Shown: positions 1 to 64,000 of the stretch, one piece after another | How the letters are laid out: every line of letters begins with the position of its first letter | Numbering within the stretch: position 1 is the first letter of the stretch | Origin: Thermincola ferriacetica | GTDB lineage: Bacteria; Bacillota; Thermincolia; Thermincolales; Thermincolaceae | Direction of reading: 5' to 3' | NCBI RefSeq assembly: GCF_001263415.1 | Contig: NZ_LGTE01000001.1 | Coordinates: 62,001-126,000, forward strand | DNA length: 64,000 nt | Program-made: the position numbers and the translations under genes | Notes under the pieces: generated by a model | What the model was told of the DNA's origin: nothing | The model's database searches: none | What the model saw: the letters and a program-made list of their open reading frames with translations, nothing else

Positions 1-2
1 TA

Positions 3-494
3 CTGGTAATGCTTTACGAATCATTTATGACACCTTTTATCCGGATGATGGCGCTACCTCTTGGCGTTGTCGGGGCTTTACTGGCTTTAGCCATCACCGG
101 TAATACGCTGAACCTTTTTTCCATGATAGGTCTTATCATGATGGACGGTCTGGTGGCCAAAAACGGAACCCTGCTGATAGATTACACCCATACCCTGATG
201 AACCGGGGCCTGACACTCAGAGAAGCATTGGTTGAAGCCGGAAAAACAAGGTTGCGACCAATAATCATGACCACTTTCACCATGATTTTCGGTATGCTGC
301 CGACGGCTCTGGCTTTGGGGGAAGGCGCCGAAACGCGGTCAAGTATGGCCTGGGTTTTAATCGGGGGTTTGATTACATCTACTGTTTTTACCTTGATTGT
401 AATACCGGTAGTCTATACCATTATGGACGATTATAAACAAAAGTTTACCGGGTTCATCAGCCGGCGTAAATCGAAAGAGGTTCAGGCAGGCTAG
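3..494 (+). CDS. RND family efflux transporter, C-terminal part (5' end outside window)
   Basis: The reading frame is open from the first bases of the window and ends at TAG 492-494, so only the last ~164 residues are present. They match the C-terminal membrane domain of AcrB/MexB-type RND pumps: several hydrophobic helices, a loop with the family-like run GLVAKNGTLLIDY, and a helix containing LRPIIMTT. RND proteins are proton-driven inner-membrane exporters working with a periplasmic adaptor; in a Gram-positive the partner would differ. A strong hairpin terminator follows directly. The substrate cannot be inferred from this fragment. Confidence 0.88.
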   Translation: MVMLYESFMTPFIRMMALPLGVVGALLALAITGNTLNLFSMIGLIMMDGLVAKNGTLLIDYTHTLMNRGLTLREALVEAGKTRLRPIIMTTFTMIFGMLPTALALGEGAETRSSMAWVLIGGLITSTVFTLIVIPVVYTIMDDYKQKFTGFISRRKSKEVQAG

Positions 495-496
495 AG

Positions 497-523
497 GGGC
501 CAGCAAAAGCTGGCCCTTTGTTT
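497..523 (+). terminator. Rho-independent terminator after the RND gene
   Basis: GGGCCAGC at 497-504 pairs with GCTGGCCC at 509-516 around an AAAA loop. It is followed by a T-rich tract (TTTGTTT) and lies 2 bases after the stop codon. Confidence 0.9.
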
Positions 524-661
524 ATTGAGAGAATAAAAATACCGTTGTTTCTTAAAAAGAGGAGAAAGCCGAGGCTTTATCGAATAACATTAAAAGGTCA
601 AATATGCATTGCCGGAAAAAACATCCGGTAGCTGTTGGCGAAGAAGCAGAGGGAGGATACA

Positions 662-1474
662 ATGAGCAGCAGTATCAGTGACAGGCCAATAGGGATATTT
701 GATTCAGGGGTAGGTGGGATCAGCGTATTAAAGGATATGGTCCAGTTACTGCCCAACGAGAAATTTATCTACTATGCTGATTCTTTGAATGCCCCCTACG
801 GTACCAAAGATAATGAAACAATAGCCCGGTTATCAAGAAATGTTGCCCGTTTCCTGGTCAATAAAGGCATCAAAACTTTAGTGGTAGCGTGTAATACAGC
901 GACGGCTGTAGCCATAAACCAATTGAGAGCGGAACTGGAGATACCTGTTATTGGGATGGAACCCGCTGTTAAGCCTGCTGTTGAGTTGGGTAAGGAGGGC
1001 AAGGTTTTGGTTATGGCCACGCCTGTTACCCTAAAACAGGAGAAGTTCAATAAGCTGCTGCATAGATATGACGAGCATTCCAGAGTAATCCCTTTACCTT
1101 GCCCGGGTTTGGTTGAACTGGTGGAGAAGGGAATCACTCAGGGAAAAGAAATAAAGGAATATTTATCTAAATTGTTAGCCAATATTCAGCGGGACCAGAT
1201 TGCAGTTGTGGTCCTGGGCTGTACCCATTACGTATTTGTCCGGGATACCATAAAACAATTTTTTCCGTCACAAATTCCGGTTATTGACGGGAACTGCGGG
1301 ACTGCCAAACGGTTGCTGAAAGTGCTTGAAGATGCCGGACTTCGGGCCCCCGAGAAAAAAGGGGAAAAAGAAATTGGTATGCAGGTCCGGAAAATGGCAG
1401 TTGAGTTTTATACCTCAGGGGACCCCCACCACGTCATACCGCTGTGCCAATGCCTTTTAAATTTAAACCTTTAA
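662..1474 (+). CDS. murI: Glutamate racemase
   Basis: Interconverts L- and D-glutamate to supply D-Glu for peptidoglycan, in the cytoplasm. The 270-residue length is typical. The N-terminus has the family signature IGIFDSGVGG, and the two catalytic cysteines sit in VVACNTATA and VLGCTHY. ATG 662 is chosen because GGGAGG at 651-656 is well spaced; a longer frame opens at 635 but has no ribosome site. The stop overlaps by four bases the stop of the convergent phosphorylase gene, so the pair has no room for a separate terminator. The residues after ~245 are poorly conserved but unbroken. Confidence 0.95.
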   Translation: MSSSISDRPIGIFDSGVGGISVLKDMVQLLPNEKFIYYADSLNAPYGTKDNETIARLSRNVARFLVNKGIKTLVVACNTATAVAINQLRAELEIPVIGMEPAVKPAVELGKEGKVLVMATPVTLKQEKFNKLLHRYDEHSRVIPLPCPGLVELVEKGITQGKEIKEYLSKLLANIQRDQIAVVVLGCTHYVFVRDTIKQFFPSQIPVIDGNCGTAKRLLKVLEDAGLRAPEKKGEKEIGMQVRKMAVEFYTSGDPHHVIPLCQCLLNLNL

Positions 1475-3192
1475 ACCATGGCTGGCTCCCGGTTTTTTTT
1501 CTCTTGTTCGCGGTAAGTCCTGTTGTACAAAAGTTCATAATATTCCCTGATCATTCTCTGTGCAGAGAATTGATAGTGTGACATGTCAATGCTTGCTCTC
1601 ATCATCTCCAGCCATTTTTCCCGGTTGTTGTAATAGGTGGGGATGACTTCGTCAAACAGGACTCTGTATAAATTTTGTACGTCGAGTTCGTCTTCGTTTA
1701 TATCGGTGAGAGGTTCTTTACATACGGTACATATTAGCCAACCGCTTACACCATGTTGACAACCTTCGGCTACCCATCCATCAACAACGCTAACGTTCAA
1801 AACTCCGTTCATCGCGGCCTTCATGCCCGAAGTGCCGCTGGCTTCCAGCGGCCGTTTGGGATTGTTCAGCCAAACATCGCTACCGCGTACTAACAACCTG
1901 GCAATATTCATATTGTAATTTTCCAGGAAAACCACACTGTTACTGTATTTGCGGTCCATTTTGACCAGGTCCGTGATGATTTCTTTGCCGAGCGTATCAC
2001 GTGGGTGGGCCTTTCCGGAAAAGACTAACTGGATCTTACCTTCTTTCAATAAAGGTTCGATAACTTCCGCATTGCGGAATATTAGGTCACTTCGTTTATA
2101 AGCGGCAGCCCGGCGGGCAAAACCCACTAACAGGGCATCGGGGTTTAGCTCATTTCCGGTTTGTTCTTTGATATAAGCCAGAAGTTCCTTCTTATGCCGC
2201 ATATGAGGTTCCCACAGGTCCTCGCCTCTTTCAAAGGCCTCCTTTATGTCATCGGCCTGCCATGTTGGTGTATGGACTCCGTTAGTAATAGAGATAATAG
2301 GCGCTGCGTCACGCACTTCTTTCCACATTGACCTGGCAGTCTGGCCATGGAGTTTAGAGACGGCATTGGCCACGGTAGATAGGCGTAAGGCTGCAGCCGT
2401 CATATTAAAGGGGTCGCCGCCCAGCTTGCTCATTTGTTCGTGGTTTAAGCCGTTATAAGCTTCCATATGCTGTAATAGAGCATGGTCATGGGATTCGTTA
2501 CCGGCCGCAACGGGCGTATGGGTAGTAAAACATACCTGTCTACGGGTTTCCTGCCAGGCATCCTCAAAAGACATATGTTGACCATGCATTTTTTCCCTGA
2601 TTAATTCTATACCTGCAAAAACGGCGTGTCCTTCATTGAAATGATAAACGTCAACCTCTATGCCCAAAGCTTTAAGGGCCCGTATACCGCCTATACCAAG
2701 CACCATTTCCTGCGCAATTCTGTCTTGGGCCGTGCCACCGTACAACCTGTTGGTAATCCAACCGTGGGGGCTGCCGGGATAATTGGTATCAAGAAGGTAA
2801 AGAGGGGCGTTTGCGTATTGGTCGACCAAGCGGATTTTGCAGATTACGTCTTCACCCCTGATCCGTACTGTGACGGTTTTTCCTGTATCTTTTATGTTTG
2901 AATAATCGTAATCAGGGTAGAGGTCGTAAGGCCTTCCGTCTTCTCCTATGAATTGTTCCGTATAATCCTGTCGCCAAAGAATGCCTATACCGACAACAGG
3001 CAGGTTCAGGTCATGAGCCGCTTTCAAGAAGTCTCCAGCCAAGACCCCCAGACCACCTGCATATATCGGTAACTCATGGCTAAGTCCGTATTCCATGCAA
3101 AAATATGCTACCTTGGGTTGTCTTTTTATGATTTCAGCCAATATAAACCTGGTACAGTTTATATGCCTACCTGTACCTGTACCAGTGGTCAC
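1471..3192 (-). CDS. glgP: Alpha-glucan (glycogen/maltodextrin) phosphorylase, short form
   Basis: Phosphorolysis of alpha-1,4-glucans to glucose-1-phosphate, in the cytoplasm. The ~570-residue protein begins close to VAYFCMEYGLSHELPIYAGGLG, which is typical of the short bacterial/archaeal phosphorylases (the TIGR02094-like group), and it has the PLP-region motif GTSGMKAAMNG near residue 460. The start is uncertain: GTG 3192 lies inside a perfect AGGAGGTGA site and is therefore badly spaced, while TTG 3141 is the next in-frame option. The first ~17 residues, which include a TGTGTG run, may not be translated. Convergent with murI. Confidence 0.9.
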   Translation of the reverse strand: MTTGTGTGRHINCTRFILAEIIKRQPKVAYFCMEYGLSHELPIYAGGLGVLAGDFLKAAHDLNLPVVGIGILWRQDYTEQFIGEDGRPYDLYPDYDYSNIKDTGKTVTVRIRGEDVICKIRLVDQYANAPLYLLDTNYPGSPHGWITNRLYGGTAQDRIAQEMVLGIGGIRALKALGIEVDVYHFNEGHAVFAGIELIREKMHGQHMSFEDAWQETRRQVCFTTHTPVAAGNESHDHALLQHMEAYNGLNHEQMSKLGGDPFNMTAAALRLSTVANAVSKLHGQTARSMWKEVRDAAPIISITNGVHTPTWQADDIKEAFERGEDLWEPHMRHKKELLAYIKEQTGNELNPDALLVGFARRAAAYKRSDLIFRNAEVIEPLLKEGKIQLVFSGKAHPRDTLGKEIITDLVKMDRKYSNSVVFLENYNMNIARLLVRGSDVWLNNPKRPLEASGTSGMKAAMNGVLNVSVVDGWVAEGCQHGVSGWLICTVCKEPLTDINEDELDVQNLYRVLFDEVIPTYYNNREKWLEMMRASIDMSHYQFSAQRMIREYYELLYNRTYREQEKKNREPAMV

Positions 3193-3260
3193 CTCCTAGT
3201 TATAACGTCAAGACCATGCTTATATTATTTTGCTTGGTGGGAGGTGAATTTATTCGATAT

Positions 3261-3292
3261 AATAAAAAAACGAAGACCTGTTGGTCTTCGTT
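3261..3292 (-). terminator. Terminator of the tRNA-Sec transcript
   Basis: On the minus strand AACGAAGACC (3292-3283) pairs with GGTCTTCGTT (3278-3269) around a 4-base loop. A run of T follows (complement of the A-run 3264-3270). It lies just beyond the 3' end of tRNA-Sec. Confidence 0.85.
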
Positions 3293-3346
3293 GCTGATCA
3301 AATAATAACTAATTAAATATCCAAGCTAATCCCTATTGAAAATATA

Positions 3347-3443
3347 TGGCGGGAGCGTGTGGGAATCGAACCCACCGCGGACAGGATCACTGCCCGCCAA
3401 CGGATTTGAAGTCCGGGCAAGCCACCAGGCCAAATCCGCTCCC
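3347..3443 (-). tRNA. selC: tRNA-Sec (anticodon TCA)
   Basis: Minus-strand 97-nt tRNA. It begins GGGAGCGGATTTGG and ends in CGCTCCC-G-CCA, with CCA encoded. The anticodon loop is ACTTCAAAT with anticodon TCA, there is a long variable arm, and the T arm is GGTGGGTTCGATTCCCACA. The acceptor stem can form eight pairs, as in selenocysteine tRNAs. It has its own promoter and terminator. Its presence fits the in-frame TGA selenoprotein near 50.1 kb. Confidence 0.95.
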
Positions 3444-3460
3444 GCAAGAGGACAACAATT

Positions 3461-3489
3461 ATTATAATATAACCGACATTTTAAGTCAA
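3461..3489 (-). promoter_or_regulatory. Sigma-A-type promoter for tRNA-Sec
   Basis: Read on the minus strand: TTGACT (3489-3484), a 17-base spacer and TATAAT (3466-3461). The expected start point is about 10 bases before the mature tRNA 5' end at 3443. Confidence 0.85.
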
Positions 3490-3658
3490 ACATATTCGGC
3501 GCCTGAAAAAACATTCCAGGAATGGAGGACATCTATAAAAATATTGATTCCCGTCGGTCAGACATGGGTTTACTTTTACGTCAGAGTATGAGATAATAGA
3601 ATCGAAATATTCCCCAGTTTTGTCACTATATATTTGCTTACAAGGGAGGTTTAAAGTG

Positions 3659-3859
3659 ATGTTCGGTTTTTTGCCAAGCATAGGGTTCCCTGAACTGATA
3701 TTAATATTGGTTATCGCGTTAATAATCTTCGGGCCCGGTAAGTTACCCGAAGTGGGTAAGGCTCTGGGCAAAGGTATCAGGGAATTTAAAAGCGCTTCCA
3801 AAGAAGTGCAAAAGGAAATTCACGAAGCAGTTAATACTTCTGATAATGAAGCCAAATAA
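3659..3859 (+). CDS. tatA: Sec-independent (twin-arginine) translocase protein TatA/E
   Basis: Pore-forming subunit of the Tat system, which exports folded proteins. The 66-residue protein has one N-terminal membrane helix, the hinge [17 protein letters not shown] and then an amphipathic helix, a complete small TatA. ATG 3659 is chosen over the upstream in-frame start at 3620 because GGGAGG (3644-3649) precedes it by about 9 bases. No tatC is nearby. A terminator follows immediately, so it is probably monocistronic. Confidence 0.93.
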
Positions 3860-3864
3860 CTTAG

Positions 3865-3890
3865 GAGCAGGTACAATCTGCTCTTTTTTT
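3865..3890 (+). terminator. Terminator after tatA
   Basis: GAGCAG 3865-3870 pairs with CTGCTC 3878-3883, followed by TTTTTTT. Confidence 0.85.
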
Positions 3891-4009
3891 ATAGCGACTT
3901 ATTTTGGCAAATTTGGCAGGAATTTTTTCGATATTATCGAATATATTGCAAATGGATATGCTAGTATTCATAACAAAAGATAAGTTTTCTTTTCCAAGCA
4001 GGTGAATCG

Positions 4010-4981
4010 ATGAAGGCTAAAGAATTATTCGGCGAGATCCGCAATGATCTTGTTCTGGTAGAGAAAGAATTAAAAAAAATTGCAAATTTGCCGGAAGAAA
4101 AATTATTGTCAGAGACTTCAGGTCATTTATTGAATGCCGGCGGTAAACGCCTTCGGCCGGCTTTTGCTTTACTGGCGGGAAAGACATTTCAATACGACCT
4201 GGAAAAACTGTTGCCATTAGCAGTAGCCTTGGAATTAATTCATATGGCTACCCTGGTCCATGACGATGTAGTTGACGCCTCTGTCACCAGAAGGGGAATT
4301 CCAACTGTTAAAGCAAAATGGGGAAACCAGGTTTCTGTTTATACCGGCGACTTTATTTTTGGCCAATCCCTGATTCAGATTGCCAGGTGCAACAACAAGA
4401 AAATTGCCGAAATACTGGCAGATGTAAGCGTAAAAATGAGTGAAGGAGAAATAGTCCAGTTGCGGACAACCTTTGACCCCAAGCAGTCTTTGCGTGATTA
4501 TTTGTTTAGGATCAAAAGAAAGACTGCCCTACTTATTTCAGCCAGTTGCGAATTGGGTGCGCTTGCTGCCGGGGCCCCGGAAAACTTTGTCCGGGCGCTA
4601 CGCTGGTACGGATATTACCTGGGGATGGCTTTCCAGATTACTGATGATATCCTAGATTTGATTGCCGAAGAAAAAGAACTGGGGAAACCTGTTGGCAGCG
4701 ACTTGCGGCAAGGGGTTGTCACGTTACCGGTAATCTTTGCTTTACAAAAAAGCCCGCGCAAAGAATGGCTGGCTGAAGTTGTTGGAAAACCAGACAAGAA
4801 AGAGGGTGAAGTCCTAGAGGCTATTGATGAAATAAAAAAATGCGGGGCCATCGAATATTCTTTTGGCGTGTCCCAAAGATATTTGATCAAGGCTAAGCAA
4901 CGGCTGGAAATACTGCCTGAAAGTAATGCAAAAAAGAGTTTAGCGCTTATTGCAGATTTTATTAACATCAGGACTTATTAG
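4010..4981 (+). CDS. hepT: Trans-polyprenyl diphosphate synthase (heptaprenyl-type)
   Basis: Condenses isopentenyl diphosphate onto allylic diphosphates, here most likely to make the menaquinone side chain, in the cytoplasm. The 323-residue protein has both Asp-rich motifs, DDVVD at residues 85-89 and DDILD at 212-216, plus GGKRLRP near 44-50. The start is preceded by AGGTGA. Chain length cannot be read from the sequence with certainty, so hepT is a best guess within the family; no HepS-like partner is present. Menaquinone would feed electrons to the cytochrome cluster that begins 200 bases downstream. Confidence 0.88.
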   Translation: MKAKELFGEIRNDLVLVEKELKKIANLPEEKLLSETSGHLLNAGGKRLRPAFALLAGKTFQYDLEKLLPLAVALELIHMATLVHDDVVDASVTRRGIPTVKAKWGNQVSVYTGDFIFGQSLIQIARCNNKKIAEILADVSVKMSEGEIVQLRTTFDPKQSLRDYLFRIKRKTALLISASCELGALAAGAPENFVRALRWYGYYLGMAFQITDDILDLIAEEKELGKPVGSDLRQGVVTLPVIFALQKSPRKEWLAEVVGKPDKKEGEVLEAIDEIKKCGAIEYSFGVSQRYLIKAKQRLEILPESNAKKSLALIADFINIRTY

Positions 4982-5184
4982 AGAAAATTGGCAATTGAGA
5001 AATGAATCAAAAAATTCTTACATCCAAAGAAGGGATTTTGCAATTTTTGTAGAAATTCATTGTTTATTAGGAGAGGCCAAAACTTAGTATTTTTAATTCT
5101 ATCTATTTTTTGTGCTTCTTATTTTTATCTTTTGATATGTGAATTGCATTACAAGAAATTTTGGGGTGAGGAGGCTAGTTTGGG

Positions 5185-6231
5185 ATGGGTATCCGAGACA
5201 AATTTAAGTTTGATTTATCAAAGACCGAGGATAAACTGAAACTGTTTATCCTGGTAAGCGGCGCTCTTTTGTTTATCCTGGTTGCTGCTGTGGCGGGGAT
5301 TTCATTAACCATGTCCCCAGAATTCTGTGTCTTATGTCATGACGCCATGCAGCCCGAATACGTGACGTGGAAAGTATCATCACACAGTAATATTCGCTGT
5401 GTGGACTGTCACATGGAGCCGGGTGTAGTTAACATATTAATAGAAAAAGTAATGGCTTCCAAACACTTAATTAATTATGCCATAACCAAGGAATATAAGG
5501 AAGAGAAACCTCTGCACATGAAAAACGAACTGCCAAGCCATCTCTGTGAGAAGTGTCATAATGTGAAGAACCGGAACTTCACACTCTCTGGTGATCTCAT
5601 TGTGCCGCACGAGTTGCACGGAGAAAAAGGAGTAGGATGCGTGAAGTGCCACTCCGGTGTTGCCCATGGTAATATTTACAAGAGGGGTGTCAGTGTTGGC
5701 GACATTGGAGCATGGACCTTGGAAGACGGAAAGAAAAATATGGCTAAGCAATTTACTCAGCCGGATATGGATGTCTGTGTGGAATGTCACATGAACCCGG
5801 CCAAGTTCGGCGTGCAAGGGGTTAAAAGCGTTACCTTCCGCTGCGAAGCTTGTCATAAATCAATCTTTACTCCGGAAAACCATAAAGACAAAGGCTGGAC
5901 CTCCCAGGGCTTACATGGTGTGAGCGCCGAGTCCGGCGACAAAGAGTTCAAGGGCTGCGTAATGTGCCACAGCATCGGTGTGAAGACCGAGAAGATTGCT
6001 ACCGGCAACAAGGTTAAGGACTTTGCTTGGGGTAATCAGTTCTGCTCCAGTTGTCATGCCAAACTGCCGCCAAGCCATGCACAGAGAGATGTCTGGATGC
6101 CGAACCACAAAAAAGTTGTGGCCACCAAGGGCATGAAGAACTGTGAAGCATGCCACAGCCTGAAGGCTCCCGAAGGAAAGGTTTCTGCACCCGCCGGTCT
6201 CTATTGCAACAAGTGTCACTGGTTCAAGTAG
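5185..6231 (+). CDS. Membrane-anchored decahaem c-type cytochrome, NapC/NirT-like N-terminus
   Basis: Probable quinol-side electron carrier anchored in the cytoplasmic membrane and facing outward. The 348 residues contain a cytoplasmic N-terminus, one membrane helix (~residues 20-42) and ten CXXCH haem motifs. The first, CVLCH followed by PEYVTWKVSSHSN, matches NapC/NirT/NrfH quinol dehydrogenases; the extra haems extend beyond the usual four. GTGAGGAGG precedes ATG 5185. The first ~60 residues (KFDLSKTEDKLKLFILVS) are shared with the next gene, so the two arose by duplication. Role in quinol oxidation is inference from the family. Confidence 0.9.
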   Translation: MGIRDKFKFDLSKTEDKLKLFILVSGALLFILVAAVAGISLTMSPEFCVLCHDAMQPEYVTWKVSSHSNIRCVDCHMEPGVVNILIEKVMASKHLINYAITKEYKEEKPLHMKNELPSHLCEKCHNVKNRNFTLSGDLIVPHELHGEKGVGCVKCHSGVAHGNIYKRGVSVGDIGAWTLEDGKKNMAKQFTQPDMDVCVECHMNPAKFGVQGVKSVTFRCEACHKSIFTPENHKDKGWTSQGLHGVSAESGDKEFKGCVMCHSIGVKTEKIATGNKVKDFAWGNQFCSSCHAKLPPSHAQRDVWMPNHKKVVATKGMKNCEACHSLKAPEGKVSAPAGLYCNKCHWFK

Positions 6232-6314
6232 AATTCATTTCACCTGACGCGCTTTATTTACTGCACGATATCCACCAGGGGACTTGGCTGAATGTCCACT
6301 AGGGAGGAACCTTG

Positions 6315-7538
6315 ATGAAGTTACCTCAATGGAGCTTGTTTAAAAAACTGGATCTTTCAAAGACGGAAGACAGGCTGAAACTATTTATTCTTGTATCTGC
6401 TGTCTGTACCTTTATGTTAATAGCTGTGGCCGGCGCCATTCGGGTTACCATGGAACCATCATTTTGTGGCAAATGCCATGTAATGAGGCCTGAATATGTA
6501 ACGTGGGAGGCTTCCTCCCACGTTCAGGTTGCCTGCACCGACTGTCACATTAAGCCGGGTCTGGGCAACCTGATTATACATAAGATTGCGGCGCTCAAGG
6601 AGTTGGCCCTGTATTTTACGAACACTTATGATCGTCCGATAAAAATGAGCCATAAGCTTCCCGATGAGGTCTGTACGCAGTGCCATTCAACCTTTCGTGA
6701 ATATACTCCGTCGGGTGATTTAATAATTCCCCATGAGCGCCACGCGGCTAAAGGTGTAATGTGCGTGGAATGCCATTCGGGAGTGGCCCACGGTAATATT
6801 GTCAGACGGGGTTTAACCAGGGACGGGAATTATGCGGCCTGGACCACTGCTGTCGGGAAACAGCAAATGGCCAAGGATTTTACCGAGCCGAAAATGAATG
6901 TCTGTATGGACTGCCACAGTAAACGTAAGGTAACAAATGCCTGCGAGGCTTGCCATACATCGATTACCATGCCGCCTGACCATAAAGTCAAGGGTTTTGG
7001 CGTCACCCACGGGAAACTGGCTAAGAAGGATATAAGTTATTGTAACAAGTGTCACTCTTATGCAGTGGCCGGAAATGAAATCCCCGGAGTCAGCAAAGTT
7101 GCCGAATATGCCAGGGGGAATTCCTTCTGTTACAACTGCCATATGAAACGACCCGATGGCCATACTGAAGACTGGCGTGTCATTCATAAGCGGTCTGCCA
7201 AAAACAATGTTGACGGATGCTTAGTATGCCATAACAATACTCCGCCCAGGAAAGAGGACCTGGCGACTCCGACCTATTGTCAGCAATGCCATGGTGCTGT
7301 GGCCAAAGCTGAAACATCTAACAGCGGTGTTGTACAGAAGAGCGGCGTTCCGCAAGCGGAGAAGCAGGCGGCGAAGCCGGGCAACACGGCTGACGACTTT
7401 AAGAAAACCAAAGCCCACCCGCCAGGCTGGAGAAAACAGCACCCACAGTTTATTAAGACTGAAGGGATTGCCAGGGGCAGATGTTTCTCCTGCCACGATA
7501 CAACCAACTGTTCACGGTGCCATACGGGAACGAATTAA
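6315..7538 (+). CDS. Membrane-anchored dodecahaem c-type cytochrome, NapC/NirT-like N-terminus
   Basis: Paralogue of the preceding decahaem protein, sharing LDLSKTEDRLKLFILVS, the membrane helix and the CGKCH...PEYVTWEASSH region. The 407 residues carry twelve CXXCH motifs. The C-terminal part has a Lys/Ala/Gln-rich linker (~residues 325-375) followed by two closing motifs, CFSCH and CSRCH. ATG 6315 is preferred to TTG 6312 because of spacing to GGGAGG (6302-6307). It would pass electrons from membrane quinol to outer cytochromes. A terminator lies ~110 bases downstream. Confidence 0.9.
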   Translation: MKLPQWSLFKKLDLSKTEDRLKLFILVSAVCTFMLIAVAGAIRVTMEPSFCGKCHVMRPEYVTWEASSHVQVACTDCHIKPGLGNLIIHKIAALKELALYFTNTYDRPIKMSHKLPDEVCTQCHSTFREYTPSGDLIIPHERHAAKGVMCVECHSGVAHGNIVRRGLTRDGNYAAWTTAVGKQQMAKDFTEPKMNVCMDCHSKRKVTNACEACHTSITMPPDHKVKGFGVTHGKLAKKDISYCNKCHSYAVAGNEIPGVSKVAEYARGNSFCYNCHMKRPDGHTEDWRVIHKRSAKNNVDGCLVCHNNTPPRKEDLATPTYCQQCHGAVAKAETSNSGVVQKSGVPQAEKQAAKPGNTADDFKKTKAHPPGWRKQHPQFIKTEGIARGRCFSCHDTTNCSRCHTGTN

Positions 7539-7565
7539 AATTTGTCGAATTATGTAAATAAAAAG

Positions 7566-7861
7566 TTGGTGGAATAAGGAAAAAAGCAGTGGATTTTTAT
7601 GGTGTTTTAGGATTATAATATAATTAACCGCAGAAGAAAATTGAAGAGCAGGAGAATTATCATTCTCCTGCTTTTTCAGGCCTTTTTAGACTGGTATTTT
7701 CATCCTCTGGGACCACCAAATACCTCAGTTGGCGGACTTTGAAAAAGCCCTGTGTGCGTACCAAAACCAAAATTTAGAAGGGGTTTATAAATTTTTGGCG
7801 AATCAATTAATTAGAAGAATTGAACATAAAATCCACTGCCCCCCTAATCTTTTTTCACCAA
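7566..7861. mobile_element. MITE-like element with ~36-bp imperfect terminal inverted repeats
   Basis: The left end 7566-7601 starts TTGGTG and contains GCAGTGGATTTTTATG. The right end 7861-7825, read in reverse complement, also starts TTGGTG and contains GCAGTGGATTTTATG. The 296-bp interior holds no convincing gene but does contain a terminator hairpin. No clear target-site duplication is seen (left flank AATAAAAAG, right flank CCATACGAT). It may be a non-autonomous element or the remnant of an insertion sequence. Confidence 0.5.
7646..7676 (+). terminator. Terminator downstream of the dodecahaem gene
   Basis: AGCAGGAGAAT 7647-7657 pairs perfectly with ATTCTCCTGCT 7662-7672 around TATC, followed by TTTT. 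It lies inside the inverted-repeat element at 7566-7861. Confidence 0.8.
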
Positions 7862-7943
7862 CCATACGATATATAAATATAGATAGAAATCTAGATTAGC
7901 CGCACCAGTTGTTGTGGAAAGGTGGCGAAAGGAGCCGATAATA

Positions 7944-9470
7944 ATGGGGCGTAACAGGATATTGATGTTCGGTCTCCTTACGGTAGTAGTGGTTGGGATT
8001 CTTGTATCCTTACCGGCGGTCCGGCAGGAGCTACGCCAAATACTTAATACTATACAACTTTATATTAGCGATAACCCCACCGGTCCCAAGCTGCCGGACA
8101 GGGAGAACGATAAAAAAGAATGTGGTTACTGCCATTCCGATAAAAGCAGGGACTTCAGTAAAAAGTATCAACACGCCCCCTTTGCCAAGTGGTTCTGCAA
8201 GGACTGCCACGCTTCCCACACCGTGGGCAGCGGAAAATACGAGTACGTGGTGGAAATTGATAAGCTTTGTACCACTTGCCACTTTAACCGGAAACCAAAC
8301 GCGCTTTATCCATACCAACATATGCCCTACCAGAAAGGCCACTGCACCGATTGTCATGACCCACATGCATCAGATTACGAATACTTGCTACGTATGCCAC
8401 AAAAGGAACTTTGTACAAGCTGTCACCGAATGGAAATTTTCTGGAATTTTTCTGTTAAACATAAACCTTATGAAATTGGCGCCTGTGCCGATTGCCATGA
8501 CCCACATGCTTCAAAATACAGAGGCATGACCAGGCTGCCGGGTAAGGCGCTGTGCTTCACCTGCCACTATGACCGGCAGAGTGAGACCCTGCAGCCCGTA
8601 CAGCATCTGCCCTTCAGTACGGGTGAATGTACCAACTGCCACGGCGCCCATGCCACCAATGCCGATGCGTTGCTTCTGTTGCCGGGTAACAGTTTGTGCC
8701 TGAGTTGCCATGTGGGCATGAATGAAAAACTGAAAACGGGTTATGTACATACCCCGGTGAAGAGAAAATGTACCGAGTGCCATGTGCCGCATGCATCCAG
8801 GTACCCGGCTCTGCTGCCCGAACAGAGGACCAACTTGTGTTACCTGTGTCACGGTGACCTGCGTCCGGAGTTCCAGAAAGCGTCCAGGCATCCTGTGGGT
8901 AACGGACTTCTGGAGTGCGACGGTTGCCATGACCCGCATGTAGGGAAAGGACCGAAACTGGAAAGAGAAAAGGGTAATCAATTATGCTACTTATGCCACC
9001 TTGGGCTGGAGTCCACTTATGAACAACTGGCCCACGCTAAGAAGGCCAAGGGCCCGGGTGGGGTAGGGGCATGTACCAATTGCCATGTGCCGCACGGGTC
9101 CCAGTGGAAGCCGCTGCTGCGCGACAAGCAAGAGCCCATGTGCAACAACTGTCATACCAAGATTGCCAAGGCCAGGATTAACCATCCCTTCGGGGAACAG
9201 TATAAAGACCCATGGCACGGCGGGACCATGCACTGCACTAGTTGTCACGGACCGCATGGGACGCCTTATAAGAAATTTACTTTACTGCCGGATGACGGGT
9301 TCTGTCTGAAGTGCCATGGTGAGAAACGGAAGGACAATGCAAAGTACTATACAGTACACCGTCTGGTTCCGGCGAAAAATGAGCCCAAGCCAAAAGAGGT
9401 GGAAACAAAGGTACCGCCGAGGAGTGCGAATAAGACGAAGGCTATAAACAAGAAGGCCGGAGGACCTTAG
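7944..9470 (+). CDS. 17-haem cytochrome of the doubled-CXXCH type, N-terminally anchored
   Basis: 508 residues: a short positive N-terminus, one membrane helix or uncleaved signal (~residues 8-28), then seventeen CXXCH motifs in a regular pattern of the doubled-CXXCH family (PF09699/TIGR01905-like). Many are followed by D/N-P-H or G/V-P-H, as in CTDCHDPHAS. The repeats span nearly the whole protein, ending with a Lys-rich tail of ~45 residues. ATG 7944 follows AAAGGAGC with good spacing; an ATG-less longer frame starts at 7914. It is the first gene of a run with the TPR and NHL genes. Likely an electron wire across the cell wall; no partner is proven. Confidence 0.92.
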   Translation: MGRNRILMFGLLTVVVVGILVSLPAVRQELRQILNTIQLYISDNPTGPKLPDRENDKKECGYCHSDKSRDFSKKYQHAPFAKWFCKDCHASHTVGSGKYEYVVEIDKLCTTCHFNRKPNALYPYQHMPYQKGHCTDCHDPHASDYEYLLRMPQKELCTSCHRMEIFWNFSVKHKPYEIGACADCHDPHASKYRGMTRLPGKALCFTCHYDRQSETLQPVQHLPFSTGECTNCHGAHATNADALLLLPGNSLCLSCHVGMNEKLKTGYVHTPVKRKCTECHVPHASRYPALLPEQRTNLCYLCHGDLRPEFQKASRHPVGNGLLECDGCHDPHVGKGPKLEREKGNQLCYLCHLGLESTYEQLAHAKKAKGPGGVGACTNCHVPHGSQWKPLLRDKQEPMCNNCHTKIAKARINHPFGEQYKDPWHGGTMHCTSCHGPHGTPYKKFTLLPDDGFCLKCHGEKRKDNAKYYTVHRLVPAKNEPKPKEVETKVPPRSANKTKAINKKAGGP

Positions 9471-9509
9471 TAAACTTGCTTTGAAACATGAAAGCTAGGG
9501 GGATAAGAC

Positions 9510-10154
9510 ATGGAGCAGACAAATTCGGAAGTTTCCCTTCGTACAGCGGTAATTATTTTGATTGCGGTTATCACAGCGCTGGCAGTAATTGGTTTATATG
9601 TAGGTAATAAGTTTTTTTGGAAGCCAGTTGATGCCAGAACTGTGGCGGAGAAGCGCTTTGACAGCATTGAGACAGCTTATAAAAATAATCCCAAAGACAA
9701 ACAGGCTGCTTTAGCCTATGCTATTGCGTTGTATACACAGGGAAAGAACGGTGCTGCGGAAAAACTGTTTGCGGAATTGGCAAGGAAAAACCCCGGAGAT
9801 AACGCAATTCTGGTAAATTACGCAAGTTTTAAAAAGGACACGGGCGACAGGAAAAAAGCTGCAGAACTGTTCGAAAAGGTGCTCAAAAAAAGTCCGTACT
9901 TTGTACCGGCCAATGTTCAATATGCGGTTTTGTTACGTGAACAGGGCAAATATGAGGAGGCTCTGACGAAGATTGACAATGCTTTGAGGATTGAACCTGC
10001 TGCTGCTGATATCCTTCTGGAAAAAGCAAAAATTTATATTGCGATGAAGGATGGTCAGAAGGCTAAAGAGTATTTGCAAAGGGCTCTGAAATTTGTTCCC
10101 AATTATGAAGAGGCACAAAAACTTATGAAACAACTGGAACAGGAAGGTAAATAA
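9510..10154 (+). CDS. Membrane-anchored TPR-repeat protein
   Basis: 214 residues with an N-terminal membrane helix (~residues 11-34) and then about four tetratricopeptide repeats, e.g. AALAYAIALYTQGKNGAAEKLFAELARKNPG and ANVQYAVLLREQGKYEEALTKIDNALRIEPA. TPR domains are protein-docking surfaces, and this one would face outside the membrane. It lies between the 17-haem cytochrome and the NHL gene, starting 2 bases before the latter, so it is co-transcribed. A role as assembly or docking factor for multihaem proteins is inference; CcmH/NrfG-type TPR proteins are the nearest functional analogy. Confidence 0.85.
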   Translation: MEQTNSEVSLRTAVIILIAVITALAVIGLYVGNKFFWKPVDARTVAEKRFDSIETAYKNNPKDKQAALAYAIALYTQGKNGAAEKLFAELARKNPGDNAILVNYASFKKDTGDRKKAAELFEKVLKKSPYFVPANVQYAVLLREQGKYEEALTKIDNALRIEPAAADILLEKAKIYIAMKDGQKAKEYLQRALKFVPNYEEAQKLMKQLEQEGK

Positions 10155-10155
10155 T

Positions 10156-11121
10156 ATGGCCAAAAAAATATCGAGATCAACCCTGCTGAACATTATATTG
10201 GGAGCTGCTTTAATCGTTGTGCTTGTATTCGGATATTTTTACTTCAAGAGAGTAAGTCCTGTTGAAGTAGCGCAGACAGTAGTTCCAGCCAATTTGCCGG
10301 AATATGAATTTATGTTTCCGATTTATGGTGGAGAAAAGGAATTCAATAATCCGTATGAGATACTGGCTTTTAATGACGCAGTGTACGTGTCCGACAGTAA
10401 AAATGCCAGGATTGCCGTCTATGACCGAACCGGAAAGCACCTGAAAGACATTGTTTCCAAGGAAATGAAGTATCCGGCAGGTATGTACTGGGACGGCGAA
10501 CGTTTGTGGGTGGCCGAAGCCATGAACCATAAGGTTCTGGTTATGAATGCCGACGGTAATATGCTGGACAGAATTTCACTTGACAATAAAGTTCTGGTTG
10601 CCGATATTGCCGTAAATGGAAATAAATTGTATCTAATCAATATAAGGGCGATGCGGATTGAGATATATGACCTGAATACCAGAAAACTTATTAAGAGTTT
10701 TGGGGGGATCGGCAAGGAGGAAGGAAAACTTTATTATCCCTATGACCTTACGGTCAGGGACGGAAAACTGTATGTAGCAGATTCGCTTAATAACAGGATT
10801 AATATTTATGACTTGGACGGTAAATTTATCATGACTCTGCCCAAACGTACAGGCGATCCGAAAAAGGGCGGCCTTTCTGTCCCACGCGGGCTTGCATTTG
10901 ATAAATCCGGCGTGTTGTACACTGTCGAGGGCATGGCTCACCGAGTTACTGCCATTAACGATAAGGGAGAAATACTTATGCAGCTTACCAAGAGTCAGCC
11001 CCTCAACGAAGAAGAGGTAATGGATATTACTCTTCCAACCGATGTGACCTTTGATGAAGTTGGTCGTATGTATGTTCTCGAACACGGATTTAAGCGTATA
11101 CTGGTTTATAAAAGAAAATAG
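10156..11121 (+). CDS. Membrane-anchored NHL-repeat beta-propeller protein
   Basis: 321 residues with an N-terminal membrane helix (~residues 12-30) followed by about six NHL-type blades, recognised by repeated units such as LYVADSLNNRINIYDLDGKFI and VYVSDSKNARIAVYDRTGKHL. NHL propellers bind proteins or polymers; no catalytic residues are evident. Translationally close to the TPR gene (1-base gap) and to the hexahaem gene (21 bases). A similar protein is encoded at 26388, also immediately upstream of a secreted cytochrome gene, which suggests a shared role in cytochrome placement. Confidence 0.87.
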   Translation: MAKKISRSTLLNIILGAALIVVLVFGYFYFKRVSPVEVAQTVVPANLPEYEFMFPIYGGEKEFNNPYEILAFNDAVYVSDSKNARIAVYDRTGKHLKDIVSKEMKYPAGMYWDGERLWVAEAMNHKVLVMNADGNMLDRISLDNKVLVADIAVNGNKLYLINIRAMRIEIYDLNTRKLIKSFGGIGKEEGKLYYPYDLTVRDGKLYVADSLNNRINIYDLDGKFIMTLPKRTGDPKKGGLSVPRGLAFDKSGVLYTVEGMAHRVTAINDKGEILMQLTKSQPLNEEEVMDITLPTDVTFDEVGRMYVLEHGFKRILVYKRK

Positions 11122-11142
11122 CCTGGAAAGGAGGTGACAAAG

Positions 11143-12204
11143 ATGAAAAAGTTAGTTTTAATTTCCTTAGTGGCCGGTCTGATTACCCTCATGGTGTCTG
11201 CAAATGCTTTTGCCGAAGAACCTTACTACCATGGCGACTTTGCTGCTGATACCACCGGGTGCGCCAAGTGTCACGTTACCCACGCCGGTGCTGCCAAGGC
11301 GTTGTTGATTGCAGGTCCCAAGCAGACCGACTTCTGCTACTATTGTCATAACGGTATACTGAAAAGTCCGTATGATGCGGAAAACGGCCAGATAGAAACA
11401 AGTACCGGACTTCATGCTTCCCTGGCCGGCGGTTTCTTGAAGACCTTTGACTTTGACAACAAAGTATATGGCACTGATGACAGCAACACTGCCAATTATG
11501 TTTATAGCACATCCGTTCACGGTGTGGAAAATTATGATAGCAATGACTGGCTTAACGGAGTGCAGATTCCAGGTGGTAGCAATACTTTAACCGGTGATTT
11601 CCGCTGCGGTTCCTGCCATGACCCTCACGCCGGCGGTACTTATCCGGCAGCGGGTGTGATGCCGCGTCTGTTAAAGAAAACCTTGCCGGCTGCTAACCTT
11701 AATCCGGCAGACCATCAGGACTGGGAGTTCACTGCCGTTGCTGCTTCTACTACTGGGGGCTTCAAGTCCAAGGTTGTAACTGACTACGGTGTCAATGCCG
11801 GTGTATGGTGTGCAGGCTGCCATGACCTCTTTAATCAGACAGCCCACAATGCCGGTCAGACGCAGGAGACTATTACCGGTAAATACATGCACCGGATGAA
11901 TTTCGTCATTAATGCAAGTCAGGTTACCAACATTCAGCATGCTACTATTGACAAACTGGCTTTGGCTGATAACGCCGGTGCCAAGACACTGACCTGCCTC
12001 ACCTGTCACAGGGCGCACGGTACGGCTTCTTCTGTGAACGCCGGTCTTGTATTCCCGCGTGCCGCTTCGTACTTGCACGGTGACGGCACTGCAGCATCCA
12101 ATACGCAGAGGTCCAGCGTCCTGCTGAGAGAAAAGAACAGGGACGTCTGCTATGACTGCCATGGTGCTGCCCAGTACAATACGCCGACGTTGCAGGCTAA
12201 TTAA
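11143..12204 (+). CDS. Secreted hexahaem c-type cytochrome
   Basis: 353 residues with a cleavable-type signal peptide (KKLVLISLVAGLITLMVSANAFA) and six CXXCH motifs, widely spaced (~50 residues apart). Long Asn/Thr/Gly-rich stretches lie between them, a low haem density for this cluster. ATG 11143 is chosen because GGAGGTGA precedes it by about 6 bases; the frame starts at GTG 11134 inside that site. Last gene of the 17-haem/TPR/NHL unit, closed by a strong terminator. Probably a surface or wall-associated electron carrier; no LPXTG or SLH anchor is visible. Confidence 0.9.
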   Translation: MKKLVLISLVAGLITLMVSANAFAEEPYYHGDFAADTTGCAKCHVTHAGAAKALLIAGPKQTDFCYYCHNGILKSPYDAENGQIETSTGLHASLAGGFLKTFDFDNKVYGTDDSNTANYVYSTSVHGVENYDSNDWLNGVQIPGGSNTLTGDFRCGSCHDPHAGGTYPAAGVMPRLLKKTLPAANLNPADHQDWEFTAVAASTTGGFKSKVVTDYGVNAGVWCAGCHDLFNQTAHNAGQTQETITGKYMHRMNFVINASQVTNIQHATIDKLALADNAGAKTLTCLTCHRAHGTASSVNAGLVFPRAASYLHGDGTAASNTQRSSVLLREKNRDVCYDCHGAAQYNTPTLQAN

Positions 12205-12217
12205 CATTGTCTGATAC

Positions 12218-12256
12218 GAGTGCCCAGTTTCCCATCTGGGCACTTTCTCTGTTTTT
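12218..12256 (+). terminator. Terminator after the hexahaem gene
   Basis: GTGCCCAG 12220-12227 pairs with CTGGGCAC 12236-12243, followed by TTTCTCTGTTTTT. The remaining ~230 bases before the next gene are AT-rich and show no other clear element. Confidence 0.85.
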
Positions 12257-12485
12257 GGGGGTTTTCGACAAATATATCAAAAATTTTTGTTAGTTTGATA
12301 ATGAAAGTCATTATATAAAAAAGCAGTTTTGTTTCCGGGGCCTCATTGCTTGCTGCAGAGGATCAGAAGTTTCCACAAAGTTCAATATTAAAACTTTTAC
12401 AATAGTGCATTAAAATATAGAATGCAGCATAGGAATTATCAGATCTGGCTGGAATAGATTATATTATTGGAAGGGAGGTTACAAA

Positions 12486-14330
12486 TTGAGAAAGTACCTA
12501 TTTCTGGTCAGTATGGCACTGGGCATATATTTGTTTTCTTTTGGCGGTTTTGCCGGTGCTGTTTCCGGTGACTGTAGCAAATGTCACGGAGACCTGGTAA
12601 CGAGTTTTGAGCTGGATGCACCGAATCCTGAATTGACATGTGCGGTGTGCCATAACCATTACGCTATGAATGCCAAGCACCCTTATCCCAATTGGACGGC
12701 ACAGTATGTTACAGGCATAGGATATTTTAAGAGTGCAGACAGTGTGTTAACAGGGCCGCCGGCCATACACAATTATCACAACGGTTCGAATACTCCGGCC
12801 GGTACCAACAGTTGCGGTAAGTGTCACAGGGCAGTCAAATGTGAATCTTGTCATCAAAATGTCAAACATAAACAACATGGAAGCTCAGAAATAACCAGTT
12901 TCCCTGCCTATGTTGTTGCTGACGGAAAAGCCTATGCTTCGCAACAGCTATCCTGTGCAGCTTCAAATTGCCACAGGTTTTACTCACCTGGTATTGTACG
13001 CACTAATTCCAACGGGACACAACTGTGTGTAAATTGCCACAGCACAGATAAGAGTGGGCATAATGAAACGAATTTGGGGCCTTTGCATGATTCTTTCTCT
13101 TCCACCTTGAATATCGGGGTCACTAATTATCAGGTTTCGTGTGAAGGTTGTCATGCTGCTACATTATCGGCCGAACATAAAAAAGCGGCCGGGAGGCTGG
13201 GTCAACCGGAGGACAATGAATGTGGCTACTGTCACGGCGCCTCCGCTCAATCAACTGTTGCGGCTGAAGTTAGTGATATCAAAACAGCAAATGCACAAAT
13301 TAAAGATCCGAAATTGAAGGCTGAAAACCGCGGCTGTGTGAAATGCCATTTTAATATTGCTGTACTACCGGCAAGACCTTCCGAGCATTTGACTTATCAT
13401 ATAGCTGTTAACAGTAATAACTTAAGTGTTGTTGGAGGGCCGCATAAAGACTGTAATACCTGCCATGCTAACGTTAAATTGTTTTCTACTATAAGCAATT
13501 TGGCCAGAACGCCCATAGATCAACGGAAATATGATTGTTTTGTGTGTCATAACCAACAATTTAATTTAGCTCCGGTACATAAAGCAGGACTTGATGGACA
13601 GTTGTCTGACGTAAATGAGGTGCACTATGGCTGTAATACGTGTCACACTCCGGGTACTAAGCCGTCAGAGAAAGTAGCGCAAATTATTGATGAGTTGAAA
13701 AATGGGGCTGAAGGCTATGAGTGTGTGGATTGCCACACCGGGGATGTGCTTGATGCAGGACATGCAGGAAAAATTGATGCGAATTGTACCAAGACTTGTC
13801 ATAAAAGCAGTTTAACGGAAGAACATTTGAATAATCCCGTTACGCAGGCAAATAATCAAGATAATCCTTTAACATGTAACACGTGTCATGCGAATCCGGA
13901 CGTAAAATTTGTAATAGCTATAGGAGATACTGATTGTGCCGCCTGCCATTACCACGCTCATAATTTAAATATAGTTCAGCAGGTTCCGGCAAACATACCA
14001 TTGTATCCAGGATTTGAGTGGTCTACTCCTCAAAATGCAGAAATTTGGCTGGGCGAACCATGGTTTGATGTGACTTATCAGGCTAATTCCAAACGGATTG
14101 TATCAAACAGGCGCTCAGATGTTAATTCAGAACAGATAAAGGACTTTTACTTGACAAATATGACTACTCTGGGGTGGATGTCTTTATCTGAAGAAACTAT
14201 AAATAGAACTATAATACTCAAATTCAACAGTGGCAAACGATATGCGTCTGTTATGATTTACGATTCCGAGGTTCCGGAAGGGCAAACAACAGTTCCGGCA
14301 GGGATAAAAATTGACATATTTTACAAATAA
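12486..14330 (+). CDS. Secreted multihaem cytochrome (16 haem motifs) with a C-terminal non-haem domain
   Basis: 614 residues. TTG 12486 after GGGAGG (12473-12478) gives a clean signal peptide ending near AGAVSG. There are fourteen CXXCH motifs plus two non-canonical ones: CAASNCH (CX4CH, ~residue 158) and CTKTCH (CX3CH, ~residue 440). Residues ~15-330 closely resemble the start of the 59-haem protein encoded next (shared CHNHYAMNA, HPYP, GIGYFKS, GPPAIH), so the genes are paralogues. The last ~120 residues have no Cys and form a domain I do not recognise. Codon third positions are AT-rich, unlike most of the next gene. Confidence 0.9.
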   Translation: MRKYLFLVSMALGIYLFSFGGFAGAVSGDCSKCHGDLVTSFELDAPNPELTCAVCHNHYAMNAKHPYPNWTAQYVTGIGYFKSADSVLTGPPAIHNYHNGSNTPAGTNSCGKCHRAVKCESCHQNVKHKQHGSSEITSFPAYVVADGKAYASQQLSCAASNCHRFYSPGIVRTNSNGTQLCVNCHSTDKSGHNETNLGPLHDSFSSTLNIGVTNYQVSCEGCHAATLSAEHKKAAGRLGQPEDNECGYCHGASAQSTVAAEVSDIKTANAQIKDPKLKAENRGCVKCHFNIAVLPARPSEHLTYHIAVNSNNLSVVGGPHKDCNTCHANVKLFSTISNLARTPIDQRKYDCFVCHNQQFNLAPVHKAGLDGQLSDVNEVHYGCNTCHTPGTKPSEKVAQIIDELKNGAEGYECVDCHTGDVLDAGHAGKIDANCTKTCHKSSLTEEHLNNPVTQANNQDNPLTCNTCHANPDVKFVIAIGDTDCAACHYHAHNLNIVQQVPANIPLYPGFEWSTPQNAEIWLGEPWFDVTYQANSKRIVSNRRSDVNSEQIKDFYLTNMTTLGWMSLSEETINRTIILKFNSGKRYASVMIYDSEVPEGQTTVPAGIKIDIFYK

Positions 14331-14361
14331 TAATAAATAATATTGTTTTTTGATTTTATTG

Positions 14362-14398
14362 AAAAAGATATGCTGATTACTTGGGCATATCTTTTTTT
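14362..14398 (+). terminator. Terminator after the 16-haem gene
   Basis: AAAGATATGC 14364-14373 pairs with GCATATCTTT 14385-14394, overlapping a TTTTTTT run. Confidence 0.8.
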
Positions 14399-14765
14399 GT
14401 GTTTACTTAAATGTATTTATATACAAGTATTATTGGAGCCAGAGCTACTAAACTATGAAACCTACTTAAGATATAAGGGGCGTGATAACAGGCATATTTT
14501 ATACGAAAATAATATTTAAGTAATTAGGAAAAACGGGCGTTTTGAGGGAAATAAGTCGAAAAAATTAGCGATATCGAGTAATTTCCAGAATTTAAAAGGT
14601 ATTGTAACATAAATCCAGTTAAGATAAGTTGAGAAATCAAGCGATAAATATTATGATATAAAAGTGGCTAAATATGTAATTTTCTAATGTAGGGCTTTTA
14701 TGAAGGAGGTGAAATCAGGAGTGCAGAAGGTAACTGAAAAAATATTAAAAAAAGGAGGTGAAATC
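14399..14765 (+). other. AT-rich leader region of the giant cytochrome gene
   Basis: No gene is supported up to ~14700. At the end the sequence AAGGAGGTGAAATC occurs twice, at 14703-14716 and 14753-14765-adjacent. The first overlaps an in-frame ATG (14700) and precedes GTG 14722; the second precedes the chosen start GTG 14766. The duplicated ribosome site allows a short N-terminal extension of the giant protein, but only the downstream start gives a normal signal peptide. Confidence 0.5.
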
Positions 14766-17700
14766 GTGTATAAAAGAAAAGTGGTTTTATTAATTATGTT
14801 GCTTGTGGGTATTATGGGTTATGTCGCAGTTGAACCTGCAGCAGCGCAGACTACAACTGATTGCACAAACTGCCATGGAGATGTAGTGAGCAATTTTGAT
14901 TTAGCGCCGCCGGTTCCGCAAAACACCTGTGCAATTTGCCATAATCATTATGCAATGAATGCTAACCATCCTTACCCAAGTTGGACGGCAGTATATGTTG
15001 ATGGAATAGGGTATTTTAAATCGCCGGACAGTGTTACAGTAGGACCACCAGCCATCCACTCATATCATAACGGTATGAATACTCCTGCATTAACCAGCAG
15101 TTGTGCGAAGTGCCACAAAGCTGTAAACTGTGAAACATGTCACCAACCAGTGAATCACAAAGAACATGGCAGCACACAGGTGACTTCTTATCCTTCTTTT
15201 GAGGTAGCTACAGGTACCAGTTATGTTTCTCAGACATTAACATGTGCCACATCTCAATGCCATAAGTTTTACACAACTGGTGGTGTCCTAAGAACCAACC
15301 CCGACGGCACTCAGCTCTGCCTTAACTGCCACAGCACCGACAAATCAGGTCACACCGAAGCACAGCTTGCCACCGCCCACAGTACTACCTTTACCCAAAC
15401 ACTTATTCCTGAATCCAACAACGAACCCATTAACTGTACGAGCTGTCACGATAGTTATCTGAACAGGGAACACTTCAACAACAGCAACGACTGTACCACC
15501 TGCCACAGTTCCACTACGCCTGCTGAGGTAAAAGCTGTGGTTGACAGCGCCAAAGGTGTTGAGGCCAACCGGGCCTGTGAAAAGTGCCACTTTAACATGG
15601 CCGTGCTGCCGACACGCCCGTTGAGTCACCCGTTGTACCACGTGGCTGACAAGAGCAACGGCCTCAGTGTGGTCGGAGGACCGCATACAAGCTGTAATAC
15701 CTGCCATGACAGGGCTGAAATTCAGGGTACTATCAAAACCCTCGCCTACAGTAGTGTAAAAGACTACTCCTGTTTAGACTGTCATACGGGCGGAACCAAT
15801 CCGAAGGCTCCGGTGCACAAGGCCTATTACAACGGCCAGCCAATGGCCATTATGGACGTACATACCAGTTGCGCTGTTTGTCACACTCCCGGCACCACCT
15901 ATGCGGCCAAGGTTGAAACTATCGCTACCGCATTGAAGGCTAACCCAGCAGGAAGTTACTCTTGTACTGAGTGCCATACCGGTACTGCCGGCCACAAGGC
16001 TACTTTTGAGGGAGTAACCTATAACGACACGACAGCCTTCCACCTGGCATGTACTGATTGTCACAACGATACTTACAAGAGTACTATAGCCAGCCTGAAA
16101 GAACAGGTTAAACTCGGGTTAAGCTACGATTGTGCGGCCTGCCACAGCGCCGGCGCCACCAAGGGGGTATCACCTTATTACCCGGTACACCAAGCTGGAA
16201 ATGATGCCGTTGTCGGGTTCCACCCGGCATCCTGCAACACCTGTCACGGAGTGGTTAACGGCAAGTACAACATAAACCTGGATGGTCTCAGGTCCAAACT
16301 GCCTGCGCCGGGATACGCTTGTACTGACTGTCATAATGGGACAGTGACGGAAAGCGGTCTGGTGGCTAACGCTCCTTACCACAAGGCGCAGGATGACAAG
16401 GGCACCGTTTATGTGACCACAGACTTTCACCCGACCTGTGGAACCTGTCACGACAGCGCCGATGCCAATGTGGTAAATACCATCAACACCAAGTCCGGCA
16501 CCACCACGCCATATCTGTGCGCTGACTGCCATACCGGCGGACTGGCTGCCCTGCACAATGCCAAGTGGACCAATGGAACGGCTTACGAGACCACCCAGTT
16601 CCATAAGGATTGTGCCCAGTGCCATGCCAACACCAATCAGGCAGTAACCGATAAAATTCACAGTCTGAGCGGCAGTACCACAGGCTATAACTGTACCGAT
16701 TGCCACAACGGCCAAGTAGTTCCGGCTGCCAGGCACGCAGCTAAATTGAACGCCAATGACGCTGCTGAGCAGGAGACAACCCAGTACCACCTGAAGTTAT
16801 CGGCAACTGCGGCAGAGTCGTGCTTCCAGTGCCATAACAATGAACTGGTGGCTGCTGATATGACCGCTATTTTCTCCGCGGTGAAGAGTGGAAACGGCTA
16901 CCTGTGTACTGACTGCCATAATAACGGTACCAGCGCGCCTTATACGCCCAATCACTCAGCCGTACTTGACGCGGAGAGGTTCGACACCTTAACCCTGCAT
17001 CCGGCCTGTACCACCTGCCATACTACGGCAGCAGATACCAACATCAGGAATCTGAAGGGGCAGACAGGTTACGAGTGTCAGGTATGTCACGGTGACGTTT
17101 CAGCCAAGCACACCAGTCCGACAGTACTGACCGGTGGTATGATTACCTGTGCATGGTGCCACAACAGTGATTTGGTAACGACACACCTGAATCCGCCCGT
17201 GCGATTAGCCAAAACCATGCAATGTACCACCTGTCACGGAGCGGCATCACCGGTTAAAACTCAAGTGCAGCTTGGCCAGAAGGAATGTGCCAACTGCCAT
17301 GACGGCGTAACTATCGACGGCATTCACCCAGGAAAACAATATGTGCCCAAGCATACGGCCGTATTCCCGACCTTCCTGCCCGAATACAGCCCGAACTGCG
17401 TGAACTGCCATAGCGGTTCAACACCGGGTACAGTGCCGACTATTGATTCTTTGCACTCGGCGTACTTGGTCGGCTGTTCGGAATGCCACAACGATACTAC
17501 CTTTAAGCCGGCTGTAACCAGTCTGAGCACCAACTGTGCCGGCTGCCATGACAATGCCGTCAAACCTGGCATGGATATGACCGAAACCCACAAGGCATTC
17601 CATAACGCCAATACTGCCAAGTACCCGGCCACAGCCGCATGTCTGGAATGCCATGCCAAGGACGCCACAGTTGACGGCCAGAGCTTACTGGGAGTGCATA

Positions 17701-20700
17701 AAAAGAACCCAGCTTCCACCGTCACCTGCGACACCTGCCACGGCGCTAATGCCCGGGCAGAAGTCAAGGCGGCAGTGGCGGCAAATGACATAAGCTGCCA
17801 GGCTTGTCATGCTAATGTAAGCCACAACCACGATGTAAAAGCATATGAAGCCAATACAGATGTAAACTGTGTCAACTGCCATGCCACCGACAGCACCACC
17901 AAGACTACCGAGCTGAGCAAGCTGCACAGTAAATACGGGAAAGATTGTTCAGCATGTCACACCGCGCCCTTTGAGACAGCGGTGATTGCCAAAGACGGCA
18001 CTATCGACATGCTGAAGAACGGTACCGAACCAATTTACTGCAGTACGTGCCATAACGGCGATACAGCCAACGGTTACCCGGCAACCAGGGAAACCAGGCA
18101 CGCGCCAGAACACAAGGCCAGTCAGAGTGAAGCAGTAACCTGCAGCACCTGCCATGACGGGACAACAGTACAGGGGTCCTTCAATATCGCCGCCAATACG
18201 CCCGTTGACGTGACTGGAATCCACAGCAGCAATAACTGCAATACCTGTCATGATAACGCCAACGTACAGGGAGTGATCAGCGCCAAGGTTGGTCTGGCCA
18301 ACGGTACATACAACTGTACCGAATGCCATGACGGGACCAAGGCGAAAACCCATAACAAGCTGCATACAGTAACAGCGTTTACCGATGACGGGGCTACCGG
18401 CTGTACCAACTGCCACAATGCCGACGTAACTGTGCAGCACAGTGAGAGCTTCAAGGCAGGGCTGAACTGCGATACCTGCCACGGCACAAACGCAGCCAAC
18501 GTACTGCCCAATACGCCCGTTGTAATCAAGAATAACCTGAGCACCAATGCTAGCCGGACAGGATATACCTGTACCGATTGCCACGGTAATGTGTCTCATC
18601 AGCATAAAGTGGCCAAGACTGGTTACCAGGCCATGCCTGCGGTTGAATGTTCCACCTGCCACGCCACCAATACGGCCACAGGCGAGGCGGAGCTGTACGA
18701 ACTGCACAGTAAAGCCGGTATACCCAACTTTGGCTGTGCCACATGCCATAACAGCACCTTCGAAGGCGTGGGCAAACCCATTTCCGGTGACAAGAACCTG
18801 GATATGATGAGAAATGGCGCGCCCATTTACTGTACCGACTGCCATAACGGCAGCCTGACCAATACAGTGGATTCGGGCCATCAGCCAGAGCATACCGCCA
18901 AGCATAGCGCTACCGGCATGAGCTGTGACAGTTGTCATGGATTCACTGCTGCTGCAGGGCAGGCTGTTGACATTAAGTCAACAGATATCCACCCTGGCGG
19001 ATGTAATACCTGCCACAGTGGGGCTTCAAATACTCCGGCTCAGCAGAAGGCTATTGTTATCATAGCCAATGGTGTTGGAAAGGCCAATCCTGAGTATAAC
19101 TGCGAGGACTGCCATGGCCAAATTCACCTGGGCTGGGATGCCAAGCACAAGCCGACATTCCCTGCCGACCCGAATATGAACTGTGCCAACTGCCACGACA
19201 ATTACCTGCCGGCAGAGCATACCAAGGCACTGACCGCAGCAACGGGAATTGGTTACGAAATATTCCGGGCTACTTCCAGCAGCGGACCCTGGACTTCCAT
19301 CGGTAAGACAACAGCCACCGCTTTTGCCGATACCGGCTTAGCGGCTGATACAACTTACTACTATAAAGTCCGGGCCTATGACGGCAAGCCCAATTACTCG
19401 GCAGACAGCGCTGTGGTGAGTGTCAGGACCCTGCCTGCCACATCCGTCAGCATAGTTAATCCCGATTCAGCGCGCTATGCTTCCGGTAATAACGGTGAGT
19501 CATCCAACGATCCGTCATCCACCACAGACGTATTATCCAAGCTGACCGATAACAGTAACAGTACCTACGTCACAGTAAAAGAAAACGGCAGCAGCGACCA
19601 GTATATTTTTGTCCGGGTGGCAGAGGAAGCACAGAAATATGCCAAGGTTGAACTGAAGCTCAGTGTGCGGTACTACAACGGCACCAACCTGAGAATATAC
19701 CCTTATGCCACCGATACCGGAATTTATACCAGCAGCACCGGTTATTACGTCAACGGTCCTGTAAGCTCCAGCTCATCTTCATTTATCACGGAGACTATCG
19801 ATGTTACAAAAGCAGCCCAGGCCATGAGCGGGTTCGGCTGGATGAAGTTCCGGATTAAGCCCGATCCCGGCAAGTCCGCCAGCGTCTATATTGCCAACGT
19901 GCAGCTTGTGCTGACCCAGAATACCGCTTCCGGAGGCAGCGTCAGCAATCCTCCGGGCGACCTGAGTCCGAACAGCGGTGACACAGTGGCGCCGTCCGTA
20001 CCCACAGGGCTGACTGCGCGGGCAGATTACTACGACCGAGTAGACCTGTCATGGACCGCCTCGACTGATACCGGAGGCCCCGGCAGCGAAGCCCAGACCT
20101 GTGTATTATGCCACAGCAGTACGGCACCCGACCGGGTGAAGACGGCCGTGCGGAACAAGAACGCCAACTGCAGCGCCTGCCATGACATTCACGGAGATAT
20201 AGCCACAGTGCATACCGCACCCGATTTTGGCTTTACCTCCTACAACTGGAACTGCAGCAAGTGCCACAGCGCCGTATTGACTGATGAACATGCCAAACGA
20301 GGTCTGAACTGTGCCACCTGCCATGACAGCGCCAAAGCCAAAGTCAGGGCAGCAATAGACAGTACAGCCACCGACGGCAGCAACCGGAAGTGCAGCAACT
20401 GCCATACCGGGACAGCCGATGGAGCGGGAGCTATTCATACCGATATAGCTACACCGCACCTGACCGGGATTTTCCCGACGGCTACCGATGCTGACTGCCT
20501 GAACTGTCATGATACCCAGAAGGCAGAATTTGCCGATACCAGGGCAGCTTACCACGTAGTGGCCGGTCTGAGCAGCAAGGCCAGTGGTTACGGCAAGTAT
20601 ATCAGCCCCTGGACAGCGACCAGCGTGGTTGGCTGTAAGGGTTGCCACGGCGACAACAATGACGGCAAGGCACAGCAAGCAAACATCCTGAAACGGCCGT

Positions 20701-21047
20701 ACACATATACTGCCAACTCAGGACAGGCCGATATGCTCTGCTTCCTTTGCCACGACCGGGCCACATACGGTTACGGCGGGAGTTCAAGCGGTACTTCAGG
20801 TTTCAGCGAGGGCGGAAAGAACCTGCACAATATTGGTGACCACAAAGTCAACGGCGTTGTGCAGTGTTCCTGGTGTCATGCTGCAGTACCGCACGGTACC
20901 GCGAAGGCGCACCTGATTGTGACCAAGTCTGACCCGAATTCCGCAGGCAACCTGCTGACGAACTTTACCCATCCGGCCAGTGGAAACTACAGCAAGAGAA
21001 GTTGCGGTTCGGACAGCAAGCAGTGTGATGACCACAAGGGTTATTAA
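14766..21047 (+). CDS. Giant secreted multihaem cytochrome, 59 haem-binding motifs
   Basis: 2093 residues from GTG 14766 (AAAGGAGGTG just upstream), with a signal peptide ending near EPAAAQ. I count 58 CXXCH motifs and one CX4CH (CATSQCH). About 50 lie in the first ~1480 residues and nine after ~1775, giving one haem per ~30 residues. Between them, residues ~1494-1772 have no haem motif; this segment holds half of a fibronectin-III domain, a ~150-residue beta-sandwich-like region and the other half of a fibronectin-III domain. No LPXTG, SLH or C-terminal membrane segment is seen. Role inferred: long-range electron transfer at the cell surface. The first ~175 codons are AT-rich at third positions and the rest GC-rich. 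No terminator hairpin is within the gene; one follows at 21114. Confidence 0.95.
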   Translation: MYKRKVVLLIMLLVGIMGYVAVEPAAAQTTTDCTNCHGDVVSNFDLAPPVPQNTCAICHNHYAMNANHPYPSWTAVYVDGIGYFKSPDSVTVGPPAIHSYHNGMNTPALTSSCAKCHKAVNCETCHQPVNHKEHGSTQVTSYPSFEVATGTSYVSQTLTCATSQCHKFYTTGGVLRTNPDGTQLCLNCHSTDKSGHTEAQLATAHSTTFTQTLIPESNNEPINCTSCHDSYLNREHFNNSNDCTTCHSSTTPAEVKAVVDSAKGVEANRACEKCHFNMAVLPTRPLSHPLYHVADKSNGLSVVGGPHTSCNTCHDRAEIQGTIKTLAYSSVKDYSCLDCHTGGTNPKAPVHKAYYNGQPMAIMDVHTSCAVCHTPGTTYAAKVETIATALKANPAGSYSCTECHTGTAGHKATFEGVTYNDTTAFHLACTDCHNDTYKSTIASLKEQVKLGLSYDCAACHSAGATKGVSPYYPVHQAGNDAVVGFHPASCNTCHGVVNGKYNINLDGLRSKLPAPGYACTDCHNGTVTESGLVANAPYHKAQDDKGTVYVTTDFHPTCGTCHDSADANVVNTINTKSGTTTPYLCADCHTGGLAALHNAKWTNGTAYETTQFHKDCAQCHANTNQAVTDKIHSLSGSTTGYNCTDCHNGQVVPAARHAAKLNANDAAEQETTQYHLKLSATAAESCFQCHNNELVAADMTAIFSAVKSGNGYLCTDCHNNGTSAPYTPNHSAVLDAERFDTLTLHPACTTCHTTAADTNIRNLKGQTGYECQVCHGDVSAKHTSPTVLTGGMITCAWCHNSDLVTTHLNPPVRLAKTMQCTTCHGAASPVKTQVQLGQKECANCHDGVTIDGIHPGKQYVPKHTAVFPTFLPEYSPNCVNCHSGSTPGTVPTIDSLHSAYLVGCSECHNDTTFKPAVTSLSTNCAGCHDNAVKPGMDMTETHKAFHNANTAKYPATAACLECHAKDATVDGQSLLGVHKKNPASTVTCDTCHGANARAEVKAAVAANDISCQACHANVSHNHDVKAYEANTDVNCVNCHATDSTTKTTELSKLHSKYGKDCSACHTAPFETAVIAKDGTIDMLKNGTEPIYCSTCHNGDTANGYPATRETRHAPEHKASQSEAVTCSTCHDGTTVQGSFNIAANTPVDVTGIHSSNNCNTCHDNANVQGVISAKVGLANGTYNCTECHDGTKAKTHNKLHTVTAFTDDGATGCTNCHNADVTVQHSESFKAGLNCDTCHGTNAANVLPNTPVVIKNNLSTNASRTGYTCTDCHGNVSHQHKVAKTGYQAMPAVECSTCHATNTATGEAELYELHSKAGIPNFGCATCHNSTFEGVGKPISGDKNLDMMRNGAPIYCTDCHNGSLTNTVDSGHQPEHTAKHSATGMSCDSCHGFTAAAGQAVDIKSTDIHPGGCNTCHSGASNTPAQQKAIVIIANGVGKANPEYNCEDCHGQIHLGWDAKHKPTFPADPNMNCANCHDNYLPAEHTKALTAATGIGYEIFRATSSSGPWTSIGKTTATAFADTGLAADTTYYYKVRAYDGKPNYSADSAVVSVRTLPATSVSIVNPDSARYASGNNGESSNDPSSTTDVLSKLTDNSNSTYVTVKENGSSDQYIFVRVAEEAQKYAKVELKLSVRYYNGTNLRIYPYATDTGIYTSSTGYYVNGPVSSSSSSFITETIDVTKAAQAMSGFGWMKFRIKPDPGKSASVYIANVQLVLTQNTASGGSVSNPPGDLSPNSGDTVAPSVPTGLTARADYYDRVDLSWTASTDTGGPGSEAQTCVLCHSSTAPDRVKTAVRNKNANCSACHDIHGDIATVHTAPDFGFTSYNWNCSKCHSAVLTDEHAKRGLNCATCHDSAKAKVRAAIDSTATDGSNRKCSNCHTGTADGAGAIHTDIATPHLTGIFPTATDADCLNCHDTQKAEFADTRAAYHVVAGLSSKASGYGKYISPWTATSVVGCKGCHGDNNDGKAQQANILKRPYTYTANSGQADMLCFLCHDRATYGYGGSSSGTSGFSEGGKNLHNIGDHKVNGVVQCSWCHAAVPHGTAKAHLIVTKSDPNSAGNLLTNFTHPASGNYSKRSCGSDSKQCDDHKGY

Positions 21048-21113
21048 TTAACCTGCAAAATAATATCAGTATACTTGAAAAGGAAACGGCAACAGAAATG
21101 TCGAATTAATTTG

Positions 21114-21166
21114 TTGGTATACTAAAGCTGTGTCCGTCAGGGGCACAGCTTTAGTACCAAATTTTT
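21114..21166 (+). terminator. Terminator after the giant cytochrome gene
   Basis: TTGGTATACTAAAGCTGTG 21114-21132 pairs with CACAGCTTTAGTACCAA 21144-21160 (one bulge), followed by ATTTTT. Confidence 0.9.
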
Positions 21167-21196
21167 GGCAGGTATGACGCAACCGGAGAGACTGAT

Positions 21197-22276
21197 ATGG
21201 CGAAAAATTATTATTTAAAATCGCTGTTTTATTTTTTAAAATCAAAGCAACTTGCTCTGGTCACCATCTTTTTGCTGACAGTCCTTTCAGTGCTGGGCAT
21301 GATTGTATCACGAGACAGCGCCGATGTTGCCCTGCGGCGTGTGTTTGCGTCTTGGTGGTTTATAGTTACTGCTTTTGTCTTTTTGCTGAACTTGTTTCTT
21401 TGCACCGTATCTCAGCTCAGATCTTCTGTCGTGCGCAGGGCCGGCCTGCATACATGGGGTAAAACGGTTTTTCATGTTGGCCTGGTTTTGGTGGCGGTAG
21501 GGGGTTTTGTTTCAACAGGGTTTAAAATGACGGGTTATTTTATGGTTGCCGAAGGGGAAATAAGGCCCGAAGTGCATACTAATTACAGGAAAATTGAGGA
21601 AGGACCGTTATTCAGTGAAAAAATGCACCAGGGCTTTGTCGTAACCCTGTTGAAACAGAGTCCCGTATACGACCGCCAGGGTAGAGTAAATTATATCAGA
21701 TCAAAGGTGGCAATTATAGAAGAGGGTAAAACTGTGGCCGCCCACTGGGTAGAAAAGGGGTCACCATTAATTTATAAAAATTACAGGTTCTTTTATTACC
21801 TGGCGGGTTTTGCCCCTATGGTGACTATCAGGGACAGCAATGGAAAGATAATTTACCAGACATTCCTGCTTTTGAATACTTACCAGGAAGGGGAAAAACC
21901 GGCTGCTTATTTAGTGACGGGGCAGCCTCTGTATGAAACACCGTTTACCGTTGATTTGCAATTTTTTCCTGATGCCAGGCAGAAAAACGGGAATTTGATC
22001 GGTGTGTCTGACCGCTTATTAAATCCTGTGGCTTATATAACCGTATATGACAGAACGAAGAAAAAGCTTGCCGAAGGTATAATCTCCGACAAACAGGGCG
22101 TACTGTTGCCGGGCAAGCAAACAATTGCCCTGGGTAGTGAAGTGCGGCGATGGGTTGGACTGGAAGTGGTCAATGATCCTGGCGCCCGGATCTTATTTGC
22201 CGGGTTTTGGGTATCTTTATTTGGTTTAATCATGTTTTTCCTCAAGGGCTTACAGCTTAGGATTAAGGAGGCTTAA
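21197..22276 (+). CDS. resB: Cytochrome c biogenesis protein ResB/CcsB (first copy)
   Basis: Subunit of the System II (Ccs) haem ligation machinery, which works with CcsA to attach haem to CXXCH outside the membrane. 359 residues: membrane helices near residues 17-35, 53-72 and 90-108, a large extracytoplasmic domain, and a final helix near 333-352, the standard ResB topology. The following ccsA begins 6 bases later. It shares topology with the second ResB at 29594 but the sequence differs considerably (359 against 453 residues). Its position right after the giant cytochrome gene suggests dedication to the neighbouring cytochromes. Confidence 0.92.
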   Translation: MAKNYYLKSLFYFLKSKQLALVTIFLLTVLSVLGMIVSRDSADVALRRVFASWWFIVTAFVFLLNLFLCTVSQLRSSVVRRAGLHTWGKTVFHVGLVLVAVGGFVSTGFKMTGYFMVAEGEIRPEVHTNYRKIEEGPLFSEKMHQGFVVTLLKQSPVYDRQGRVNYIRSKVAIIEEGKTVAAHWVEKGSPLIYKNYRFFYYLAGFAPMVTIRDSNGKIIYQTFLLLNTYQEGEKPAAYLVTGQPLYETPFTVDLQFFPDARQKNGNLIGVSDRLLNPVAYITVYDRTKKKLAEGIISDKQGVLLPGKQTIALGSEVRRWVGLEVVNDPGARILFAGFWVSLFGLIMFFLKGLQLRIKEA

Positions 22277-22282
22277 TTTCTC

Positions 22283-23134
22283 GTGGATTCTGTTAAAGTG
22301 CAAATCATCCTTTATTGGATTTCGGTAGGTTTTTATGCCGTTGCTACAATTTTGCTTTTCAGTTCTACTATTTTCGGTAAAGGCAGGTTCTTAAAACCGT
22401 CACTCTTTCTTGCTGCAGCAGGATTTGTCGCCCATACGGCTGCTTTAATTCTGCGCTGGAAGCAGACAGGCCATTTTCCTTATTGGGGCACATACGAAGT
22501 TTTTGCCTCTTATGCCTGGGGCGCTGTGGCTTTTTACCTGATCGTGCAGTTATTCAGACCAAACTTAAAAATTTTAGGGGCCCTGGTCCTTCCCCTCTCA
22601 TTCATCATGATTGGGATAGCTGTCATGACTTCTACCGAGGTGAAAGAAATTCCCCGTACCTTTTTCACTTATTGGTTAGGCATCCATATCCTTTTCGCCA
22701 AGCTTTCCTATGGGTCGGCATTAATTGCTGCGGGGGTAGGCATCCTATACTTACTGAAAGAGTCTTCTGAATTGCGGGGCCAGGTTCATCCTCTACTGGA
22801 AAAACTCCCCGATATAAAGAAGTTAGATTATCTGAACTATCGGTTTGTCGTTTTCGCATTCATCATGTTACTGATCATGATCGCTTCCGGTTCAGTATGG
22901 GCTTATAAGGCCTGGGGGCGTTACTGGGGATGGGACCCTATAGAAACCTGGGCTTTTATTTCCTGGCTTGTTTATGGATTTTACCTGCACTTGAGAATTA
23001 CTTACAGATGGCAGGGCAAAATGTCGGCCTGGATGTCCATATTTTGTCTGCTGTTGGTTTTGTTTGCTTTTTTTGGCATACCCCTTATTTATCCCAGTGT
23101 TCACGAACACTTAAAATACAGTGGACTGGCCTGA
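22283..23134 (+). CDS. ccsA: Cytochrome c biogenesis protein CcsA/ResC (first copy)
   Basis: Haem-handling partner of ResB/CcsB in System II. 283 residues with about eight membrane helices and the tryptophan-rich WWD-type motif in GRYWGWDPIETWAFISWLVYGFYLH (residues ~212-236), plus conserved His in the flanking helices (LRW region and HILF). GTG 22283 follows AAGGAGG at 22265-22271. Forms an operon with the preceding resB. A second, related ccsA lies at 30969. Confidence 0.93.
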   Translation: MDSVKVQIILYWISVGFYAVATILLFSSTIFGKGRFLKPSLFLAAAGFVAHTAALILRWKQTGHFPYWGTYEVFASYAWGAVAFYLIVQLFRPNLKILGALVLPLSFIMIGIAVMTSTEVKEIPRTFFTYWLGIHILFAKLSYGSALIAAGVGILYLLKESSELRGQVHPLLEKLPDIKKLDYLNYRFVVFAFIMLLIMIASGSVWAYKAWGRYWGWDPIETWAFISWLVYGFYLHLRITYRWQGKMSAWMSIFCLLLVLFAFFGIPLIYPSVHEHLKYSGLA

Positions 23135-23208
23135 TTATTTCGGCTGTTTCCCTCCGGGCCTTTGCCGGGACGAGATATTCAAAATGAGGAGACATAAGGA
23201 GTTTTGGC

Positions 23209-26136
23209 ATGATCAGAAAGATTTTGTTGCTGACGCCCCCCTATCATACAGGAATTATAGAGATTACCGGAAACTGGCCTCCTTTGAACCTTGTTTACCT
23301 GGCGGGGTCTTTGCGCCAGGCCGGATTTGAACTTGCAATTTATGATGTTATGACTTTACGCCATGACCTGCAGGATATAGAAAAATACGTTGCTGCCAAC
23401 AATCCTGACGCGGTGTTGATTGGCGCCTATACGGCAAGTATTAACGCGGCTCTTGATACGCTGGCTGTTGTGAAAAAGGTCAATCCCTCCGTTATCACAG
23501 TTCTGGGAGGAGTACACGCCAGCTTCTGTTTTGAAGAAATACTTAGAAACAATCGAGCCGTTGACTTCGTTGTCCGGGGCGAGGGAGAGATTACCGCAGT
23601 CGAGTTGTTTAGGTCCCTGAACGAAAGTACGGACCTGACCCTAGTGCAGGGCCTGGCTTTTTTACAGGGCGACAGATTGGTGATTACCGGAGAGAGGCCC
23701 TTAATTGACGACCTTGACAGTTTACTGCCGGCCTGGGATTTAATAGATTGGAATAATTATTACTATAAAATAACTAACCGGCGGTTGGGGCTGATGAGTT
23801 CGTCGAGGGGATGCCCCCACCGGTGCAGTTTTTGTTCGCAACATCTTTTTTGGCGGGGTACATACAGAGAAAGGTCGCCGCAAAACTTTGTATCAGAAGT
23901 TGAGGTTTTATATAAACAATACGGTGTCCGCATGATTATGTTGGCCGATGAATATACAACTTATAATCGCCGGCGGTGGGAACAAATTCTGGACTTGCTT
24001 ATAGAAAAAAAGATGGACCTTCACTTCAGTATGGAGACCAGGGTGGAAGATGTCCTGCGGGACCGGGATATCCTGTGGAAATACAGGCAGGCCGGAGTAA
24101 TGCACGTGTATATTGGTGTTGAATCGGTATTCCAGAGTTCCCTGGACAGGTACAATAAAGGACTGGAGGCGGCAAATTCCAGGGAAGCCATAAAACTTCT
24201 GGATGAGGCCGGCATTATTACCGAATGTTCTTTTATATCGGGCAACCTGGAAGAAACCCCGGACACCATGCAGCAAACCCTGCAAAAAGCCCTGGAATTC
24301 AACCCCGATTTGGCGCACTTCCTGCTGATCACGCCGTGGCCGTACACACCGCTGTATGAAGAATTGAAACCGCACATTATTGAGCACGATCTGAGCAAAT
24401 ACCATTTCGTTTATCCCATTGTCAAGCCTTTGCAGATGGACGTTACCGAACTTTGGGATAACTTGATTAACTGTTTCCGGGTCTTTTACATGGAGAAGGT
24501 AAAGCAATGCCTGGCTTTGCCGCCGGGGTTCAAAAGAGACTACATGCTTAATTCGATTCAGATTATGCACCGGGAATTTTTTGTGGAAAACTTTGGCAAG
24601 CAGACAATTAAGCTGCCAGAGGAAATGGGCTATGAGATAGAAAGGCTTTTATCCGAGAATATGGGGGGAATTGATATGGAAAGGAAAAAATATGCTGTGG
24701 ATTCACCGATGGTTCAGGAATTGGACCGGCAAATTATGGAGTTTATTGAAAAAGGAATAGACAACCACGATGAAGAAACCTTTAATCGGCTGGCCTTAGA
24801 GGAATTTGAAATCCAGTTTCATGCGAACGCGAACTATCGCGAATACTGCCTGAAACAGGGCAAAACTCCGGAGAATGTAAAACGTTGGGATGAAATTCCG
24901 GCCATTCCGACCCAGGCGTTCAAAGAAGCAGTTATTGCATCATTTCCCCTGGAAGAGGCAGAGCTGGCTTTATTGACCAGCGGCACCAGCGATCCGCGGA
25001 TGAAAGGCAAAATATACCGTGACAAGCGTAGCATGGAGATGATTATTAAAAGCAACTATTTGTTGACGAAACATTTTGTTTTTCCCGACGTGGACAAAAT
25101 GCGCATTCTGCTGCTGGTACCTTCGCCCAAAGTAGCCCCCGCCATGGCTATGGCCTTTGGGCTGAACCGGTTAAAAGAAACCTTTGGCACGGAAGACAGT
25201 ATGTATCTTATTACCCCCGAAGGGTTCAATGCAGAAGCAATGGTGGAAGCGCTGAGGAAGGCAGAAAGTACAGGAGAACCCCTTGCCCTTGTGGGAGCAA
25301 CTTCCGGTTTTGTCTATTTCTTCAATTATTGTAAGGAAAACAACCTGACCTTTAAGCTGCCGCCGAAATCAAGGATTTGCGACGGCGGTGGTTACCAGGG
25401 AACCTTCGGAAGTTGCACGCGGGAAGAATTTTACGCCGGATGTGAAAAATATTTTGGCCTGTCCGGTGAATACTGCGTAAATATCCTTGGTATGAGTGAG
25501 AGCGGCACCAATTACTTTGATAATACGTTAAGAGAAAAACTGCTGGGTTTACCCATTACGGAAAGGCACAAGGTCAGCCTACCATGGACGAGAACCCTGG
25601 TTGTCGGACCGCGCACAGGCCAGCGGCTGCCCAAAGGAGAGATAGGTTTAATCAGGCACTACGACCTAACCAACAGGGCTACAGTTTTTGCCGTACAGAC
25701 TGATAATCTTGGTTATGAAACTGATGGCGGATTTGAGATTGTTGGCCGGGCGGGGGGAAAAATACCCGGATTTGGACTGGAACCAACCAGTGTGAAAGAC
25801 TGGATCCTCGCAGGCCACCGCCAGGGCGCTGCCGGATGTTCTGCTGCCACCGCCGGTTTTATCTATAGTCGGGGAAATCATCCTTCCATGCCACACAGCC
25901 ACCCGTGTTCTACGGTGGCCGATGAGATGCTGAGGGCCCACAGCCACCCGTGTTCCACGGTGGCTGATGAGATGCTGAGGGCCCACAGCCACCCGTGTTC
26001 TACGGTGGCTGATGAGATGCTGAGGGCCCACAGCCACCCGTGTTCCACGGTGGCTGATGAGATGCTGAGGGCCCACAGCCACTTGTGTTCAACTGTAGCT
26101 GACGAGATGATCATGAAAGGAAAGCCAAAGGAATAG
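23209..26136 (+). CDS. B12-binding-type radical SAM protein fused to a LuxE/PaaK-like acyl-activating domain, with HSHPC tandem repeats
   Basis: 975 residues in one uninterrupted frame. Residues ~1-140 look like a cobalamin-binding domain (LLTPPYH, LGGVHASF). A radical SAM core follows with CPHRCSFC (Cys202, 206, 209) up to ~480. Residues ~500-870 resemble acyl-protein synthetase LuxE/phenylacetate-CoA ligase-type adenylating enzymes (LLTSGTSDPRMKGK; DGGGYQG; NILGMSESG). The tail from residue 896 is five copies of a 15-residue unit, HSHPCSTVADEMLRA. An internal ATG at ~24676 preceded by GGGGGGAATT could also start the second half alone. Reaction and substrate are unknown. It lies between ResB/CcsA and an NHL/cytochrome pair, so a role near cytochrome or membrane maturation is possible but unproven. 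Confidence 0.85.
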   Translation: MIRKILLLTPPYHTGIIEITGNWPPLNLVYLAGSLRQAGFELAIYDVMTLRHDLQDIEKYVAANNPDAVLIGAYTASINAALDTLAVVKKVNPSVITVLGGVHASFCFEEILRNNRAVDFVVRGEGEITAVELFRSLNESTDLTLVQGLAFLQGDRLVITGERPLIDDLDSLLPAWDLIDWNNYYYKITNRRLGLMSSSRGCPHRCSFCSQHLFWRGTYRERSPQNFVSEVEVLYKQYGVRMIMLADEYTTYNRRRWEQILDLLIEKKMDLHFSMETRVEDVLRDRDILWKYRQAGVMHVYIGVESVFQSSLDRYNKGLEAANSREAIKLLDEAGIITECSFISGNLEETPDTMQQTLQKALEFNPDLAHFLLITPWPYTPLYEELKPHIIEHDLSKYHFVYPIVKPLQMDVTELWDNLINCFRVFYMEKVKQCLALPPGFKRDYMLNSIQIMHREFFVENFGKQTIKLPEEMGYEIERLLSENMGGIDMERKKYAVDSPMVQELDRQIMEFIEKGIDNHDEETFNRLALEEFEIQFHANANYREYCLKQGKTPENVKRWDEIPAIPTQAFKEAVIASFPLEEAELALLTSGTSDPRMKGKIYRDKRSMEMIIKSNYLLTKHFVFPDVDKMRILLLVPSPKVAPAMAMAFGLNRLKETFGTEDSMYLITPEGFNAEAMVEALRKAESTGEPLALVGATSGFVYFFNYCKENNLTFKLPPKSRICDGGGYQGTFGSCTREEFYAGCEKYFGLSGEYCVNILGMSESGTNYFDNTLREKLLGLPITERHKVSLPWTRTLVVGPRTGQRLPKGEIGLIRHYDLTNRATVFAVQTDNLGYETDGGFEIVGRAGGKIPGFGLEPTSVKDWILAGHRQGAAGCSAATAGFIYSRGNHPSMPHSHPCSTVADEMLRAHSHPCSTVADEMLRAHSHPCSTVADEMLRAHSHPCSTVADEMLRAHSHLCSTVADEMIMKGKPKE
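25894..26118 (+). repeat. Five tandem 45-bp repeats inside the radical SAM/LuxE gene
   Basis: Units start at 25894, 25939, 25984, 26029 and 26074. Units 2 and 4 are identical; units 1 and 3 differ from them by one or two silent changes; unit 5 is diverged. Each encodes HSHPCSTVADEMLRA, so the array is in frame and probably a recent expansion that can change copy number. Confidence 0.95.
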
Positions 26137-26146
26137 ATCCCTAATA

Positions 26147-26175
26147 AGCCAGATGCGTTTACGCATTTGGCTTTT
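26147..26175 (+). terminator. Terminator after the radical SAM/LuxE gene
   Basis: AGCCAGATGCG 26147-26157 pairs with CGCATTTGGCT 26162-26172 (one G-T pair), followed by TTTT. Confidence 0.88.
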
Positions 26176-26311
26176 CACATTTTACGGGCAACTATTTGTG
26201 AACTCCGGTATTAGAAGAAAAAGAAGGGTTTCATGGTTTAAATTGTTAGACAATTTATTTGTGATATTTGCAGGAATTAAAAAGGGGTTCTAGAATATAG
26301 AATTGCTCAGA

Positions 26312-26361
26312 CGTTTCGCTATTACAGCGCTAACATCGTTTCGCTGTTACAGTGCTAACAT
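26312..26361 (+). repeat. Tandem 25-bp direct repeat upstream of the second NHL gene
   Basis: Units 26312-26336 and 26337-26361 begin CGTTTCGCT and end GCTAACAT, with 23 of 25 bases the same. The region ends 26 bases before ATG 26388 and contains CGCT...AGCG inverted elements, so it may be a regulator-binding site. No known operator was recognised. Confidence 0.6.
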
Positions 26362-26387
26362 GGCGATTCTAGAAAGAGGTAGTTTAT

Positions 26388-27359
26388 ATGAAGCAGCAAA
26401 TTTTGAAATGGGTTGGAGCAATAGTCATCTTAGCAACTGTGGGGACCTATTGGGGCTTGAAACAGGTCCAGGGTTATTTCCTGCAGGCGGATTTGAAATT
26501 TGTCAGACATGGGATGGTAACAGCACAGAGAATTAATACGGTGAATTTGGATTTGGAGCGGCCTATGGGAGTTGCCGCAAAAGGTGATTTATTGGCTGTA
26601 GCCGATGCAGGAAAACAAAAGGTTATAATTTTAAATACGAAAAATAAAAAAAGGACTGAAATAATTCAGGCCGGGGACCTTGGCAGGTTTTCTTACCCTG
26701 TGGACCTGGTTTTTGGCCCAAAGGGATTATTATATGTAGCCGACCTGTATAAAGGCCGGGTATTTGCTTTTGATCTCAACGGAAAATTACACAAAATATA
26801 TCCTTCAACTGCTCCTGGGGAAGAGGTTACTGCCATCAGCCCGACTGCCATTGCCTTTGATAAAAAGGGCAATCTTTACGTAACTGATGTAGGCAGGCAG
26901 AGGGTAGCCGTTTTTGACCCTGCAGGCAGATTTCTTTTCAGCTTTGGTCAAGAAGGCACAGGGAAAGGAGAATTTCTTTTCCCGAACGGTATTGCGGTAG
27001 ATACTGCCGGTAATAAAGTTTATGTTGCCGATACAAATAATTTACGCATCCAGGTATTTAACGAAAAAGGGAAATTTGAAACGGTTTTCCCGATGCCGCA
27101 AGGTATCCGCCTTTCTGCTCCCAGGGGGCTGACCATAACCGGGAAAAAGGAATTATTGTTTGTTGATGCCTTGGCTAACCAAATATACTTTATTAATCTT
27201 AAAAGCAGAACAACCAACGTGGTTGAATTAAGTGCAGGGATGGCATTTCCCAACGATATTACAGGGAATGGACGGAAATTCTTCGTAGCTGACCGGGGAA
27301 ACAAAAGGTTGATATCCTTTACCATTAACTCTGGTGAGGTGAAAAAACATGAAGAGTAA
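26388..27359 (+). CDS. Membrane-anchored NHL-repeat beta-propeller protein (second)
   Basis: 323 residues with an N-terminal membrane helix (~residues 7-27) and six NHL-like blades (for example LYVADLYKGRVFAFDLNGKLH, VYVADTNNLRIQVFNEKGKFE, FFVADRGNKRLISF). Same architecture as the protein encoded at 10156. Its end overlaps the start of the downstream cytochrome gene by 11 bases, so translation of the two is coupled. Role inferred as scaffold or docking protein for the co-encoded cytochrome; no active-site residues are visible. Confidence 0.88.
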   Translation: MKQQILKWVGAIVILATVGTYWGLKQVQGYFLQADLKFVRHGMVTAQRINTVNLDLERPMGVAAKGDLLAVADAGKQKVIILNTKNKKRTEIIQAGDLGRFSYPVDLVFGPKGLLYVADLYKGRVFAFDLNGKLHKIYPSTAPGEEVTAISPTAIAFDKKGNLYVTDVGRQRVAVFDPAGRFLFSFGQEGTGKGEFLFPNGIAVDTAGNKVYVADTNNLRIQVFNEKGKFETVFPMPQGIRLSAPRGLTITGKKELLFVDALANQIYFINLKSRTTNVVELSAGMAFPNDITGNGRKFFVADRGNKRLISFTINSGEVKKHEE

Positions 27360-29238
27360 AAGACTTGGCCTAACCGGATTACTGATTGCGGTGGTAACCG
27401 GTTCGTTTGGTTTTTTTACAGTTTCTTCCGCCTGGGCCGCGCCCAGTGCCCCTGTATACGTCTATGCAAAAGGAATCAGTAGCTCAGAAATAGGCATTAA
27501 CTGGACATATGTATCTGGGGCACAGGGTTATTATATTTACCGTAGCACCACGGAAACGGGTGCTTACGAGAAAATTGGCCAGACTACGGGGGCCGATGCA
27601 ACCTATTATGTGGATAAGGACGCTGATTATAACACTCCAGGTATCCAGCCAATAGGGGCTTCTACCGAGTATTTTTATAAAGTGGCTGCCTACGACGGTA
27701 CCGGCCAGTCGGCCTTAAGCGGTGTGCAGGTCTTTACTTATACCAATCAGAACGGCCAGAGTATCCGCGAGGTCCTTTCCAGAGGAAAGACTTTGCCCGC
27801 CCAGCCTCCCGGGGGGGTTACCATAACCGATAACCATGACGGAACAGTTAAAATTTCCTGGAATGCATCTGCAGAGCCCAATGTCAGAGGGTACAATATT
27901 TACCGCGCCGACAGCAGTGGGGGAACCTTTGTAAAACTTAACAGCGGCCTGGTAACTGCTACAGATTATACTGATAATGTTTCATTCTTCAGGGACTATT
28001 ATTATACAGTAGCGGCTATTGATGATAAGGACCAGGAAGGAATCAGGTCAGCGGAAATTTGGATTAAACCCCAGGCTAATCCGGTTGCGAATGTTCCGCA
28101 CGTCAAATTTCAGCAGGATGCCAAGGAATGCGCCTATTGTCACGATTCCCATTCGGCATCAGGACAGGATTTATTGACTAAGGTTTCCGAGGCGGAAGTA
28201 TGTTTTGTCTGCCATGATGGTACCGGTAGCAAAAATGCCATCAATCAGGAGTTTAATGGGAACTATCCTTCCAAACACCCTGTGGGGCAAAACGGTTTGT
28301 CCTGTGCAAGCTGCCACGATGCGCACCTGGATTCAAAAGCTGTTGATTTAAGCGGAAACAGGCTGTATCCTGCTATATTGCGCCCCGTTTCGATAAACGG
28401 AAATATGGTTTACAAGGGTAACGAACAGTGTTATAAATGCCATGGTACCGGTTCGACTTTAAAAGGCGGCGATCATAAGGCTTCCTTTGAATCCAGTGTG
28501 CACAATTTAAATATGGCCAATCCGCCGTCAGGCACCGAAATAAAATGCATATCCTGCCATGAACCCCATGGCGCGGCAAATGCAAACTTAAAAAATTACA
28601 GAGATGAAAACTTCTGTTTAGCTTGTCATAGTTCCAATCAGGCTTCTGCGGCGCCTGATATATACAAAAAATTTACTGCAGGGAATGATAGTTACACCAG
28701 GCATGATGTGTTGGGGACTGACCGGCAAAAATCAGGAGCAAGTTTAGGTTGTATAAACTGCCACAACCCACATAATGTGACTGCGGAAAGAAAAGTAACC
28801 GACCCGGACAACCCTTCACCGAGCAGTCTCTGGACAGGCTCCAGGAATGATTTCTGTTTAAAATGTCACGACGGTACCTTTCCAACGGATACCCAGACAC
28901 AGCCATATGCGCCGGGTGTCGGTTCGGGTACAAGGACTTTAATCAATATTAAAAACTACAGCAATTACCATTCCCGGTTTGATTGTGTTGTCTGTCATGA
29001 TCCGCATGGTAGCATAAACAGCTACAGTTTAAAGACCGAAACCACTTCCAATACCGGAGTAAATAAGATTGGCCTGCTAACTTATAGTTGGATCTATCAA
29101 AATAACGGCCAGCCGGCTCTAGGGGTGGACGCAAGATTCTTCTGCAACAGTTGTCATGGACCCTCAAACGGCCATATTAACAGCCAGAGTTTCCCGACGA
29201 ATTGTTTCAGGTGTCACAGGCACGATGGTAAATTCTAG
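27349..29238 (+). CDS. Secreted 11-haem cytochrome with two N-terminal fibronectin-III domains
   Basis: 629 residues. A signal peptide (~residues 1-30, ending SSAWA) is followed by two complete FN3-like domains at ~32-135 and ~150-245 (motifs INWTYVSGAQGYYIYRSTT and ISWNASAEPNVRGYNIYRA). Eleven CXXCH motifs of the doubled-CXXCH type follow, several ending D/E/N-PH. FN3 domains are common spacers or polysaccharide/protein contacts in surface proteins. Translationally coupled to the preceding NHL gene. The FN3 domains here are intact, which contrasts with the split FN3 in the giant cytochrome. Confidence 0.92.
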   Translation: MKSKRLGLTGLLIAVVTGSFGFFTVSSAWAAPSAPVYVYAKGISSSEIGINWTYVSGAQGYYIYRSTTETGAYEKIGQTTGADATYYVDKDADYNTPGIQPIGASTEYFYKVAAYDGTGQSALSGVQVFTYTNQNGQSIREVLSRGKTLPAQPPGGVTITDNHDGTVKISWNASAEPNVRGYNIYRADSSGGTFVKLNSGLVTATDYTDNVSFFRDYYYTVAAIDDKDQEGIRSAEIWIKPQANPVANVPHVKFQQDAKECAYCHDSHSASGQDLLTKVSEAEVCFVCHDGTGSKNAINQEFNGNYPSKHPVGQNGLSCASCHDAHLDSKAVDLSGNRLYPAILRPVSINGNMVYKGNEQCYKCHGTGSTLKGGDHKASFESSVHNLNMANPPSGTEIKCISCHEPHGAANANLKNYRDENFCLACHSSNQASAAPDIYKKFTAGNDSYTRHDVLGTDRQKSGASLGCINCHNPHNVTAERKVTDPDNPSPSSLWTGSRNDFCLKCHDGTFPTDTQTQPYAPGVGSGTRTLINIKNYSNYHSRFDCVVCHDPHGSINSYSLKTETTSNTGVNKIGLLTYSWIYQNNGQPALGVDARFFCNSCHGPSNGHINSQSFPTNCFRCHRHDGKF

Positions 29239-29290
29239 ATTACTTTGATAAGATATACCGGAGGATGTTGAATACAAGTAGAGTGTGTGG

Positions 29291-29347
29291 AACAGGTCAA
29301 ATGCTATATCCCGTTATAAATGGTTGCATTTGGCCTGTTTTCCTTTT
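29291..29347 (+). terminator. Terminator after the 11-haem gene
   Basis: AACAGG-CAAATGC (29291-29304) pairs with GCATTTGG-CCTGTT (29325-29339), followed by TTCCTTTT. The rest of the 355-base gap to 29594 is AT-rich. It contains an SD-like AAAAAGGAGGAATAATCCC (~29490) that precedes no usable start codon. Confidence 0.75.
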
Positions 29348-29593
29348 GTATTTTTTGCATAATGAATTTCTAATAGCGGGGAATAGTAAAATTATTAAAA
29401 TGCCTGCAATTTGCACCAAAAATGACACACATTTGCCATAATTTTATGCTACACTTTAGTTGGATAAAAAAGGGGACAAAACCCGTTAAAAAGGAGGAAT
29501 AATCCCATTTATATAGAATAAATTACAAGTTAGTCCGTTTCATAACACCATTATATTACATGTAATTAAATGGAATACAGGAAGGGTGATAGT

Positions 29594-30955
29594 GTGGGAA
29601 AAAAGAAACAAAATGCGGAACCGACGGAAGAAGAACTTATACCCAAAGACGAGGGTGGAGGCATAGTTAATGCTGTTTGGCGCTTTTTCAGTTCTATGAA
29701 ACTGGGGATTTTCCTGCTGATTATCATCGCTGTTGTTTCTATAGTAGGGACCCTGATGAGGCCCGATCCCAATACAGGTGAATATATGTATTACCGGACC
29801 GTGTGGTTCAGGTTTTTGTTGTTTATGCTGACGATGAACCTGTTTATATGCAGCGTAGCCAGGTTCAAGGGTCTTCTTAAGGCCATGGAGCCTCCAAAAA
29901 CTGATTTTAACGAAGGATTTGTCAAGAAACTGAAATACGCCGCTACGGCAAAAATCAAATCAACTGCTTCCGGTGCAGAAAACACACTGGAAAATGCGCT
30001 GAAAGGTCATGGTTACCGGGTAAACAGTAAACGGGTTGACGAAAAGGTTTTTATAGCTGCCGATAAAGGGCGTTTCGGGGTATGGGGCTCCTTTATCAGC
30101 CATATAGCTTTTATCGTTATCGTCATAGGCGCCATTATCGGGAACCTCTACGGGTTTAACGGGTTTATCAATGCCTTGGAAGGAGAAACCTTTAACCTGG
30201 GTGATGTACAGGGTATTAAAAACGTAGACCCCAGCGATTATTTCGACGTTAGGGTGGACGATTTCCGGGTTGAAATGCGACCCAACGGTATGCCCAAGGA
30301 TTATTTCAGTGACCTGACAGTGATCGATAACGGCGAAGAGGTTCTGAAAAAAACCATTGAAGTCAATGACCCGTTGAAATACAAGGGAATTGTCTTTTAC
30401 CAATCCAGTTACGGACAAGTTACCGATATCAGCGGAACTTTTAAGACTAAATCGGGTGAGACCCAGGAGATATCCACCTATGAAGGCGGAGTAGTGGCTT
30501 TGCCCGGAACAGGGTTAAGCCTTAAGGTGGCCAAATTTATTCCTGATTACGATCCTCAGTATGGTACTGAGTCCAAGTCCCCAAATCCAAATAACCCGGC
30601 TGTAGTATATGCTGTTACCCAGGGACAACAGACTATCGCCATGGATGTGGCAAAATTAAATACTCCCGTGGAGGTAGCCGGTGGCACCCTGGAATTCACT
30701 AAGTTTGCCGCCAGGGAATATACCGGACTGCAGGTTAAAAAGGACCCCGGAGTACCTGTTGTTTGGCTGGGATGCGGTCTCCTGGTATTTGGGGTAACTT
30801 TATCCTTTGTTATTCAGCATCGCAAGATTTGGGCTGTTATCTCTGACGAAGCCGGAAAGGCTATAGTAGATATTGGCGGTATGACTCTGAAAAACAAACT
30901 GGCTTTCGAACGAGAGTTCAACCGGATTGTAGAAACTATTAAGGAAAATAAATAA
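29594..30955 (+). CDS. resB: Cytochrome c biogenesis protein ResB/CcsB (second copy)
   Basis: 453 residues with the ResB plan: membrane helices near residues 38-56, 77-93 and 160-180, a large extracytoplasmic domain and a last helix near 393-412, followed by a ~40-residue cytoplasmic tail. The N-terminus is hydrophilic and acidic. GTG 29594 is preferred because GGAAGGGTGAT precedes it; the upstream ATG 29570 has no ribosome site. Followed after 13 bases by the second ccsA. It carries the classical ResB1 motif SSMKLGIFLLIIIA near helix 1. Confidence 0.93.
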   Translation: MGKKKQNAEPTEEELIPKDEGGGIVNAVWRFFSSMKLGIFLLIIIAVVSIVGTLMRPDPNTGEYMYYRTVWFRFLLFMLTMNLFICSVARFKGLLKAMEPPKTDFNEGFVKKLKYAATAKIKSTASGAENTLENALKGHGYRVNSKRVDEKVFIAADKGRFGVWGSFISHIAFIVIVIGAIIGNLYGFNGFINALEGETFNLGDVQGIKNVDPSDYFDVRVDDFRVEMRPNGMPKDYFSDLTVIDNGEEVLKKTIEVNDPLKYKGIVFYQSSYGQVTDISGTFKTKSGETQEISTYEGGVVALPGTGLSLKVAKFIPDYDPQYGTESKSPNPNNPAVVYAVTQGQQTIAMDVAKLNTPVEVAGGTLEFTKFAAREYTGLQVKKDPGVPVVWLGCGLLVFGVTLSFVIQHRKIWAVISDEAGKAIVDIGGMTLKNKLAFEREFNRIVETIKENK

Positions 30956-30968
30956 GGGGGGAGCAACA

Positions 30969-31829
30969 GTGGATTTTACACAATTGGAACAAATAGAAAA
31001 TGTCTTGTTTTATGTAACCTTCGGCGCTTATTTGGTGGCATCTGTTTTGTATATTGCTTACCTGATTAACAAAAGCGAACCCGTAGGTAAAGGAGCAACT
31101 GTTGTTACAGTTATCGGATTTATAGCTAATTCGGCAGCACTGGTGATCCGGACAATTGTGTCAGGCCATGCCCCCTTTGCAAATGGGTACGAATTCCTGA
31201 TGTCATTCTCCTGGGGAATCGTTATTGCTTACCTTTTTGCCGAATTCAAATATAAGTTAAAGGTTATCGGTTCTTTTACACTGCCTGTGGCCTGGCTCCT
31301 GCTGGCCTATGTAATGATGATTATGCCCGCAGACCAAAGAGCGCCCGGGGACCTATTCCCTGCTCTACAGAGTAATTGGTTGACCTTCCATGTTGTAACC
31401 GCTATGTTTTCCTATGGCGCTTTTGCAGTTTCCTTTGGTATCGGTGTAATGTACCTGATTAAAGAAAACCTTGAAAAATCAAATTCCAAAGGGTTATTAA
31501 ATGAAAGGCTGCCTAAGGCTGAAATGTTGGATGAATTAAGCTACCGTTTTGTAGCTTTTGGGTTCCCGTTATTATCCCTGGTTATAATTACCGGCGCCAT
31601 ATGGGCCGAATTTGCCTGGGGAAGATATTGGAGTTGGGACCCTAAGGAAACCTGGTCGCTGATTACCTGGCTGGTTTACGCCGCTTACCTGCATGCCCGC
31701 TTTACCTATGGTTGGAAAGGCAGGAGGGCTGCTCTTATGGCGGTAATCGGATTTGTCGCCGTTCTATTCACCTTCTTTGGCGTAAACTATTTCTTGCCCG
31801 GTCTGCATAGCTACGCGTTAATTTTCTAA
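30969..31829 (+). CDS. ccsA: Cytochrome c biogenesis protein CcsA/ResC (second copy)
   Basis: 286 residues with about eight membrane helices and the haem-binding WWD motif within GRYWSWDPKETWSLITWLVYAAYLH, which is closer to the textbook CcsA signature than the first copy. GTG 30969 follows GGGGGGAG. Forms a pair with the preceding resB, followed by a strong terminator. With the first pair, the window holds two complete System II ligation systems, about 7 kb apart. Confidence 0.94.
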   Translation: MDFTQLEQIENVLFYVTFGAYLVASVLYIAYLINKSEPVGKGATVVTVIGFIANSAALVIRTIVSGHAPFANGYEFLMSFSWGIVIAYLFAEFKYKLKVIGSFTLPVAWLLLAYVMMIMPADQRAPGDLFPALQSNWLTFHVVTAMFSYGAFAVSFGIGVMYLIKENLEKSNSKGLLNERLPKAEMLDELSYRFVAFGFPLLSLVIITGAIWAEFAWGRYWSWDPKETWSLITWLVYAAYLHARFTYGWKGRRAALMAVIGFVAVLFTFFGVNYFLPGLHSYALIF

Positions 31830-31834
31830 ACCCG

Positions 31835-31870
31835 AAGTCATGACCGGCCTGGTCATGACTTTCGTCTCTG
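31835..31870 (+). terminator. Terminator after the second ResB/CcsA pair
   Basis: AAGTCATGACC 31835-31845 pairs perfectly with GGTCATGACTT 31851-31861, followed by a T/C-rich stretch. Confidence 0.85.
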
Positions 31871-31946
31871 TTTTCCAGGCATTGGTATTGACGTGAAAAA
31901 CTTAGAATTCTTTCGTTTTGCTTGTTTTCTTGGAAAACATTTACCC

Positions 31947-31975
31947 TTGGTCGAGTAATTTTTTTAAGTTATAAT
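31947..31975 (+). promoter_or_regulatory. Probable promoter of the haem operon
   Basis: A perfect -10 box TATAAT at 31970-31975 lies 17 bases after TTGGTC (31947-31952), a weak -35. The predicted start point is ~31982. The first gene begins at 32084, so the leader is about 100 bases. Confidence 0.6.
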
Positions 31976-31981
31976 TTGTAC

Positions 31982-32065
31982 AAGGGTCGAAAGCAAAAAA
32001 GCAGGTAAAGGTGATTGTTTGTGGAATGCTGGAAGAAAAGACCCTTTTTTGTTGTAAAAAACTAA
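31982..32065 (+). promoter_or_regulatory. Possible attenuator with leader peptide before the haem operon
   Basis: AAGGGTC 31982-31988 can pair with GACCCTT 32040-32046, which runs into TTTTTT (32045-32050). That forms a terminator-like structure with a large loop. In the loop, AAAGGTGAT (32007-32015) precedes GTG 32021, which opens a 14-codon frame (ECWKKRPFFVVKN after the start) ending TAA 32063-32065 and spanning the 3' arm. A translating ribosome would disrupt the hairpin. The stem is only 7 bp with a ~50-base loop, so this is tentative. Confidence 0.4.
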
Positions 32066-32083
32066 ATTAGGGGAAGGGTTGCA

Positions 32084-32731
32084 ATGTATAACTTCTATCC
32101 CATTTATCTGAATCTGAGGAACAAAAAATGCCTTGTGGTAGGTGGAGGAAAGGTAGCCGAAAGAAAGGTTCGCTCTTTACTTGAGTGCGGGGCCAGGGTT
32201 TATGTAGTCAGCCCGGAGGTAACCCCTGCTTTGGAACAGTTGGCCTGGGAGGGGGCAATTACTTTTGTCCGGAGGACTTATACCACTACCGATTTGGAAG
32301 GCTCTTTCCTTGTTGTTGGAGCTACGGATGACGAAAAAACCAATCAGAGGATAGCCGATGATTGTTTTGAACGAAATATGCTGGTGAACATTGTGGACGA
32401 CCCACCGAAATGCAATTTTATTGTTCCGGCTGTTGTCCGTCAGGGCGCTTTGTCTATTAGTATTTCCACCGATGGGAATAGTCCTGTGTTGGCAAGAAAA
32501 ATAAAGGAAAAGCTGAAACGGGAGTATGGTCCCGAGTATGCGAAATTTCTGGAGATCATGGGTGATTTGCGCCGGAAAATCATCAGTTCCGTGCCGGATG
32601 AATCGGTGCGACGTCAAATGTTTGAAGACCTTGTTAATTCAGATATTATTAACTTGATTAAAGAGGGAAATGAAGAAAAGATAAAGGAGCGGATTAACCA
32701 TGTACTTAATCGTGGTAGGACTCAATCATAA
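32084..32731 (+). CDS. Precorrin-2 dehydrogenase / sirohydrochlorin ferrochelatase (Met8/CysG N-domain type)
   Basis: Converts precorrin-2 to sirohydrochlorin (NAD-dependent) and possibly inserts iron to give siroheme. 215 residues: a Rossmann start [14 protein letters not shown], then [16 protein letters not shown] and [16 protein letters not shown], all typical of Met8/YlnF/SirC proteins. First gene of the haem operon; its 3' end overlaps hemA by 32 bases. Whether it is also the ferrochelatase cannot be decided from sequence; no separate SirB/CbiK is in the window. Confidence 0.93.
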
Positions 32732-34076
32732 GACTGCTCCCGTCGAAATCAGAGAAAAACTCAGTTTTCCTGAACATTCTTTAGCAGAGGCTTTGGCAGA
32801 AGTCAAGAAAATTAAGGCAGTACGCGGCTGCGCCATCCTGTCTACCTGTAACAGGACAGAAGTATATGCCGCCGTATTGGATGTGGAACAGGGACTCAGA
32901 GGAATCAGGGAGTTCCTTGCCAAGCGTTGCCGTTTGTCCGCAAGTGAAATACAGAACTATCTGTATAATTATACCCTGTTTGATGTCATCAACCATTTGT
33001 TCCGTGTAGCTTCAGGATTGGATTCCATGATTCTCGGGGAAACCCAAATTCTTGGCCAGGTAAGACGGGCTTACGAGATAGCCTGTGAACTGGGAGCGAC
33101 AAACGGAGTATTGAATACCTTGTTCCTCAGGGCAATTACAGTGGGTAAAAGAGTACGGACAGAAACTGAGATTGACAGGAATGCCGTATCCATAAGTTAC
33201 GCTGCTGTGGAACTGGCCAAGCAGATATTCGAGGACGGCATTCAGGGTCGTTCTGTTTTAATTGTAGGCGCTGGTAAAATGAGTGAATTAACGGCCAAGC
33301 ACTTGGTGGCTAACGGTGTTTCAACGGTATTGGTATCGAACCGGTCCTACGACAGGGCTGTTTGTTTAGCCAAGGTATTTGGTGGAAAAGCTGTTAAGTT
33401 TGACGAACTGTTTACTTACATGGAAACTGCAGATATTGTCATTAGCGCTACAGCAGCCACTCATTGCATCATTAAACCCCAGGATATCGAAAATGTTATG
33501 AAGAAAAGAAACAACAAGAAGATGTTTATTATAGATATTGCCGTACCAAGGGATGTGGACCCTGCGGTCGGTTCTATTGAGGGCGTTTCCCTGTATGATA
33601 TCGACGATTTAAAGAATGTTGTGGACAGCAATCTGTCCCAACGCGAAAAAGAAGCCCGGAAAGCAGAAAAAATAATCAAAAACGAAATTGATGAATTCTG
33701 GAAATGGTTAAGCAGCCAGTTTGCCACTCCGACAATTGCCGCTTTGAAAAAACGGGGCGAGGAAATCAAGCAAAAAGAAATTACCAGGGCCTTTAACAGG
33801 TTGGGTAACCTGACGGACCGGGAAAAAAAGGTAATCAGTTCCATGGCTAACTCAATTGTTAATCAATTGCTCCACGACCCTGTTATTCAGCTCAAGCATT
33901 ACGCTCCTACCCATCAGGGACATTTATATACTGAAATTCTACAAAAACTGTTTAACCTTGATGTGCCGGGTCAAAAGATACTGGAGGGACAAACAGGGCA
34001 ACCGCAGTCTGGGGATCTGCAGGCAGAAAGGGCTGCTGCCGGCCATGGCCAAGCCGGACAATCTCATACAGGTTAG
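32700..34076 (+). CDS. hemA: Glutamyl-tRNA reductase
   Basis: First committed step of C5 tetrapyrrole synthesis: Glu-tRNA to glutamate-1-semialdehyde, NADPH dependent. The 458-residue protein contains [14 protein letters not shown], the catalytic Cys in [11 protein letters not shown] (Cys50), [16 protein letters not shown], the NADPH-fold motif [16 protein letters not shown] and a C-terminal dimerisation helix. ATG 32700 follows AAAGGAGCGG inside the preceding gene. The tail after ~430 is Gln/Gly-rich and not conserved. Confidence 0.97.
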
Positions 34077-34126
34077 TCCGGTGCGATGCATAAAGTTTAT
34101 CCAGATTAAGATATGGAGGATTGGAT

Positions 34127-35059
34127 ATGGCACGTGAAATTGTGGTAGGTACCAGGGACAGCGCCTTAGCCATGTGGCAGACCAACTGGGTTGTCGATAA
34201 CCTGCGGAAACTTAATCCGGACTATACTTTTAAAATAGTCAGCATGAAGACGCAGGGTGATAAAATCCTTGATGTGGCATTGGCCAAGATTGGCGATAAA
34301 GGCCTGTTTACCAAGGAACTTGAATTTGCCATGCTGAGGAATGAAATAGATTTGGCCGTACACAGTATGAAGGATTTGCCTACAGTACTGCCTGAAGGAC
34401 TTAAGATAGGGGCTATCTGTGAAAGACACGACCCAAGGGATGTTTTAGTCGCCCGGGACGGTATCCTTTTAAAAGACATGCCCCAGGGAGCCAGGATCGG
34501 TACCAGTAGTTTGCGTAGGACGGCTCAACTGCTGAAATACAGGCCTGACCTACAGATTATTTCTCTTAGAGGCAACCTGAATACTCGCATGGCCAAATTG
34601 GAGCGGGAGAATCTGGATGGTATTATTCTGGCTGCTGCCGGTATTGAAAGACTTGGTTGGGCTGACAGGATTACCCAGCGTATACCTTTTGAAGTATGTT
34701 TGCCTGCTGTCGGTCAGGGTTCCATAGGTATTGAAATCAGAGAAGGCGATGAAGAGGTATCCAGGATAGTTGACAAGTTAAATCATGGTCCGTCTGCCGC
34801 CGCAATAACGGCAGAAAGGGCAATGCTGAAAAAGCTGGAAGGTGGGTGCCAGATTCCCATCGGAGCGCTGGGCAGAGTGGAAGGAGACAGGCTGACTTTG
34901 GAAGGTGTGGTAGCCAGCCTGGACGGAAAAGAACTGCTTCGCTCCAGGGTGGAAGGACCTGCCTCGGAAGCAGCATCTCTGGGCGTTGCTCTTGCTGAAA
35001 AGCTTCTAGATATGGGAGCTTTAGAGATATTAAAATCTGTAAGACAGGAGTTTGAATAA
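34127..35059 (+). CDS. hemC: Porphobilinogen deaminase (hydroxymethylbilane synthase)
   Basis: Polymerises four porphobilinogens into hydroxymethylbilane. The 310-residue protein starts AREIVVGTRDSALAMWQ. It has the conserved HSMKDLP motif, IGTSSLRRTAQL, RGNLNTRMAKL, and the dipyrromethane-attachment Cys in EGGCQIPIGA. ATG 34127 follows TGGAGGA by six bases (TTG 34121 is rejected). The cobA-hemD gene starts 2 bases after its stop, so the two are coupled. Confidence 0.97.
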   Translation: MAREIVVGTRDSALAMWQTNWVVDNLRKLNPDYTFKIVSMKTQGDKILDVALAKIGDKGLFTKELEFAMLRNEIDLAVHSMKDLPTVLPEGLKIGAICERHDPRDVLVARDGILLKDMPQGARIGTSSLRRTAQLLKYRPDLQIISLRGNLNTRMAKLERENLDGIILAAAGIERLGWADRITQRIPFEVCLPAVGQGSIGIEIREGDEEVSRIVDKLNHGPSAAAITAERAMLKKLEGGCQIPIGALGRVEGDRLTLEGVVASLDGKELLRSRVEGPASEAASLGVALAEKLLDMGALEILKSVRQEFE

Positions 35060-35061
35060 AC

Positions 35062-36579
35062 ATGGCAAAAGGAAAGGTATATTTAATCGGAGCCGGTCCG
35101 GGAGACCCCAAACTGATAACGGTAAAAGGTCTGGAGTGCATTCAGAAGGCTGATGTTATAGTTTATGACCGGTTAGCCAGCCCCAGGCTGCTTACCTATG
35201 CCCGGCCGGATGCCGAACTTATTTATGTGGGAAAATCCCCGGACCGTCATACCTTAAAGCAGGACGAAATTAATATGGTTCTGGTGGAAAAAGCCCTTGC
35301 AGGTAAAAACGTTGCCCGTCTAAAAGGCGGTGACCCTTATGTTTTCGGACGCGGCGGCGAAGAGGCAGAAAAATTGATTGAGTACGGCATTGAGTTTGAA
35401 GTGGTACCGGGCATAACTGCCGGTATTGCCGTCCCTGCTTATGCCGGTATTCCCGTTACCCACCGTGATTTTACCTCTACCTTGGGTATTATTACGGGGA
35501 ATGAGGACCCCACCAAGGAAGATAGTTCCATTGACTGGAGTAAGATATCTACAGGGATAGGGACATTGGTATTCTATATGGGGATGGCGAACCTGCCTCA
35601 TATTGTGGACAAGCTCATAGCCAACGGTCGCCCCGCAGATACACCCATTGCCTTGATCCGCTGGGGGACTAGGCCTGAACAGCAAACCCTGGTAGGCACG
35701 TTGGCTGACATTGTGGATAAAGCCAGGGCTGCTGAGTTTAAGAACCCGGCCATCATTATTGTCGGGGAAGTTGTTACCTTGCGGGATAAATTATCCTGGT
35801 TTGAAAAGAAGCCGCTTTTCGGTAAACGGGTATTGGTTACTCGTTCCAGGGAGCAGGCCAGCGCTCTGTCCGAGAAAATCGAAGCCTTGGGGGGCGAGCC
35901 ATGGGAATTTCCCACTATCGATATTGCTGAACCCGACGATTTCGGTCCCATGGACAGGGCCATTGAAGAAATAGAAAAGTACGACTGGATTATTCTGACC
36001 AGTGTAAACGGCGTTAAGTCTTTTTTCAAAAGATTGAATGATAAGACCAAAGATATCAGGGATTTAAAAGGAATTCGTTTATGTGCTATTGGGCCCAAGA
36101 CCCGGGAAGAATTGGAAAAATACGGCTTGAGGTGCGATTTTGTACCCAATGAATACCGGGCCGAGGCAATTATTGAAGGCTTGAAAAACGAGGATATGTC
36201 CGGCAAGAAGGTTCTCTTGCCTAGAGCTGACATTGCCCGTAAGATTATTCCCGATACTTTAAAAGAATTGGGCGCTGAAATTGAGGAAGTTGTTGCCTAT
36301 AAAACAGTGATGGGTGCAGGTAACGCTCAATTGCTCAGGGATATGTTAGCCGAGAAGAAACTGCAGATACTGACTTTTACCAGTTCTTCTACGGTGAAAA
36401 ACTTTGTCCAAATGCTTGATGCACCGAATTTACAGGATTTACTGGCTGATGTTACGGTAGCCAGCATTGGTCCCATTACCTCTAATACGGCCAAGGAACT
36501 GGGGATCCGCGTGGATGTGGAAGCACAGGAATACACAATAGACGGTTTAGTTGAGGCCATTTTGAAAAGTGTTCAATAA
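35062..36579 (+). CDS. cobA-hemD: Fused uroporphyrinogen-III C-methyltransferase and uroporphyrinogen-III synthase
   Basis: 505 residues with two enzymes. Residues ~1-245 are the SAM-dependent methyltransferase (LIGAGPGDPKLIT, LKGGDPYVFGRGGEEAE, PGITAGIAVPAYAGIPVTHR). Residues ~255-500 are HemD (RVLVTRSREQASALSEKIEALGG, LTSVNGVKSFF, TFTSSSTVKNF). Together they close hydroxymethylbilane to uroporphyrinogen III and methylate it to precorrin-2. This fusion is common in Clostridia. Start is 2 bases after hemC, with the ribosome site AGGAG inside hemC. Confidence 0.96.
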   Translation: MAKGKVYLIGAGPGDPKLITVKGLECIQKADVIVYDRLASPRLLTYARPDAELIYVGKSPDRHTLKQDEINMVLVEKALAGKNVARLKGGDPYVFGRGGEEAEKLIEYGIEFEVVPGITAGIAVPAYAGIPVTHRDFTSTLGIITGNEDPTKEDSSIDWSKISTGIGTLVFYMGMANLPHIVDKLIANGRPADTPIALIRWGTRPEQQTLVGTLADIVDKARAAEFKNPAIIIVGEVVTLRDKLSWFEKKPLFGKRVLVTRSREQASALSEKIEALGGEPWEFPTIDIAEPDDFGPMDRAIEEIEKYDWIILTSVNGVKSFFKRLNDKTKDIRDLKGIRLCAIGPKTREELEKYGLRCDFVPNEYRAEAIIEGLKNEDMSGKKVLLPRADIARKIIPDTLKELGAEIEEVVAYKTVMGAGNAQLLRDMLAEKKLQILTFTSSSTVKNFVQMLDAPNLQDLLADVTVASIGPITSNTAKELGIRVDVEAQEYTIDGLVEAILKSVQ

Positions 36580-36654
36580 GGTTTAATATTAGGTGATATG
36601 CCTGATGGAAAACTTTTTATGAACAACAATCTTTAATGTAAAGGGGGATCTCCC

Positions 36655-37830
36655 GTGATTAGCGTTACAAAACTGTTATGCGGAGAAAGTTATTTCGGTG
36701 ATACCTTGCGTTACGCTGCGGATACAAAAGGCGCCAAACATGGTACCACTCACGGTATGGGACCTGTGGTTGTATGGAATTCAACAAGAACCTGTAATCT
36801 CAAGTGTATCCACTGCTATGCCCATGCTGACGCTAAAAAGTTTGAGGGCGAGCTGACCACTGAGGAAGCTAAGAAATTCATTGACGATTTGGCTGAATTT
36901 AAAGTGCCCGTATTATTATTCTCCGGCGGCGAGCCTTTAATTCGCCCTGATTTCTTCGAGCTTGCCGAATATGCGGCCAGCAAAGGCATTCGCCCCACTA
37001 TTTCCACTAACGGTACTTTGATAGATAAAGAAACTGCCAAAAGAATCAAGAAGATTGGTGTAGGTTATGTGGGTATCAGCCTTGACGGTTTAAGAGAGGA
37101 CAATGACAATTTCCGTAAACACCCGGGCGCCTTTGATGCCGCTTTGCGGGGTATCAGAAACTGCCTTGAAATTGGTCAGAGGGTTGGCCTGCGTTTTACC
37201 ATTAATCGCCACAATATTCATGCCCTGAACGATATTCTTGACCTTATAGAGGAAGAAGGTATTCCCCGTGTATGCTTCTACCATTTGGTATACTCCGGCA
37301 GGGGTAGCGAAATGGTCAAGGAAGACATTACCAGGGAAGAAGCCAGAGCGGCTATGGACCTGATTATGGACAGGACCATTGATTTCCACCGCCGCGGTCT
37401 GCAAAAAGAGATTCTTACCGTGGACAACCATTGCGACGCGGTATACATGTACCTGCGGGCTAAAGAAAAATATCCCGAATTAGCTGACCGGGCTTATGAG
37501 CTGATGATGACTAACGGAGGCAACCGCACAGGTATTGCTATCGGTGATGTTGACTGGTATGGCAACGTACACCCGGACCAATTCACCCAAAACCATACCT
37601 TTGGTAATGTTAAAGAACGTAAATTCGGTGAAATCTGGACCGATATGTCTAACCCGATTCTGGCCGGTCTAAAGGACAGGAAGCCATTATTAAAAGGACG
37701 CTGTGCCAAGTGCAAATGGCTGAACGTCTGCAACGGTAACTTCCGGGCTCGGGCAGAAGCCGTAACCGGAGACTTCTGGGAGTCCGATCCCGCTTGTTAC
37801 CTGACCGACGAAGAAATTGGCATTGCGTAA
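36655..37830 (+). CDS. ahbC: 12,18-didecarboxysiroheme deacetylase (AhbC / NirJ1-type radical SAM)
   Basis: In the siroheme-dependent pathway AhbC removes two acetate groups from 12,18-didecarboxysiroheme to give Fe-coproporphyrin III. The 391-residue protein has the radical SAM triad CNLKCIHC (after NSTRT), the SAM-binding FSGGEPL, and a C-terminal auxiliary cluster region [21 protein letters not shown] 36655 follows AAGGGGGATC. Assignment to AhbC rather than AhbD rests on the longer N-terminus ([18 protein letters not shown]) and on the presence of a separate AhbD downstream. Confidence 0.92.
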
Positions 37831-37843
37831 AGAGGTGAACAGT

Positions 37844-38827
37844 ATGGCATTTCCTATTACCAGAATGCGGCGTTTACGTGTTAACGAGGTTATGCGCCGC
37901 ATGGTTAGGGAAAATAAACTGACTGTTGATGATCTGATTTATCCACTGTTTGTTACCAACGGCGAAAATGTTATTAACCCGGTGGCATCAATGCCGGGAA
38001 TTGCTCAGATGTCGGTGGATAATATTCTGAAAGAATGTAAGGAGATAGTGGAATTAGGAATTCCGGCTGTCCTTTTATTCGGCATCCCAGCCTATAAGGA
38101 TGAAATAGGTTCTTCTGCTTATGATGATGAAGAGGCTGTCCAAAGGGCTATCAGAGCTATTAAAAAGGAATATCCTGATCTGCTGGTTATTCCGGACCTA
38201 TGTATGTGTGAATACACCAGCCACGGCCACTGCGGTATTCTGGACGAAAAAGGGAATGTCATAAATGATGAGACGTTGAAGGTTCTGGCTAAAATTGCTC
38301 TTTCTTACGCCAGGGCCGGGGCAGACATGGTTGCTCCTTCCGATATGATGGACGGGCGCGTGGGAGCTATCCGAGAAGCTTTGGATACCAATGGTTTTGA
38401 AAACATTCCCATTATGTCGTATTCAGCCAAGTATGCTTCTGCATATTACGGTCCTTTCCGGGATGTGGCTGAATCTGCTCCCCAGTTCGGTGACCGACGG
38501 GGTTACCAGATGGATCCAGCCAATGGGGATGAAGCCATCAGGGAAACCCGGCTGGATGTGGAGGAAGGCGCAGATATTATTATGGTTAAACCGGCTTTGG
38601 CTTACATGGATATCATGTACAGACTGAAGCAGGAGTTTAAGATGCCGTTGGCGGCTTATAACGTCAGTGGGGAATATTCTATGATTAAGGCAGCTTCCCA
38701 AAATGGGTGGATAGACGAAAAGAGAGTGGTCTTAGAGACTTTGACCGGTATGAAAAGAGCGGGTGCAGACATTATTATCACTTACCACGCCAAAGACGTG
38801 GCTAAGTGGTTAAAGGAGGATAAATAA
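37844..38827 (+). CDS. hemB: Delta-aminolevulinic acid dehydratase (porphobilinogen synthase)
   Basis: Condenses two aminolevulinates to porphobilinogen. The 327-residue protein carries a zinc-type site, Cys120, Cys122 and Cys130 in [15 protein letters not shown], and the two active-site lysine regions [15 protein letters not shown] and [13 protein letters not shown] 37844 after AGAGGTGA, 13 bases beyond the ahbC stop; a longer frame from 37817 overlaps ahbC and is rejected. Confidence 0.97.
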
Positions 38828-38828
38828 A

Positions 38829-39824
38829 ATGATTGTATCCTGGAATACGACCAACCAGTGCAATATGTATTGTGACCACTGCTACCGCGATGCCGGCGCC
38901 AAAGCCACTGAGGAATTAAATACGGAAGAAGGTAAGGCGTTACTTGATGAAATCGCCAAAGCGGGCTTTAAGATAATGATTTTCAGCGGCGGTGAGCCTT
39001 TTATGAGAGAAGATATTTTTGATCTGGTGGCTCACGCTAAAAAATTAGGTTTGCATCCTGTTTTCGGCACCAATGGAACCCTGATTACCCCGGATGTGGC
39101 CAAGAAGCTTAAAGAGCTGGGTGTCATGGGGGTTGGTATCAGTCTGGACAGTTTGGATAAAGAGAAACATGACAATCTCAGGAAGCTTAAAGGCGCCTGG
39201 GATGGGGCGGTACAGGGCATGATTAACTGCCGCGAAGCGGGAGTTCCGTTTCAGGTCCATACCACTTTGATGGACTGGAACTACGACGAAGCTGAGGCCA
39301 TTACTGATTTTGCCGTAGAGATCGGCGCCAAGGCTCATCATTTCTTCTTCCTTGTACCGACCGGCAGGGCAAAAAACATTGAGGAAGAATCTTTACGGGC
39401 TGAGCAGTACGAAAACATCCTGACCAGAATTATGAAAAAACAGCAGGAGGTAGATATTGAACTCAAGCCTACCTGTGCGCCGCAATTTATGAGAATAGCC
39501 AAGCAAATGGGTATGGACCTGCGCTTTGGCCGTGGTTGTCTGGCCGGCACATCTTACTGCATTATCAGCCCGAAAGGCAAGGTACAGCCTTGCGCTTATA
39601 TGGATATGGAGATTGGCAATGTTCGTGAAACGCCTTTCAGTGAAATATGGGCCAACAGTGAAGTGTTTAAAACCCTGAGGACGATGGATTATAAAGGTGG
39701 ATGCGGCACCTGTGGTTATAAGAAAATCTGCGGCGGCTGCCGGGCGCGGGCAGCATTCTATAACGATGGCGATTACATGGCCGAAGAGCCATGGTGCTTA
39801 TACCACGGAAGGAAAGGGTATTAG
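38829..39824 (+). CDS. ahbD: Haem synthase (AhbD / NirJ2-type radical SAM)
   Basis: Final step of the siroheme-dependent pathway: oxidative decarboxylation of Fe-coproporphyrin III to haem b. 331 residues with the radical SAM triad CNMYCDHC, FSGGEPFMRED, and a SPASM-like C-terminus with CGTCGYKKICGGCRARA. It begins immediately after the hemB stop (ATG 38829). AhbC and AhbD are paralogous; position and the short N-terminus (IVSWNTTNQC) support AhbD. Confidence 0.92.
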   Translation: MIVSWNTTNQCNMYCDHCYRDAGAKATEELNTEEGKALLDEIAKAGFKIMIFSGGEPFMREDIFDLVAHAKKLGLHPVFGTNGTLITPDVAKKLKELGVMGVGISLDSLDKEKHDNLRKLKGAWDGAVQGMINCREAGVPFQVHTTLMDWNYDEAEAITDFAVEIGAKAHHFFFLVPTGRAKNIEEESLRAEQYENILTRIMKKQQEVDIELKPTCAPQFMRIAKQMGMDLRFGRGCLAGTSYCIISPKGKVQPCAYMDMEIGNVRETPFSEIWANSEVFKTLRTMDYKGGCGTCGYKKICGGCRARAAFYNDGDYMAEEPWCLYHGRKGY

Positions 39825-39826
39825 TT

Positions 39827-40282
39827 ATGGACAGCCTGGACAAACAACTGCTAACCCTTATTCAGAGTGACTTTCCCATAACGCCGGAACCTTTCAAGGA
39901 ACTGGCGCTAACTTTAGGGACCACCGAAGAAGATGTAATTGCGCGCCTGCAGAAGCTTAAAGAAGAGGGAATTATCCGCCGCATCGGAGGTATTTTTGAC
40001 TCCAAAAAACTGGGGTATTTCAGTACCCTGTGTGCCATCAAAGTTCCTGAAGAACGAATTGACGAAGTTGCTGAACTGATCAACAGTTACCCTGGGGTAA
40101 CCCATAACTACCTGCGCCAACATGAATATAACATGTGGTTCACTCTAATTGCGTTAAGCAGCCAGGCCGTGGAGGATATCCTGGAAGAGATGCGCCGGCG
40201 CACCGGGATTAAGGATTTAATAAACCTGCCGGCCATAAACTTTTTCAAAATCAAGGTAAACTTTAACCTGAATGAGGTGTAA
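39827..40282 (+). CDS. ahbA: Siroheme decarboxylase subunit alpha (Lrp/AsnC-like)
   Basis: Decarboxylates siroheme together with AhbB to 12,18-didecarboxysiroheme. 151 residues with an N-terminal winged-helix segment (EEDVIARLQKLKEEGIIRRIGGIFDSKKLGY) and an AsnC-type ligand domain (VTHNYLRQHEYNMWFTLIA), as in NirD/L/G/H. ATG 39827 follows GGAAAGGG; the frame from 39791 overlaps ahbD. Ends in TAATG overlap with ahbB. Confidence 0.93.
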   Translation: MDSLDKQLLTLIQSDFPITPEPFKELALTLGTTEEDVIARLQKLKEEGIIRRIGGIFDSKKLGYFSTLCAIKVPEERIDEVAELINSYPGVTHNYLRQHEYNMWFTLIALSSQAVEDILEEMRRRTGIKDLINLPAINFFKIKVNFNLNEV

Positions 40283-40284
40283 TG

Positions 40285-40758
40285 ATGTTTACTGAGTTGG
40301 ACAAACGGATAATTCGAGAGCTTCAGGAAGATTTACCATTAACATCCAGGCCATACAAGGTTATTGCCGATAAAATAGGTATTACCGAAGAAGAATTGTT
40401 AGCTAAGGTTCGGGAATTTGTTGACAAAGGTATTATCCGCAGGTTCGGGGCGGCTTTAAGGCACCGGGAGGTTGGTTTTACGGCCAATGCCATGGTGGTA
40501 TGGGATGTTCCGGATGAAAAGACCAGGGAAGTAGGCGCTATTATGGCCGGTTTTCCTGAGGTCAGTCATTGTTACCAGCGGCCAAGGTACCCGGGCTGGC
40601 CGTATAATATGTTTACTATGGTACATGGCCTGAGTAAAGAGGAATGTGAAGCTACCGCGGCCAGGATTGCCGAAAGGACCGGTATTAAAAAGTATGATTT
40701 GTTGTATAGTACAGCTGAATTAAAGAAGGATAGTATGAAGTATTTTATGGAAGAATAA
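40285..40758 (+). CDS. ahbB: Siroheme decarboxylase subunit beta (Lrp/AsnC-like)
   Basis: Partner of AhbA. 157 residues with the same winged-helix plus AsnC-domain plan (VDKGIIRRFGAALRHREVGFTANAMVVWDV; VSHCYQRPRYPGWPYNMFTMVHG). The HCYQRP segment includes the histidine region implicated in substrate binding in this family. Two start codons are adjacent (ATG 40282 and 40285); the second is better spaced from GAGGTG at 40274-40279. A hairpin follows before hemL. Confidence 0.92.
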   Translation: MFTELDKRIIRELQEDLPLTSRPYKVIADKIGITEEELLAKVREFVDKGIIRRFGAALRHREVGFTANAMVVWDVPDEKTREVGAIMAGFPEVSHCYQRPRYPGWPYNMFTMVHGLSKEECEATAARIAERTGIKKYDLLYSTAELKKDSMKYFMEE

Positions 40759-40768
40759 GTATGACAGC

Positions 40769-40818
40769 AGCCGGTGGCAGTATTGGAATTGTCCGAAGTT
40801 CTTTTATTGCTACCGGCT
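40769..40818 (+). other. Intercistronic stem-loop between ahbB and hemL
   Basis: AGCCGGTGGCAGTA 40769-40782 pairs with TATTGCTACCGGCT 40805-40818 (14 bp, two G-T pairs, 22-base loop). Only TT then AAATAC follow, so termination is unlikely to be efficient. It may be an mRNA processing or stabilising element. Confidence 0.5.
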
Positions 40819-40863
40819 TTAAATACTTATATAATACTTTTACAGGAAAGGATGGTCCGCAGC

Positions 40864-42156
40864 ATGCATAAAGGTTACCAAAAATCATCAGAGCTTTTTG
40901 AGGAAGCAAAAAATTACATACCCGGAGGTGTGAACAGCCCTGTGCGCGCCTTTAAATCCGTAGGTATGAATCCTGTTTATATAGAAAGGGCACAGGGATC
41001 AAAAATTTATGATGTAGATGGCAATGAGTACATAGATTACGTAGGTTCATGGGGTCCCATGATTTTGGGCCATCAGCACCCGGAAGTAATTGCAGCATTA
41101 AAAGCGTACCTGGAAAAAGGCACCAGTTATGGGGCACCTACGGAGCTGGAAACGGAAATGGCTAAACTGATAGTAGAAGCTCTCCCTTCCGTAGAAATGG
41201 TCCGTATGGTTAACTCCGGAACGGAAGCGACCATGAGCGCTCTCCGCTTGGCCCGGGGATTTACGGGACGTAATAAGATTGTTAAATTTGAAGGCGGTTA
41301 TCACGGACATGCCGATTCCCTGTTGATAAAGGCCGGATCCGGGGCTTTAACCCATGGCGTCCCCACTAGCCCGGGCGTTCCTGAAAACATCGCCGGTAAC
41401 ACCATAACCGCTCAGTTCAACGACCTGGATATGCTGGAAGCAATCTTCAAACTGGAAGGTGACGACATTGCTGCCGTTATCTTAGAACCTGTACCGGGTA
41501 ATATGGGCGTTGTACCGCCAAAACCAGGCTATCTGGAAGGCGTGCGTGAACTGACGCGAAAATATGGCGCATTGTTTATCTGCGACGAGGTTATGACCGG
41601 GTTCCGTGTTGCTTACGGTGGAGCTCAAGTCAAGTACAACATTGACCCGGATATTACCTGTCTTGGCAAGATAATAGGCGGCGGCTTACCCGTTGGCGCC
41701 TATGGCGGTAAAAAAGAGATCATGGAAATGATAGCGCCGGCCGGACCTGTTTACCAAGCCGGAACTTTGTCTGGGAATCCTTTGGCTATGACGGCCGGAA
41801 TTACAACATTGAAGCTGTTGCAGCAACCAGGTGTTTATGAAGAGCTAGAAGAAAAATCCGCCAAACTGGCTGCCGGCCTAAAAAAAGCAGCTGAAGAAGT
41901 GGGTGTAAAAGCCTGCTTTAACCGTGTCGGTTCTATGTTATGTACATTCTTTACCGATGTGGAAGTAGTTGATTACAAAACGGCAGCGACCTCCGATACC
42001 AAAAAGTTCGCCACCTTCTTCCGTACCATGCTGGAGCAGGGGGTGTATTTAGCTCCTTCTCAATTTGAAGCAGCTTTTGTATCGCTTGCCCATTCCGATG
42101 AGGATATTGAGCGGACCATACAGGCCAGTTACAGAGCTTTTGAGGCAGTAAAATAA
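40864..42156 (+). CDS. hemL: Glutamate-1-semialdehyde 2,1-aminomutase
   Basis: PLP enzyme converting glutamate-1-semialdehyde to 5-aminolevulinate. The 430-residue protein has [28 protein letters not shown], the aminotransferase-III DEV motif ([10 protein letters not shown]) and the PLP lysine in [11 protein letters not shown] (Lys269). ATG 40864 follows AAAGGATGG; the longer frame from 40774 runs through the intergenic hairpin and is rejected. Confidence 0.97.
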
Positions 42157-42242
42157 TTACTAGTTATTGTAGAAATTTGAGGATTTAAAAAGGAATTTAT
42201 TACCTTCCTGCCGAATTAAAATATTCCGTGAGGTGGAGAGCA

Positions 42243-42491
42243 ATGAACAAAAGGGTTTTTATCTCCATAGCGTTAGTGGTGGCATTGTTGCTGGTAATCT
42301 ATTTTTCTGTTACGGCTAAACGGATTCATCCTCCCAAGGAAGAATGGCTGGTCAAGCACAAAGAGGTGGTTGCCAGGAACCAAAATCCCGATAAGTTTTG
42401 TTTGGATTGTCATTATAAAAAATTTGGGCATACAAAAGAGAATTTTTGCAATAAATGCCACAAGGAGTCTGGTGTCAGGCCTGTAAAGTAA
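42243..42491 (+). CDS. Small membrane-anchored dihaem cytochrome
   Basis: 82 residues: an N-terminal membrane helix (~residues 4-22), a charged linker and two haem motifs CLDCH and CNKCH at ~residues 57-79, with a short basic end. GAGGTGGAG precedes ATG 42243. It is the last gene on the haem operon strand, 86 bases after hemL, so probably co-transcribed. It resembles half of a NapC/NrfH-type unit in size. Its role is unknown: it could be a membrane electron shuttle or a haem-related redox partner. Confidence 0.85.
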   Translation: MNKRVFISIALVVALLLVIYFSVTAKRIHPPKEEWLVKHKEVVARNQNPDKFCLDCHYKKFGHTKENFCNKCHKESGVRPVK

Positions 42492-42523
42492 TAGACTAGC
42501 GAGGGAGTAGAGAGGGACTAACT

Positions 42524-43297
42524 ATGGCGGATGCTTACGAACTTTTTCTGGAGAAGCTGCGAAAGAGAAAGGGCCTGGACTTAACAGGTTATAAAAGGCC
42601 CCAGATGGAACGGCGTATAAACAGCCTAATGCGCAGTGTGAAATGTGGCAGCTATGATGATTATCTTGATTTAATGGACAAGGAGCCTCAGCACTGGAGA
42701 AAATTTATCGACACTCTGACAATTAATGTGTCGGAGTTTTATCGGAACCCGCCCCAGTGGGAGGTTTTGCAGCAAAAAATAATTCCCATGCTGCTGGAAA
42801 ATTCCCCGAATTTAAAGGTATGGAGCGCCGGCTGTTCTACGGGCGAAGAGCCTTATACATTGGCCATGATATTCGCTTATAATTTTCCGCGTGTTTCGGT
42901 CAGCATTTTGGCTACCGATATTGACGAAGAGGTCATGGCCAAGGCCAAAAACGGTATTTATAATGAAAAAGCCGTTGCTAACCTGCCCAGGCTATATATA
43001 ACCAAGTATTTTAAGCAGGAAGGGTCTAACTACATTATTGCGGACGAAATAAAAAGAAAAGTTCGGTTCCAAAAGCATAATTTGCTCAAAGATGTGTTTG
43101 ATAAAAACTTTGATCTGATTCTGTGCAGAAATGTGGTTATTTATTTTACGGAAGAAAGTAAATCTGCCCTATATAAAAGGTTTCATGAATCTCTAAAACC
43201 CGGAGGGGTACTTTTTACGGGAAGCACCGAGCAAATTTTTCAGGCCCGGGATATAGGGTTTAAGTTGGTTTCCTCGTTCTTTTATCAAAAAGCCTAA
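42524..43297 (+). CDS. cheR: Chemotaxis protein methyltransferase CheR
   Basis: Methylates glutamates of chemoreceptors using SAM. 257 residues with an N-terminal alpha-helical domain (GYKRPQMERRINSLM), then TLTINVSEFYRNPPQW, the SAM site WSAGCSTGEEPYTLAM, ATDIDEEVMAKAK and ILCRNVVIYF. All are diagnostic of CheR. No other chemotaxis gene is adjacent. A terminator directly follows. Confidence 0.96.
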   Translation: MADAYELFLEKLRKRKGLDLTGYKRPQMERRINSLMRSVKCGSYDDYLDLMDKEPQHWRKFIDTLTINVSEFYRNPPQWEVLQQKIIPMLLENSPNLKVWSAGCSTGEEPYTLAMIFAYNFPRVSVSILATDIDEEVMAKAKNGIYNEKAVANLPRLYITKYFKQEGSNYIIADEIKRKVRFQKHNLLKDVFDKNFDLILCRNVVIYFTEESKSALYKRFHESLKPGGVLFTGSTEQIFQARDIGFKLVSSFFYQKA

Positions 43298-43328
43298 AAG
43301 AAAGAGCATTAGGCTCTTTCTTTTTTTC
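43298..43328 (+). terminator. Terminator after cheR
   Basis: GAAAGAGC 43300-43307 pairs with GCTCTTTC 43313-43320 around ATTAG, followed by TTTTTTT. Confidence 0.9.
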
Positions 43329-43499
43329 TGCACAATAATAGTTTAGTGAACCGATAGAATGATGAAACCATTAAGTTATTTAAAACGGAGTAGTCCGGAA
43401 AATGCAGGATTTTTGTCCGATTCAGTCGAATTGGTAAAAGGTTACTGGAAAAAGTATGTTAATTGGTAAAAGCCTTTTACGCTGAGGGGGATGATGTGA

Positions 43500-45704
43500 A
43501 TGAAAGAAACAAGTATTTTCGCCCTGGATATTGGCACACGGTCCGTGATAGGCGTTGTAATGGAGCAAACCATGAAAGGGTTGGAGATAATTGCCAGCGA
43601 GTCTATGGAACATAAACACCAGGCGATGATAGACGGCCAGATTCATGACATCGAACAAGTTGCCCTCGTTGTTAAGGCAGTTAAAGATAAACTGGAAGCT
43701 AAACTGGGATATGAATTGAAACAGGTGGCTGTAGCGGCAGCGGGCCGGGCGCTGAAAACAGTACGTACGCAGGTATCCCAGGAATTAGAAGATTTTGATG
43801 AAATAAAGTATGATGATGTGTTGCGCCTAGAATTACAGGGGGTGCAGATGGCGCAAACCGAATTAATTGCCGGGGAATTACAGGAAGAAAACCTGGTCTA
43901 TAATTGTGTTGGATATAGCGTTGTTAACTACGCATTGGATGGCGCCAAGATCAGAAACCTGGTTGGACAAAAGGGTCGGGAAATCAGCGCTGACATTATA
44001 GCAACCTTTTTACCCAGGGTGGTTGTAGATTCTCTGTTTGCCGTGCTACAGCGGGCCGGACTGGAGATGATGAGCCTCACCTTGGAACCTATTGCAGCCA
44101 GTACTGTTGTGGTGCCCCCAAGTATGAGGCAGTTAAATATAGCTTTGGTTGATGTTGGTGCGGGAACTTCTGATATTGCCTTAACTTCCGATGGATCTAT
44201 TATTGGGTATGGAATGGTCCCCATGGCTGGGGATGAAATAACAGATGCTATTTCCCACCTGTATCTGGTAGACTTTTACCAGGCCGAGATAATTAAACGC
44301 CAGGTTTTGGAAGTAGCTGAAGTTGAATTTGAAGATGTTTTAGGTAACAGTTGCAAAGTGAAGTCGGTAGAAATACTGGAAGGCATAGAGGAAATTGTTA
44401 ACGACTTGGCTAAACAGATTTGCGACAAGATTATATCTTTAAACCGGAAACCGCCCCAGGCGGTCATATGCATAGGCGGAGGCTCTCTGACTCCCATGCT
44501 GAAAGAAAAAATAGCCGATTATTTGAATTTAACTCCCCAGAGAGTGGCAGTCAGGGGCCGGGATGCTATTAGGGAAGTCCTTGGCGCTCAGAATCTGGCG
44601 GGGCCGGAAGCGGTTACCCCTATCGGTATAGCGGTTACTGCTCTGGAAAACAGGGGCCTTGGTTTTGCCAAGGTTACTGTTAACGGTAAAGAAATCAGGC
44701 TTTTTGAAGTGAATAAAGGAACTGTTGGGGATGCTCTCCTGGCGGCAGGCATTGATATGAAAAAACTTATGCCTCGGCTTGGTCTGGCCCTTACTGTTAC
44801 CGTGAACGGGAAATTGGAAATTATTAAAGGCACGCGTGGAAAACCGGCGGTTATTAAATTAAATGGCCAGGAAGTTTCTATTGACACACCTATCCGGCAT
44901 AACGACGTAATAGAGTTTATACCTGCCGAAGACGGTCAGGACGCTACCGGAAAAATAAAAGATATATTGCCTGATCTTATGCCTCTGAGAATTGGTATAA
45001 ATGACCGGTTGTTCGAAGTAAAACCCGTTATAACTATGAATAACGAGTTGGCAGACATGGAAACAGATCTGATTGATAATAGCCGCATAACCTATCATAT
45101 GCCATGTACAGTCGGAGAAGTCTTGGAGCAAGCCGGGTATACCGATGACTTATCTCTTTATGAGATTACGGTAAACGGCGAGAGTGTTGATTTATTACAC
45201 GAACTTAGTTATGGCGATAATCTGGAGGTTAAAAAACCGGTCCAGGCAGAGCGGGCATTAAACCCGGAAGACATCCCGGAAAGGCAACTTGGGCAGCTAA
45301 AAGGACAGTACGAGGGGCACCCGGATAGTTTGGCCGGACCAGGTGTAGACCTGACGGCCGGGGATACAGGGCAGGAAGAAATTAATGCAAACAAGGAAAA
45401 CAGCGCCGGGCAAGACGGTCAGGAATTGCCTTTGATACAGGAAAGGCTTAATTTTTCCGTAAATGAAGGGGATAAGCCTACGGTAGGCATGCCTCCGGCG
45501 CAAACCATTGTTTACGTTAATGATAAACAAATCTTGATTCCGCGAAATAACCTTATTTTAACCGACCTTTTTACAAAGATAGATTTTCCGTTTACGCCGC
45601 CCGGACCGGGAGCCAGGCTGCGAATGAAAGTTAACGGATACGCGGCAGAATTTACTACGCCTATAAAAACAGGCGACCGCGTAGAACTTGAATGGTACAG
45701 TTAG
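43500..45704 (+). CDS. FtsA/PilM-like actin-fold protein with C-terminal beta-grasp-like repeats
   Basis: 734 residues. Residues ~1-380 are an FtsA-type ATPase: FALDIGTRSVIGVV (phosphate 1), VAVAAAGRALKTV, LVDVGAGTSDIAL (phosphate 2), CIGGGSLTPMLKEKIA (adenosine motif). Residues ~395-734 carry three or four ubiquitin-like or S4-like segments, recognised by VNGKEIRLF, VNGKLEIIKG, VNGESVDLL and VNDKQILIP. A ~65-residue acidic, Gln/Gly-rich linker precedes the last. Annotated relatives in Clostridia are called cell division protein FtsA, but this long form is distinct from the short FtsA next to ftsZ. Function is not established. Confidence 0.8.
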   Translation: MKETSIFALDIGTRSVIGVVMEQTMKGLEIIASESMEHKHQAMIDGQIHDIEQVALVVKAVKDKLEAKLGYELKQVAVAAAGRALKTVRTQVSQELEDFDEIKYDDVLRLELQGVQMAQTELIAGELQEENLVYNCVGYSVVNYALDGAKIRNLVGQKGREISADIIATFLPRVVVDSLFAVLQRAGLEMMSLTLEPIAASTVVVPPSMRQLNIALVDVGAGTSDIALTSDGSIIGYGMVPMAGDEITDAISHLYLVDFYQAEIIKRQVLEVAEVEFEDVLGNSCKVKSVEILEGIEEIVNDLAKQICDKIISLNRKPPQAVICIGGGSLTPMLKEKIADYLNLTPQRVAVRGRDAIREVLGAQNLAGPEAVTPIGIAVTALENRGLGFAKVTVNGKEIRLFEVNKGTVGDALLAAGIDMKKLMPRLGLALTVTVNGKLEIIKGTRGKPAVIKLNGQEVSIDTPIRHNDVIEFIPAEDGQDATGKIKDILPDLMPLRIGINDRLFEVKPVITMNNELADMETDLIDNSRITYHMPCTVGEVLEQAGYTDDLSLYEITVNGESVDLLHELSYGDNLEVKKPVQAERALNPEDIPERQLGQLKGQYEGHPDSLAGPGVDLTAGDTGQEEINANKENSAGQDGQELPLIQERLNFSVNEGDKPTVGMPPAQTIVYVNDKQILIPRNNLILTDLFTKIDFPFTPPGPGARLRMKVNGYAAEFTTPIKTGDRVELEWYS

Positions 45705-45891
45705 TGGGGTAGTATAGACGTAATTTTAAGAATTCCAACAAATTATTGAAAAAATTTAAGTTAGACGATATTCGACAATATCTCTGAAGGAAATTTGTTG
45801 AAGAATATAGAATAAAAAATGGAGAAAATGGGGGAATGAAACGATTGGGGTTTACCTAATGCGAAGTTTCGCAAGATGGGAGGAAAAAAAG

Positions 45892-46089
45892 GTGTGGCGA
45901 ACCAAAAAGGACTTGGTGAAGGAAATTAGACATAAACAGAAAGAAATGTATTTCCTGGCCAAGTCGAAAGGGGTTTCCGACCCAACTGTCTATTTCAAAA
46001 GTTGTGAACTGGACAACCTAATTGTCGAATATATGAAAAAGTATGGGTGTTATACCATCGGATCTTTGTTTCCGAATTACGAAGGTTAA
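45892..46089 (+). CDS. Spo0E-like aspartyl-phosphate phosphatase
   Basis: 65 residues. The Spo0E family signature is present as SCELDNLIVEYMKK (consensus S-x-E/x-LD-x-LI-x-x-Y), preceded by a helix LVKEIRHKQKEMYFLAK. In Bacillus such proteins dephosphorylate Spo0A~P and delay sporulation. GTG 45892 follows GGGAGGAAAAAA with good spacing; ATG 45859 is the alternative longer start. The 150 bases upstream hold nested inverted repeats (45731-45805). Confidence 0.82.
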   Translation: MWRTKKDLVKEIRHKQKEMYFLAKSKGVSDPTVYFKSCELDNLIVEYMKKYGCYTIGSLFPNYEG

Positions 46090-46246
46090 CACTATTTTTT
46101 TGCCCCAAAGCTGATTTTCGCAATTATTTCTAAAAATTATTACGAAAGTTATTAATTTTGCCATGCTGACAGGAAAAATGGTATTCCAGGTAGAATATAG
46201 CAGTTAAACCTACAAAAATTCGACGTTTTTTGACGAAGGTGCAGTT

Positions 46247-47365
46247 ATGAGAAGAGTTTTGACTGGAAATCTAACCCCGGAAATGTCTATCGCCAGAACT
46301 ATTTTTTCCGCGAATGGCTTCCCTTTATTGGCTGCCGGTACCCAATTGAATGATGTATACATTGGGAAGCTTGCAAGTCTCGGTATCAATGCCATATACG
46401 TTAAAACGGGTATGGATAACATGATACATGTTTATGACCCTGTTTCTGAACGAACCAGAGCAGAAGCTATTAAAGCCCTCAAAAAGGTATTTCTGGAATT
46501 CGCCAAGACAGGCAAGTTGCGGACAGATTTAATTTCCGGGCATGTTAATAACATAGTTGACGAAGCTCTCCGGAACAGGAAAAAAGTTATTAACACTCTT
46601 GATGTCAGAAGCATGGAAGATTACCTGTATGGTCATTGTGTTAATGTCTGTATTTTGGCTGTTCTAACTGCTATTAACATGGAATATAATGAACTTCAAT
46701 TGAGGGATATCGGTTTGGGCGCTATCCTGCATGACCTTGGGCATATGCTGGTGGAGAAAGAAATTTTGCAAAAACAGGGCCCGCTTACTCCGGAAGAAAT
46801 GGCCAAAATTCGAAAACATTGTGAGTATGGCTTTGAACCTTTACGTGAATTAAGAAACATCAGCCTGCTTTCGGCCCATACCGCCTACCAACATCACGAA
46901 CGGTTTGACGGGTCCGGTTATCCGAGAGGGCTGCGGGGGCATGATATACACGAGTATGCACGGATTGTAGCCATATGTGACGTATTTGATGCTATGACCA
47001 TGGACCGGCCTTTTCATAGGGCTTATCATCCTCATGAGGCTATGAAATTGATTACAGAATCGGCAGGAAAATTATTTGACCCGGAAATTGTAGCTATTTT
47101 TAAGCGCATTGTTGCCTGTTACCCGGCGGGAGATTTTGTAGAGATGTCTTCCGGAGAGGTTGGCATTATCTGCGACCATATAAAAGAGGCGGAATCATGC
47201 AAAACCTTAGCTCTTATACTATTGGATAAACATAAAAGGCCTTTGGTTCATGCACAGGAAATAGTGATTAAAAATTCTGCTGAGGAAATTCATAGGGTTT
47301 TAAAAGATAATGACCCGTTAATACAATTATGTTATAAGCTAAACGCTACTGAATCGATAGAATAG
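46247..47365 (+). CDS. HD-GYP domain protein (probable cyclic-di-GMP phosphodiesterase)
   Basis: 372 residues. The N-terminal ~100 residues resemble the DUF3391-like/PilZ-free lead domain; the HD-GYP domain follows (~120-290), with the metal motif ILHDLGHMLVEKEIL and the signature HHERFDGSGYPRGL. The C-terminal ~80 residues are a small regulatory extension. HD-GYP proteins hydrolyse c-di-GMP to GMP. The HD and GYP residues are intact, so activity is expected. ATG 46247, with weak ribosome site GAAGGTG. Confidence 0.92.
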   Translation: MRRVLTGNLTPEMSIARTIFSANGFPLLAAGTQLNDVYIGKLASLGINAIYVKTGMDNMIHVYDPVSERTRAEAIKALKKVFLEFAKTGKLRTDLISGHVNNIVDEALRNRKKVINTLDVRSMEDYLYGHCVNVCILAVLTAINMEYNELQLRDIGLGAILHDLGHMLVEKEILQKQGPLTPEEMAKIRKHCEYGFEPLRELRNISLLSAHTAYQHHERFDGSGYPRGLRGHDIHEYARIVAICDVFDAMTMDRPFHRAYHPHEAMKLITESAGKLFDPEIVAIFKRIVACYPAGDFVEMSSGEVGIICDHIKEAESCKTLALILLDKHKRPLVHAQEIVIKNSAEEIHRVLKDNDPLIQLCYKLNATESIE

Positions 47366-47499
47366 GTTGGCAGGGCTAAGGAACATTAGATTTTTATCTT
47401 ATGCAATTACGAATTTTGAATTTTCGAGGGAAGGATAGTATGAAAAGGCGTTTGGATTAATATGATATTTCAGGGAACTTATAAAAGGGCGGGGTAGCA

Positions 47500-48168
47500 G
47501 TGAAAAAACTTCTCAGGTGGATATTTGTTTTTGTTTTATTGGTAGGGATGAGTGGTTTTTTTGCTTATAGGCTTACGCTCCAAAGTATGGGAGCGGGTTA
47601 CGTTGAGCCGGAAAACAAGACTGTTGTAAGCAACCGGAACATTAATACAGAGTTTAAAAAAATTATTGAATATAACCCTGTTGCTCCACCGGAACATACT
47701 TATTTAAAGAAATTACAGCACGAAATTTTTTATACAACGCCGCAAATTCGGGCGGTGCGGAGTTCTATAAGTATACTCCATCAGGAACTGGATTATAAGT
47801 TGCGTCCTGAAGCGGTGTTGGCCATGAAAGCAAACAAAAATGCAGAATATTGGCAGGGGTTTACCGGGTCCCCGACCCAAGTTGGCAATGATACCGCTGC
47901 CATGATTGCGCGAATTGAAAACATAATCATGAAGCTAAAATATAAGCCATTGCTGACAGACCTTAAGAAAACCCAGTCATTGCTGATGGAAGGGACGGAG
48001 AAACAGGACGTTTTGCTGCTTTGGCAGGCTCATAAGATAATCCATGACTTGGATTATTTTTTAATCAATTACCCTGTAACCATAAAAACAGGGGAAGGGG
48101 CATTGGAAAACAGTCCAAATGGGCCCAAACAGTATTGGGGGGCAACTACCACTATCGCAACAAATTAA
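47500..48168 (+). CDS. Membrane-anchored protein of unknown function
   Basis: 222 residues with one N-terminal membrane helix or signal anchor (RWIFVFVLLVGMSGFFAYRL), then a soluble extracytoplasmic part predicted mostly helical, rich in Lys/Glu/Leu. No Cys in the soluble part and no recognised motif. GTG 47500 follows AAAAGGGCGGGG. It starts 134 bases after the HD-GYP gene and ends shortly before a bidirectional terminator. I do not recognise the family. Confidence 0.75.
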   Translation: MKKLLRWIFVFVLLVGMSGFFAYRLTLQSMGAGYVEPENKTVVSNRNINTEFKKIIEYNPVAPPEHTYLKKLQHEIFYTTPQIRAVRSSISILHQELDYKLRPEAVLAMKANKNAEYWQGFTGSPTQVGNDTAAMIARIENIIMKLKYKPLLTDLKKTQSLLMEGTEKQDVLLLWQAHKIIHDLDYFLINYPVTIKTGEGALENSPNGPKQYWGATTTIATN

Positions 48169-48183
48169 TAAAGTTTGTTTACA

Positions 48184-48228
48184 TAAAAAATGAGACCAGG
48201 GTAAAAATACCTGGTCTCAGACTTTTTC
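48184..48228. terminator. Bidirectional terminator
   Basis: TGAGACCAGG 48191-48200 pairs with CCTGGTCTCA 48210-48219. On the plus strand GACTTTTTCC follows; on the minus strand ATTTTTTATG follows. It can end both the 47500 gene and a transcript from the right. Confidence 0.85.
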
Positions 48229-48232
48229 CATT

Positions 48233-48340
48233 TTATTCAATTACCGCCTTAAATTTATTTTCCAGCTTATGTAGCCTTAAGTGCTGGTCCTTGTACATGT
48301 CCAGTTCAGTTAATGGCTCATTAAACGGGTCTCCTTTCAT
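48233..48340 (-). CDS. Possible small or degenerate gene, 35 codons
   Basis: On the minus strand an ATG at 48340 opens a frame to TAA 48235. It encodes a charged, helical-looking peptide (starting KGDPFNEPLTELDMYKD) and lies just ahead of a good minus-strand terminator. The frame stays open upstream of the ATG for a further 11 codons to a TAG, and there is no ribosome site before the ATG. It may be the 3' remnant of a gene. No family recognised. Confidence 0.3.
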   Translation of the reverse strand: MKGDPFNEPLTELDMYKDQHLRLHKLENKFKAVIE

Positions 48341-48652
48341 TAATTTGCTTTTGAGTACCTTTTTATCATCCTATATATTTATTCTGTCCATATGATGTTC
48401 CTGGCTGCCCGTATAGTTTTGCAGGATTTATTGGCTTTTCCGGAGGATTGAATGAAGTTCTTTTCTGGGCAATTAAAATTATACCATAAAAAGTAAAAAA
48501 GGGCAAGAACAAGTGTTCGGAAATATATCGCAGTTTTACGCTTAGGAAGGTTTATTTAATCCCAAAAGGCCAATACTAACCAAAACAAATTTTATTAAGT
48601 CGAAAGAAGGAATATTTTGCCGAAATAACGAAACTTATAATCTTTGGGTAAA
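48341..48652. other. Intergenic, nothing recognised
   Basis: AT-rich stretch between the small minus-strand frame and the PyrR element. No open frame with ribosome site, hairpin terminator or repeat stands out. It should contain the promoter of the uracil permease gene, but no convincing -35/-10 pair was found. Confidence 0.4.
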
Positions 48653-48653
48653 G

Positions 48654-48684
48654 CCTTTAATTCGGTCCCGTGAGGCTGAAAAGG
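48654..48684 (+). promoter_or_regulatory. PyrR-binding RNA element (binding loop) before the uracil permease
   Basis: CCTTT (48654-48658) and AAAGG (48680-48684) close a lower stem. Inside, TTC/GAA and GGTC/GGCT pairs present a hexaloop CCGTGA that matches the PyrR loop consensus CNGNGA within TCCCGTGAGGCT. The element overlaps the AAAAGGTGAG ribosome site, so UMP-bound PyrR would block translation. No terminator/antiterminator pair is seen here. Confidence 0.75.
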
Positions 48685-48695
48685 TGAGTTTTTTC

Positions 48696-49988
48696 ATGCC
48701 CAAAAATAGACACCAGAGGGGGATTCATTTGAAAAACTTTGTAGACGTTGACGAAAAGTTACCGCTTCCTAAGGCGCTGCCGCTGAGCCTCCAGCATATG
48801 TTCGCTATGTTTGGGGCTTCCGTATTGGTGCCGATCCTGTTTAAAATCGACCCGGCAACAGTACTATTTTTTAATGGTGTCGGCACTCTGCTCTACATTT
48901 TCATTACCAAGGGTAAGATACCTGCTTTTTTGGGTTCCAGTTTTGCTTTTATTGCCCCGGTTTATGTTGTTATGGCCGGTTATGACTATCGTACAGCCTT
49001 GGGCGGATTTATTGCCGCAGGTATTACCTTTATAACGGTGGCTATAATTGTTAAATTTGCCGGAATAGACTGGCTGAAAAAAGTATTTCCGCCGGCGTCC
49101 ATGGGCGCTATTGTTGCCATTATCGGACTGGAGCTGGCGCCGGTGGCCGCTGATATGGCCGGTTTCCCGGTAGGACTAAACACCAAAGCGCTGGATCCGA
49201 AAATGGTCACTATTTCCATGGTGACTTTGTTGACTGTTATATTGGGTTCAGTTCTTTTCAGAGGATTTTTGAAGGTGATTCCTGTTTTAATAGGCGTTAT
49301 AGTTGGTTATATTGTCTCAGTTTTAATGGGGGTGGTAAGCCTTGAGGCAGTGTCAACGGCGCCTTTGGTTAAAATTCCCGAAGTATATTTTCCTCCCAAA
49401 TTTAATTTAACAGCTATTATAACTATTTTACCTGCGGCTTTTGTGGTAATAGCTGAACACATAGGACACTTAGTGGTAACGGAAAAGATTGTGGGACGCG
49501 AACTTTCCAGAGACCCCGGTCTGCACCGGTCCATGATGGGGGACGGCATTTCTACCACCCTGTCCGGCATCTTCGGATCTGTTCCTACGACCACTTACGG
49601 TGAAAATATCGGTGTTTTGGCTATCACTAAAGTTTACAGTGTATGGGTCATTGGCGGTGCAGCAATTTTTTCTATAGTCCTGGCTTTCTCCGGTACCCTG
49701 ACAGCTTTAATTCGAAGTATTCCTACTCCTGTTATCGGCGGCATATCGATGCTGTTGTTCGGAGTTATTGCCGCTTCCGGAATTCGGATGCTCATCGAAG
49801 AAAAGGTAGACTACAGCAAATCCAGAAACCTTATCTTAACGGCTGTTATTATGATTATAGGCTTAAGCGGAGCTTACATTAACATCGGTGAAGTGAAGTT
49901 AAAAGGTATGGCCCTAGCCACAGTCGTAGCAATCGTTCTTAACCTTTTCTTCCTTAGCTTCGAAAAGTTCAATCTGCTGAATGAGTAA
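48696..49988 (+). CDS. uraA: Uracil permease (NCS2 family)
   Basis: Proton-coupled uptake of uracil. ~430 residues with about 12-14 membrane helices. Family motifs include LPLSLQHMFAMFGASVLVP near the start, AVIAEHIGHLV-type motif (VIAEHIGHLVVTEKIVGRE), and GSVPTTTYGENIGVLAITKV. The start is uncertain: ATG 48696 is 7 bases from AAAAGGTGAG, but TTG 48729 preceded by GAGGGGGA, and GTG 48684, are possible. The PyrR element upstream supports a pyrimidine role. Confidence 0.93.
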   Translation: MPKNRHQRGIHLKNFVDVDEKLPLPKALPLSLQHMFAMFGASVLVPILFKIDPATVLFFNGVGTLLYIFITKGKIPAFLGSSFAFIAPVYVVMAGYDYRTALGGFIAAGITFITVAIIVKFAGIDWLKKVFPPASMGAIVAIIGLELAPVAADMAGFPVGLNTKALDPKMVTISMVTLLTVILGSVLFRGFLKVIPVLIGVIVGYIVSVLMGVVSLEAVSTAPLVKIPEVYFPPKFNLTAIITILPAAFVVIAEHIGHLVVTEKIVGRELSRDPGLHRSMMGDGISTTLSGIFGSVPTTTYGENIGVLAITKVYSVWVIGGAAIFSIVLAFSGTLTALIRSIPTPVIGGISMLLFGVIAASGIRMLIEEKVDYSKSRNLILTAVIMIIGLSGAYINIGEVKLKGMALATVVAIVLNLFFLSFEKFNLLNE

Positions 49989-50012
49989 CACAAAAAAATT
50001 TTTATCATTTCC

Positions 50013-50041
50013 TTGCGTTTCAAAAATATTTGTTATATAAT
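50013..50041 (+). promoter_or_regulatory. Promoter of the selenoprotein gene
   Basis: TTGCGT 50013-50018, a 17-base spacer and a perfect TATAAT at 50036-50041. The -10 box runs directly into the palindrome at 50041-50055. Confidence 0.7.
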
Positions 50042-50055
50042 ACCCCTATAGGGTA
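50041..50055. promoter_or_regulatory. CsoR/CstR-type operator-like palindrome
   Basis: TACCC-CTATA-GGGTA is a perfect 5-bp inverted repeat with the TACCC/GGGTA half-sites seen in operators of the CsoR family (copper, or persulfide for CstR). It covers the start-site region, so binding would block initiation. No CsoR-family gene is present in the window. Confidence 0.6.
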
Positions 50056-50089
50056 AGGAGAACTTCTTACCTATAAGGAGGTGACGCAC

Positions 50090-50407
50090 GTGATTACTGT
50101 AACGGGTAAAGCTCAGGAAGAGTTAAAAAAGGTGCTTGATGAACACGGCGCCGATATAATCAGGGTGTTTATAGATGGCTTTGGCTGAAGCGGCCCGAGT
50201 TTCAAAATGGCTTTGGAAAAGTCAGTTAATGAAGATGACCATGTTTACGAGCAGGATGGCTTTAAAATAGTCATCAGCAAAGCCTATGATACGGACTATA
50301 ACAACCTGGAAATTGGTTGGGTCAAGAGTTACATGGGCGAAGGATTCAGCATTTACGATACCGGTAAATCAGGTTCATGCTGTGATTCGGGTTGCGGTGG
50401 ATGCTAG
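50090..50407 (+). CDS. HesB/IscA-related selenoprotein with in-frame TGA (Sec33)
   Basis: 105 residues if TGA at 50186-50188 is read as selenocysteine. GTG 50090 follows AAGGAGGTGA at 50075-50084. The residues around the Sec are FIDGFG-U-SGPSFKMAL. The frame then runs on to TAG 50405-50407 and ends with the Cys-rich tail SCCDSGCGGC. This matches the small HesB-like (seleno)protein family (TIGR01911-type) in which some members have Cys at this place. Both sides of the TGA are conserved-looking and tRNA-Sec is present. A short GGCC/GGCT hairpin can form 5-25 bases after the TGA, but I cannot confirm it as a SECIS. Likely role: sulfur/selenium or metal handling; unproven. Confidence 0.85.
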
Positions 50408-50451
50408 AATTAACAAAGCTAAAAAGTGATCAAACCCTCACCCTAAATCCA

Positions 50452-50494
50452 AGAAGGCTGCAAGGTATTAACCCTTGCGGCCTTCTGATTTTTC
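50452..50494 (+). terminator. Terminator after the selenoprotein gene
   Basis: AGAAGGCTGCAAGG 50452-50465 pairs with CCTTGCGGCCTTCT 50473-50486 (one G-T pair), followed by GATTTTT. Confidence 0.9.
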
Positions 50495-50587
50495 TGAATC
50501 GGGATAAAGTTGTAATGTGGGCAGGAATCATTTATCCAATTGTTGAAAAAAGAAAAATGATAAAAAACAGTTTTTCGGAGGTGCATG

Positions 50588-51343
50588 ATGTTAAAAAAAT
50601 TATTAGCCAGTGTAGGCATAGGTTCTGCCAAAGTTGACCTCGAAATCCCCAATCCTCAGGTCGAGCTGGGGGGCATACTGGAAGGCGTGGTAAAAATCAA
50701 AGGCGGTAGTGTGGAGCAAGAGATAGAGAAAATATATATTAACCTTGTTCTGAATTCTAAATACGGTTCCGGTGACGAGACTAAACCTGTTTCCAGGACA
50801 GTAGGTACCGTTAAGGTTACTGATAAACTGACCCTGGCGCCTGGCCAGGAGAAAACTATCCCGGTTAATTTTGAGATTCCTCTCGATATACCTATATCCA
50901 AAGGGCGGACCAGGTATTACCTGAAGACAGGCTTGGATATAGAACAGGCTCTTGACCCAACGGACCTGGATGACGTTAAGATTTTGCCCAATAAGTATAT
51001 GAAAATGCTTTTTGATGCTGTTTCTACTCTTGGCTTTAGGGAAAAGCATAACTCAGGCGACTACAATGGGCGTTACCAGGAGTTTGAGTACAGGCCGACT
51101 TCCTTTATGGCCCGCGAACTGGATGAAATTGAACTTTACCCAACTGCCGGAGAGCAGGAACTGAATGTGGTAATACAAATCGATAAGAGGAACAGGGGCC
51201 TTTTTGGCAGCCTGCTTGACGATATGGATTTGGATGAACGTTACGTAAGAATTCGCATCCCGTACAGTCAAATGAACGATGTAACTCAAGTTGCCAATTT
51301 CCTGAGAGAAACTATTGAATCAGAGTATAGAAAAATACTATAG
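50588..51343 (+). CDS. spo0M: Sporulation-control protein Spo0M
   Basis: 251 residues of the arrestin-like Spo0M/SpoOM family: LASVGIGSAKVDLEIPNPQVELGG, then VKIKGGSVEQEIEKIYINLV, and a C-terminal half with MARELDEIELYP. In Bacillus it affects sporulation and cell shape; the mechanism is not settled. Two ATGs (50585, 50588); the second is better spaced from CGGAGGTG. Confidence 0.93.
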   Translation: MLKKLLASVGIGSAKVDLEIPNPQVELGGILEGVVKIKGGSVEQEIEKIYINLVLNSKYGSGDETKPVSRTVGTVKVTDKLTLAPGQEKTIPVNFEIPLDIPISKGRTRYYLKTGLDIEQALDPTDLDDVKILPNKYMKMLFDAVSTLGFREKHNSGDYNGRYQEFEYRPTSFMARELDEIELYPTAGEQELNVVIQIDKRNRGLFGSLLDDMDLDERYVRIRIPYSQMNDVTQVANFLRETIESEYRKIL

Positions 51344-51358
51344 ATTTTTCAATTTCAA

Positions 51359-51399
51359 AAAGTCTTCCCCAATTTTTGGGAAAGGCTTTCTGCATTTTG
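51359..51399 (+). terminator. Probable terminator after spo0M
   Basis: AGTCTTCCCCAA 51361-51372 pairs with TTGGGAAAGGCT 51376-51387 with one mismatch and one G-T pair, followed by the weak T tract TTCTGCATTTTG. Confidence 0.55.
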
Positions 51400-51647
51400 T
51401 GGCAGGGTGCATTGATAAAGCAATTGGGGGTTAAGGTATTGCTGATTTCTTTTCTTAAAGAAATGGGAAGGAGTACCACGAGAAAAGTCGAATAAAATAG
51501 AGAATATTCAGATTGACGGTGAGTTTTACACTTATCTAATACCACTACTCGTGGGATTTGGGTATAATAGGAAGTAGTTATGGTTTTTATTGAACAGTGG
51601 TGCAAGTTATTTTGCTAAACAAGATTGTTAGGAAAGAGGGTTCATGT

Positions 51648-53594
51648 ATGCCTAATTATGGATTTGTCAGGGTTGGCGCTGCAACACCCAAACTAAGAGT
51701 TGCCGATCCGGCCTATAACATATCAGAAATATTAAAAATCGTAAAAGAAGCCGACGAAAAAAATGTAGCGGTTTTGGTTTTCCCCGAATTGTCCATTACC
51801 GGGTATACCTGCGCTGATTTATTCGGGCAAAAACTTCTGTTGGAGAAAGCCGTGGAGTTTTTAGGCGAACTTTTGCAGCAAACGGAAACGCTGGATGTTT
51901 TAACAATTGTAGGCCTGCCTTTAATGGTGGAACATAAGTTGTTTAACTGCGGGGTAGCTGTACACCGGGGACGGATCTTGGGGGCGGTTCCGAAGATTCA
52001 TTTACCTAATTACAAAGAATTTTATGAAAAGCGCTGGTTTACTTCCGGCCATGTTCTCGGACAAAGTGTTTCGGAGATTAACCTGCTAGGTCAGTATGTG
52101 CCCTGTGGAAGGATTATGATAAAAGCAGAAAAACCAAGCTTTTTGTTAGGTATGGAAATCTGTGAGGATTTATGGGCAGTTATCCCGCCCAGTTCTTATC
52201 TGGCTTTAAATGGCGCTGATATCATAGCCAACCTTTCTGCCGGCAACGAACTGGTAAGTAAGGCTGATTACAGGCGTCAACTGATACTTCAACAGAGCGC
52301 ACGGTGCATGTGCGGTTATATTTATGCTTCGGCCGGGGTTTACGAATCTACCACAGACTTGGTTTTTGGCGGACACAATATGATTGCTGAAAACGGCATC
52401 TTATTAAAAGAGTCCGAACGTTTCAAAAGGGACAGTTCCTTGATTCTTTCAGAGATTGATGTTGAAAGGCTGGCATCAGAAAGGATGCTTAACAAGACAT
52501 ATGCGGATAACTACGAAATAAATGCTGGCTCTCGAAATTTTGTTATTGTAAAAACAGAATTCCTTAAAGAATATAATATAGAAGATATAGGGCTGGAACG
52601 GCCAGTGCCGCCTTATCCTTTTGTGCCGGGCAACCCGGCGACTGTAGAAGAAAGGTGCCGCGAAATTTTCAACATCCAAGTGGCCGGTTTGGCCAAAAGG
52701 TTACAACATACCAATATGAAGCACGTTGTTTTGGGGATATCCGGGGGTCTTGATTCCACTCTGGCCCTTTTGGTAACGGCCCAGACCTTTGACACATTGC
52801 ATTTACCGGCGGAAAACATTATAGCTATAACCATGCCGGGGTTTGGAACAACGGATATCACTTATACCAATGCCCTGGATTTGATGAAGGCCCTGCATGT
52901 CACTATCAGGGAAATCGATATTAAACCGGCCTGCCTGCAGCACTTTAAAGACATTGGCCATAATGCGCAGGACCTGGATATTACTTACGAAAATGTGCAG
53001 GCCCGAGAACGGACACAGATACTGATGGATATAGCCAATAACATCGGCGGTCTGGTCGTTGGCACCGGGGACTTGTCGGAACTGGCTTTGGGTTGGGCTA
53101 CTTATAACGGTGACCATATGTCCATGTATTCTGTAAACTGTAGTATACCCAAAACATTGGTAAAATTTCTGGTGCGGTGGGTAGCCGACAACATAGTAAA
53201 CGAACAGACGGCCGAAGTTCTCCAAAAGGTCCTGAATACGCCTATTAGCCCCGAACTGTTGCCGCCGGATACTTCCGGCACGATAGCACAGAAAACGGAA
53301 GACCTTATCGGACCTTATGAGCTGCATGATTTTTTCCTGTACTATACAGTCAGGTTTGGCATGCATCCGAAAAAAGTACTTTTCCTGGCTGATTGTGCCT
53401 TTAAAGAGAAATATAGCCGGGAAGAAATAAAGAAATGGTTAAAGGTCTTTTATAATAGGTTTTTCAGCCAGCAATTTAAACGTTCATGTTTACCTGATGG
53501 GCCCAAGGTAGGGACTGTCAGCCTGTCACCGAGGGGCGACTGGCGTATGCCGAGTGATGCGGAAGTTCGCCTCTGGCTGGCAGAATTAGACTAA
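51648..53594 (+). CDS. nadE: Glutamine-dependent NAD+ synthetase
   Basis: Makes NAD from deamido-NAD, ATP and glutamine. 648 residues in two domains. Residues ~1-280 are a nitrilase-type glutaminase with catalytic Glu (VFPELSITGYTC), Lys (VPKIHLPNYKEFYEKRWF) and Cys (GMEICEDLW). Residues ~330-648 are the synthetase with the PP-loop GISGGLDSTLALL and GTGDLSELALGWATYNGDHMSMY. ATG 51648 follows AAAGAGGG. A start at 51597 is less likely. Confidence 0.96.
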   Translation: MPNYGFVRVGAATPKLRVADPAYNISEILKIVKEADEKNVAVLVFPELSITGYTCADLFGQKLLLEKAVEFLGELLQQTETLDVLTIVGLPLMVEHKLFNCGVAVHRGRILGAVPKIHLPNYKEFYEKRWFTSGHVLGQSVSEINLLGQYVPCGRIMIKAEKPSFLLGMEICEDLWAVIPPSSYLALNGADIIANLSAGNELVSKADYRRQLILQQSARCMCGYIYASAGVYESTTDLVFGGHNMIAENGILLKESERFKRDSSLILSEIDVERLASERMLNKTYADNYEINAGSRNFVIVKTEFLKEYNIEDIGLERPVPPYPFVPGNPATVEERCREIFNIQVAGLAKRLQHTNMKHVVLGISGGLDSTLALLVTAQTFDTLHLPAENIIAITMPGFGTTDITYTNALDLMKALHVTIREIDIKPACLQHFKDIGHNAQDLDITYENVQARERTQILMDIANNIGGLVVGTGDLSELALGWATYNGDHMSMYSVNCSIPKTLVKFLVRWVADNIVNEQTAEVLQKVLNTPISPELLPPDTSGTIAQKTEDLIGPYELHDFFLYYTVRFGMHPKKVLFLADCAFKEKYSREEIKKWLKVFYNRFFSQQFKRSCLPDGPKVGTVSLSPRGDWRMPSDAEVRLWLAELD

Positions 53595-53695
53595 TGGTGA
53601 TACGGCCTCATCCGAACCTTCTGTAGTGCTGGTTACGACATAGTAACGGTCACTGCTATTCAAGGTGCAAAAACAAAAAACAGCCCATGATTTGG

Positions 53696-53729
53696 GCAAC
53701 AAAAAAAGGGCTGCAAGCCCTTGTTTTTC
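53696..53729. terminator. Bidirectional terminator between nadE and tRNA-Leu
   Basis: AAGGGCT 53706-53712 pairs with AGCCCTT 53716-53722 around GCA. T-rich tracts follow on both strands (GTTTTT on plus, TTTTTTTGTT on minus). Confidence 0.8.
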
Positions 53730-53733
53730 TAAA

Positions 53734-53820
53734 TGGTGCGGTCGAAGGGACTTGAACCCCCACAGGCCAATGCCCACTAGAACCTGAATCTAGCGCGTCT
53801 GCCAATTCCGCCACGACCGC
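53734..53820 (-). tRNA. tRNA-Leu (anticodon CAG)
   Basis: Minus strand, 87 nt with encoded CCA. Acceptor GCGGTCG/CGACCGC, anticodon loop TTCAGGT between CTAGA and TCTAG, long variable arm, T arm GGGGGTTCAAGTCCC. Confidence 0.95.
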
Positions 53821-53836
53821 GTTTGATACATAAACG

Positions 53837-53865
53837 ATAATAGCACAAACGAAACAAAAAGTCAA
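53837..53865 (-). promoter_or_regulatory. Promoter of tRNA-Leu
   Basis: Minus-strand TTGACT (53865-53860), 17-base spacer, TATTAT (53842-53837), 17 bases from the tRNA 5' end. Confidence 0.8.
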
Positions 53866-53982
53866 TATTAACGATGTCTGGTAAGTTCAACTTTTATCAC
53901 TATTTTTTTCATGGACGAGAATTTTTTATGGTTCCTGTGGAAGACTAAGTTGGGAACACCAGTATTACAGGGAGGTGATAGC

Positions 53983-54141
53983 TTGGTCAGACGGGTTGTG
54001 GGCAGAATTAGCAGGGAGATGCAGAAAGAAAGTGTGGACTACAAAGGACCGAAAACTCAAACCGGAGCGAGGCTTCGTTCCAATCGAACGGTGAGGTCCC
54101 CCAGGTCATCAGGTATCGGGCCCTATTATAGAGACGAATGA
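53983..54141 (+). CDS. Small basic protein of unknown function
   Basis: 52 residues from TTG 53983, which follows a very strong GGGAGGTGATAG site. The product is Arg/Ser-rich and soluble, starting VRRVVGRISREMQK and ending GIGPYYRDE. The frame is open upstream to 53911, but nothing there has a ribosome site. No family recognised; the quality of the ribosome site is the main argument for a real gene. Confidence 0.5.
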   Translation: MVRRVVGRISREMQKESVDYKGPKTQTGARLRSNRTVRSPRSSGIGPYYRDE

Positions 54142-54191
54142 ATATAGTTGGGATAGAGCCAGGAGTATCCTGGTTAATATCGATAAAAAAC

Positions 54192-54260
54192 AGGCTGTAG
54201 AACGGAGATTGCGGTTGGATGGCGCAACAAACAGTTTTCTCCTCTACGGCTTATTTTTTT
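54192..54260 (+). terminator. Probable terminator after the small basic protein gene
   Basis: GGCTGTAGA..GGAGA (from 54193) can pair with TCTCC.TCTACGGC (to 54250), followed by TTATTTTTTT. The loop is long (~40 bases). A small CCAGGA/TCCTGG hairpin lies at 54159-54173. Nothing else is recognised between this and 54394. Confidence 0.5.
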
Positions 54261-54393
54261 GTAGGTATTTATGGAAGATAAAATAATCTTTGCGGTCTGA
54301 TTGTTAATTTATAATTACCTTGGCCAAAAAGCACATTTAAGTTGAGGGATGCGTATACTAAGGAAGGGCGGGGTCCGGTTAGGAGGTTTTAAT

Positions 54394-54657
54394 ATGAGTT
54401 TTATAGAGGACTTGACCAGTTGCCTGCAGGAAGAAAACAATGCCGTTATCGATTACCTACACTTGGCTGCCAATGCGCCTGACGAGGTATCCAGAAGAGT
54501 TATTCTTCGCATTAGTAGGGAAAAACAACGACATGCCGATTTTCTTGCCTGGCTGTTAGAAGGTTGCGAAAAGAGCTGCGCGAAGGCTCAGGATGAAGAT
54601 AAACAGGACAAAAATGCTCGTCCGAGGTCTAGGGTACAAAGAACTCTTAAAAAGTAA
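54394..54657 (+). CDS. Small ferritin/rubrerythrin-like two-helix protein
   Basis: 87 residues. Two long helices, FIEDLTSCLQEENNAVIDYLHLAAN and EVSRRVILRISREKQRHADFLAWLL, with Glu and His spaced as in rubrerythrin-type di-iron helices (E-N-x...E-x-x-x-H). This is half the number of helices of a normal ferritin fold, so it would have to dimerise. A basic tail follows. ATG 54394 follows TTAGGAGG. Iron binding is inference; it could be a structural remnant of this fold. Confidence 0.6.
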   Translation: MSFIEDLTSCLQEENNAVIDYLHLAANAPDEVSRRVILRISREKQRHADFLAWLLEGCEKSCAKAQDEDKQDKNARPRSRVQRTLKK

Positions 54658-54691
54658 TTTAATCACAAAGTTTAAAGAGCTACCATGACAA

Positions 54692-54717
54692 AAAAACAGG
54701 TCTTAAGACCTGTTTTT
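54692..54717. terminator. Bidirectional terminator (perfect palindrome)
   Basis: AAAAACAGGTCTT 54692-54704 is the exact inverted repeat of AAGACCTGTTTTT 54705-54717. It serves the plus-strand ferritin-like gene and the minus-strand tRNA operon. Confidence 0.85.
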
Positions 54718-54726
54718 GTATTCTTA

Positions 54727-54802
54727 TGGCTGGGGCGGCTGGACTCGAACCAACGCATGCGGGAGTCAAAGTCCCGTGCCTTACCAACTTGGCTACGCCC
54801 CA
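54727..54802 (-). tRNA. tRNA-Gln (anticodon TTG)
   Basis: Minus strand, 76 nt, CCA encoded. Acceptor TGGGGCG/CGCCCCA, anticodon loop CTTTGAC between CGGGA and TCCCG, T arm GTTGGTTCGAGTCCAGC. Confidence 0.95.
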
Positions 54803-54880
54803 ATGTGGAGTTATCAGTAAGCTGTAAGCTGTAAGCTGTAAGCACTGTTAACTACCAACTGTTAACTTTCAACTAATAAA
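54803..54880. repeat. Short tandem repeats between tRNA-Gln and tRNA-Tyr
   Basis: CTGTAAG is repeated three times (~54823-54842), then ACTGTTAACTACCA and ACTGTTAACTTTCA follow. It belongs to the same AACTGTTAACT-type family as the longer array at 54973-55118. Confidence 0.8.
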
Positions 54881-54966
54881 TGGTGGAGGGAGAAGGATTC
54901 GAACCTTCGAAGGCTGTGCCGGCAGATTTACAGTCTGCTCCCTTTGACCAACTCGGGCATCCCTCC
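54881..54966 (-). tRNA. tRNA-Tyr (anticodon GTA)
   Basis: Minus strand, 86 nt, CCA encoded. Acceptor GGAGGGA/TCCCTCC, anticodon loop CTGTAAA between GCAGA and TCTGC, long variable arm, T arm GAAGGTTCGAATCCTTC. Confidence 0.95.
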
Positions 54967-54972
54967 GTGAAT

Positions 54973-55118
54973 AGCAGTTGTTAGTTAACAGTTATTAGTT
55001 GGCAGTTATTAGTTAACAGTTATTAGTTAACAGTTATTAGTTGACAGTTATTAGTTGATAGTACTAACTATAAACTATTGACTGTTAACTGTAAACTGTA
55101 AACTGTTGACTGTTAACT
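54973..55118. repeat. Array of ~14-bp tandem repeats between tRNA-Tyr and tRNA-Asp
   Basis: Six units of CAGTTATTAGTTAA type (~54975-55060) are followed by the complementary-looking series GACTGTTAACTGTAAACTGTAAACTG (~55078-55110). The two halves can pair into a long hairpin. There are no unique spacers, so it is not a CRISPR array. Confidence 0.85.
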
Positions 55119-55125
55119 AAAATAC

Positions 55126-55203
55126 TGGCGGAGCAGACGGGATTCGAACCCGCGACCTCCGGCGTGACAGGCCGGCATCCTAGACCGACTAGACCACTGC
55201 TCC
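55126..55203 (-). tRNA. tRNA-Asp (anticodon GTC)
   Basis: Minus strand, 78 nt, CCA encoded. Acceptor GGAGCAG/CTGCTCC, anticodon loop CTGTCAC between CCGGC and GCCGG, T arm GCGGGTTCGAATCCCGT. First gene of the tRNA-Asp/Tyr/Gln transcript. Confidence 0.95.
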
Positions 55204-55225
55204 GCATTTTTGAGCCACGAAATTC

Positions 55226-55254
55226 ATTATAATCAAATCTCCAGGGTTAGTCAA
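55226..55254 (-). promoter_or_regulatory. Promoter of the tRNA-Asp-Tyr-Gln transcript
   Basis: Minus-strand TTGACT (55254-55249), 17-base spacer, TATAAT (55231-55226). Confidence 0.85.
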
Positions 55255-55315
55255 GCATCAATTATTATTTTTCTATGGCTGTTACCAATATACTGATCGC
55301 CGGTTACCGGTCACT

Positions 55316-55347
55316 GAAAAAAAGAGGTCCAGTGTGTAACACTGGAC
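55316..55347 (-). terminator. Orphan terminator-like hairpin on the minus strand
   Basis: On the minus strand GTCCAGTGT and ACACTGGAC (55347-55339 and 55335-55327) form a perfect 9-bp stem with a 3-base loop, followed by CTCTTTTTTT. No gene precedes it on this strand. The remaining bases to 55538 are AT-rich with no convincing frame on either strand, so an unrecognised small RNA is possible. Confidence 0.5.
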
Positions 55348-55538
55348 GGGGAGAGATAGAACTCACCAAAGCGGAGTATCTATAGTTTTAACGTTTCAGC
55401 AAAAAATATACATGGTAGAACAAAAAACTTTAAAAATTTTTTTAGGGCGTTTTGCACAAGTAATCTGGGAAAACTTTGCATACTTAAGGGACTGGCCTAA
55501 TATATTATAGCGATGTACAAACGGGGAGGTTATCCGCA

Positions 55539-56753
55539 ATGAAATTTCGCCAATTATCTTTTATAGTATTGATATGTTTTGCAATTAACCTAATTTTAGG
55601 CGGTACCGGCTATGCTGCTCATGAGGGCCAGTCACAAAAAAACGAAGATACGGAAAAAGTGCTCAAACATGTCTTTTTTATTATTTTAGAAGGAGTGTCC
55701 AGTAAAGATCTAAGATCGGCTTATACGCCAAACATATCAGGAATTGCCGCCAGCGGAATACAAGGGTCGGCCATTGGGGTTCTGCCGGAAACAACGGAAG
55801 CTTTTCTGGTGGCACTGTTAAAAGGACAAATGCCTGAAGTAAATACGGGTAATGCTATCAGGAATGACCAGTTAGCTGTTGGGTCATTGCCGGCTCTTCT
55901 GGATAGCAGCGGGAGAAGCTCTGTATTTATAGACGACGGCAGAAAAAGTTTTGATGCGCTTTTCAGAGGTTTAAAGCGGTACCGGGTAAAAGAACAAATA
56001 AATATAAAAGAAATTGACCAGGCAGTTGTGGATTTAGCCATAGATAAATTTAGTCAGAAGCACCCCTTTTTTATGGGCTTAATTTTGCCGGGCACAGAAC
56101 TGACACGAAAAAGCCGTGATTCTACGACTAAGAAAACTATGGTCGCATTAAATAGAGCAGATGAACAAGTAGGTAAGCTCCTGCGGGAACTACGCAGCCA
56201 GGGATTATTTGAAAACAGTCTGATAGTCATTACAGGTTCGGCTACATATAATGACGCTGGGCAAGGGGATTGGACTATTGAAAACAATATGCTTCCTTTA
56301 ATCATGACAGGGCCGGGGCTAAAAACAGGGATACAGGCTCCTCCGGCGAGAATTATTGATGTTGCTCCAACTGTTGCCTTATTGGTAGGAGTATATTTAA
56401 ATCCGCATCCTGATGGGTTGGTCTTGTGGAATTTCTTACTAGCGGGAGAAGGATTTACGGAAGCCAATTTAATGAAGAAAAGATTGACGGAGCTTAGTTC
56501 TGCCCATATAGATTCGATAACTGAGATTTACAGGTTGAACCACGAAAAAGCCAGCATTAATATTGCCAAGGAGAGAATTAATAAAGAAAAGAGAGAGGTT
56601 GAAGATAAAATTAACAGAAAGCAGGAAGAAGTGAACAGGTTAAGATTCAAACTAAACGCATTTAAAATGACCGGCATAATGTTTCTTCTGGTTGTTGGAG
56701 CTGGTTACATTGTAGAATATTATATATTAAGAAGAAAATTTCTTATGTTTTAA
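55539..56753 (+). CDS. Secreted, C-terminally anchored alkaline-phosphatase-superfamily protein
   Basis: 404 residues. A signal peptide (~1-27) is followed by a phosphodiesterase/sulfatase-like domain (VFFIILEGVSSKDLRSAYTPNISGIAASGIQGSAIGVLPETTEAF; then FFMGLILPG, NSLIVITGSATYNDAG, PLIMTGPGLKTG, IIDVAPTVALLVGV). A coiled-coil stretch (~325-370, rich in KER) and a C-terminal membrane helix (~378-398) complete it. The usual metal-binding Asp/Thr at the start (GxDGxxxxxL) is altered to LEGVSS, and the usual D-H-G is replaced by GSATYND, so it may be catalytically inactive. Preceded by GGGGAGG. Confidence 0.8.
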   Translation: MKFRQLSFIVLICFAINLILGGTGYAAHEGQSQKNEDTEKVLKHVFFIILEGVSSKDLRSAYTPNISGIAASGIQGSAIGVLPETTEAFLVALLKGQMPEVNTGNAIRNDQLAVGSLPALLDSSGRSSVFIDDGRKSFDALFRGLKRYRVKEQINIKEIDQAVVDLAIDKFSQKHPFFMGLILPGTELTRKSRDSTTKKTMVALNRADEQVGKLLRELRSQGLFENSLIVITGSATYNDAGQGDWTIENNMLPLIMTGPGLKTGIQAPPARIIDVAPTVALLVGVYLNPHPDGLVLWNFLLAGEGFTEANLMKKRLTELSSAHIDSITEIYRLNHEKASINIAKERINKEKREVEDKINRKQEEVNRLRFKLNAFKMTGIMFLLVVGAGYIVEYYILRRKFLMF

Positions 56754-56772
56754 AGGTGAGACTCTTACCAGA

Positions 56773-56796
56773 TACCCCTCCGGGGTTTTTATTTTT
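56773..56796 (+). terminator. Terminator after the phosphatase-like gene
   Basis: ACCCC 56774-56778 pairs with GGGGT 56782-56786, followed by TTTTATTTTT. Confidence 0.75.
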
Positions 56797-57086
56797 CCGA
56801 AAGCGGTGGACATAGTGATTCTGTAAGGAAATGTGAACTAAATAACTTACATATTTTTTTACATGCGAGAAGGAATTTAGAATTTTCTGTCGAAATCCTC
56901 TTAGTATAACGCAAGAAATTACCTGAATAACGCAAAATTATCCCTTTAAATTTTCTTTACATCGAAGGAAGGAATTGAGTAAATTTTGTAGAAAAGTTAA
57001 AAATGTGTGAATATTTAAAAAAGACTAATCAATATATTTTTATGTACAATGTGTCCTATAATTTTCAGCATTGGGGTGAAGACATA
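56797..57086 (+). promoter_or_regulatory. Leader region of the CODH/ACS operon with a 9-bp direct repeat
   Basis: No gene is seen. ATAACGCAA occurs at 56906-56914 and again at 56927-56935, with starts 21 bp apart, i.e. on the same face of the helix. CTGTCGAA at 56887-56894 resembles a Spo0A box but such sites are expected by chance. TATAAT at ~57058 has no good -35. Regulator unknown. Confidence 0.45.
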
Positions 57087-57860
57087 ATGAAAATAGCAAT
57101 ATCTGGAAAAGGCGGCGTGGGGAAGACAACTGTCGCATCAACTCTAGTCAGGCTTTTTGCCGAAACTCATAATACCGTTTTTGCCGTTGATGCAGATCCC
57201 GACGCTTGTTTGGCTGCAGCAGTCGGAATTGACGACGAGCAAATCGAATCTGTAAAGCCTTTGGTTGAACTAAAGGAAGTAATTGATGAAAGGATGGGAA
57301 CAGGCGCTTTATATCCCATAAACCCAAAAGTGGACGATGTTCTGGATGATTATAGTATTCCATTGGGCAATATCAGGTTTTTGAGAATGGGCGCCATCAA
57401 GCAGGGTGGCTCTGCCTGTTACTGTCGGGAAAATAACTTTTTGAGCGCCGTTATGAGTGCGCTGTTACTTGATAAAGATGATGTCGTGGTGATGGACATG
57501 GGAGCCGGCATTGAACACCTCACCCGGGGGACGGCCAGAGGGGTTGATGTGATGCTGGTAGTGATTGAACCAAGTAAAAACAGTGTAAATACTGCCAAGA
57601 CAGTGAAGCAACTGGCAAAAGATTTAGGAATCGAAAAAGTCAGGTTTATTGGAAATAAGATAAGGAACCAAAAAGAAAAGGAATTTGTTCTGAACCAATT
57701 CGATGCCGATGAAATACTGGGTTTTATACCTTTTGACGATGACGTTTGGGAAAGTTCCATGGATAAAGGGCCAGCTGCTGAACCCGGGGGGGAACTTCTC
57801 CGGAACATGAAAAAAATTAAAGAAAAACTATTACAGGAGGTGGCGAAAGGAAGGGATTAG
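57087..57860 (+). CDS. cooC: CODH/ACS nickel-insertion ATPase (CooC/AcsF family)
   Basis: MinD/ArsA-type ATPase that loads nickel into CO dehydrogenase (CooC) or acetyl-CoA synthase (AcsF). 257 residues with P-loop KGGVGKTT near residue 9, VDADPDACLAAAVG, the conserved Cys pair in SACYC (residues ~110-120), VMDMGAGIEHLTRGTA (switch II) and VIEPSKNSVNTA. ATG 57087 after GGGGTGAAG. First gene of the operon; whether it serves AcsA or AcsB cannot be told from sequence alone. Confidence 0.93.
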   Translation: MKIAISGKGGVGKTTVASTLVRLFAETHNTVFAVDADPDACLAAAVGIDDEQIESVKPLVELKEVIDERMGTGALYPINPKVDDVLDDYSIPLGNIRFLRMGAIKQGGSACYCRENNFLSAVMSALLLDKDDVVVMDMGAGIEHLTRGTARGVDVMLVVIEPSKNSVNTAKTVKQLAKDLGIEKVRFIGNKIRNQKEKEFVLNQFDADEILGFIPFDDDVWESSMDKGPAAEPGGELLRNMKKIKEKLLQEVAKGRD

Positions 57861-57960
57861 GAGGACAAAAGGCGAATTACTTTCTTCATAACACTATTTA
57901 TTTTTTTAATGTGTAGGGGTGAAGGGAAAGCCAAAAAAATTATTAAGGAGGTTAAAGTTA

Positions 57961-59979
57961 ATGCCAAGATTTAGAGATTCAAAACACACCCATTTTCCGT
58001 CAGATGCTCCAAGAGTGTTTGAGCCTAAAAACGTAAAACGCTCAAAAGATCCTGCTGTTCTTGAAATGATTGAAAAGACGCAGGAAAAAGGCATTATTAC
58101 CGCTTTTGATCGGGCTGTTGCCCAACAACCGCAATGCCAATTTGGATACAAAGGTACTTGCTGCCGGTTCTGTATGATGGGCCCCTGCCGGGTAACCGCT
58201 GATACAGGTCCGAAGAGCAAAGGTATTTGTGGCGCTGACGCCTGGACAATCGCTGCCCGGAGTACGGGTACAATGTTGTTAACCGGTACCGGTGCCCACT
58301 GTGAACATGCCCGCCATATTGCGGAAACTGTTTTGGAAGTGACGGAAGGAAAAGCTGCCGATTATAAGATTACTGATACCAAGAAGCTGCATAAAGTGGC
58401 TAAGCGTCAGGGTATTGAAACCGAAGGTAAGTCCGATACGGAAATTGCCAAAGAGCTGGCCGAACAGGCTCTTGATGATTTCCGTCTGCTTACCGGCGAA
58501 GGTGGCTGTAAGTTCTTCCTCAACACCGTTACTAAAGGCAGGGTTGAGAAGGCTGAAGCTTGCGGTATTGTACCGAACGGTATCCAGTCTGCTATGGCTG
58601 ACTTGTTGGCTCAGGCTCATGTCGGACAGGATAACGACCCGGTAAACATTACTTTTAGCGCTCTGCGCTCTGCGTTGGCGGATTATACCGGAATGCATAT
58701 AGGTACCGATTTCTCCGATATTCTGTTTGGGACTCCCGCCCCGGTTCTTTCTGAAGCTAACCTTGGTGTAATAGATAAAGATAAAGTTAACATCATTCTC
58801 CACGGTCATAACCCACTGTTAAGCGAAATGATTGTTGCGGCAGCCCGTGAACTTGAGGGAGAGGCAAAGGAAGCCGGTGCCGCCGGTATTCAGTTAGCCG
58901 GTATATGCTGTACCGGAAACGAAGTTCTGATGCGTCAGGGTGTACCTATCGCAACAGGCTTCAGTTCTCAGGAAATGGCTATTGCTACCGGTGCTGTAGA
59001 TGCTATGGTTGTGGACGTTCAGTGTATCATGCCTGGTTTAACAACCATTGCCAAGTGCTTCCATACTCAAATCATAACTACGCAGTCAATTGCCAAGCTG
59101 CCCGGAACAGCCCATGTTCCGTTTAATGTTGAAACGGCTATGGAAGACGCCAAAGAAATAGTTCGGATGGCTATCGCAAACTTCAAGAACCGTGATCAAA
59201 GCCAGGTACACATTCCGAATGTTAAATACAAAGCCGCTGCCGGCTTCAGCTTAGAAGCAATTTACGATCTCTTTGCAACTATAAACCCTGAAAGACCCGT
59301 GAAGGTTCTTACCGATGCCATTCTGTCCGGACAACTGAAAGGTGTTGCCCTCTTTGCAGGTTGCAATAACCTGAAAGGTGTGCAGGACGAAAACCATACC
59401 GGTATTATCCTGGAACTCCTCAAAAACGATGTATTCGTAATTTCCACCGGGTGTGCAGCTCAATCTGCTGCTAGGTTCGGCATAATGGATCCTGATAAAC
59501 GAGACGAGTTTGTTGGCGAAGGCCTGAAGGCATTCCTGAGCCAGTTTGACAACAAGGCTGGTCTGAAAGGTAAAGTGCCTGCCGTTCTCCACATGGGATC
59601 CTGTGTTGACAATACCAGGGCTTCGGACCTCCTGATGGATATGGCTAATGAATTAGGTGTAGACACTCCGAAGGTTCCGTTTGTGGCTTCTGCACCTGAA
59701 GCTATGTCCGGAAAAGCAGTTGCTATTGGATGCTGGGCGGTAACTCTGGGCCTGCCGACTCATGTTGGTGTACTGCCGCCGGTAGAAGGCAGCGACCTGT
59801 TCTTCAGTATTTGTACCCAGATTGCCAGCGACGTTTACGGCGGTTACTTCATCTTTGAAGTAGACCATAAAGTTGCTGCCGAAAAACTTCTCAGCGCATT
59901 AGAGTACAGGACCTGGAAACTTGGCGTCCACAAAGCTACTGCCGAGAAATTCGAAACCAGTCTGTGCCAGAATTACTAA
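57961..59979 (+). CDS. acsA: CO dehydrogenase catalytic subunit
   Basis: Ni-Fe-S enzyme interconverting CO and CO2; in the CODH/ACS complex it supplies CO to AcsB. 672 residues. D-cluster Cys59 and Cys67; B-cluster Cys68, 71, 76 and 90 in CCRFCMMGPC and GICGADAW, with exactly the spacing of characterised CooS proteins. C-cluster region with GICCTGNE, ALFAGCNN and STGCAAQSA, and GTGAHCEHARH near the start. ATG 57961 follows TTAAGGAGG. Confidence 0.96.
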   Translation: MPRFRDSKHTHFPSDAPRVFEPKNVKRSKDPAVLEMIEKTQEKGIITAFDRAVAQQPQCQFGYKGTCCRFCMMGPCRVTADTGPKSKGICGADAWTIAARSTGTMLLTGTGAHCEHARHIAETVLEVTEGKAADYKITDTKKLHKVAKRQGIETEGKSDTEIAKELAEQALDDFRLLTGEGGCKFFLNTVTKGRVEKAEACGIVPNGIQSAMADLLAQAHVGQDNDPVNITFSALRSALADYTGMHIGTDFSDILFGTPAPVLSEANLGVIDKDKVNIILHGHNPLLSEMIVAAARELEGEAKEAGAAGIQLAGICCTGNEVLMRQGVPIATGFSSQEMAIATGAVDAMVVDVQCIMPGLTTIAKCFHTQIITTQSIAKLPGTAHVPFNVETAMEDAKEIVRMAIANFKNRDQSQVHIPNVKYKAAAGFSLEAIYDLFATINPERPVKVLTDAILSGQLKGVALFAGCNNLKGVQDENHTGIILELLKNDVFVISTGCAAQSAARFGIMDPDKRDEFVGEGLKAFLSQFDNKAGLKGKVPAVLHMGSCVDNTRASDLLMDMANELGVDTPKVPFVASAPEAMSGKAVAIGCWAVTLGLPTHVGVLPPVEGSDLFFSICTQIASDVYGGYFIFEVDHKVAAEKLLSALEYRTWKLGVHKATAEKFETSLCQNY

Positions 59980-60011
59980 TGTAATTTCCCAAATCGAAAG
60001 GAGGAACACGA

Positions 60012-62216
60012 ATGTCTGAAGAGTTGAACTTTGATCAAATATATGCGGACGCAGAAAAGGCTATGGAAGGCAAAGAGCCTATTAAAATGTACAGAAGAGC
60101 TTACAAGGGCGCTATCACCGCTGTAAGTTACGCTGAAATTCTCCTTACCCAGGCTATTAAAAAGTACGGGAAGGATCAGAAAATCGGTTATCCTAACACT
60201 GCTTATTTCGTACCTGTAATCCGCTGCTGGTGGGGAGACGAATGCACCACATTAGGCGACTTGGTTCCTGTCTTAAACAGAGCCAGAAATCAAATTACGG
60301 AAGATTTAACCTTTGAACAATACCGTCTGAACGGTATGTCCACCTGGATTGCTGCCGATATTATTGAAGTAGTACAATATATCGGTTATGATGAAAGCAA
60401 TCCAAGGTTTCCTGCTCCTTGGACCGGATTTATCGGCGACCCGGTTGTACGTCAGTACGGTATTAAGATGGTTGACTGGACTATCCCCGGTGAAGCTGTT
60501 ATCGTTGGCCGGGCCAAAGACAGCAAGGCTGCTGCCAAGATTGTTGCCGACCTGATGGGTAAAGGTTTAATGATCTTCCTCTGCGATGAAATTATCGAAC
60601 AACTGCTGGAAGAAAATGTTAAGTTGGGTGTAGATTATATTGCTTACCCGTTGGGTAACTTCACTCAGGTAGTTCATGCAGCAAACTACGCTTTGCGGGC
60701 CGGTATGATGTTTGGTGGTATTAAGCCGGGCCTCACCGATGCTCAGAGAGATTACCAGAGACGTCGTATCTTAGCCTTTATTCTGTACCTTGGCGAGCAT
60801 GACTTTGTTAAGGATGCTGCCTGTGCAGGGGCTATTTATACCGGTTTCCCCGTCATCACTGACCAGGAACTGCCAGAGGACGAGCAAATTCCTGATTGGT
60901 TTGTCTCTTGTCCCGATTACGATAAAATCGTGCAAACCGCTCTTGAGGTTCGTGGAGTTAAACTGACCAACATTGAGATAGACATTCCCATTAACCATGG
61001 TCCTGCCTTTGAGGGAGAAACAATCCGGAAGGGCGATATGTTCCTTGAAATGGGCGGCGGTCGGACTCCGAGCTTCGAATTAGTGCGTATGGCTGATGAT
61101 ACCATTGAAGATGGCAAAATCGAGCTTATCGGTCCCGATATCGATTCTTTGCCGCCGGAAGGTGGACGCCTGCCCATTGGTATCGTAGTTGATATTTACG
61201 GACGTAAGATGCAGCCTGACTTTGAGCCTGTTCTTGAGCGGCGCATCCACTACGGTATCAACTACGGTGAAGGTTTATGGCACGTTGCTCAGCGTGACCT
61301 GAACTGGATGCGGGTAAGTAAGGATGCTTATGCAAAAGGCTTCCGCCTGAAGCACCTGGGAGACCTGCTGTACGCCAAGTTTAAGGCAGAGTTTGCTTCG
61401 ATTGTTGACCGGGTACAGGTTACCATTTATACCGATGAGCAAAAAGTTCTCGAAATGCGTGAAGTGGCCCGTGAATATTACCGGAAGCGTGACGCTCGTC
61501 TGAAAGAGCTCACTGACGAGGGTGTTGAGGAATTTTATTCCTGTACGCTTTGCCAGTCCTTTGCCCCGACCCACGTCTGCGTTGTTGCTCCTGAGCGGGT
61601 TGGTCTGTGTGGCGCTGTTAGCTGGCTAGATGCTAAGGCTGCTTATGAAATTGACCCGCACGGCGCAAACCAGCCTATTCTTAAAGGCGAATGTGAAGAC
61701 GAAGTTAAAGGATCCTGGAAGTCCTTCAACGAATTTATTTATCAACACTCCCAGAGAACTGTAGAGAAGGTTAACTTCTACACCATTATGGAGAATCCGA
61801 TGACTTCCTGTGGTTGTTTTGAAGTTATCCTGACCATGGTTCCTGAATGTAACGGCTTCATGGCAGTTAACCGTGAACACTCCGGTATGACTCCATGTGG
61901 TATGAACTTCTCGACTTTGGCCGGTACCTGCGGCGGTGGCGCTCAGTTGCCTGGCTTCATGGGTATAGGTAAAGCTTACTTTGGTTCCAGGAAGTTTATT
62001 AAGGCTGACGGTGGTTTGGCCCGTATCGTATGGATGCCGAAGGCTCTTAAAGAGCAGCTTCGTCCTATCCTCGAAGAGAGGGCTGAAGAGGACGGCCTTG
62101 GCAAGGATTTCGTAGATAAGATTGCCGATGAGACTGTCGGAGTAACCGGTGAAGAAATTCTGCCGTTCCTGGAGGAAAAAGGCCATCCGGCTCTTACCAT
62201 GCCTCCGTTACTCTAA
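60012..62216 (+). CDS. acsB: Acetyl-CoA synthase (CODH/ACS beta subunit)
   Basis: Condenses CO, methyl from the corrinoid protein and CoA at the Ni-Ni-[4Fe4S] A-cluster. 734 residues. The A-cluster ligands are Cys511, 514, 523 and 533 plus the Cys600-Gly-Cys602 site for the distal nickel; the spacing (3, 9, 10, 67, 2) matches the Moorella enzyme. ATG 60012 after AAAGGAGGAA. A long inverted repeat follows before acsC. Confidence 0.97.
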   Translation: MSEELNFDQIYADAEKAMEGKEPIKMYRRAYKGAITAVSYAEILLTQAIKKYGKDQKIGYPNTAYFVPVIRCWWGDECTTLGDLVPVLNRARNQITEDLTFEQYRLNGMSTWIAADIIEVVQYIGYDESNPRFPAPWTGFIGDPVVRQYGIKMVDWTIPGEAVIVGRAKDSKAAAKIVADLMGKGLMIFLCDEIIEQLLEENVKLGVDYIAYPLGNFTQVVHAANYALRAGMMFGGIKPGLTDAQRDYQRRRILAFILYLGEHDFVKDAACAGAIYTGFPVITDQELPEDEQIPDWFVSCPDYDKIVQTALEVRGVKLTNIEIDIPINHGPAFEGETIRKGDMFLEMGGGRTPSFELVRMADDTIEDGKIELIGPDIDSLPPEGGRLPIGIVVDIYGRKMQPDFEPVLERRIHYGINYGEGLWHVAQRDLNWMRVSKDAYAKGFRLKHLGDLLYAKFKAEFASIVDRVQVTIYTDEQKVLEMREVAREYYRKRDARLKELTDEGVEEFYSCTLCQSFAPTHVCVVAPERVGLCGAVSWLDAKAAYEIDPHGANQPILKGECEDEVKGSWKSFNEFIYQHSQRTVEKVNFYTIMENPMTSCGCFEVILTMVPECNGFMAVNREHSGMTPCGMNFSTLAGTCGGGAQLPGFMGIGKAYFGSRKFIKADGGLARIVWMPKALKEQLRPILEERAEEDGLGKDFVDKIADETVGVTGEEILPFLEEKGHPALTMPPLL

Positions 62217-62260
62217 ATGAGATGTAAAAATGGGTATGAGGATGCAAAAAAAGTTCTAGA

Positions 62261-62291
62261 TTGATGTGGCCACTTACTGTGGTCACATCAA
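62261..62291 (+). other. Intercistronic hairpin between acsB and acsC
   Basis: TTGATGTGGCCAC 62261-62273 pairs with GTGGTCACATCAA 62279-62291 (13 bp, one G-T pair, 5-base loop). No T tract follows, so it is more likely an mRNA stability or processing element than a terminator. Confidence 0.65.
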
Positions 62292-62340
62292 TCAAGTTAT
62301 AAATTAATTAAATTAATTATAAAAGAAAGGAGATTGGGGA

Positions 62341-63669
62341 ATGGGTTTAACAGGTTTAGAAATTTTCAAACAACTACCCAAGAAGAATTGTAAGGAATGT
62401 GGCCAGCCAACTTGTTTAGCATTTGCTATGCAATTGGCTGCCGGTAAGGCAAGCTTGGACGCTTGTCCTTATGTAAGTGATGCTGCTAGGGAAGCATTGG
62501 ATTCTGCTTCGGCTCCGCCTGTTGCTTTAATTAAAATAGGCGTTGGTGAAAAGGCAATCGAGCTCGGTAATGAAACCGTACTGTTCAGGCATGATAAGAG
62601 ATTTGAACATCCTACCGCGATCACCATTCGGGTTAGCGACAACGAAGATGTAAAAGCTAAAGTGGAAAAGATCAATAAATTAGTATTTGACCGTGTTGGT
62701 CAAATTCATGAAGTTAGTATGGTTGCTATTACCAATGATTCCGGTGACGCAGCCAAGTTTGCGGAAGCCGTAAAAACAGCCCAGGATAATACTGCATATC
62801 CTTTAATGCTGGTAACTTCCGATGTTGCTGCCATGGAAAAAGCCCTTGAGGTTGCAGGAGCTAACAAGCCGCTGGTTTACGCTGCTGATGCCAACAACTA
62901 TGAGGCTATGACCAATCTGGCCAAGAAGTATGAAGCTCCGCTGGTAGTTAAGGGAACCGACCTTAATAACCTGGCCGAAGTTGTTGAAAAAGTTGTTGCT
63001 CTTGGCTACAAAAACCTTATGCTGGATTCCGGCGCAACCGAGATTTCCAGAATGGTTGCTGACCAGGTTCAAATCAGAAGGTCTGCGCTGAAACTGTTCC
63101 GTCCTTTCGGTTATCCGACTGTTGCATTTGCAACCAATGATGACCCGATGATGGAAGCTATGAATGCAGCTACTTTGATTGCAAAGTATGCCGCTGTTGT
63201 AGTGGTTAACAGTGCTGAACCAGAACACATACTGCCTCTCATTACATTACGTTTGAACATATACACCGACCCGCAGAAACCGATTGCTGTGGAGTCCAAG
63301 ATTTACGAAATCCTCAATCCGGGTCCTGATGCACCTGTACTTATCACAACAAACTTCTCACTCAGTTACTTCTGTGTTGCCGGTGATACTGAAGCTGCAA
63401 GAATGCCAGCTTATATTATCCCCGTTGATACTGACGGTATCTCCGTACTTACTGCTTGGGCTGCCGGTAAGTTTACTCCGGAAAGCATCGCTGATACCAT
63501 TAAGAAACTTGGCATTATGGAAAAAGTTAATCACAACAAGATTATTATCCCTGGTGGCGTAGCGGTATTAAGTGGTAAGACTGCTGAACTGACCGGTTGC
63601 GAAGTAATTGTTGGACCTCGTGAGTCTGCCGGACTGCCTTCCTTCTTCAAACAAAGGTGGAATAAGTAG
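62341..63669 (+). CDS. acsC: Corrinoid iron-sulfur protein large subunit
   Basis: Carries the corrinoid that transfers methyl from methyl-tetrahydrofolate to AcsB. 442 residues with the N-terminal [4Fe-4S] motif Cys17, 20, 25 and 42 (KNCKECGQPTCLAF...DAC), a TIM-barrel-like middle and a C-terminal B12-binding domain with PGGVAVLSGK and GPRESAGLPSF. ATG 62341 after AAAGGAGATTGGGG. Partner of acsD downstream. Confidence 0.96.
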   Translation: MGLTGLEIFKQLPKKNCKECGQPTCLAFAMQLAAGKASLDACPYVSDAAREALDSASAPPVALIKIGVGEKAIELGNETVLFRHDKRFEHPTAITIRVSDNEDVKAKVEKINKLVFDRVGQIHEVSMVAITNDSGDAAKFAEAVKTAQDNTAYPLMLVTSDVAAMEKALEVAGANKPLVYAADANNYEAMTNLAKKYEAPLVVKGTDLNNLAEVVEKVVALGYKNLMLDSGATEISRMVADQVQIRRSALKLFRPFGYPTVAFATNDDPMMEAMNAATLIAKYAAVVVVNSAEPEHILPLITLRLNIYTDPQKPIAVESKIYEILNPGPDAPVLITTNFSLSYFCVAGDTEAARMPAYIIPVDTDGISVLTAWAAGKFTPESIADTIKKLGIMEKVNHNKIIIPGGVAVLSGKTAELTGCEVIVGPRESAGLPSFFKQRWNK

Positions 63670-63805
63670 TAAAATAGCTTCTGGTTAAAATGGTCTTGAC
63701 GCCGAATATTTAAAGAGAAAATTTGGCGCAAGAAATGTAACGGGAGAGATTTTGTTCGGAAACCGAGAGTATAAATTATTAAAAATGGCGAAAGGAGCGG
63801 GAGAA

Positions 63806-64000
63806 ATGGCTGTAAATATAGTTAAGGAAAGATGGACCAGTAAGGTAGCAGAACTTACTATTGGTACTGGTCCGAATGCAGTTAAGGTTGGAGGTGAAAC
63901 TACACTTCCATACCTGCAATTTGAAGGAGAATTACCAAATAAGTCTCTGGTAGCTTTGGAAGTTTTCGATATGGCACCCCAAGATTGGCCTGAATTATTA
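63806..64000 (+). CDS. acsD: Corrinoid iron-sulfur protein small subunit, N-terminal part (runs off window)
   Basis: The 65 visible residues begin AVNIVKERWTSKVAELTIG and match the small (delta/AcsD) subunit of the corrinoid protein. ATG 63806 follows AAAGGAGCGGGAG; an in-frame ATG at 63785 is less likely. The 136-base gap after acsC shows no gene. Only the beginning can be judged. Confidence 0.9.
   Translation, partial: MAVNIVKERWTSKVAELTIGTGPNAVKVGGETTLPYLQFEGELPNKSLVALEVFDMAPQDWPELL

Follow-up and report, generated by a model that had tools for sequence, protein, structure and literature searches.

Background

The closest structural precedent found for the module described here is MXRA8, whose double Ig ectodomain has the strand order CC'C''-DE-FG-H-AB (PMC8470474). 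As in our module, the first structural Ig domain of MXRA8 has strands A and B after strand G, a break between B and C and an additional element in the G-A connection, there a strand; yet MXRA8 reaches this order by a swap between two complete Ig domains, whereas the module consists of one A-B part and one C-G part, belongs to the fibronectin type III (FN3) fold and carries a whole domain in between (PMC8470474). The double Ig fold of CD19, with its inverse Ig domain, likewise makes an Ig-type fold from parts in reversed order, but the halves are exchanged between two Ig domains, there is no inserted domain and the protein is a vertebrate receptor (PMC8470474). Naturally circularly permuted PDZ domains, cited in PMC4862688, resemble the module in being a natural permutation of a common protein module, and differ from it in their fold and in not being inserted into a haem wire. 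In simulations, the FN3 domain TNfn3 was stable in circularly permuted forms (PMC4862688).

A 58-haem protein has been reported from Thermincola ferriacetica (PMC7096707), and its likeness to the protein studied here lies in the equal number of haem motifs. The part of the literature that was covered yielded neither a description of a non-haem module in that 58-haem cytochrome nor a report of a permuted FN3 domain in any cytochrome. Domain insertion and circular permutation are each known as kinds of rearrangement; within the same partial coverage, no report of their combination in the present form was found.

The giant cytochrome and its interrupted haem repeat

The window, that is, the whole stretch of DNA analysed, comprises 64,000 nucleotides of T. 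ferriacetica with a G+C content of 45.5%. It encodes a giant c-type cytochrome whose Pfam score of 262.7 bits (Cytochrome_C7, Cytochrom_c3_2) places it among the multihaem cytochromes c. It is not a member of the OmcA/MtrC decahaem family, since it reaches 68.9 bits with NCBIfam TIGR03507, for which the cut-off is 209.3. Two smaller multihaem cytochromes are encoded 5' of the gene and ResB- and ResC-type cytochrome assembly genes 3' of it. The upstream cytochrome at 12486-14330 has the head region of the giant in common (orthologous loci L114-L116). The features discussed below are the following:

14700..21047, + strand: giant multihaem c-type cytochrome of 2115 aa with 58 CxxCH motifs (open reading frame; 27 Cytochrome_C7 stretches)
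15435..15533, + strand: intact comparison repeat, CTSCHDSYLNREH-6 aa-CTTCHSSTTPAEVK (gap comparison)
19182..19220, + strand: haem site CANCHDNYLPAEH, 5' half of the interrupted haem repeat, aa 1495-1507 (sequence)
19221..20099, + strand: whole inserted module, 293 aa long where the intact repeats have a loop of 6 residues (gap comparison)
19245..19433, + strand: FN3 strands C, C', E, F and G, second part of the fold and first in sequence, aa 1516-1578 (Pfam fn3 positions 31-73 of 84; AlphaFold2 pLDDT ~97)
19446..19922, + strand: beta-sandwich domain of ~150 aa without family match, aa ~1583-1741 (profile and sequence searches; AlphaFold2 strands)
19923..19979, + strand: flexible linker from the sandwich to FN3 strand A (orthologue comparison; pLDDT <50 in part)
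19980..20078, + strand: FN3 strands A and B, first part of the fold and last in sequence, aa 1761-1793 (fn3 positions 3-24 of 84 in orthologue G059; AlphaFold2 pLDDT 88-94)
20100..20135, + strand: haem site CVLCHSSTAPDR (CVLCH, C1801), 3' half of the interrupted repeat (matches CTTCHSSTTPAEVK of the intact repeat)

An earlier note on this DNA had described two haem sites separated by a non-haem segment with FN3 halves at its ends, and every one of these elements is present at the place given. The uninterrupted repeat that it had cited for comparison (~15440-15530) was located at 15435-15533, where CTTCHSSTTPAEVK matches CVLCHSSTAPDR. From H1507 to C1801 (CVLCHSST) there are 293 residues, whereas two intact repeats, those at aa 246 and aa 1852, have 6, and the intact haem repeats in general have 6-14 at the equivalent place; the gaps between haem sites of the giant otherwise reach 58 residues at most, and their median is 24. 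The GC and GC3 of the insert are similar to those of its host, so there is no sign of a recent arrival.

The intact repeats, with their 6-14 residues, and a homologue without the insert identify this as a domain insertion. This homologue, detected by BLAST in genome G285, is a 414-aa protein with 10 haems that corresponds to the head (aa 73-395, 29%) and the tail (aa 1824-2112, 40%) of the giant, joined by one uninterrupted repeat. A homologue of the tail in G006 also has uninterrupted repeats. That the insertion was clean, as had been proposed, agrees with the 6-residue loops of the intact repeats and with the 10-haem homologue, but a full-length orthologue missing only the module was not found: in G008, the orthologous tail is present and the contig stops before the module site. 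The same junctions would also result if an FN3-sandwich-FN3 surface protein had received haem repeats within its FN3 domains, instead of the haem array receiving the module. Yet the haem array runs on at either side of the module, a spacing of 6 residues separates these sites in the intact repeats and a haem-only homologue has both head and tail in common with the giant, which makes this direction of insertion extremely improbable.

Other parts of the window bear on the setting of the gene. A second multihaem cytochrome (27349-29238) has two N-terminal segments that read as FN3-like, in normal order, with no Pfam detection at E 1e-5. Like the giant, FN3-containing multihaem cytochromes such as this one are secreted proteins that bear FN3-like segments as well as haems; unlike the module, the segments of 27349-29238 keep the normal order and lie outside the haem repeats. 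A single open reading frame at 23209-26136 combines B12-binding, radical SAM and LuxE-like acyl-protein synthetase domains, and its 3' end contains a 45-bp tandem repeat (25894-26109; 4.8 copies, 94% matches) that reads in frame as copies of AHSHPCSTVADEMLR. Tandem repeats of 7, 14 and 21 bp are clustered at 54817-55127, where there is no long open reading frame.

Profile evidence for a permuted FN3 domain

The C-G half of the window protein matches Pfam fn3 positions 31-73 of 84 and the A-B half, in the G059 orthologue, positions 3-24; the two halves are complementary with zero overlap and follow each other in the order of a circular permutation, 31-73 first and 3-24 last. As encoded, the window protein obtains 15.0-17.4 bits, below the Pfam gathering score for fn3 (PF00041), which is 25 bits. 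The C-G half without its A-B half scores 17.4 bits in the window, 14.1 in G009, 26.3 in G059 and 22.0 in G002, and rejoining the halves at the B-C loop raises these values to 27.0, 24.6, 45.0 and 34.3, respectively, a gain of 10-19 bits in all four proteins. The gathering score is thus reached only once the halves are rejoined (27.0 in the window, 45.0 and 34.3), G009 remaining slightly under it at 24.6.

A profile built from 155 linear FN3 domains only was used to compare the rejoined domain with 400 control joins per protein, 200 of them made with randomly drawn segments of that protein and 200 with shuffled A-B sequences. The rejoined domain scores 88.0 bits in the window, 76.2 in G009, 64.8 in G002 and 82.1 in G059, the best control joins being 75.7, 64.6, 53.1 and 61.9, respectively, so that it surpasses 400 of 400 controls in each protein. 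The proposal that joining the end of the insert to its start gives one complete FN3 domain is supported by these scores. In the four orthologues, FN3 core residues are invariant over both halves (the tyrosines in strands C and F, the leucine in the E-F region and the tryptophan in strand B), and an alignment of 33 natural tandem-FN3 fragments places both halves in register. In the loci examined, 24 FN3 hits begin at or after B-C; those outside the orthologues are weak or diverged partial matches, with no evident permuted FN3 among them.

Predicted structure and pairing of the halves

AlphaFold2 was given residues 1491-1813 of the window protein with the alignment of the 33 fragments, each made up of strands C-G of one FN3 domain followed by A-B of the next, so that its halves come from neighbouring domains. 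The pLDDT is ~97 for C-G, 88-94 for A-B, moderate (~65-80) for the sandwich core and below 50 in the linkers. The pairing of the halves was read from the strand assignments of the models; the two sheets of the FN3 fold are A-B-E and C'-C-F-G. The full model has all seven FN3 strands at their proper places, including strand E (aa 1541-1545) as a hydrogen-bonded strand. In a C-G-only model, run without alignment, strand E is missing and the other strands of this half occupy identical residues. By prediction, then, one strand is paired only if both halves are there. The sole partner of strand E in an FN3 domain is strand B; the pairing of E in the full model therefore implies, indirectly, that strand B of the C-terminal half is docked on the C-G half in the model. 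The structure prediction that the earlier note had called for accordingly finds both halves confident and E partnered only when A-B is present, the C-G-only control having been run without alignment. A Foldseek search against the PDB, which depends on strand order, gave poor TM scores.

The order seen here is exactly that of a stretch taken from FN3 domains in tandem, and the halves might thus be two incomplete remnants of an FN3-sandwich-FN3 segment that lost its outer halves, the rest serving as linkers without a joint fold. Nevertheless, the core residues of both halves are kept across 38-67% identity, the rejoined domain scores above all controls, the A-B hairpin is predicted with high confidence (88-94) although its flanks fall below 50, and a partner is required for strand E; such remnants are very unlikely. 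Alternatively, the A-B half of one cytochrome could complete the C-G half of the next one and cross-link the proteins into a filament. This domain swap has Ig precedents in the AB strands of MXRA8 and the halves of CD2 (PMC8470474), and the sequence and monomer model do not strictly tell it apart from self-closure. Yet the ~19-26-residue linker and the sandwich together give the chain enough length to close on itself, and the AlphaFold2 monomer appears to close the fold, for which reasons a swap is considered unlikely, and we infer that the two halves fold together within the same chain.

Distribution and history of the module

A genome search found the module in four further genomes, with identities to the window of 67% (G009), 41% (G013 and G059) and 38% (G002); in all, there are only four distinct orthologues, one of them from an incomplete genome. 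An exact 8-mer scan of genome contigs had returned FN3 relatives only, and a search of plasmids an FN3-half match only. All hosts of the module are giant cytochromes with 49-73 CxxCH motifs (67, 73 and 49 in orthologues of the giant). The permuted order and the haem pair are identical in the five genomes, window included, which span four genera and three families; NYLPxEH of the CANCHDNYLPAEH haem site is kept in all orthologues and so is a sandwich-to-A linker of ~19-26 aa. The earlier note had pointed out that orthologues with two complete FN3 domains at this place would speak against a permutation; none exists among them, and G009, G002, G013 and G059 show the same split. The permuted arrangement is old. 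The genome of the window is a draft in 78 contigs, which could raise the suspicion of an assembly or sequencing artefact, but the order is repeated in independent assemblies, including that of G059 in 2 contigs; this excludes an assembly error and leaves an artefact with a negligible probability.

Searches of Pfam, NCBIfam and PDB sequences gave no significant match for the ~150-aa sandwich, which, outside the orthologues of the module, is absent from 399 genomes drawn from the phylum. An assignment to CBM96/DNRLRE (PF24517) was not supported, as the Pfam scan gave no match and hhalign a probability of 41% over 40 columns.

The history of the module was compared with that of its host by quartet tests. 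For the insert, the window groups with G009 and G002 with G059 (alternatives, p-AU ~2e-6), whereas the N-terminal 490 residues of the giant support the window with G002 and reject the window with G009 (p 6e-6), although these trees have four sequences each and the N-terminal repeats are possibly misaligned or converted. ResB supports G002 with G009. Inside the insert, 43 informative sites unite the window with G009 and 0 unite it with G002; the flanks have 14 and 16 such sites, respectively (Fisher p 3e-8), and the near flanks by themselves do not discriminate between the two topologies. A single pattern is common to the sandwich and the two FN3 halves, which indicates that the module was moved or replaced as a unit, and it thus appears to have been exchanged between lineages in this form. 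The upstream cytochrome gene (12486-14330) places the window with G009, as does the insert and unlike the N-terminal part of the giant, which suggests that other parts of the locus were exchanged too; parts of the locus formed by 12486-14330 and the giant gene appear to have differing histories.

Discussion

The best explanation of these observations, to which we give a probability of roughly 0.78, is that a single FN3 domain, opened at its B-C loop by circular permutation and bearing the sandwich domain between strands G and A, makes up the insert and serves as a side adaptor that leaves the haem chain uninterrupted. The ends of an FN3 domain in normal order lie at opposite poles. In the permuted domain, the new ends would be side by side at the pole of the B-C loop, and the haem chain would in consequence enter and leave the module at one point. 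Judging from this geometry, the haems at aa 1495 and 1801 could remain neighbours within electron-transfer range, while an FN3 domain in normal order at the same place would separate them by tens of angstroms and interrupt the wire. The short link from G to the sandwich and the ~19-26-residue linker from the sandwich to A fit this arrangement because the chain has to cover the distance between the far and the near pole on its way back. Attached after strand G, the sandwich would face outward and be presented sideways from a haem wire of the cell envelope, where, by inference, it probably holds the cytochrome to the cell wall, the S-layer or the surface of a partner.

As to its origin, the module may derive from an array of FN3 and sandwich domains, either as a stretch bounded by the B-C loops of two successive FN3 domains or as its excised circle. 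This stretch would have entered the loop between two haems and later been swapped among the orthologues as a unit. A more general possibility, about which we are doubtful, is a plug-in format in which the permuted FN3 serves as a socket for any domain on the haem chain, electron transfer being unbroken and the plug being exchanged by recombination.

That a side module is conserved at a single haem pair gives a hint as to where the giant cytochrome may attach. The module would also show how a domain can join a haem wire without parting its haems, and it provides a natural circularly permuted version of FN3, a scaffold much used in engineering, as a ready format for domain insertion.

What the first reader, a model, noticed from the sequence alone, without database searches (positions are those of the whole stretch)
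50090..50407. HesB-like selenoprotein missed by standard gene calling
In-frame TGA at 50186-50188 interrupts a frame with excellent ribosome site on one side and a conserved-looking IscA/HesB-like sequence on the other. tRNA-Sec is in the same window.
Basis: partly seen in the sequence, partly recalled or inferred. Interest (0 to 1): 0.65.

Follow-up and report, generated by a model that had tools for sequence, protein, structure and literature searches.

The report
HesB-like selenoprotein under repressor-type operator
A small iron-sulfur-type protein gene carries an in-frame UGA that is read as selenocysteine, and its promoter carries a copper/sulfur-sensor type DNA switch shared by many of its relatives, which gives a first testable clue to what this long-unexplained selenoprotein family does.

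Summary
Window 50090-50407 is one 105-codon gene with in-frame TGA at 50186-50188, a strong ribosome site and a terminator. It encodes an IscA/HesB-type protein with Sec at the conserved Cys and the known UxGP motif. The genome has tRNA-Sec, selA, selB and selD. A SECIS hairpin follows the TGA: in 72 Sec loci its fixed stem pairs in 92% of cells, against 22-46% when slid and 35% in 26 Cys loci. The family is known, with unknown function; this is a new member.

New here: the promoter carries TACCC-N5-GGGTA, a CsoR-family operator, fused to the -10 box. It is exact in 11 of 11 Sec-HesB genes of the window's order, 25 of 72 overall in 11 families, and 0 of 26 Cys loci. In this order a Cys-Tyr-Cys, CstR-like regulator has the same site before its own gene, while copper-type csoR genes examined do not. 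I infer repression by that regulator, relieved probably by reactive sulfur (perhaps selenium) species. In some other families copper-type csoR genes carry the motif, so the effector is unproven.

The parts
50013..50018 (+). weak -35-like hexamer TTGCGT, 17 bases before the -10
   Evidence: read from sequence; 3 of 6 to consensus, so the consensus scan did not list it; a TTG at a similar spacing is visible in several order relatives
50036..50041 (+). -10 box TATAAT, overlapping the operator
   Evidence: read from sequence; TATAATACCC or close forms in several of the 10 relatives printed
50040..50055 (.). CsoR-family type-2 operator ATACCCCTATAGGGTA (TAC-X9-GTA)
   Evidence: exact motif; conserved before 11 of 11 Sec-HesB genes of the order; matches the published consensus (passages of PMC3902906)
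50075..50084 (+). ribosome binding site AAGGAGGTGA
   Evidence: sequence
50090..50407 (+). hesB-like selenoprotein gene, 105 codons plus TAG
50186..50188 (+). TGA read as selenocysteine (Sec33), at the IscA Cys position, motif UxGP
50207..50225 (+). bacterial SECIS hairpin; arms 50207-50213 and 50219-50225, apical loop with conserved GG
50452..50486 (+). intrinsic terminator, so the gene is probably a single-gene unit
   Evidence: 14-pair stem followed by T-rich tail
3347..3443 (-). tRNA-Sec gene
   Evidence: ARAGORN; Rfam RF01852 74.9 bits

Best explanation
The gene makes a HesB-like selenoprotein: an IscA-fold protein whose conserved metal/cluster-ligand cysteine is selenocysteine, inserted at UGA by SelB and tRNA-Sec with the help of a SECIS hairpin that begins 18 bases after the UGA codon (shown by sequence). 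Its promoter is fused to a CsoR-family operator that covers the end of the -10 box and the expected start of transcription, so a CsoR-family repressor should block it (site shown, binding inferred). In this order the likely repressor is the Cys-Tyr-Cys, CstR-like protein whose own gene has the same site and whose downstream gene is thioredoxin (inferred). CstR-type repressors release DNA when their two thiols react with sulfane sulfur, sulfite or selenite (known for other CstRs). The protein is then made together with ferredoxin-type proteins, thioredoxin and an ACR3-like transporter, and most likely handles a thiophilic species (persulfide, selenide-type sulfur or a soft metal) or carries or repairs Fe-S clusters exposed to it, through Sec33 and the Cys-rich tail (inferred).
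For: Sec: TGA kept in all orthologues found in the order; 92% of cells paired in a fixed SECIS stem in 72 Sec loci, slid controls 22-46%, Cys loci 35%; hairpin with G in the loop in 61 of 72 against a fraction 0.42 of synonymous shuffles; coupled change CTG/GAG (54) to TTG/AAG (10); selA, selB, selD over cut-offs. Fold: AF2 pLDDT 83.2; Foldseek best hits SufA and IscA. Operator: exact in 25 of 72 Sec loci (11 of 31 families), at most 1 mismatch in 33 of 72, 0 of 26 Cys loci, 0 of 102 downstream controls; shuffled upstream expectation 0.005 exact per 72; with spacers of 4-6, 31 of 72. Regulon: 20 hits (13 places) in the genome against 3 for the reversed pattern. Regulator: the Y-type gene carries the exact motif in own, G001, G002, G003, G005, G007, G009; H-type csoR genes of own, G001, G003, G005, G006 (two) have 2-4 mismatches; own copA on C3 has a different G-tract site. 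Literature: TAC-X9-GTA operator (PMC3902906, passages); CstR modified by sulfite, selenite, tellurite (PMC5016687, passages).
Against: 39 of 72 Sec loci lack the N5 motif within one mismatch; 6 of those have a 4-6 base spacer form, so this regulation is not universal. In families outside the order, six H-type (copper-type) csoR genes carry the exact motif (G130, G160, G233, G256, G345, G385), so the motif alone does not tell the effector. No binding or expression data. The protein fails the cut-offs of both NCBI Sec-HesB models. Absence of the motif from the own copper ATPase promoter argues only indirectly for a non-copper signal. The TTG/AAG coupling sits almost wholly in one order and may be one event.
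Confidence: 0.7

Rival explanations
1. The same selenoprotein, but its switch is a copper response: a Cu(I)-sensing CsoR represses it, and it protects or replaces Fe-S carriers that copper damages, or binds Cu(I) itself.
For: The operator matches the copper CsoR consensus (PMC3902906 passages). In G130, G160, G233, G256, G345, G385 a Cys-His-Cys csoR gene carries the exact motif. The window's genome has a Cys-His-Cys CsoR and copper ATPases.
Against: In the window's order the Cys-His-Cys csoR genes examined and the own copA promoter on C3 lack the exact motif, while the Cys-Tyr-Cys regulator gene has it. None of the 13 motif places in the genome lies at a copper ATPase.
Confidence: 0.25
2. The palindrome belongs to some other repressor, and the resemblance to CsoR-family operators is coincidental.
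For: No binding was tested; the order relative G004 has the most motif hits (49) but no HesB.
Against: The motif stands before the CsoR-family gene itself in most genomes of the order, typical of autoregulation, and it fits the published TAC-X9-GTA rule.
Confidence: 0.08
3. TGA is an ordinary stop: a dead or split hesB gene.
For: Without recoding, the frame is two short ORFs.
Against: TGA kept in 75 examined loci, conserved SECIS stem, complete Sec machinery.
Confidence: 0.02

Closest known systems
HesB-like selenoprotein family (TIGR01911; UxGP motif; passages of PMC1794560 and PMC13188914)
   Same: IscA/HesB fold, Sec in the place of the conserved Cys, UxGP motif, found in anaerobic Firmicutes and Deltaproteobacteria; function unknown; the Methanococcus maripaludis member was identified by mutagenesis and 75Se labelling (passage of PMC11097638)
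   Different: Scores below the TIGR01911 and NF038090 cut-offs; Cys-rich tail CCDSGCGGC; CsoR-type operator at the promoter, which I found described nowhere in my searches
A-type Fe-S carriers IscA, SufA, ErpA
   Same: Fold (SufA and IscA best structural hits) and TIGR00049 over cut-off
   Different: Sec for the first Cys, no canonical C-terminal CGCG motif, separate gene with no isc/suf gene among its neighbours
CstR / TTHA1953 regulons (CsoR family; passages of PMC5480029, PMC10318464, PMC5016687)
   Same: Two-Cys CsoR-family regulator without the His ligand; thioredoxin among the targets; TAC/GTA operator
   Different: Known CstR targets named in those passages are rhodaneses, sulfite exporters, sulfide:quinone oxidoreductases or Sox genes; here a selenoprotein, ferredoxins and an ACR3-like transporter; Tyr at the place of His
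DsrR of Allochromatium vinosum (2k4z)
   Same: IscA-like fold, ninth structural hit; linked to sulfur metabolism (recalled)
   Different: Sequence identity 18%; no Sec

Membership tests
HesB-like selenoprotein | Sec (UGA) at the conserved HesB/IscA cysteine with UxGP | tested here: met
   USGP at codons 33-36; aligned with the Cys of 1nwb and 2apn
HesB-like selenoprotein | SECIS hairpin directly downstream with G in the apical loop | tested here: met
HesB-like selenoprotein | Score over the curated cut-off of TIGR01911 or NF038090 | tested here: not met
   43.5 of 66.35 and 60.1 of 85 bits; own paralogue also below both. So not a member by NCBI's models; the published description by Sec and UxGP is met
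IscA/HesB superfamily (TIGR00049, PF01521) | Score over curated cut-off and IscA fold | tested here: met
   61.9 of 58.8 and 46.1 of 26.3 bits; Foldseek SufA/IscA
HesB-like selenoprotein | Selenium in the protein | not testable with these tools
   needs 75Se labelling or mass spectrometry
CsoR-family (type 2) operator | TAC-X9-GTA with G/C tracts near the promoter | tested here: met
   TACCCCTATAGGGTA overlapping TATAAT; rule from PMC3902906
CstR (regulator, outside the window at G000:C5:103480) | CsoR-family domain with the Cys pair and without the His ligand | tested here: met
   PF02583 87.3 bits; Cys pair 29 apart with Tyr four residues before the second Cys
CstR (regulator, outside the window at G000:C5:103480) | Response to sulfane sulfur | not testable with these tools
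   needs in vitro thiol chemistry and DNA binding

The most novel reading that the evidence does not exclude
HesB-like selenoproteins of Firmicutes are effectors of a thiol-based (CstR-like) stress regulon: a repressor whose cysteines can react with sulfane sulfur and with selenite controls a protein that itself needs selenium, so the cell makes a selenol-bearing IscA relative when reactive sulfur or selenium species rise, to trap or transfer them or to guard Fe-S clusters.
Probability: 0.35. Interest if true: 0.7.

Novelty: new member of a known kind. Interest (0 to 1): 0.5.

Why it matters
HesB-like selenoproteins have been listed for about twenty years without a function (passages of PMC1794560, PMC11097638 and PMC13188914). 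A conserved CsoR-family operator before a large part of them names a regulator family, a small set of inducers to try (polysulfide, sulfite, selenite, copper) and co-regulated genes, so the function becomes directly testable. It also suggests that NCBI's Sec-HesB models miss these members.

Tried and rejected
Folding the single 53-base stretch after the TGA gave no significant energy (z -0.73); only the comparison across loci showed the SECIS. The motif is not clearly enriched in the window itself (4 hits with up to one mismatch, 1.7 expected); the other exact hit at 3744 lies in a tatA-like frame and is taken as chance. Motif places C7:77316, C16:18638 and C16:64336 sit inside or far from genes and are not counted as regulon members. 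No paper with CstR, selenocysteine and persulfide (0 papers) and none with HesB, CsoR and regulon (0) in the held library; the search for CsoR and selenoprotein (106 papers, 15 listed) was mostly off topic, and none of the 15 listed titles concerned this. These searches cover open PubMed Central papers only.

Assignment of one regulator for all families was rejected: outside the order, copper-type csoR genes carry the motif too.

Full report
What is there. Window 50090-50407 reads GTG...TAG, 105 codons, with one in-frame TGA at 50186-50188. The ribosome site AAGGAGGTGA lies at 50075-50084 and an intrinsic terminator at 50452-50486. The neighbours are a nucleobase permease-like gene upstream and a Spo0M-like gene downstream (names recalled from sequence; one search gives the frames). 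Without recoding only a 66-aa frame from ATG 50207 would be offered.

What it encodes. With TGA read as Sec the protein matches TIGR00049 (61.9 bits, cut-off 58.8) and PF01521 (46.1, cut-off 26.3) along its length, and more weakly the two NCBI models for Sec-HesB proteins: NF038090 60.1 of 85 and TIGR01911 43.5 of 66.35 bits. The TGA aligns with the conserved Cys of AQ_1857 and HI1723. The AlphaFold2 model (pLDDT 83.2; tail from 98 at low confidence) is closest to SufA and IscA. The motif USGP fits the UxGP given for the HesB-like selenoprotein family in a 2026 review (passages of PMC13188914). All 24 TGA genes of alignment A1 match the Sec-HesB models at E 1e-5 or better, with best E-values 3.6e-21 (NF038090) and 6.8e-19 (TIGR01911); by comparison with the bits listed I infer that none reaches the NF038090 cut-off and few reach that of TIGR01911.

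Is the TGA really Sec? The genome has tRNA-Sec in the window, selB (367.7 bits), selA (638 bits) and selD (397.7 bits, itself with an in-frame TGA), all over NCBI cut-offs. It holds a second HesB-like gene with TGA at the same codon (G000:C1:229270, 35% identical). Among 149 relatives, 34 have a match, and among 398 genomes of the phylum 108 have one. One search lists 141 places by my count: 84 with at least one in-frame TGA, 56 without a stop, 1 with TAA. I examined 75 of the 84 (9 low-scoring or edge places left out) and 27 of the 56. Of these 102, my site rule read 72 as Sec, 26 as Cys and 4 as unclear (3 TGA genes with altered motif, 1 Cys gene read in a wrong frame). Three of the 26 Cys loci are Cys forms of the xGP type (L029, L164, L167); the others are mostly ordinary IscA/ErpA-like proteins, so the Cys control is mainly a superfamily control.

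SECIS. One fixed stem, 21-27 with 33-39 bases from the T of TGA (window 50207-50213 with 50219-50225), is paired in 92% of cells of the 72 Sec loci; sliding the partner by 1-3 bases gives 22-46%, and the 26 Cys loci give 35%. A hairpin with G early in the apical loop at the right distance is predicted in 61 of 72 Sec loci, against 0.42 of their synonymous shuffles; in Cys loci 11 of 26 against 0.31. The third base of the codon at 24-26 is T in 70 of 72 Sec loci but in 11 of 26 Cys loci, and the Leu codon and a codon two further on change together: CTG with GAG 54, TTG with AAG 10, TTG with GAG 1. The TTG/AAG form is nearly confined to the window's order, so it may be one event. A single-sequence fold of the window stretch alone was not significant (z -0.73).

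The operator. Just before the gene stands TATAATACCCCTATAGGGTA (TATAAT 50036-50041, ATACCCCTATAGGGTA 50040-50055). TAC-X9-GTA flanking G/C tracts is the published rule for a number of CsoR-family type-2 operators, consensus ATATACCCCTNAGGGGTATAT (passages of PMC3902906). Exact TACCC-N5-GGGTA lies within 250 bases upstream in 25 of 72 Sec loci and with at most one mismatch in 33 of 72; in Cys loci 0 of 26; in the 255 bases downstream of the genes 0 of 102 (one of the 102, L165, had no downstream stretch). Shuffled upstream stretches give 0.005 exact and 0.325 near matches per 72. The exact sites come from 11 of 31 families; 11 of 11 loci in the window's order and 14 of 61 outside it (22 of 61 with at most one mismatch). 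Allowing spacers of 4-6 gives 31 of 72 and still 0 of 26. Thus 39 of 72 lack the N5 form within one mismatch; for them no regulator is proposed, apart from the 6 with other spacers.

The regulon. In the genome ATACCCN5GGGTA has 20 hits (13 distinct places) against 3 for the reversed pattern; in the nine order relatives the hits outnumber the control in every genome, though only by 10 to 8 in G008 and 9 to 4 in G009. Downstream genes in the window's genome (families): both Sec-HesB genes; a CsoR-family gene followed by thioredoxin, a Fur-type gene and a permease; small ferredoxins; an HDIG-domain protein; a Tat-type Fe-S protein with a cytochrome b; an ACR3/SBF-like transporter; a FAD-linked oxidase; a DUF1638 protein and a divergent LrgA. 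Relatives show several of the same classes: the CsoR-family gene, the Tat-type Fe-S protein, the ACR3/SBF-like transporter, the ferredoxin, a small coiled-coil protein and Sec-HesB (the 30 loci returned; names by eye from sequence).

Which regulator? The genome has two CsoR-family genes. One, at C5:103480, has the Cys pair with Tyr where copper CsoRs have His; the exact motif stands before it, as before the same Y-type gene in G001, G002, G003, G005, G007 and G009 (G008 one mismatch; in G006 the site at C8:41716 lies before a CsoR-family gene whose type I did not read). The His-type csoR genes of the window's genome, G001, G003, G005 and G006 (two) have only 2-4 mismatch matches, and the copper ATPase on C3 has a different, longer G-tract site. 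Alignment to solved CsoR-family chains shows the same change of His. So in this order the motif goes with the Y-type, CstR-like regulator. Against a general rule: in G130, G160, G233, G256, G345 and G385 a His-type csoR gene carries the exact motif, so in other families copper may be the signal.

How it most likely works. Shown: Sec codon, SECIS, machinery, operator on the promoter. Inferred: repression by the CstR-like protein by covering the -10 box; release when its thiols are modified. CstR is described as modified by sulfite, selenite and tellurite (passage of PMC5016687), CstR disulfide formation lowers DNA affinity (passages of PMC5480029), and the CstR-like TTHA1953 of Thermus controls a thioredoxin and Sox genes (passages of PMC10318464). 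The protein itself most likely uses Sec33 and its Cys-rich tail to bind a thiophilic ligand or an Fe-S cluster; no data here choose between these.

What is known. The HesB-like selenoprotein family is in print: 11 bacterial members in 2006 with two Sec-to-Cys changes (passages of PMC1794560); the M. maripaludis member was identified through mutagenesis and 75Se labelling, function unclear, and a disruption mutant still fixed nitrogen (passages of PMC11097638). I found no paper that ties it to a CsoR-family regulator (searches; open PubMed Central only).

Verdict.

Noticed in passing
G000:C1:229270-229569 (L003:4271-4570): Second HesB-like selenoprotein gene in the same genome, about 100 bases after a gene that looks like a CoA-disulfide reductase (Pyr_redox_2), with its own exact operator ATACCCAGTGGGGGTA.
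   Followed up: yes
window 5185-12204: Row of multihaem cytochrome genes (many CxxCH motifs) close to tRNA-Sec, suggesting metal or extracellular respiration.
   Followed up: no
L016:1786-1788: In G005 the HesB frame ends GC-TGA-TAA: either a double stop or a second, C-terminal Sec.
   Followed up: no
G004 (whole genome): Order relative without any HesB match has the most operator hits (49, control 0), so the regulon can be large without HesB.
   Followed up: no
L053:1281-1463 and L068: Small coiled-coil protein with a conserved PAHSVKP stretch downstream of the operator in own genome and G002; the own copy has no family match in NCBIfam or Pfam.
   Followed up: partly
L066: In G006 the operator stands before a small membrane protein that looks like DUF2892, a type often found with rhodaneses (recalled).
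   Followed up: no
L150, L154, L159: Three TGA-bearing relatives whose site motif departs from GUxG (ISUGSP, MKUGVP, GCUSVAP): possible divergent Sec subfamilies.
   Followed up: no
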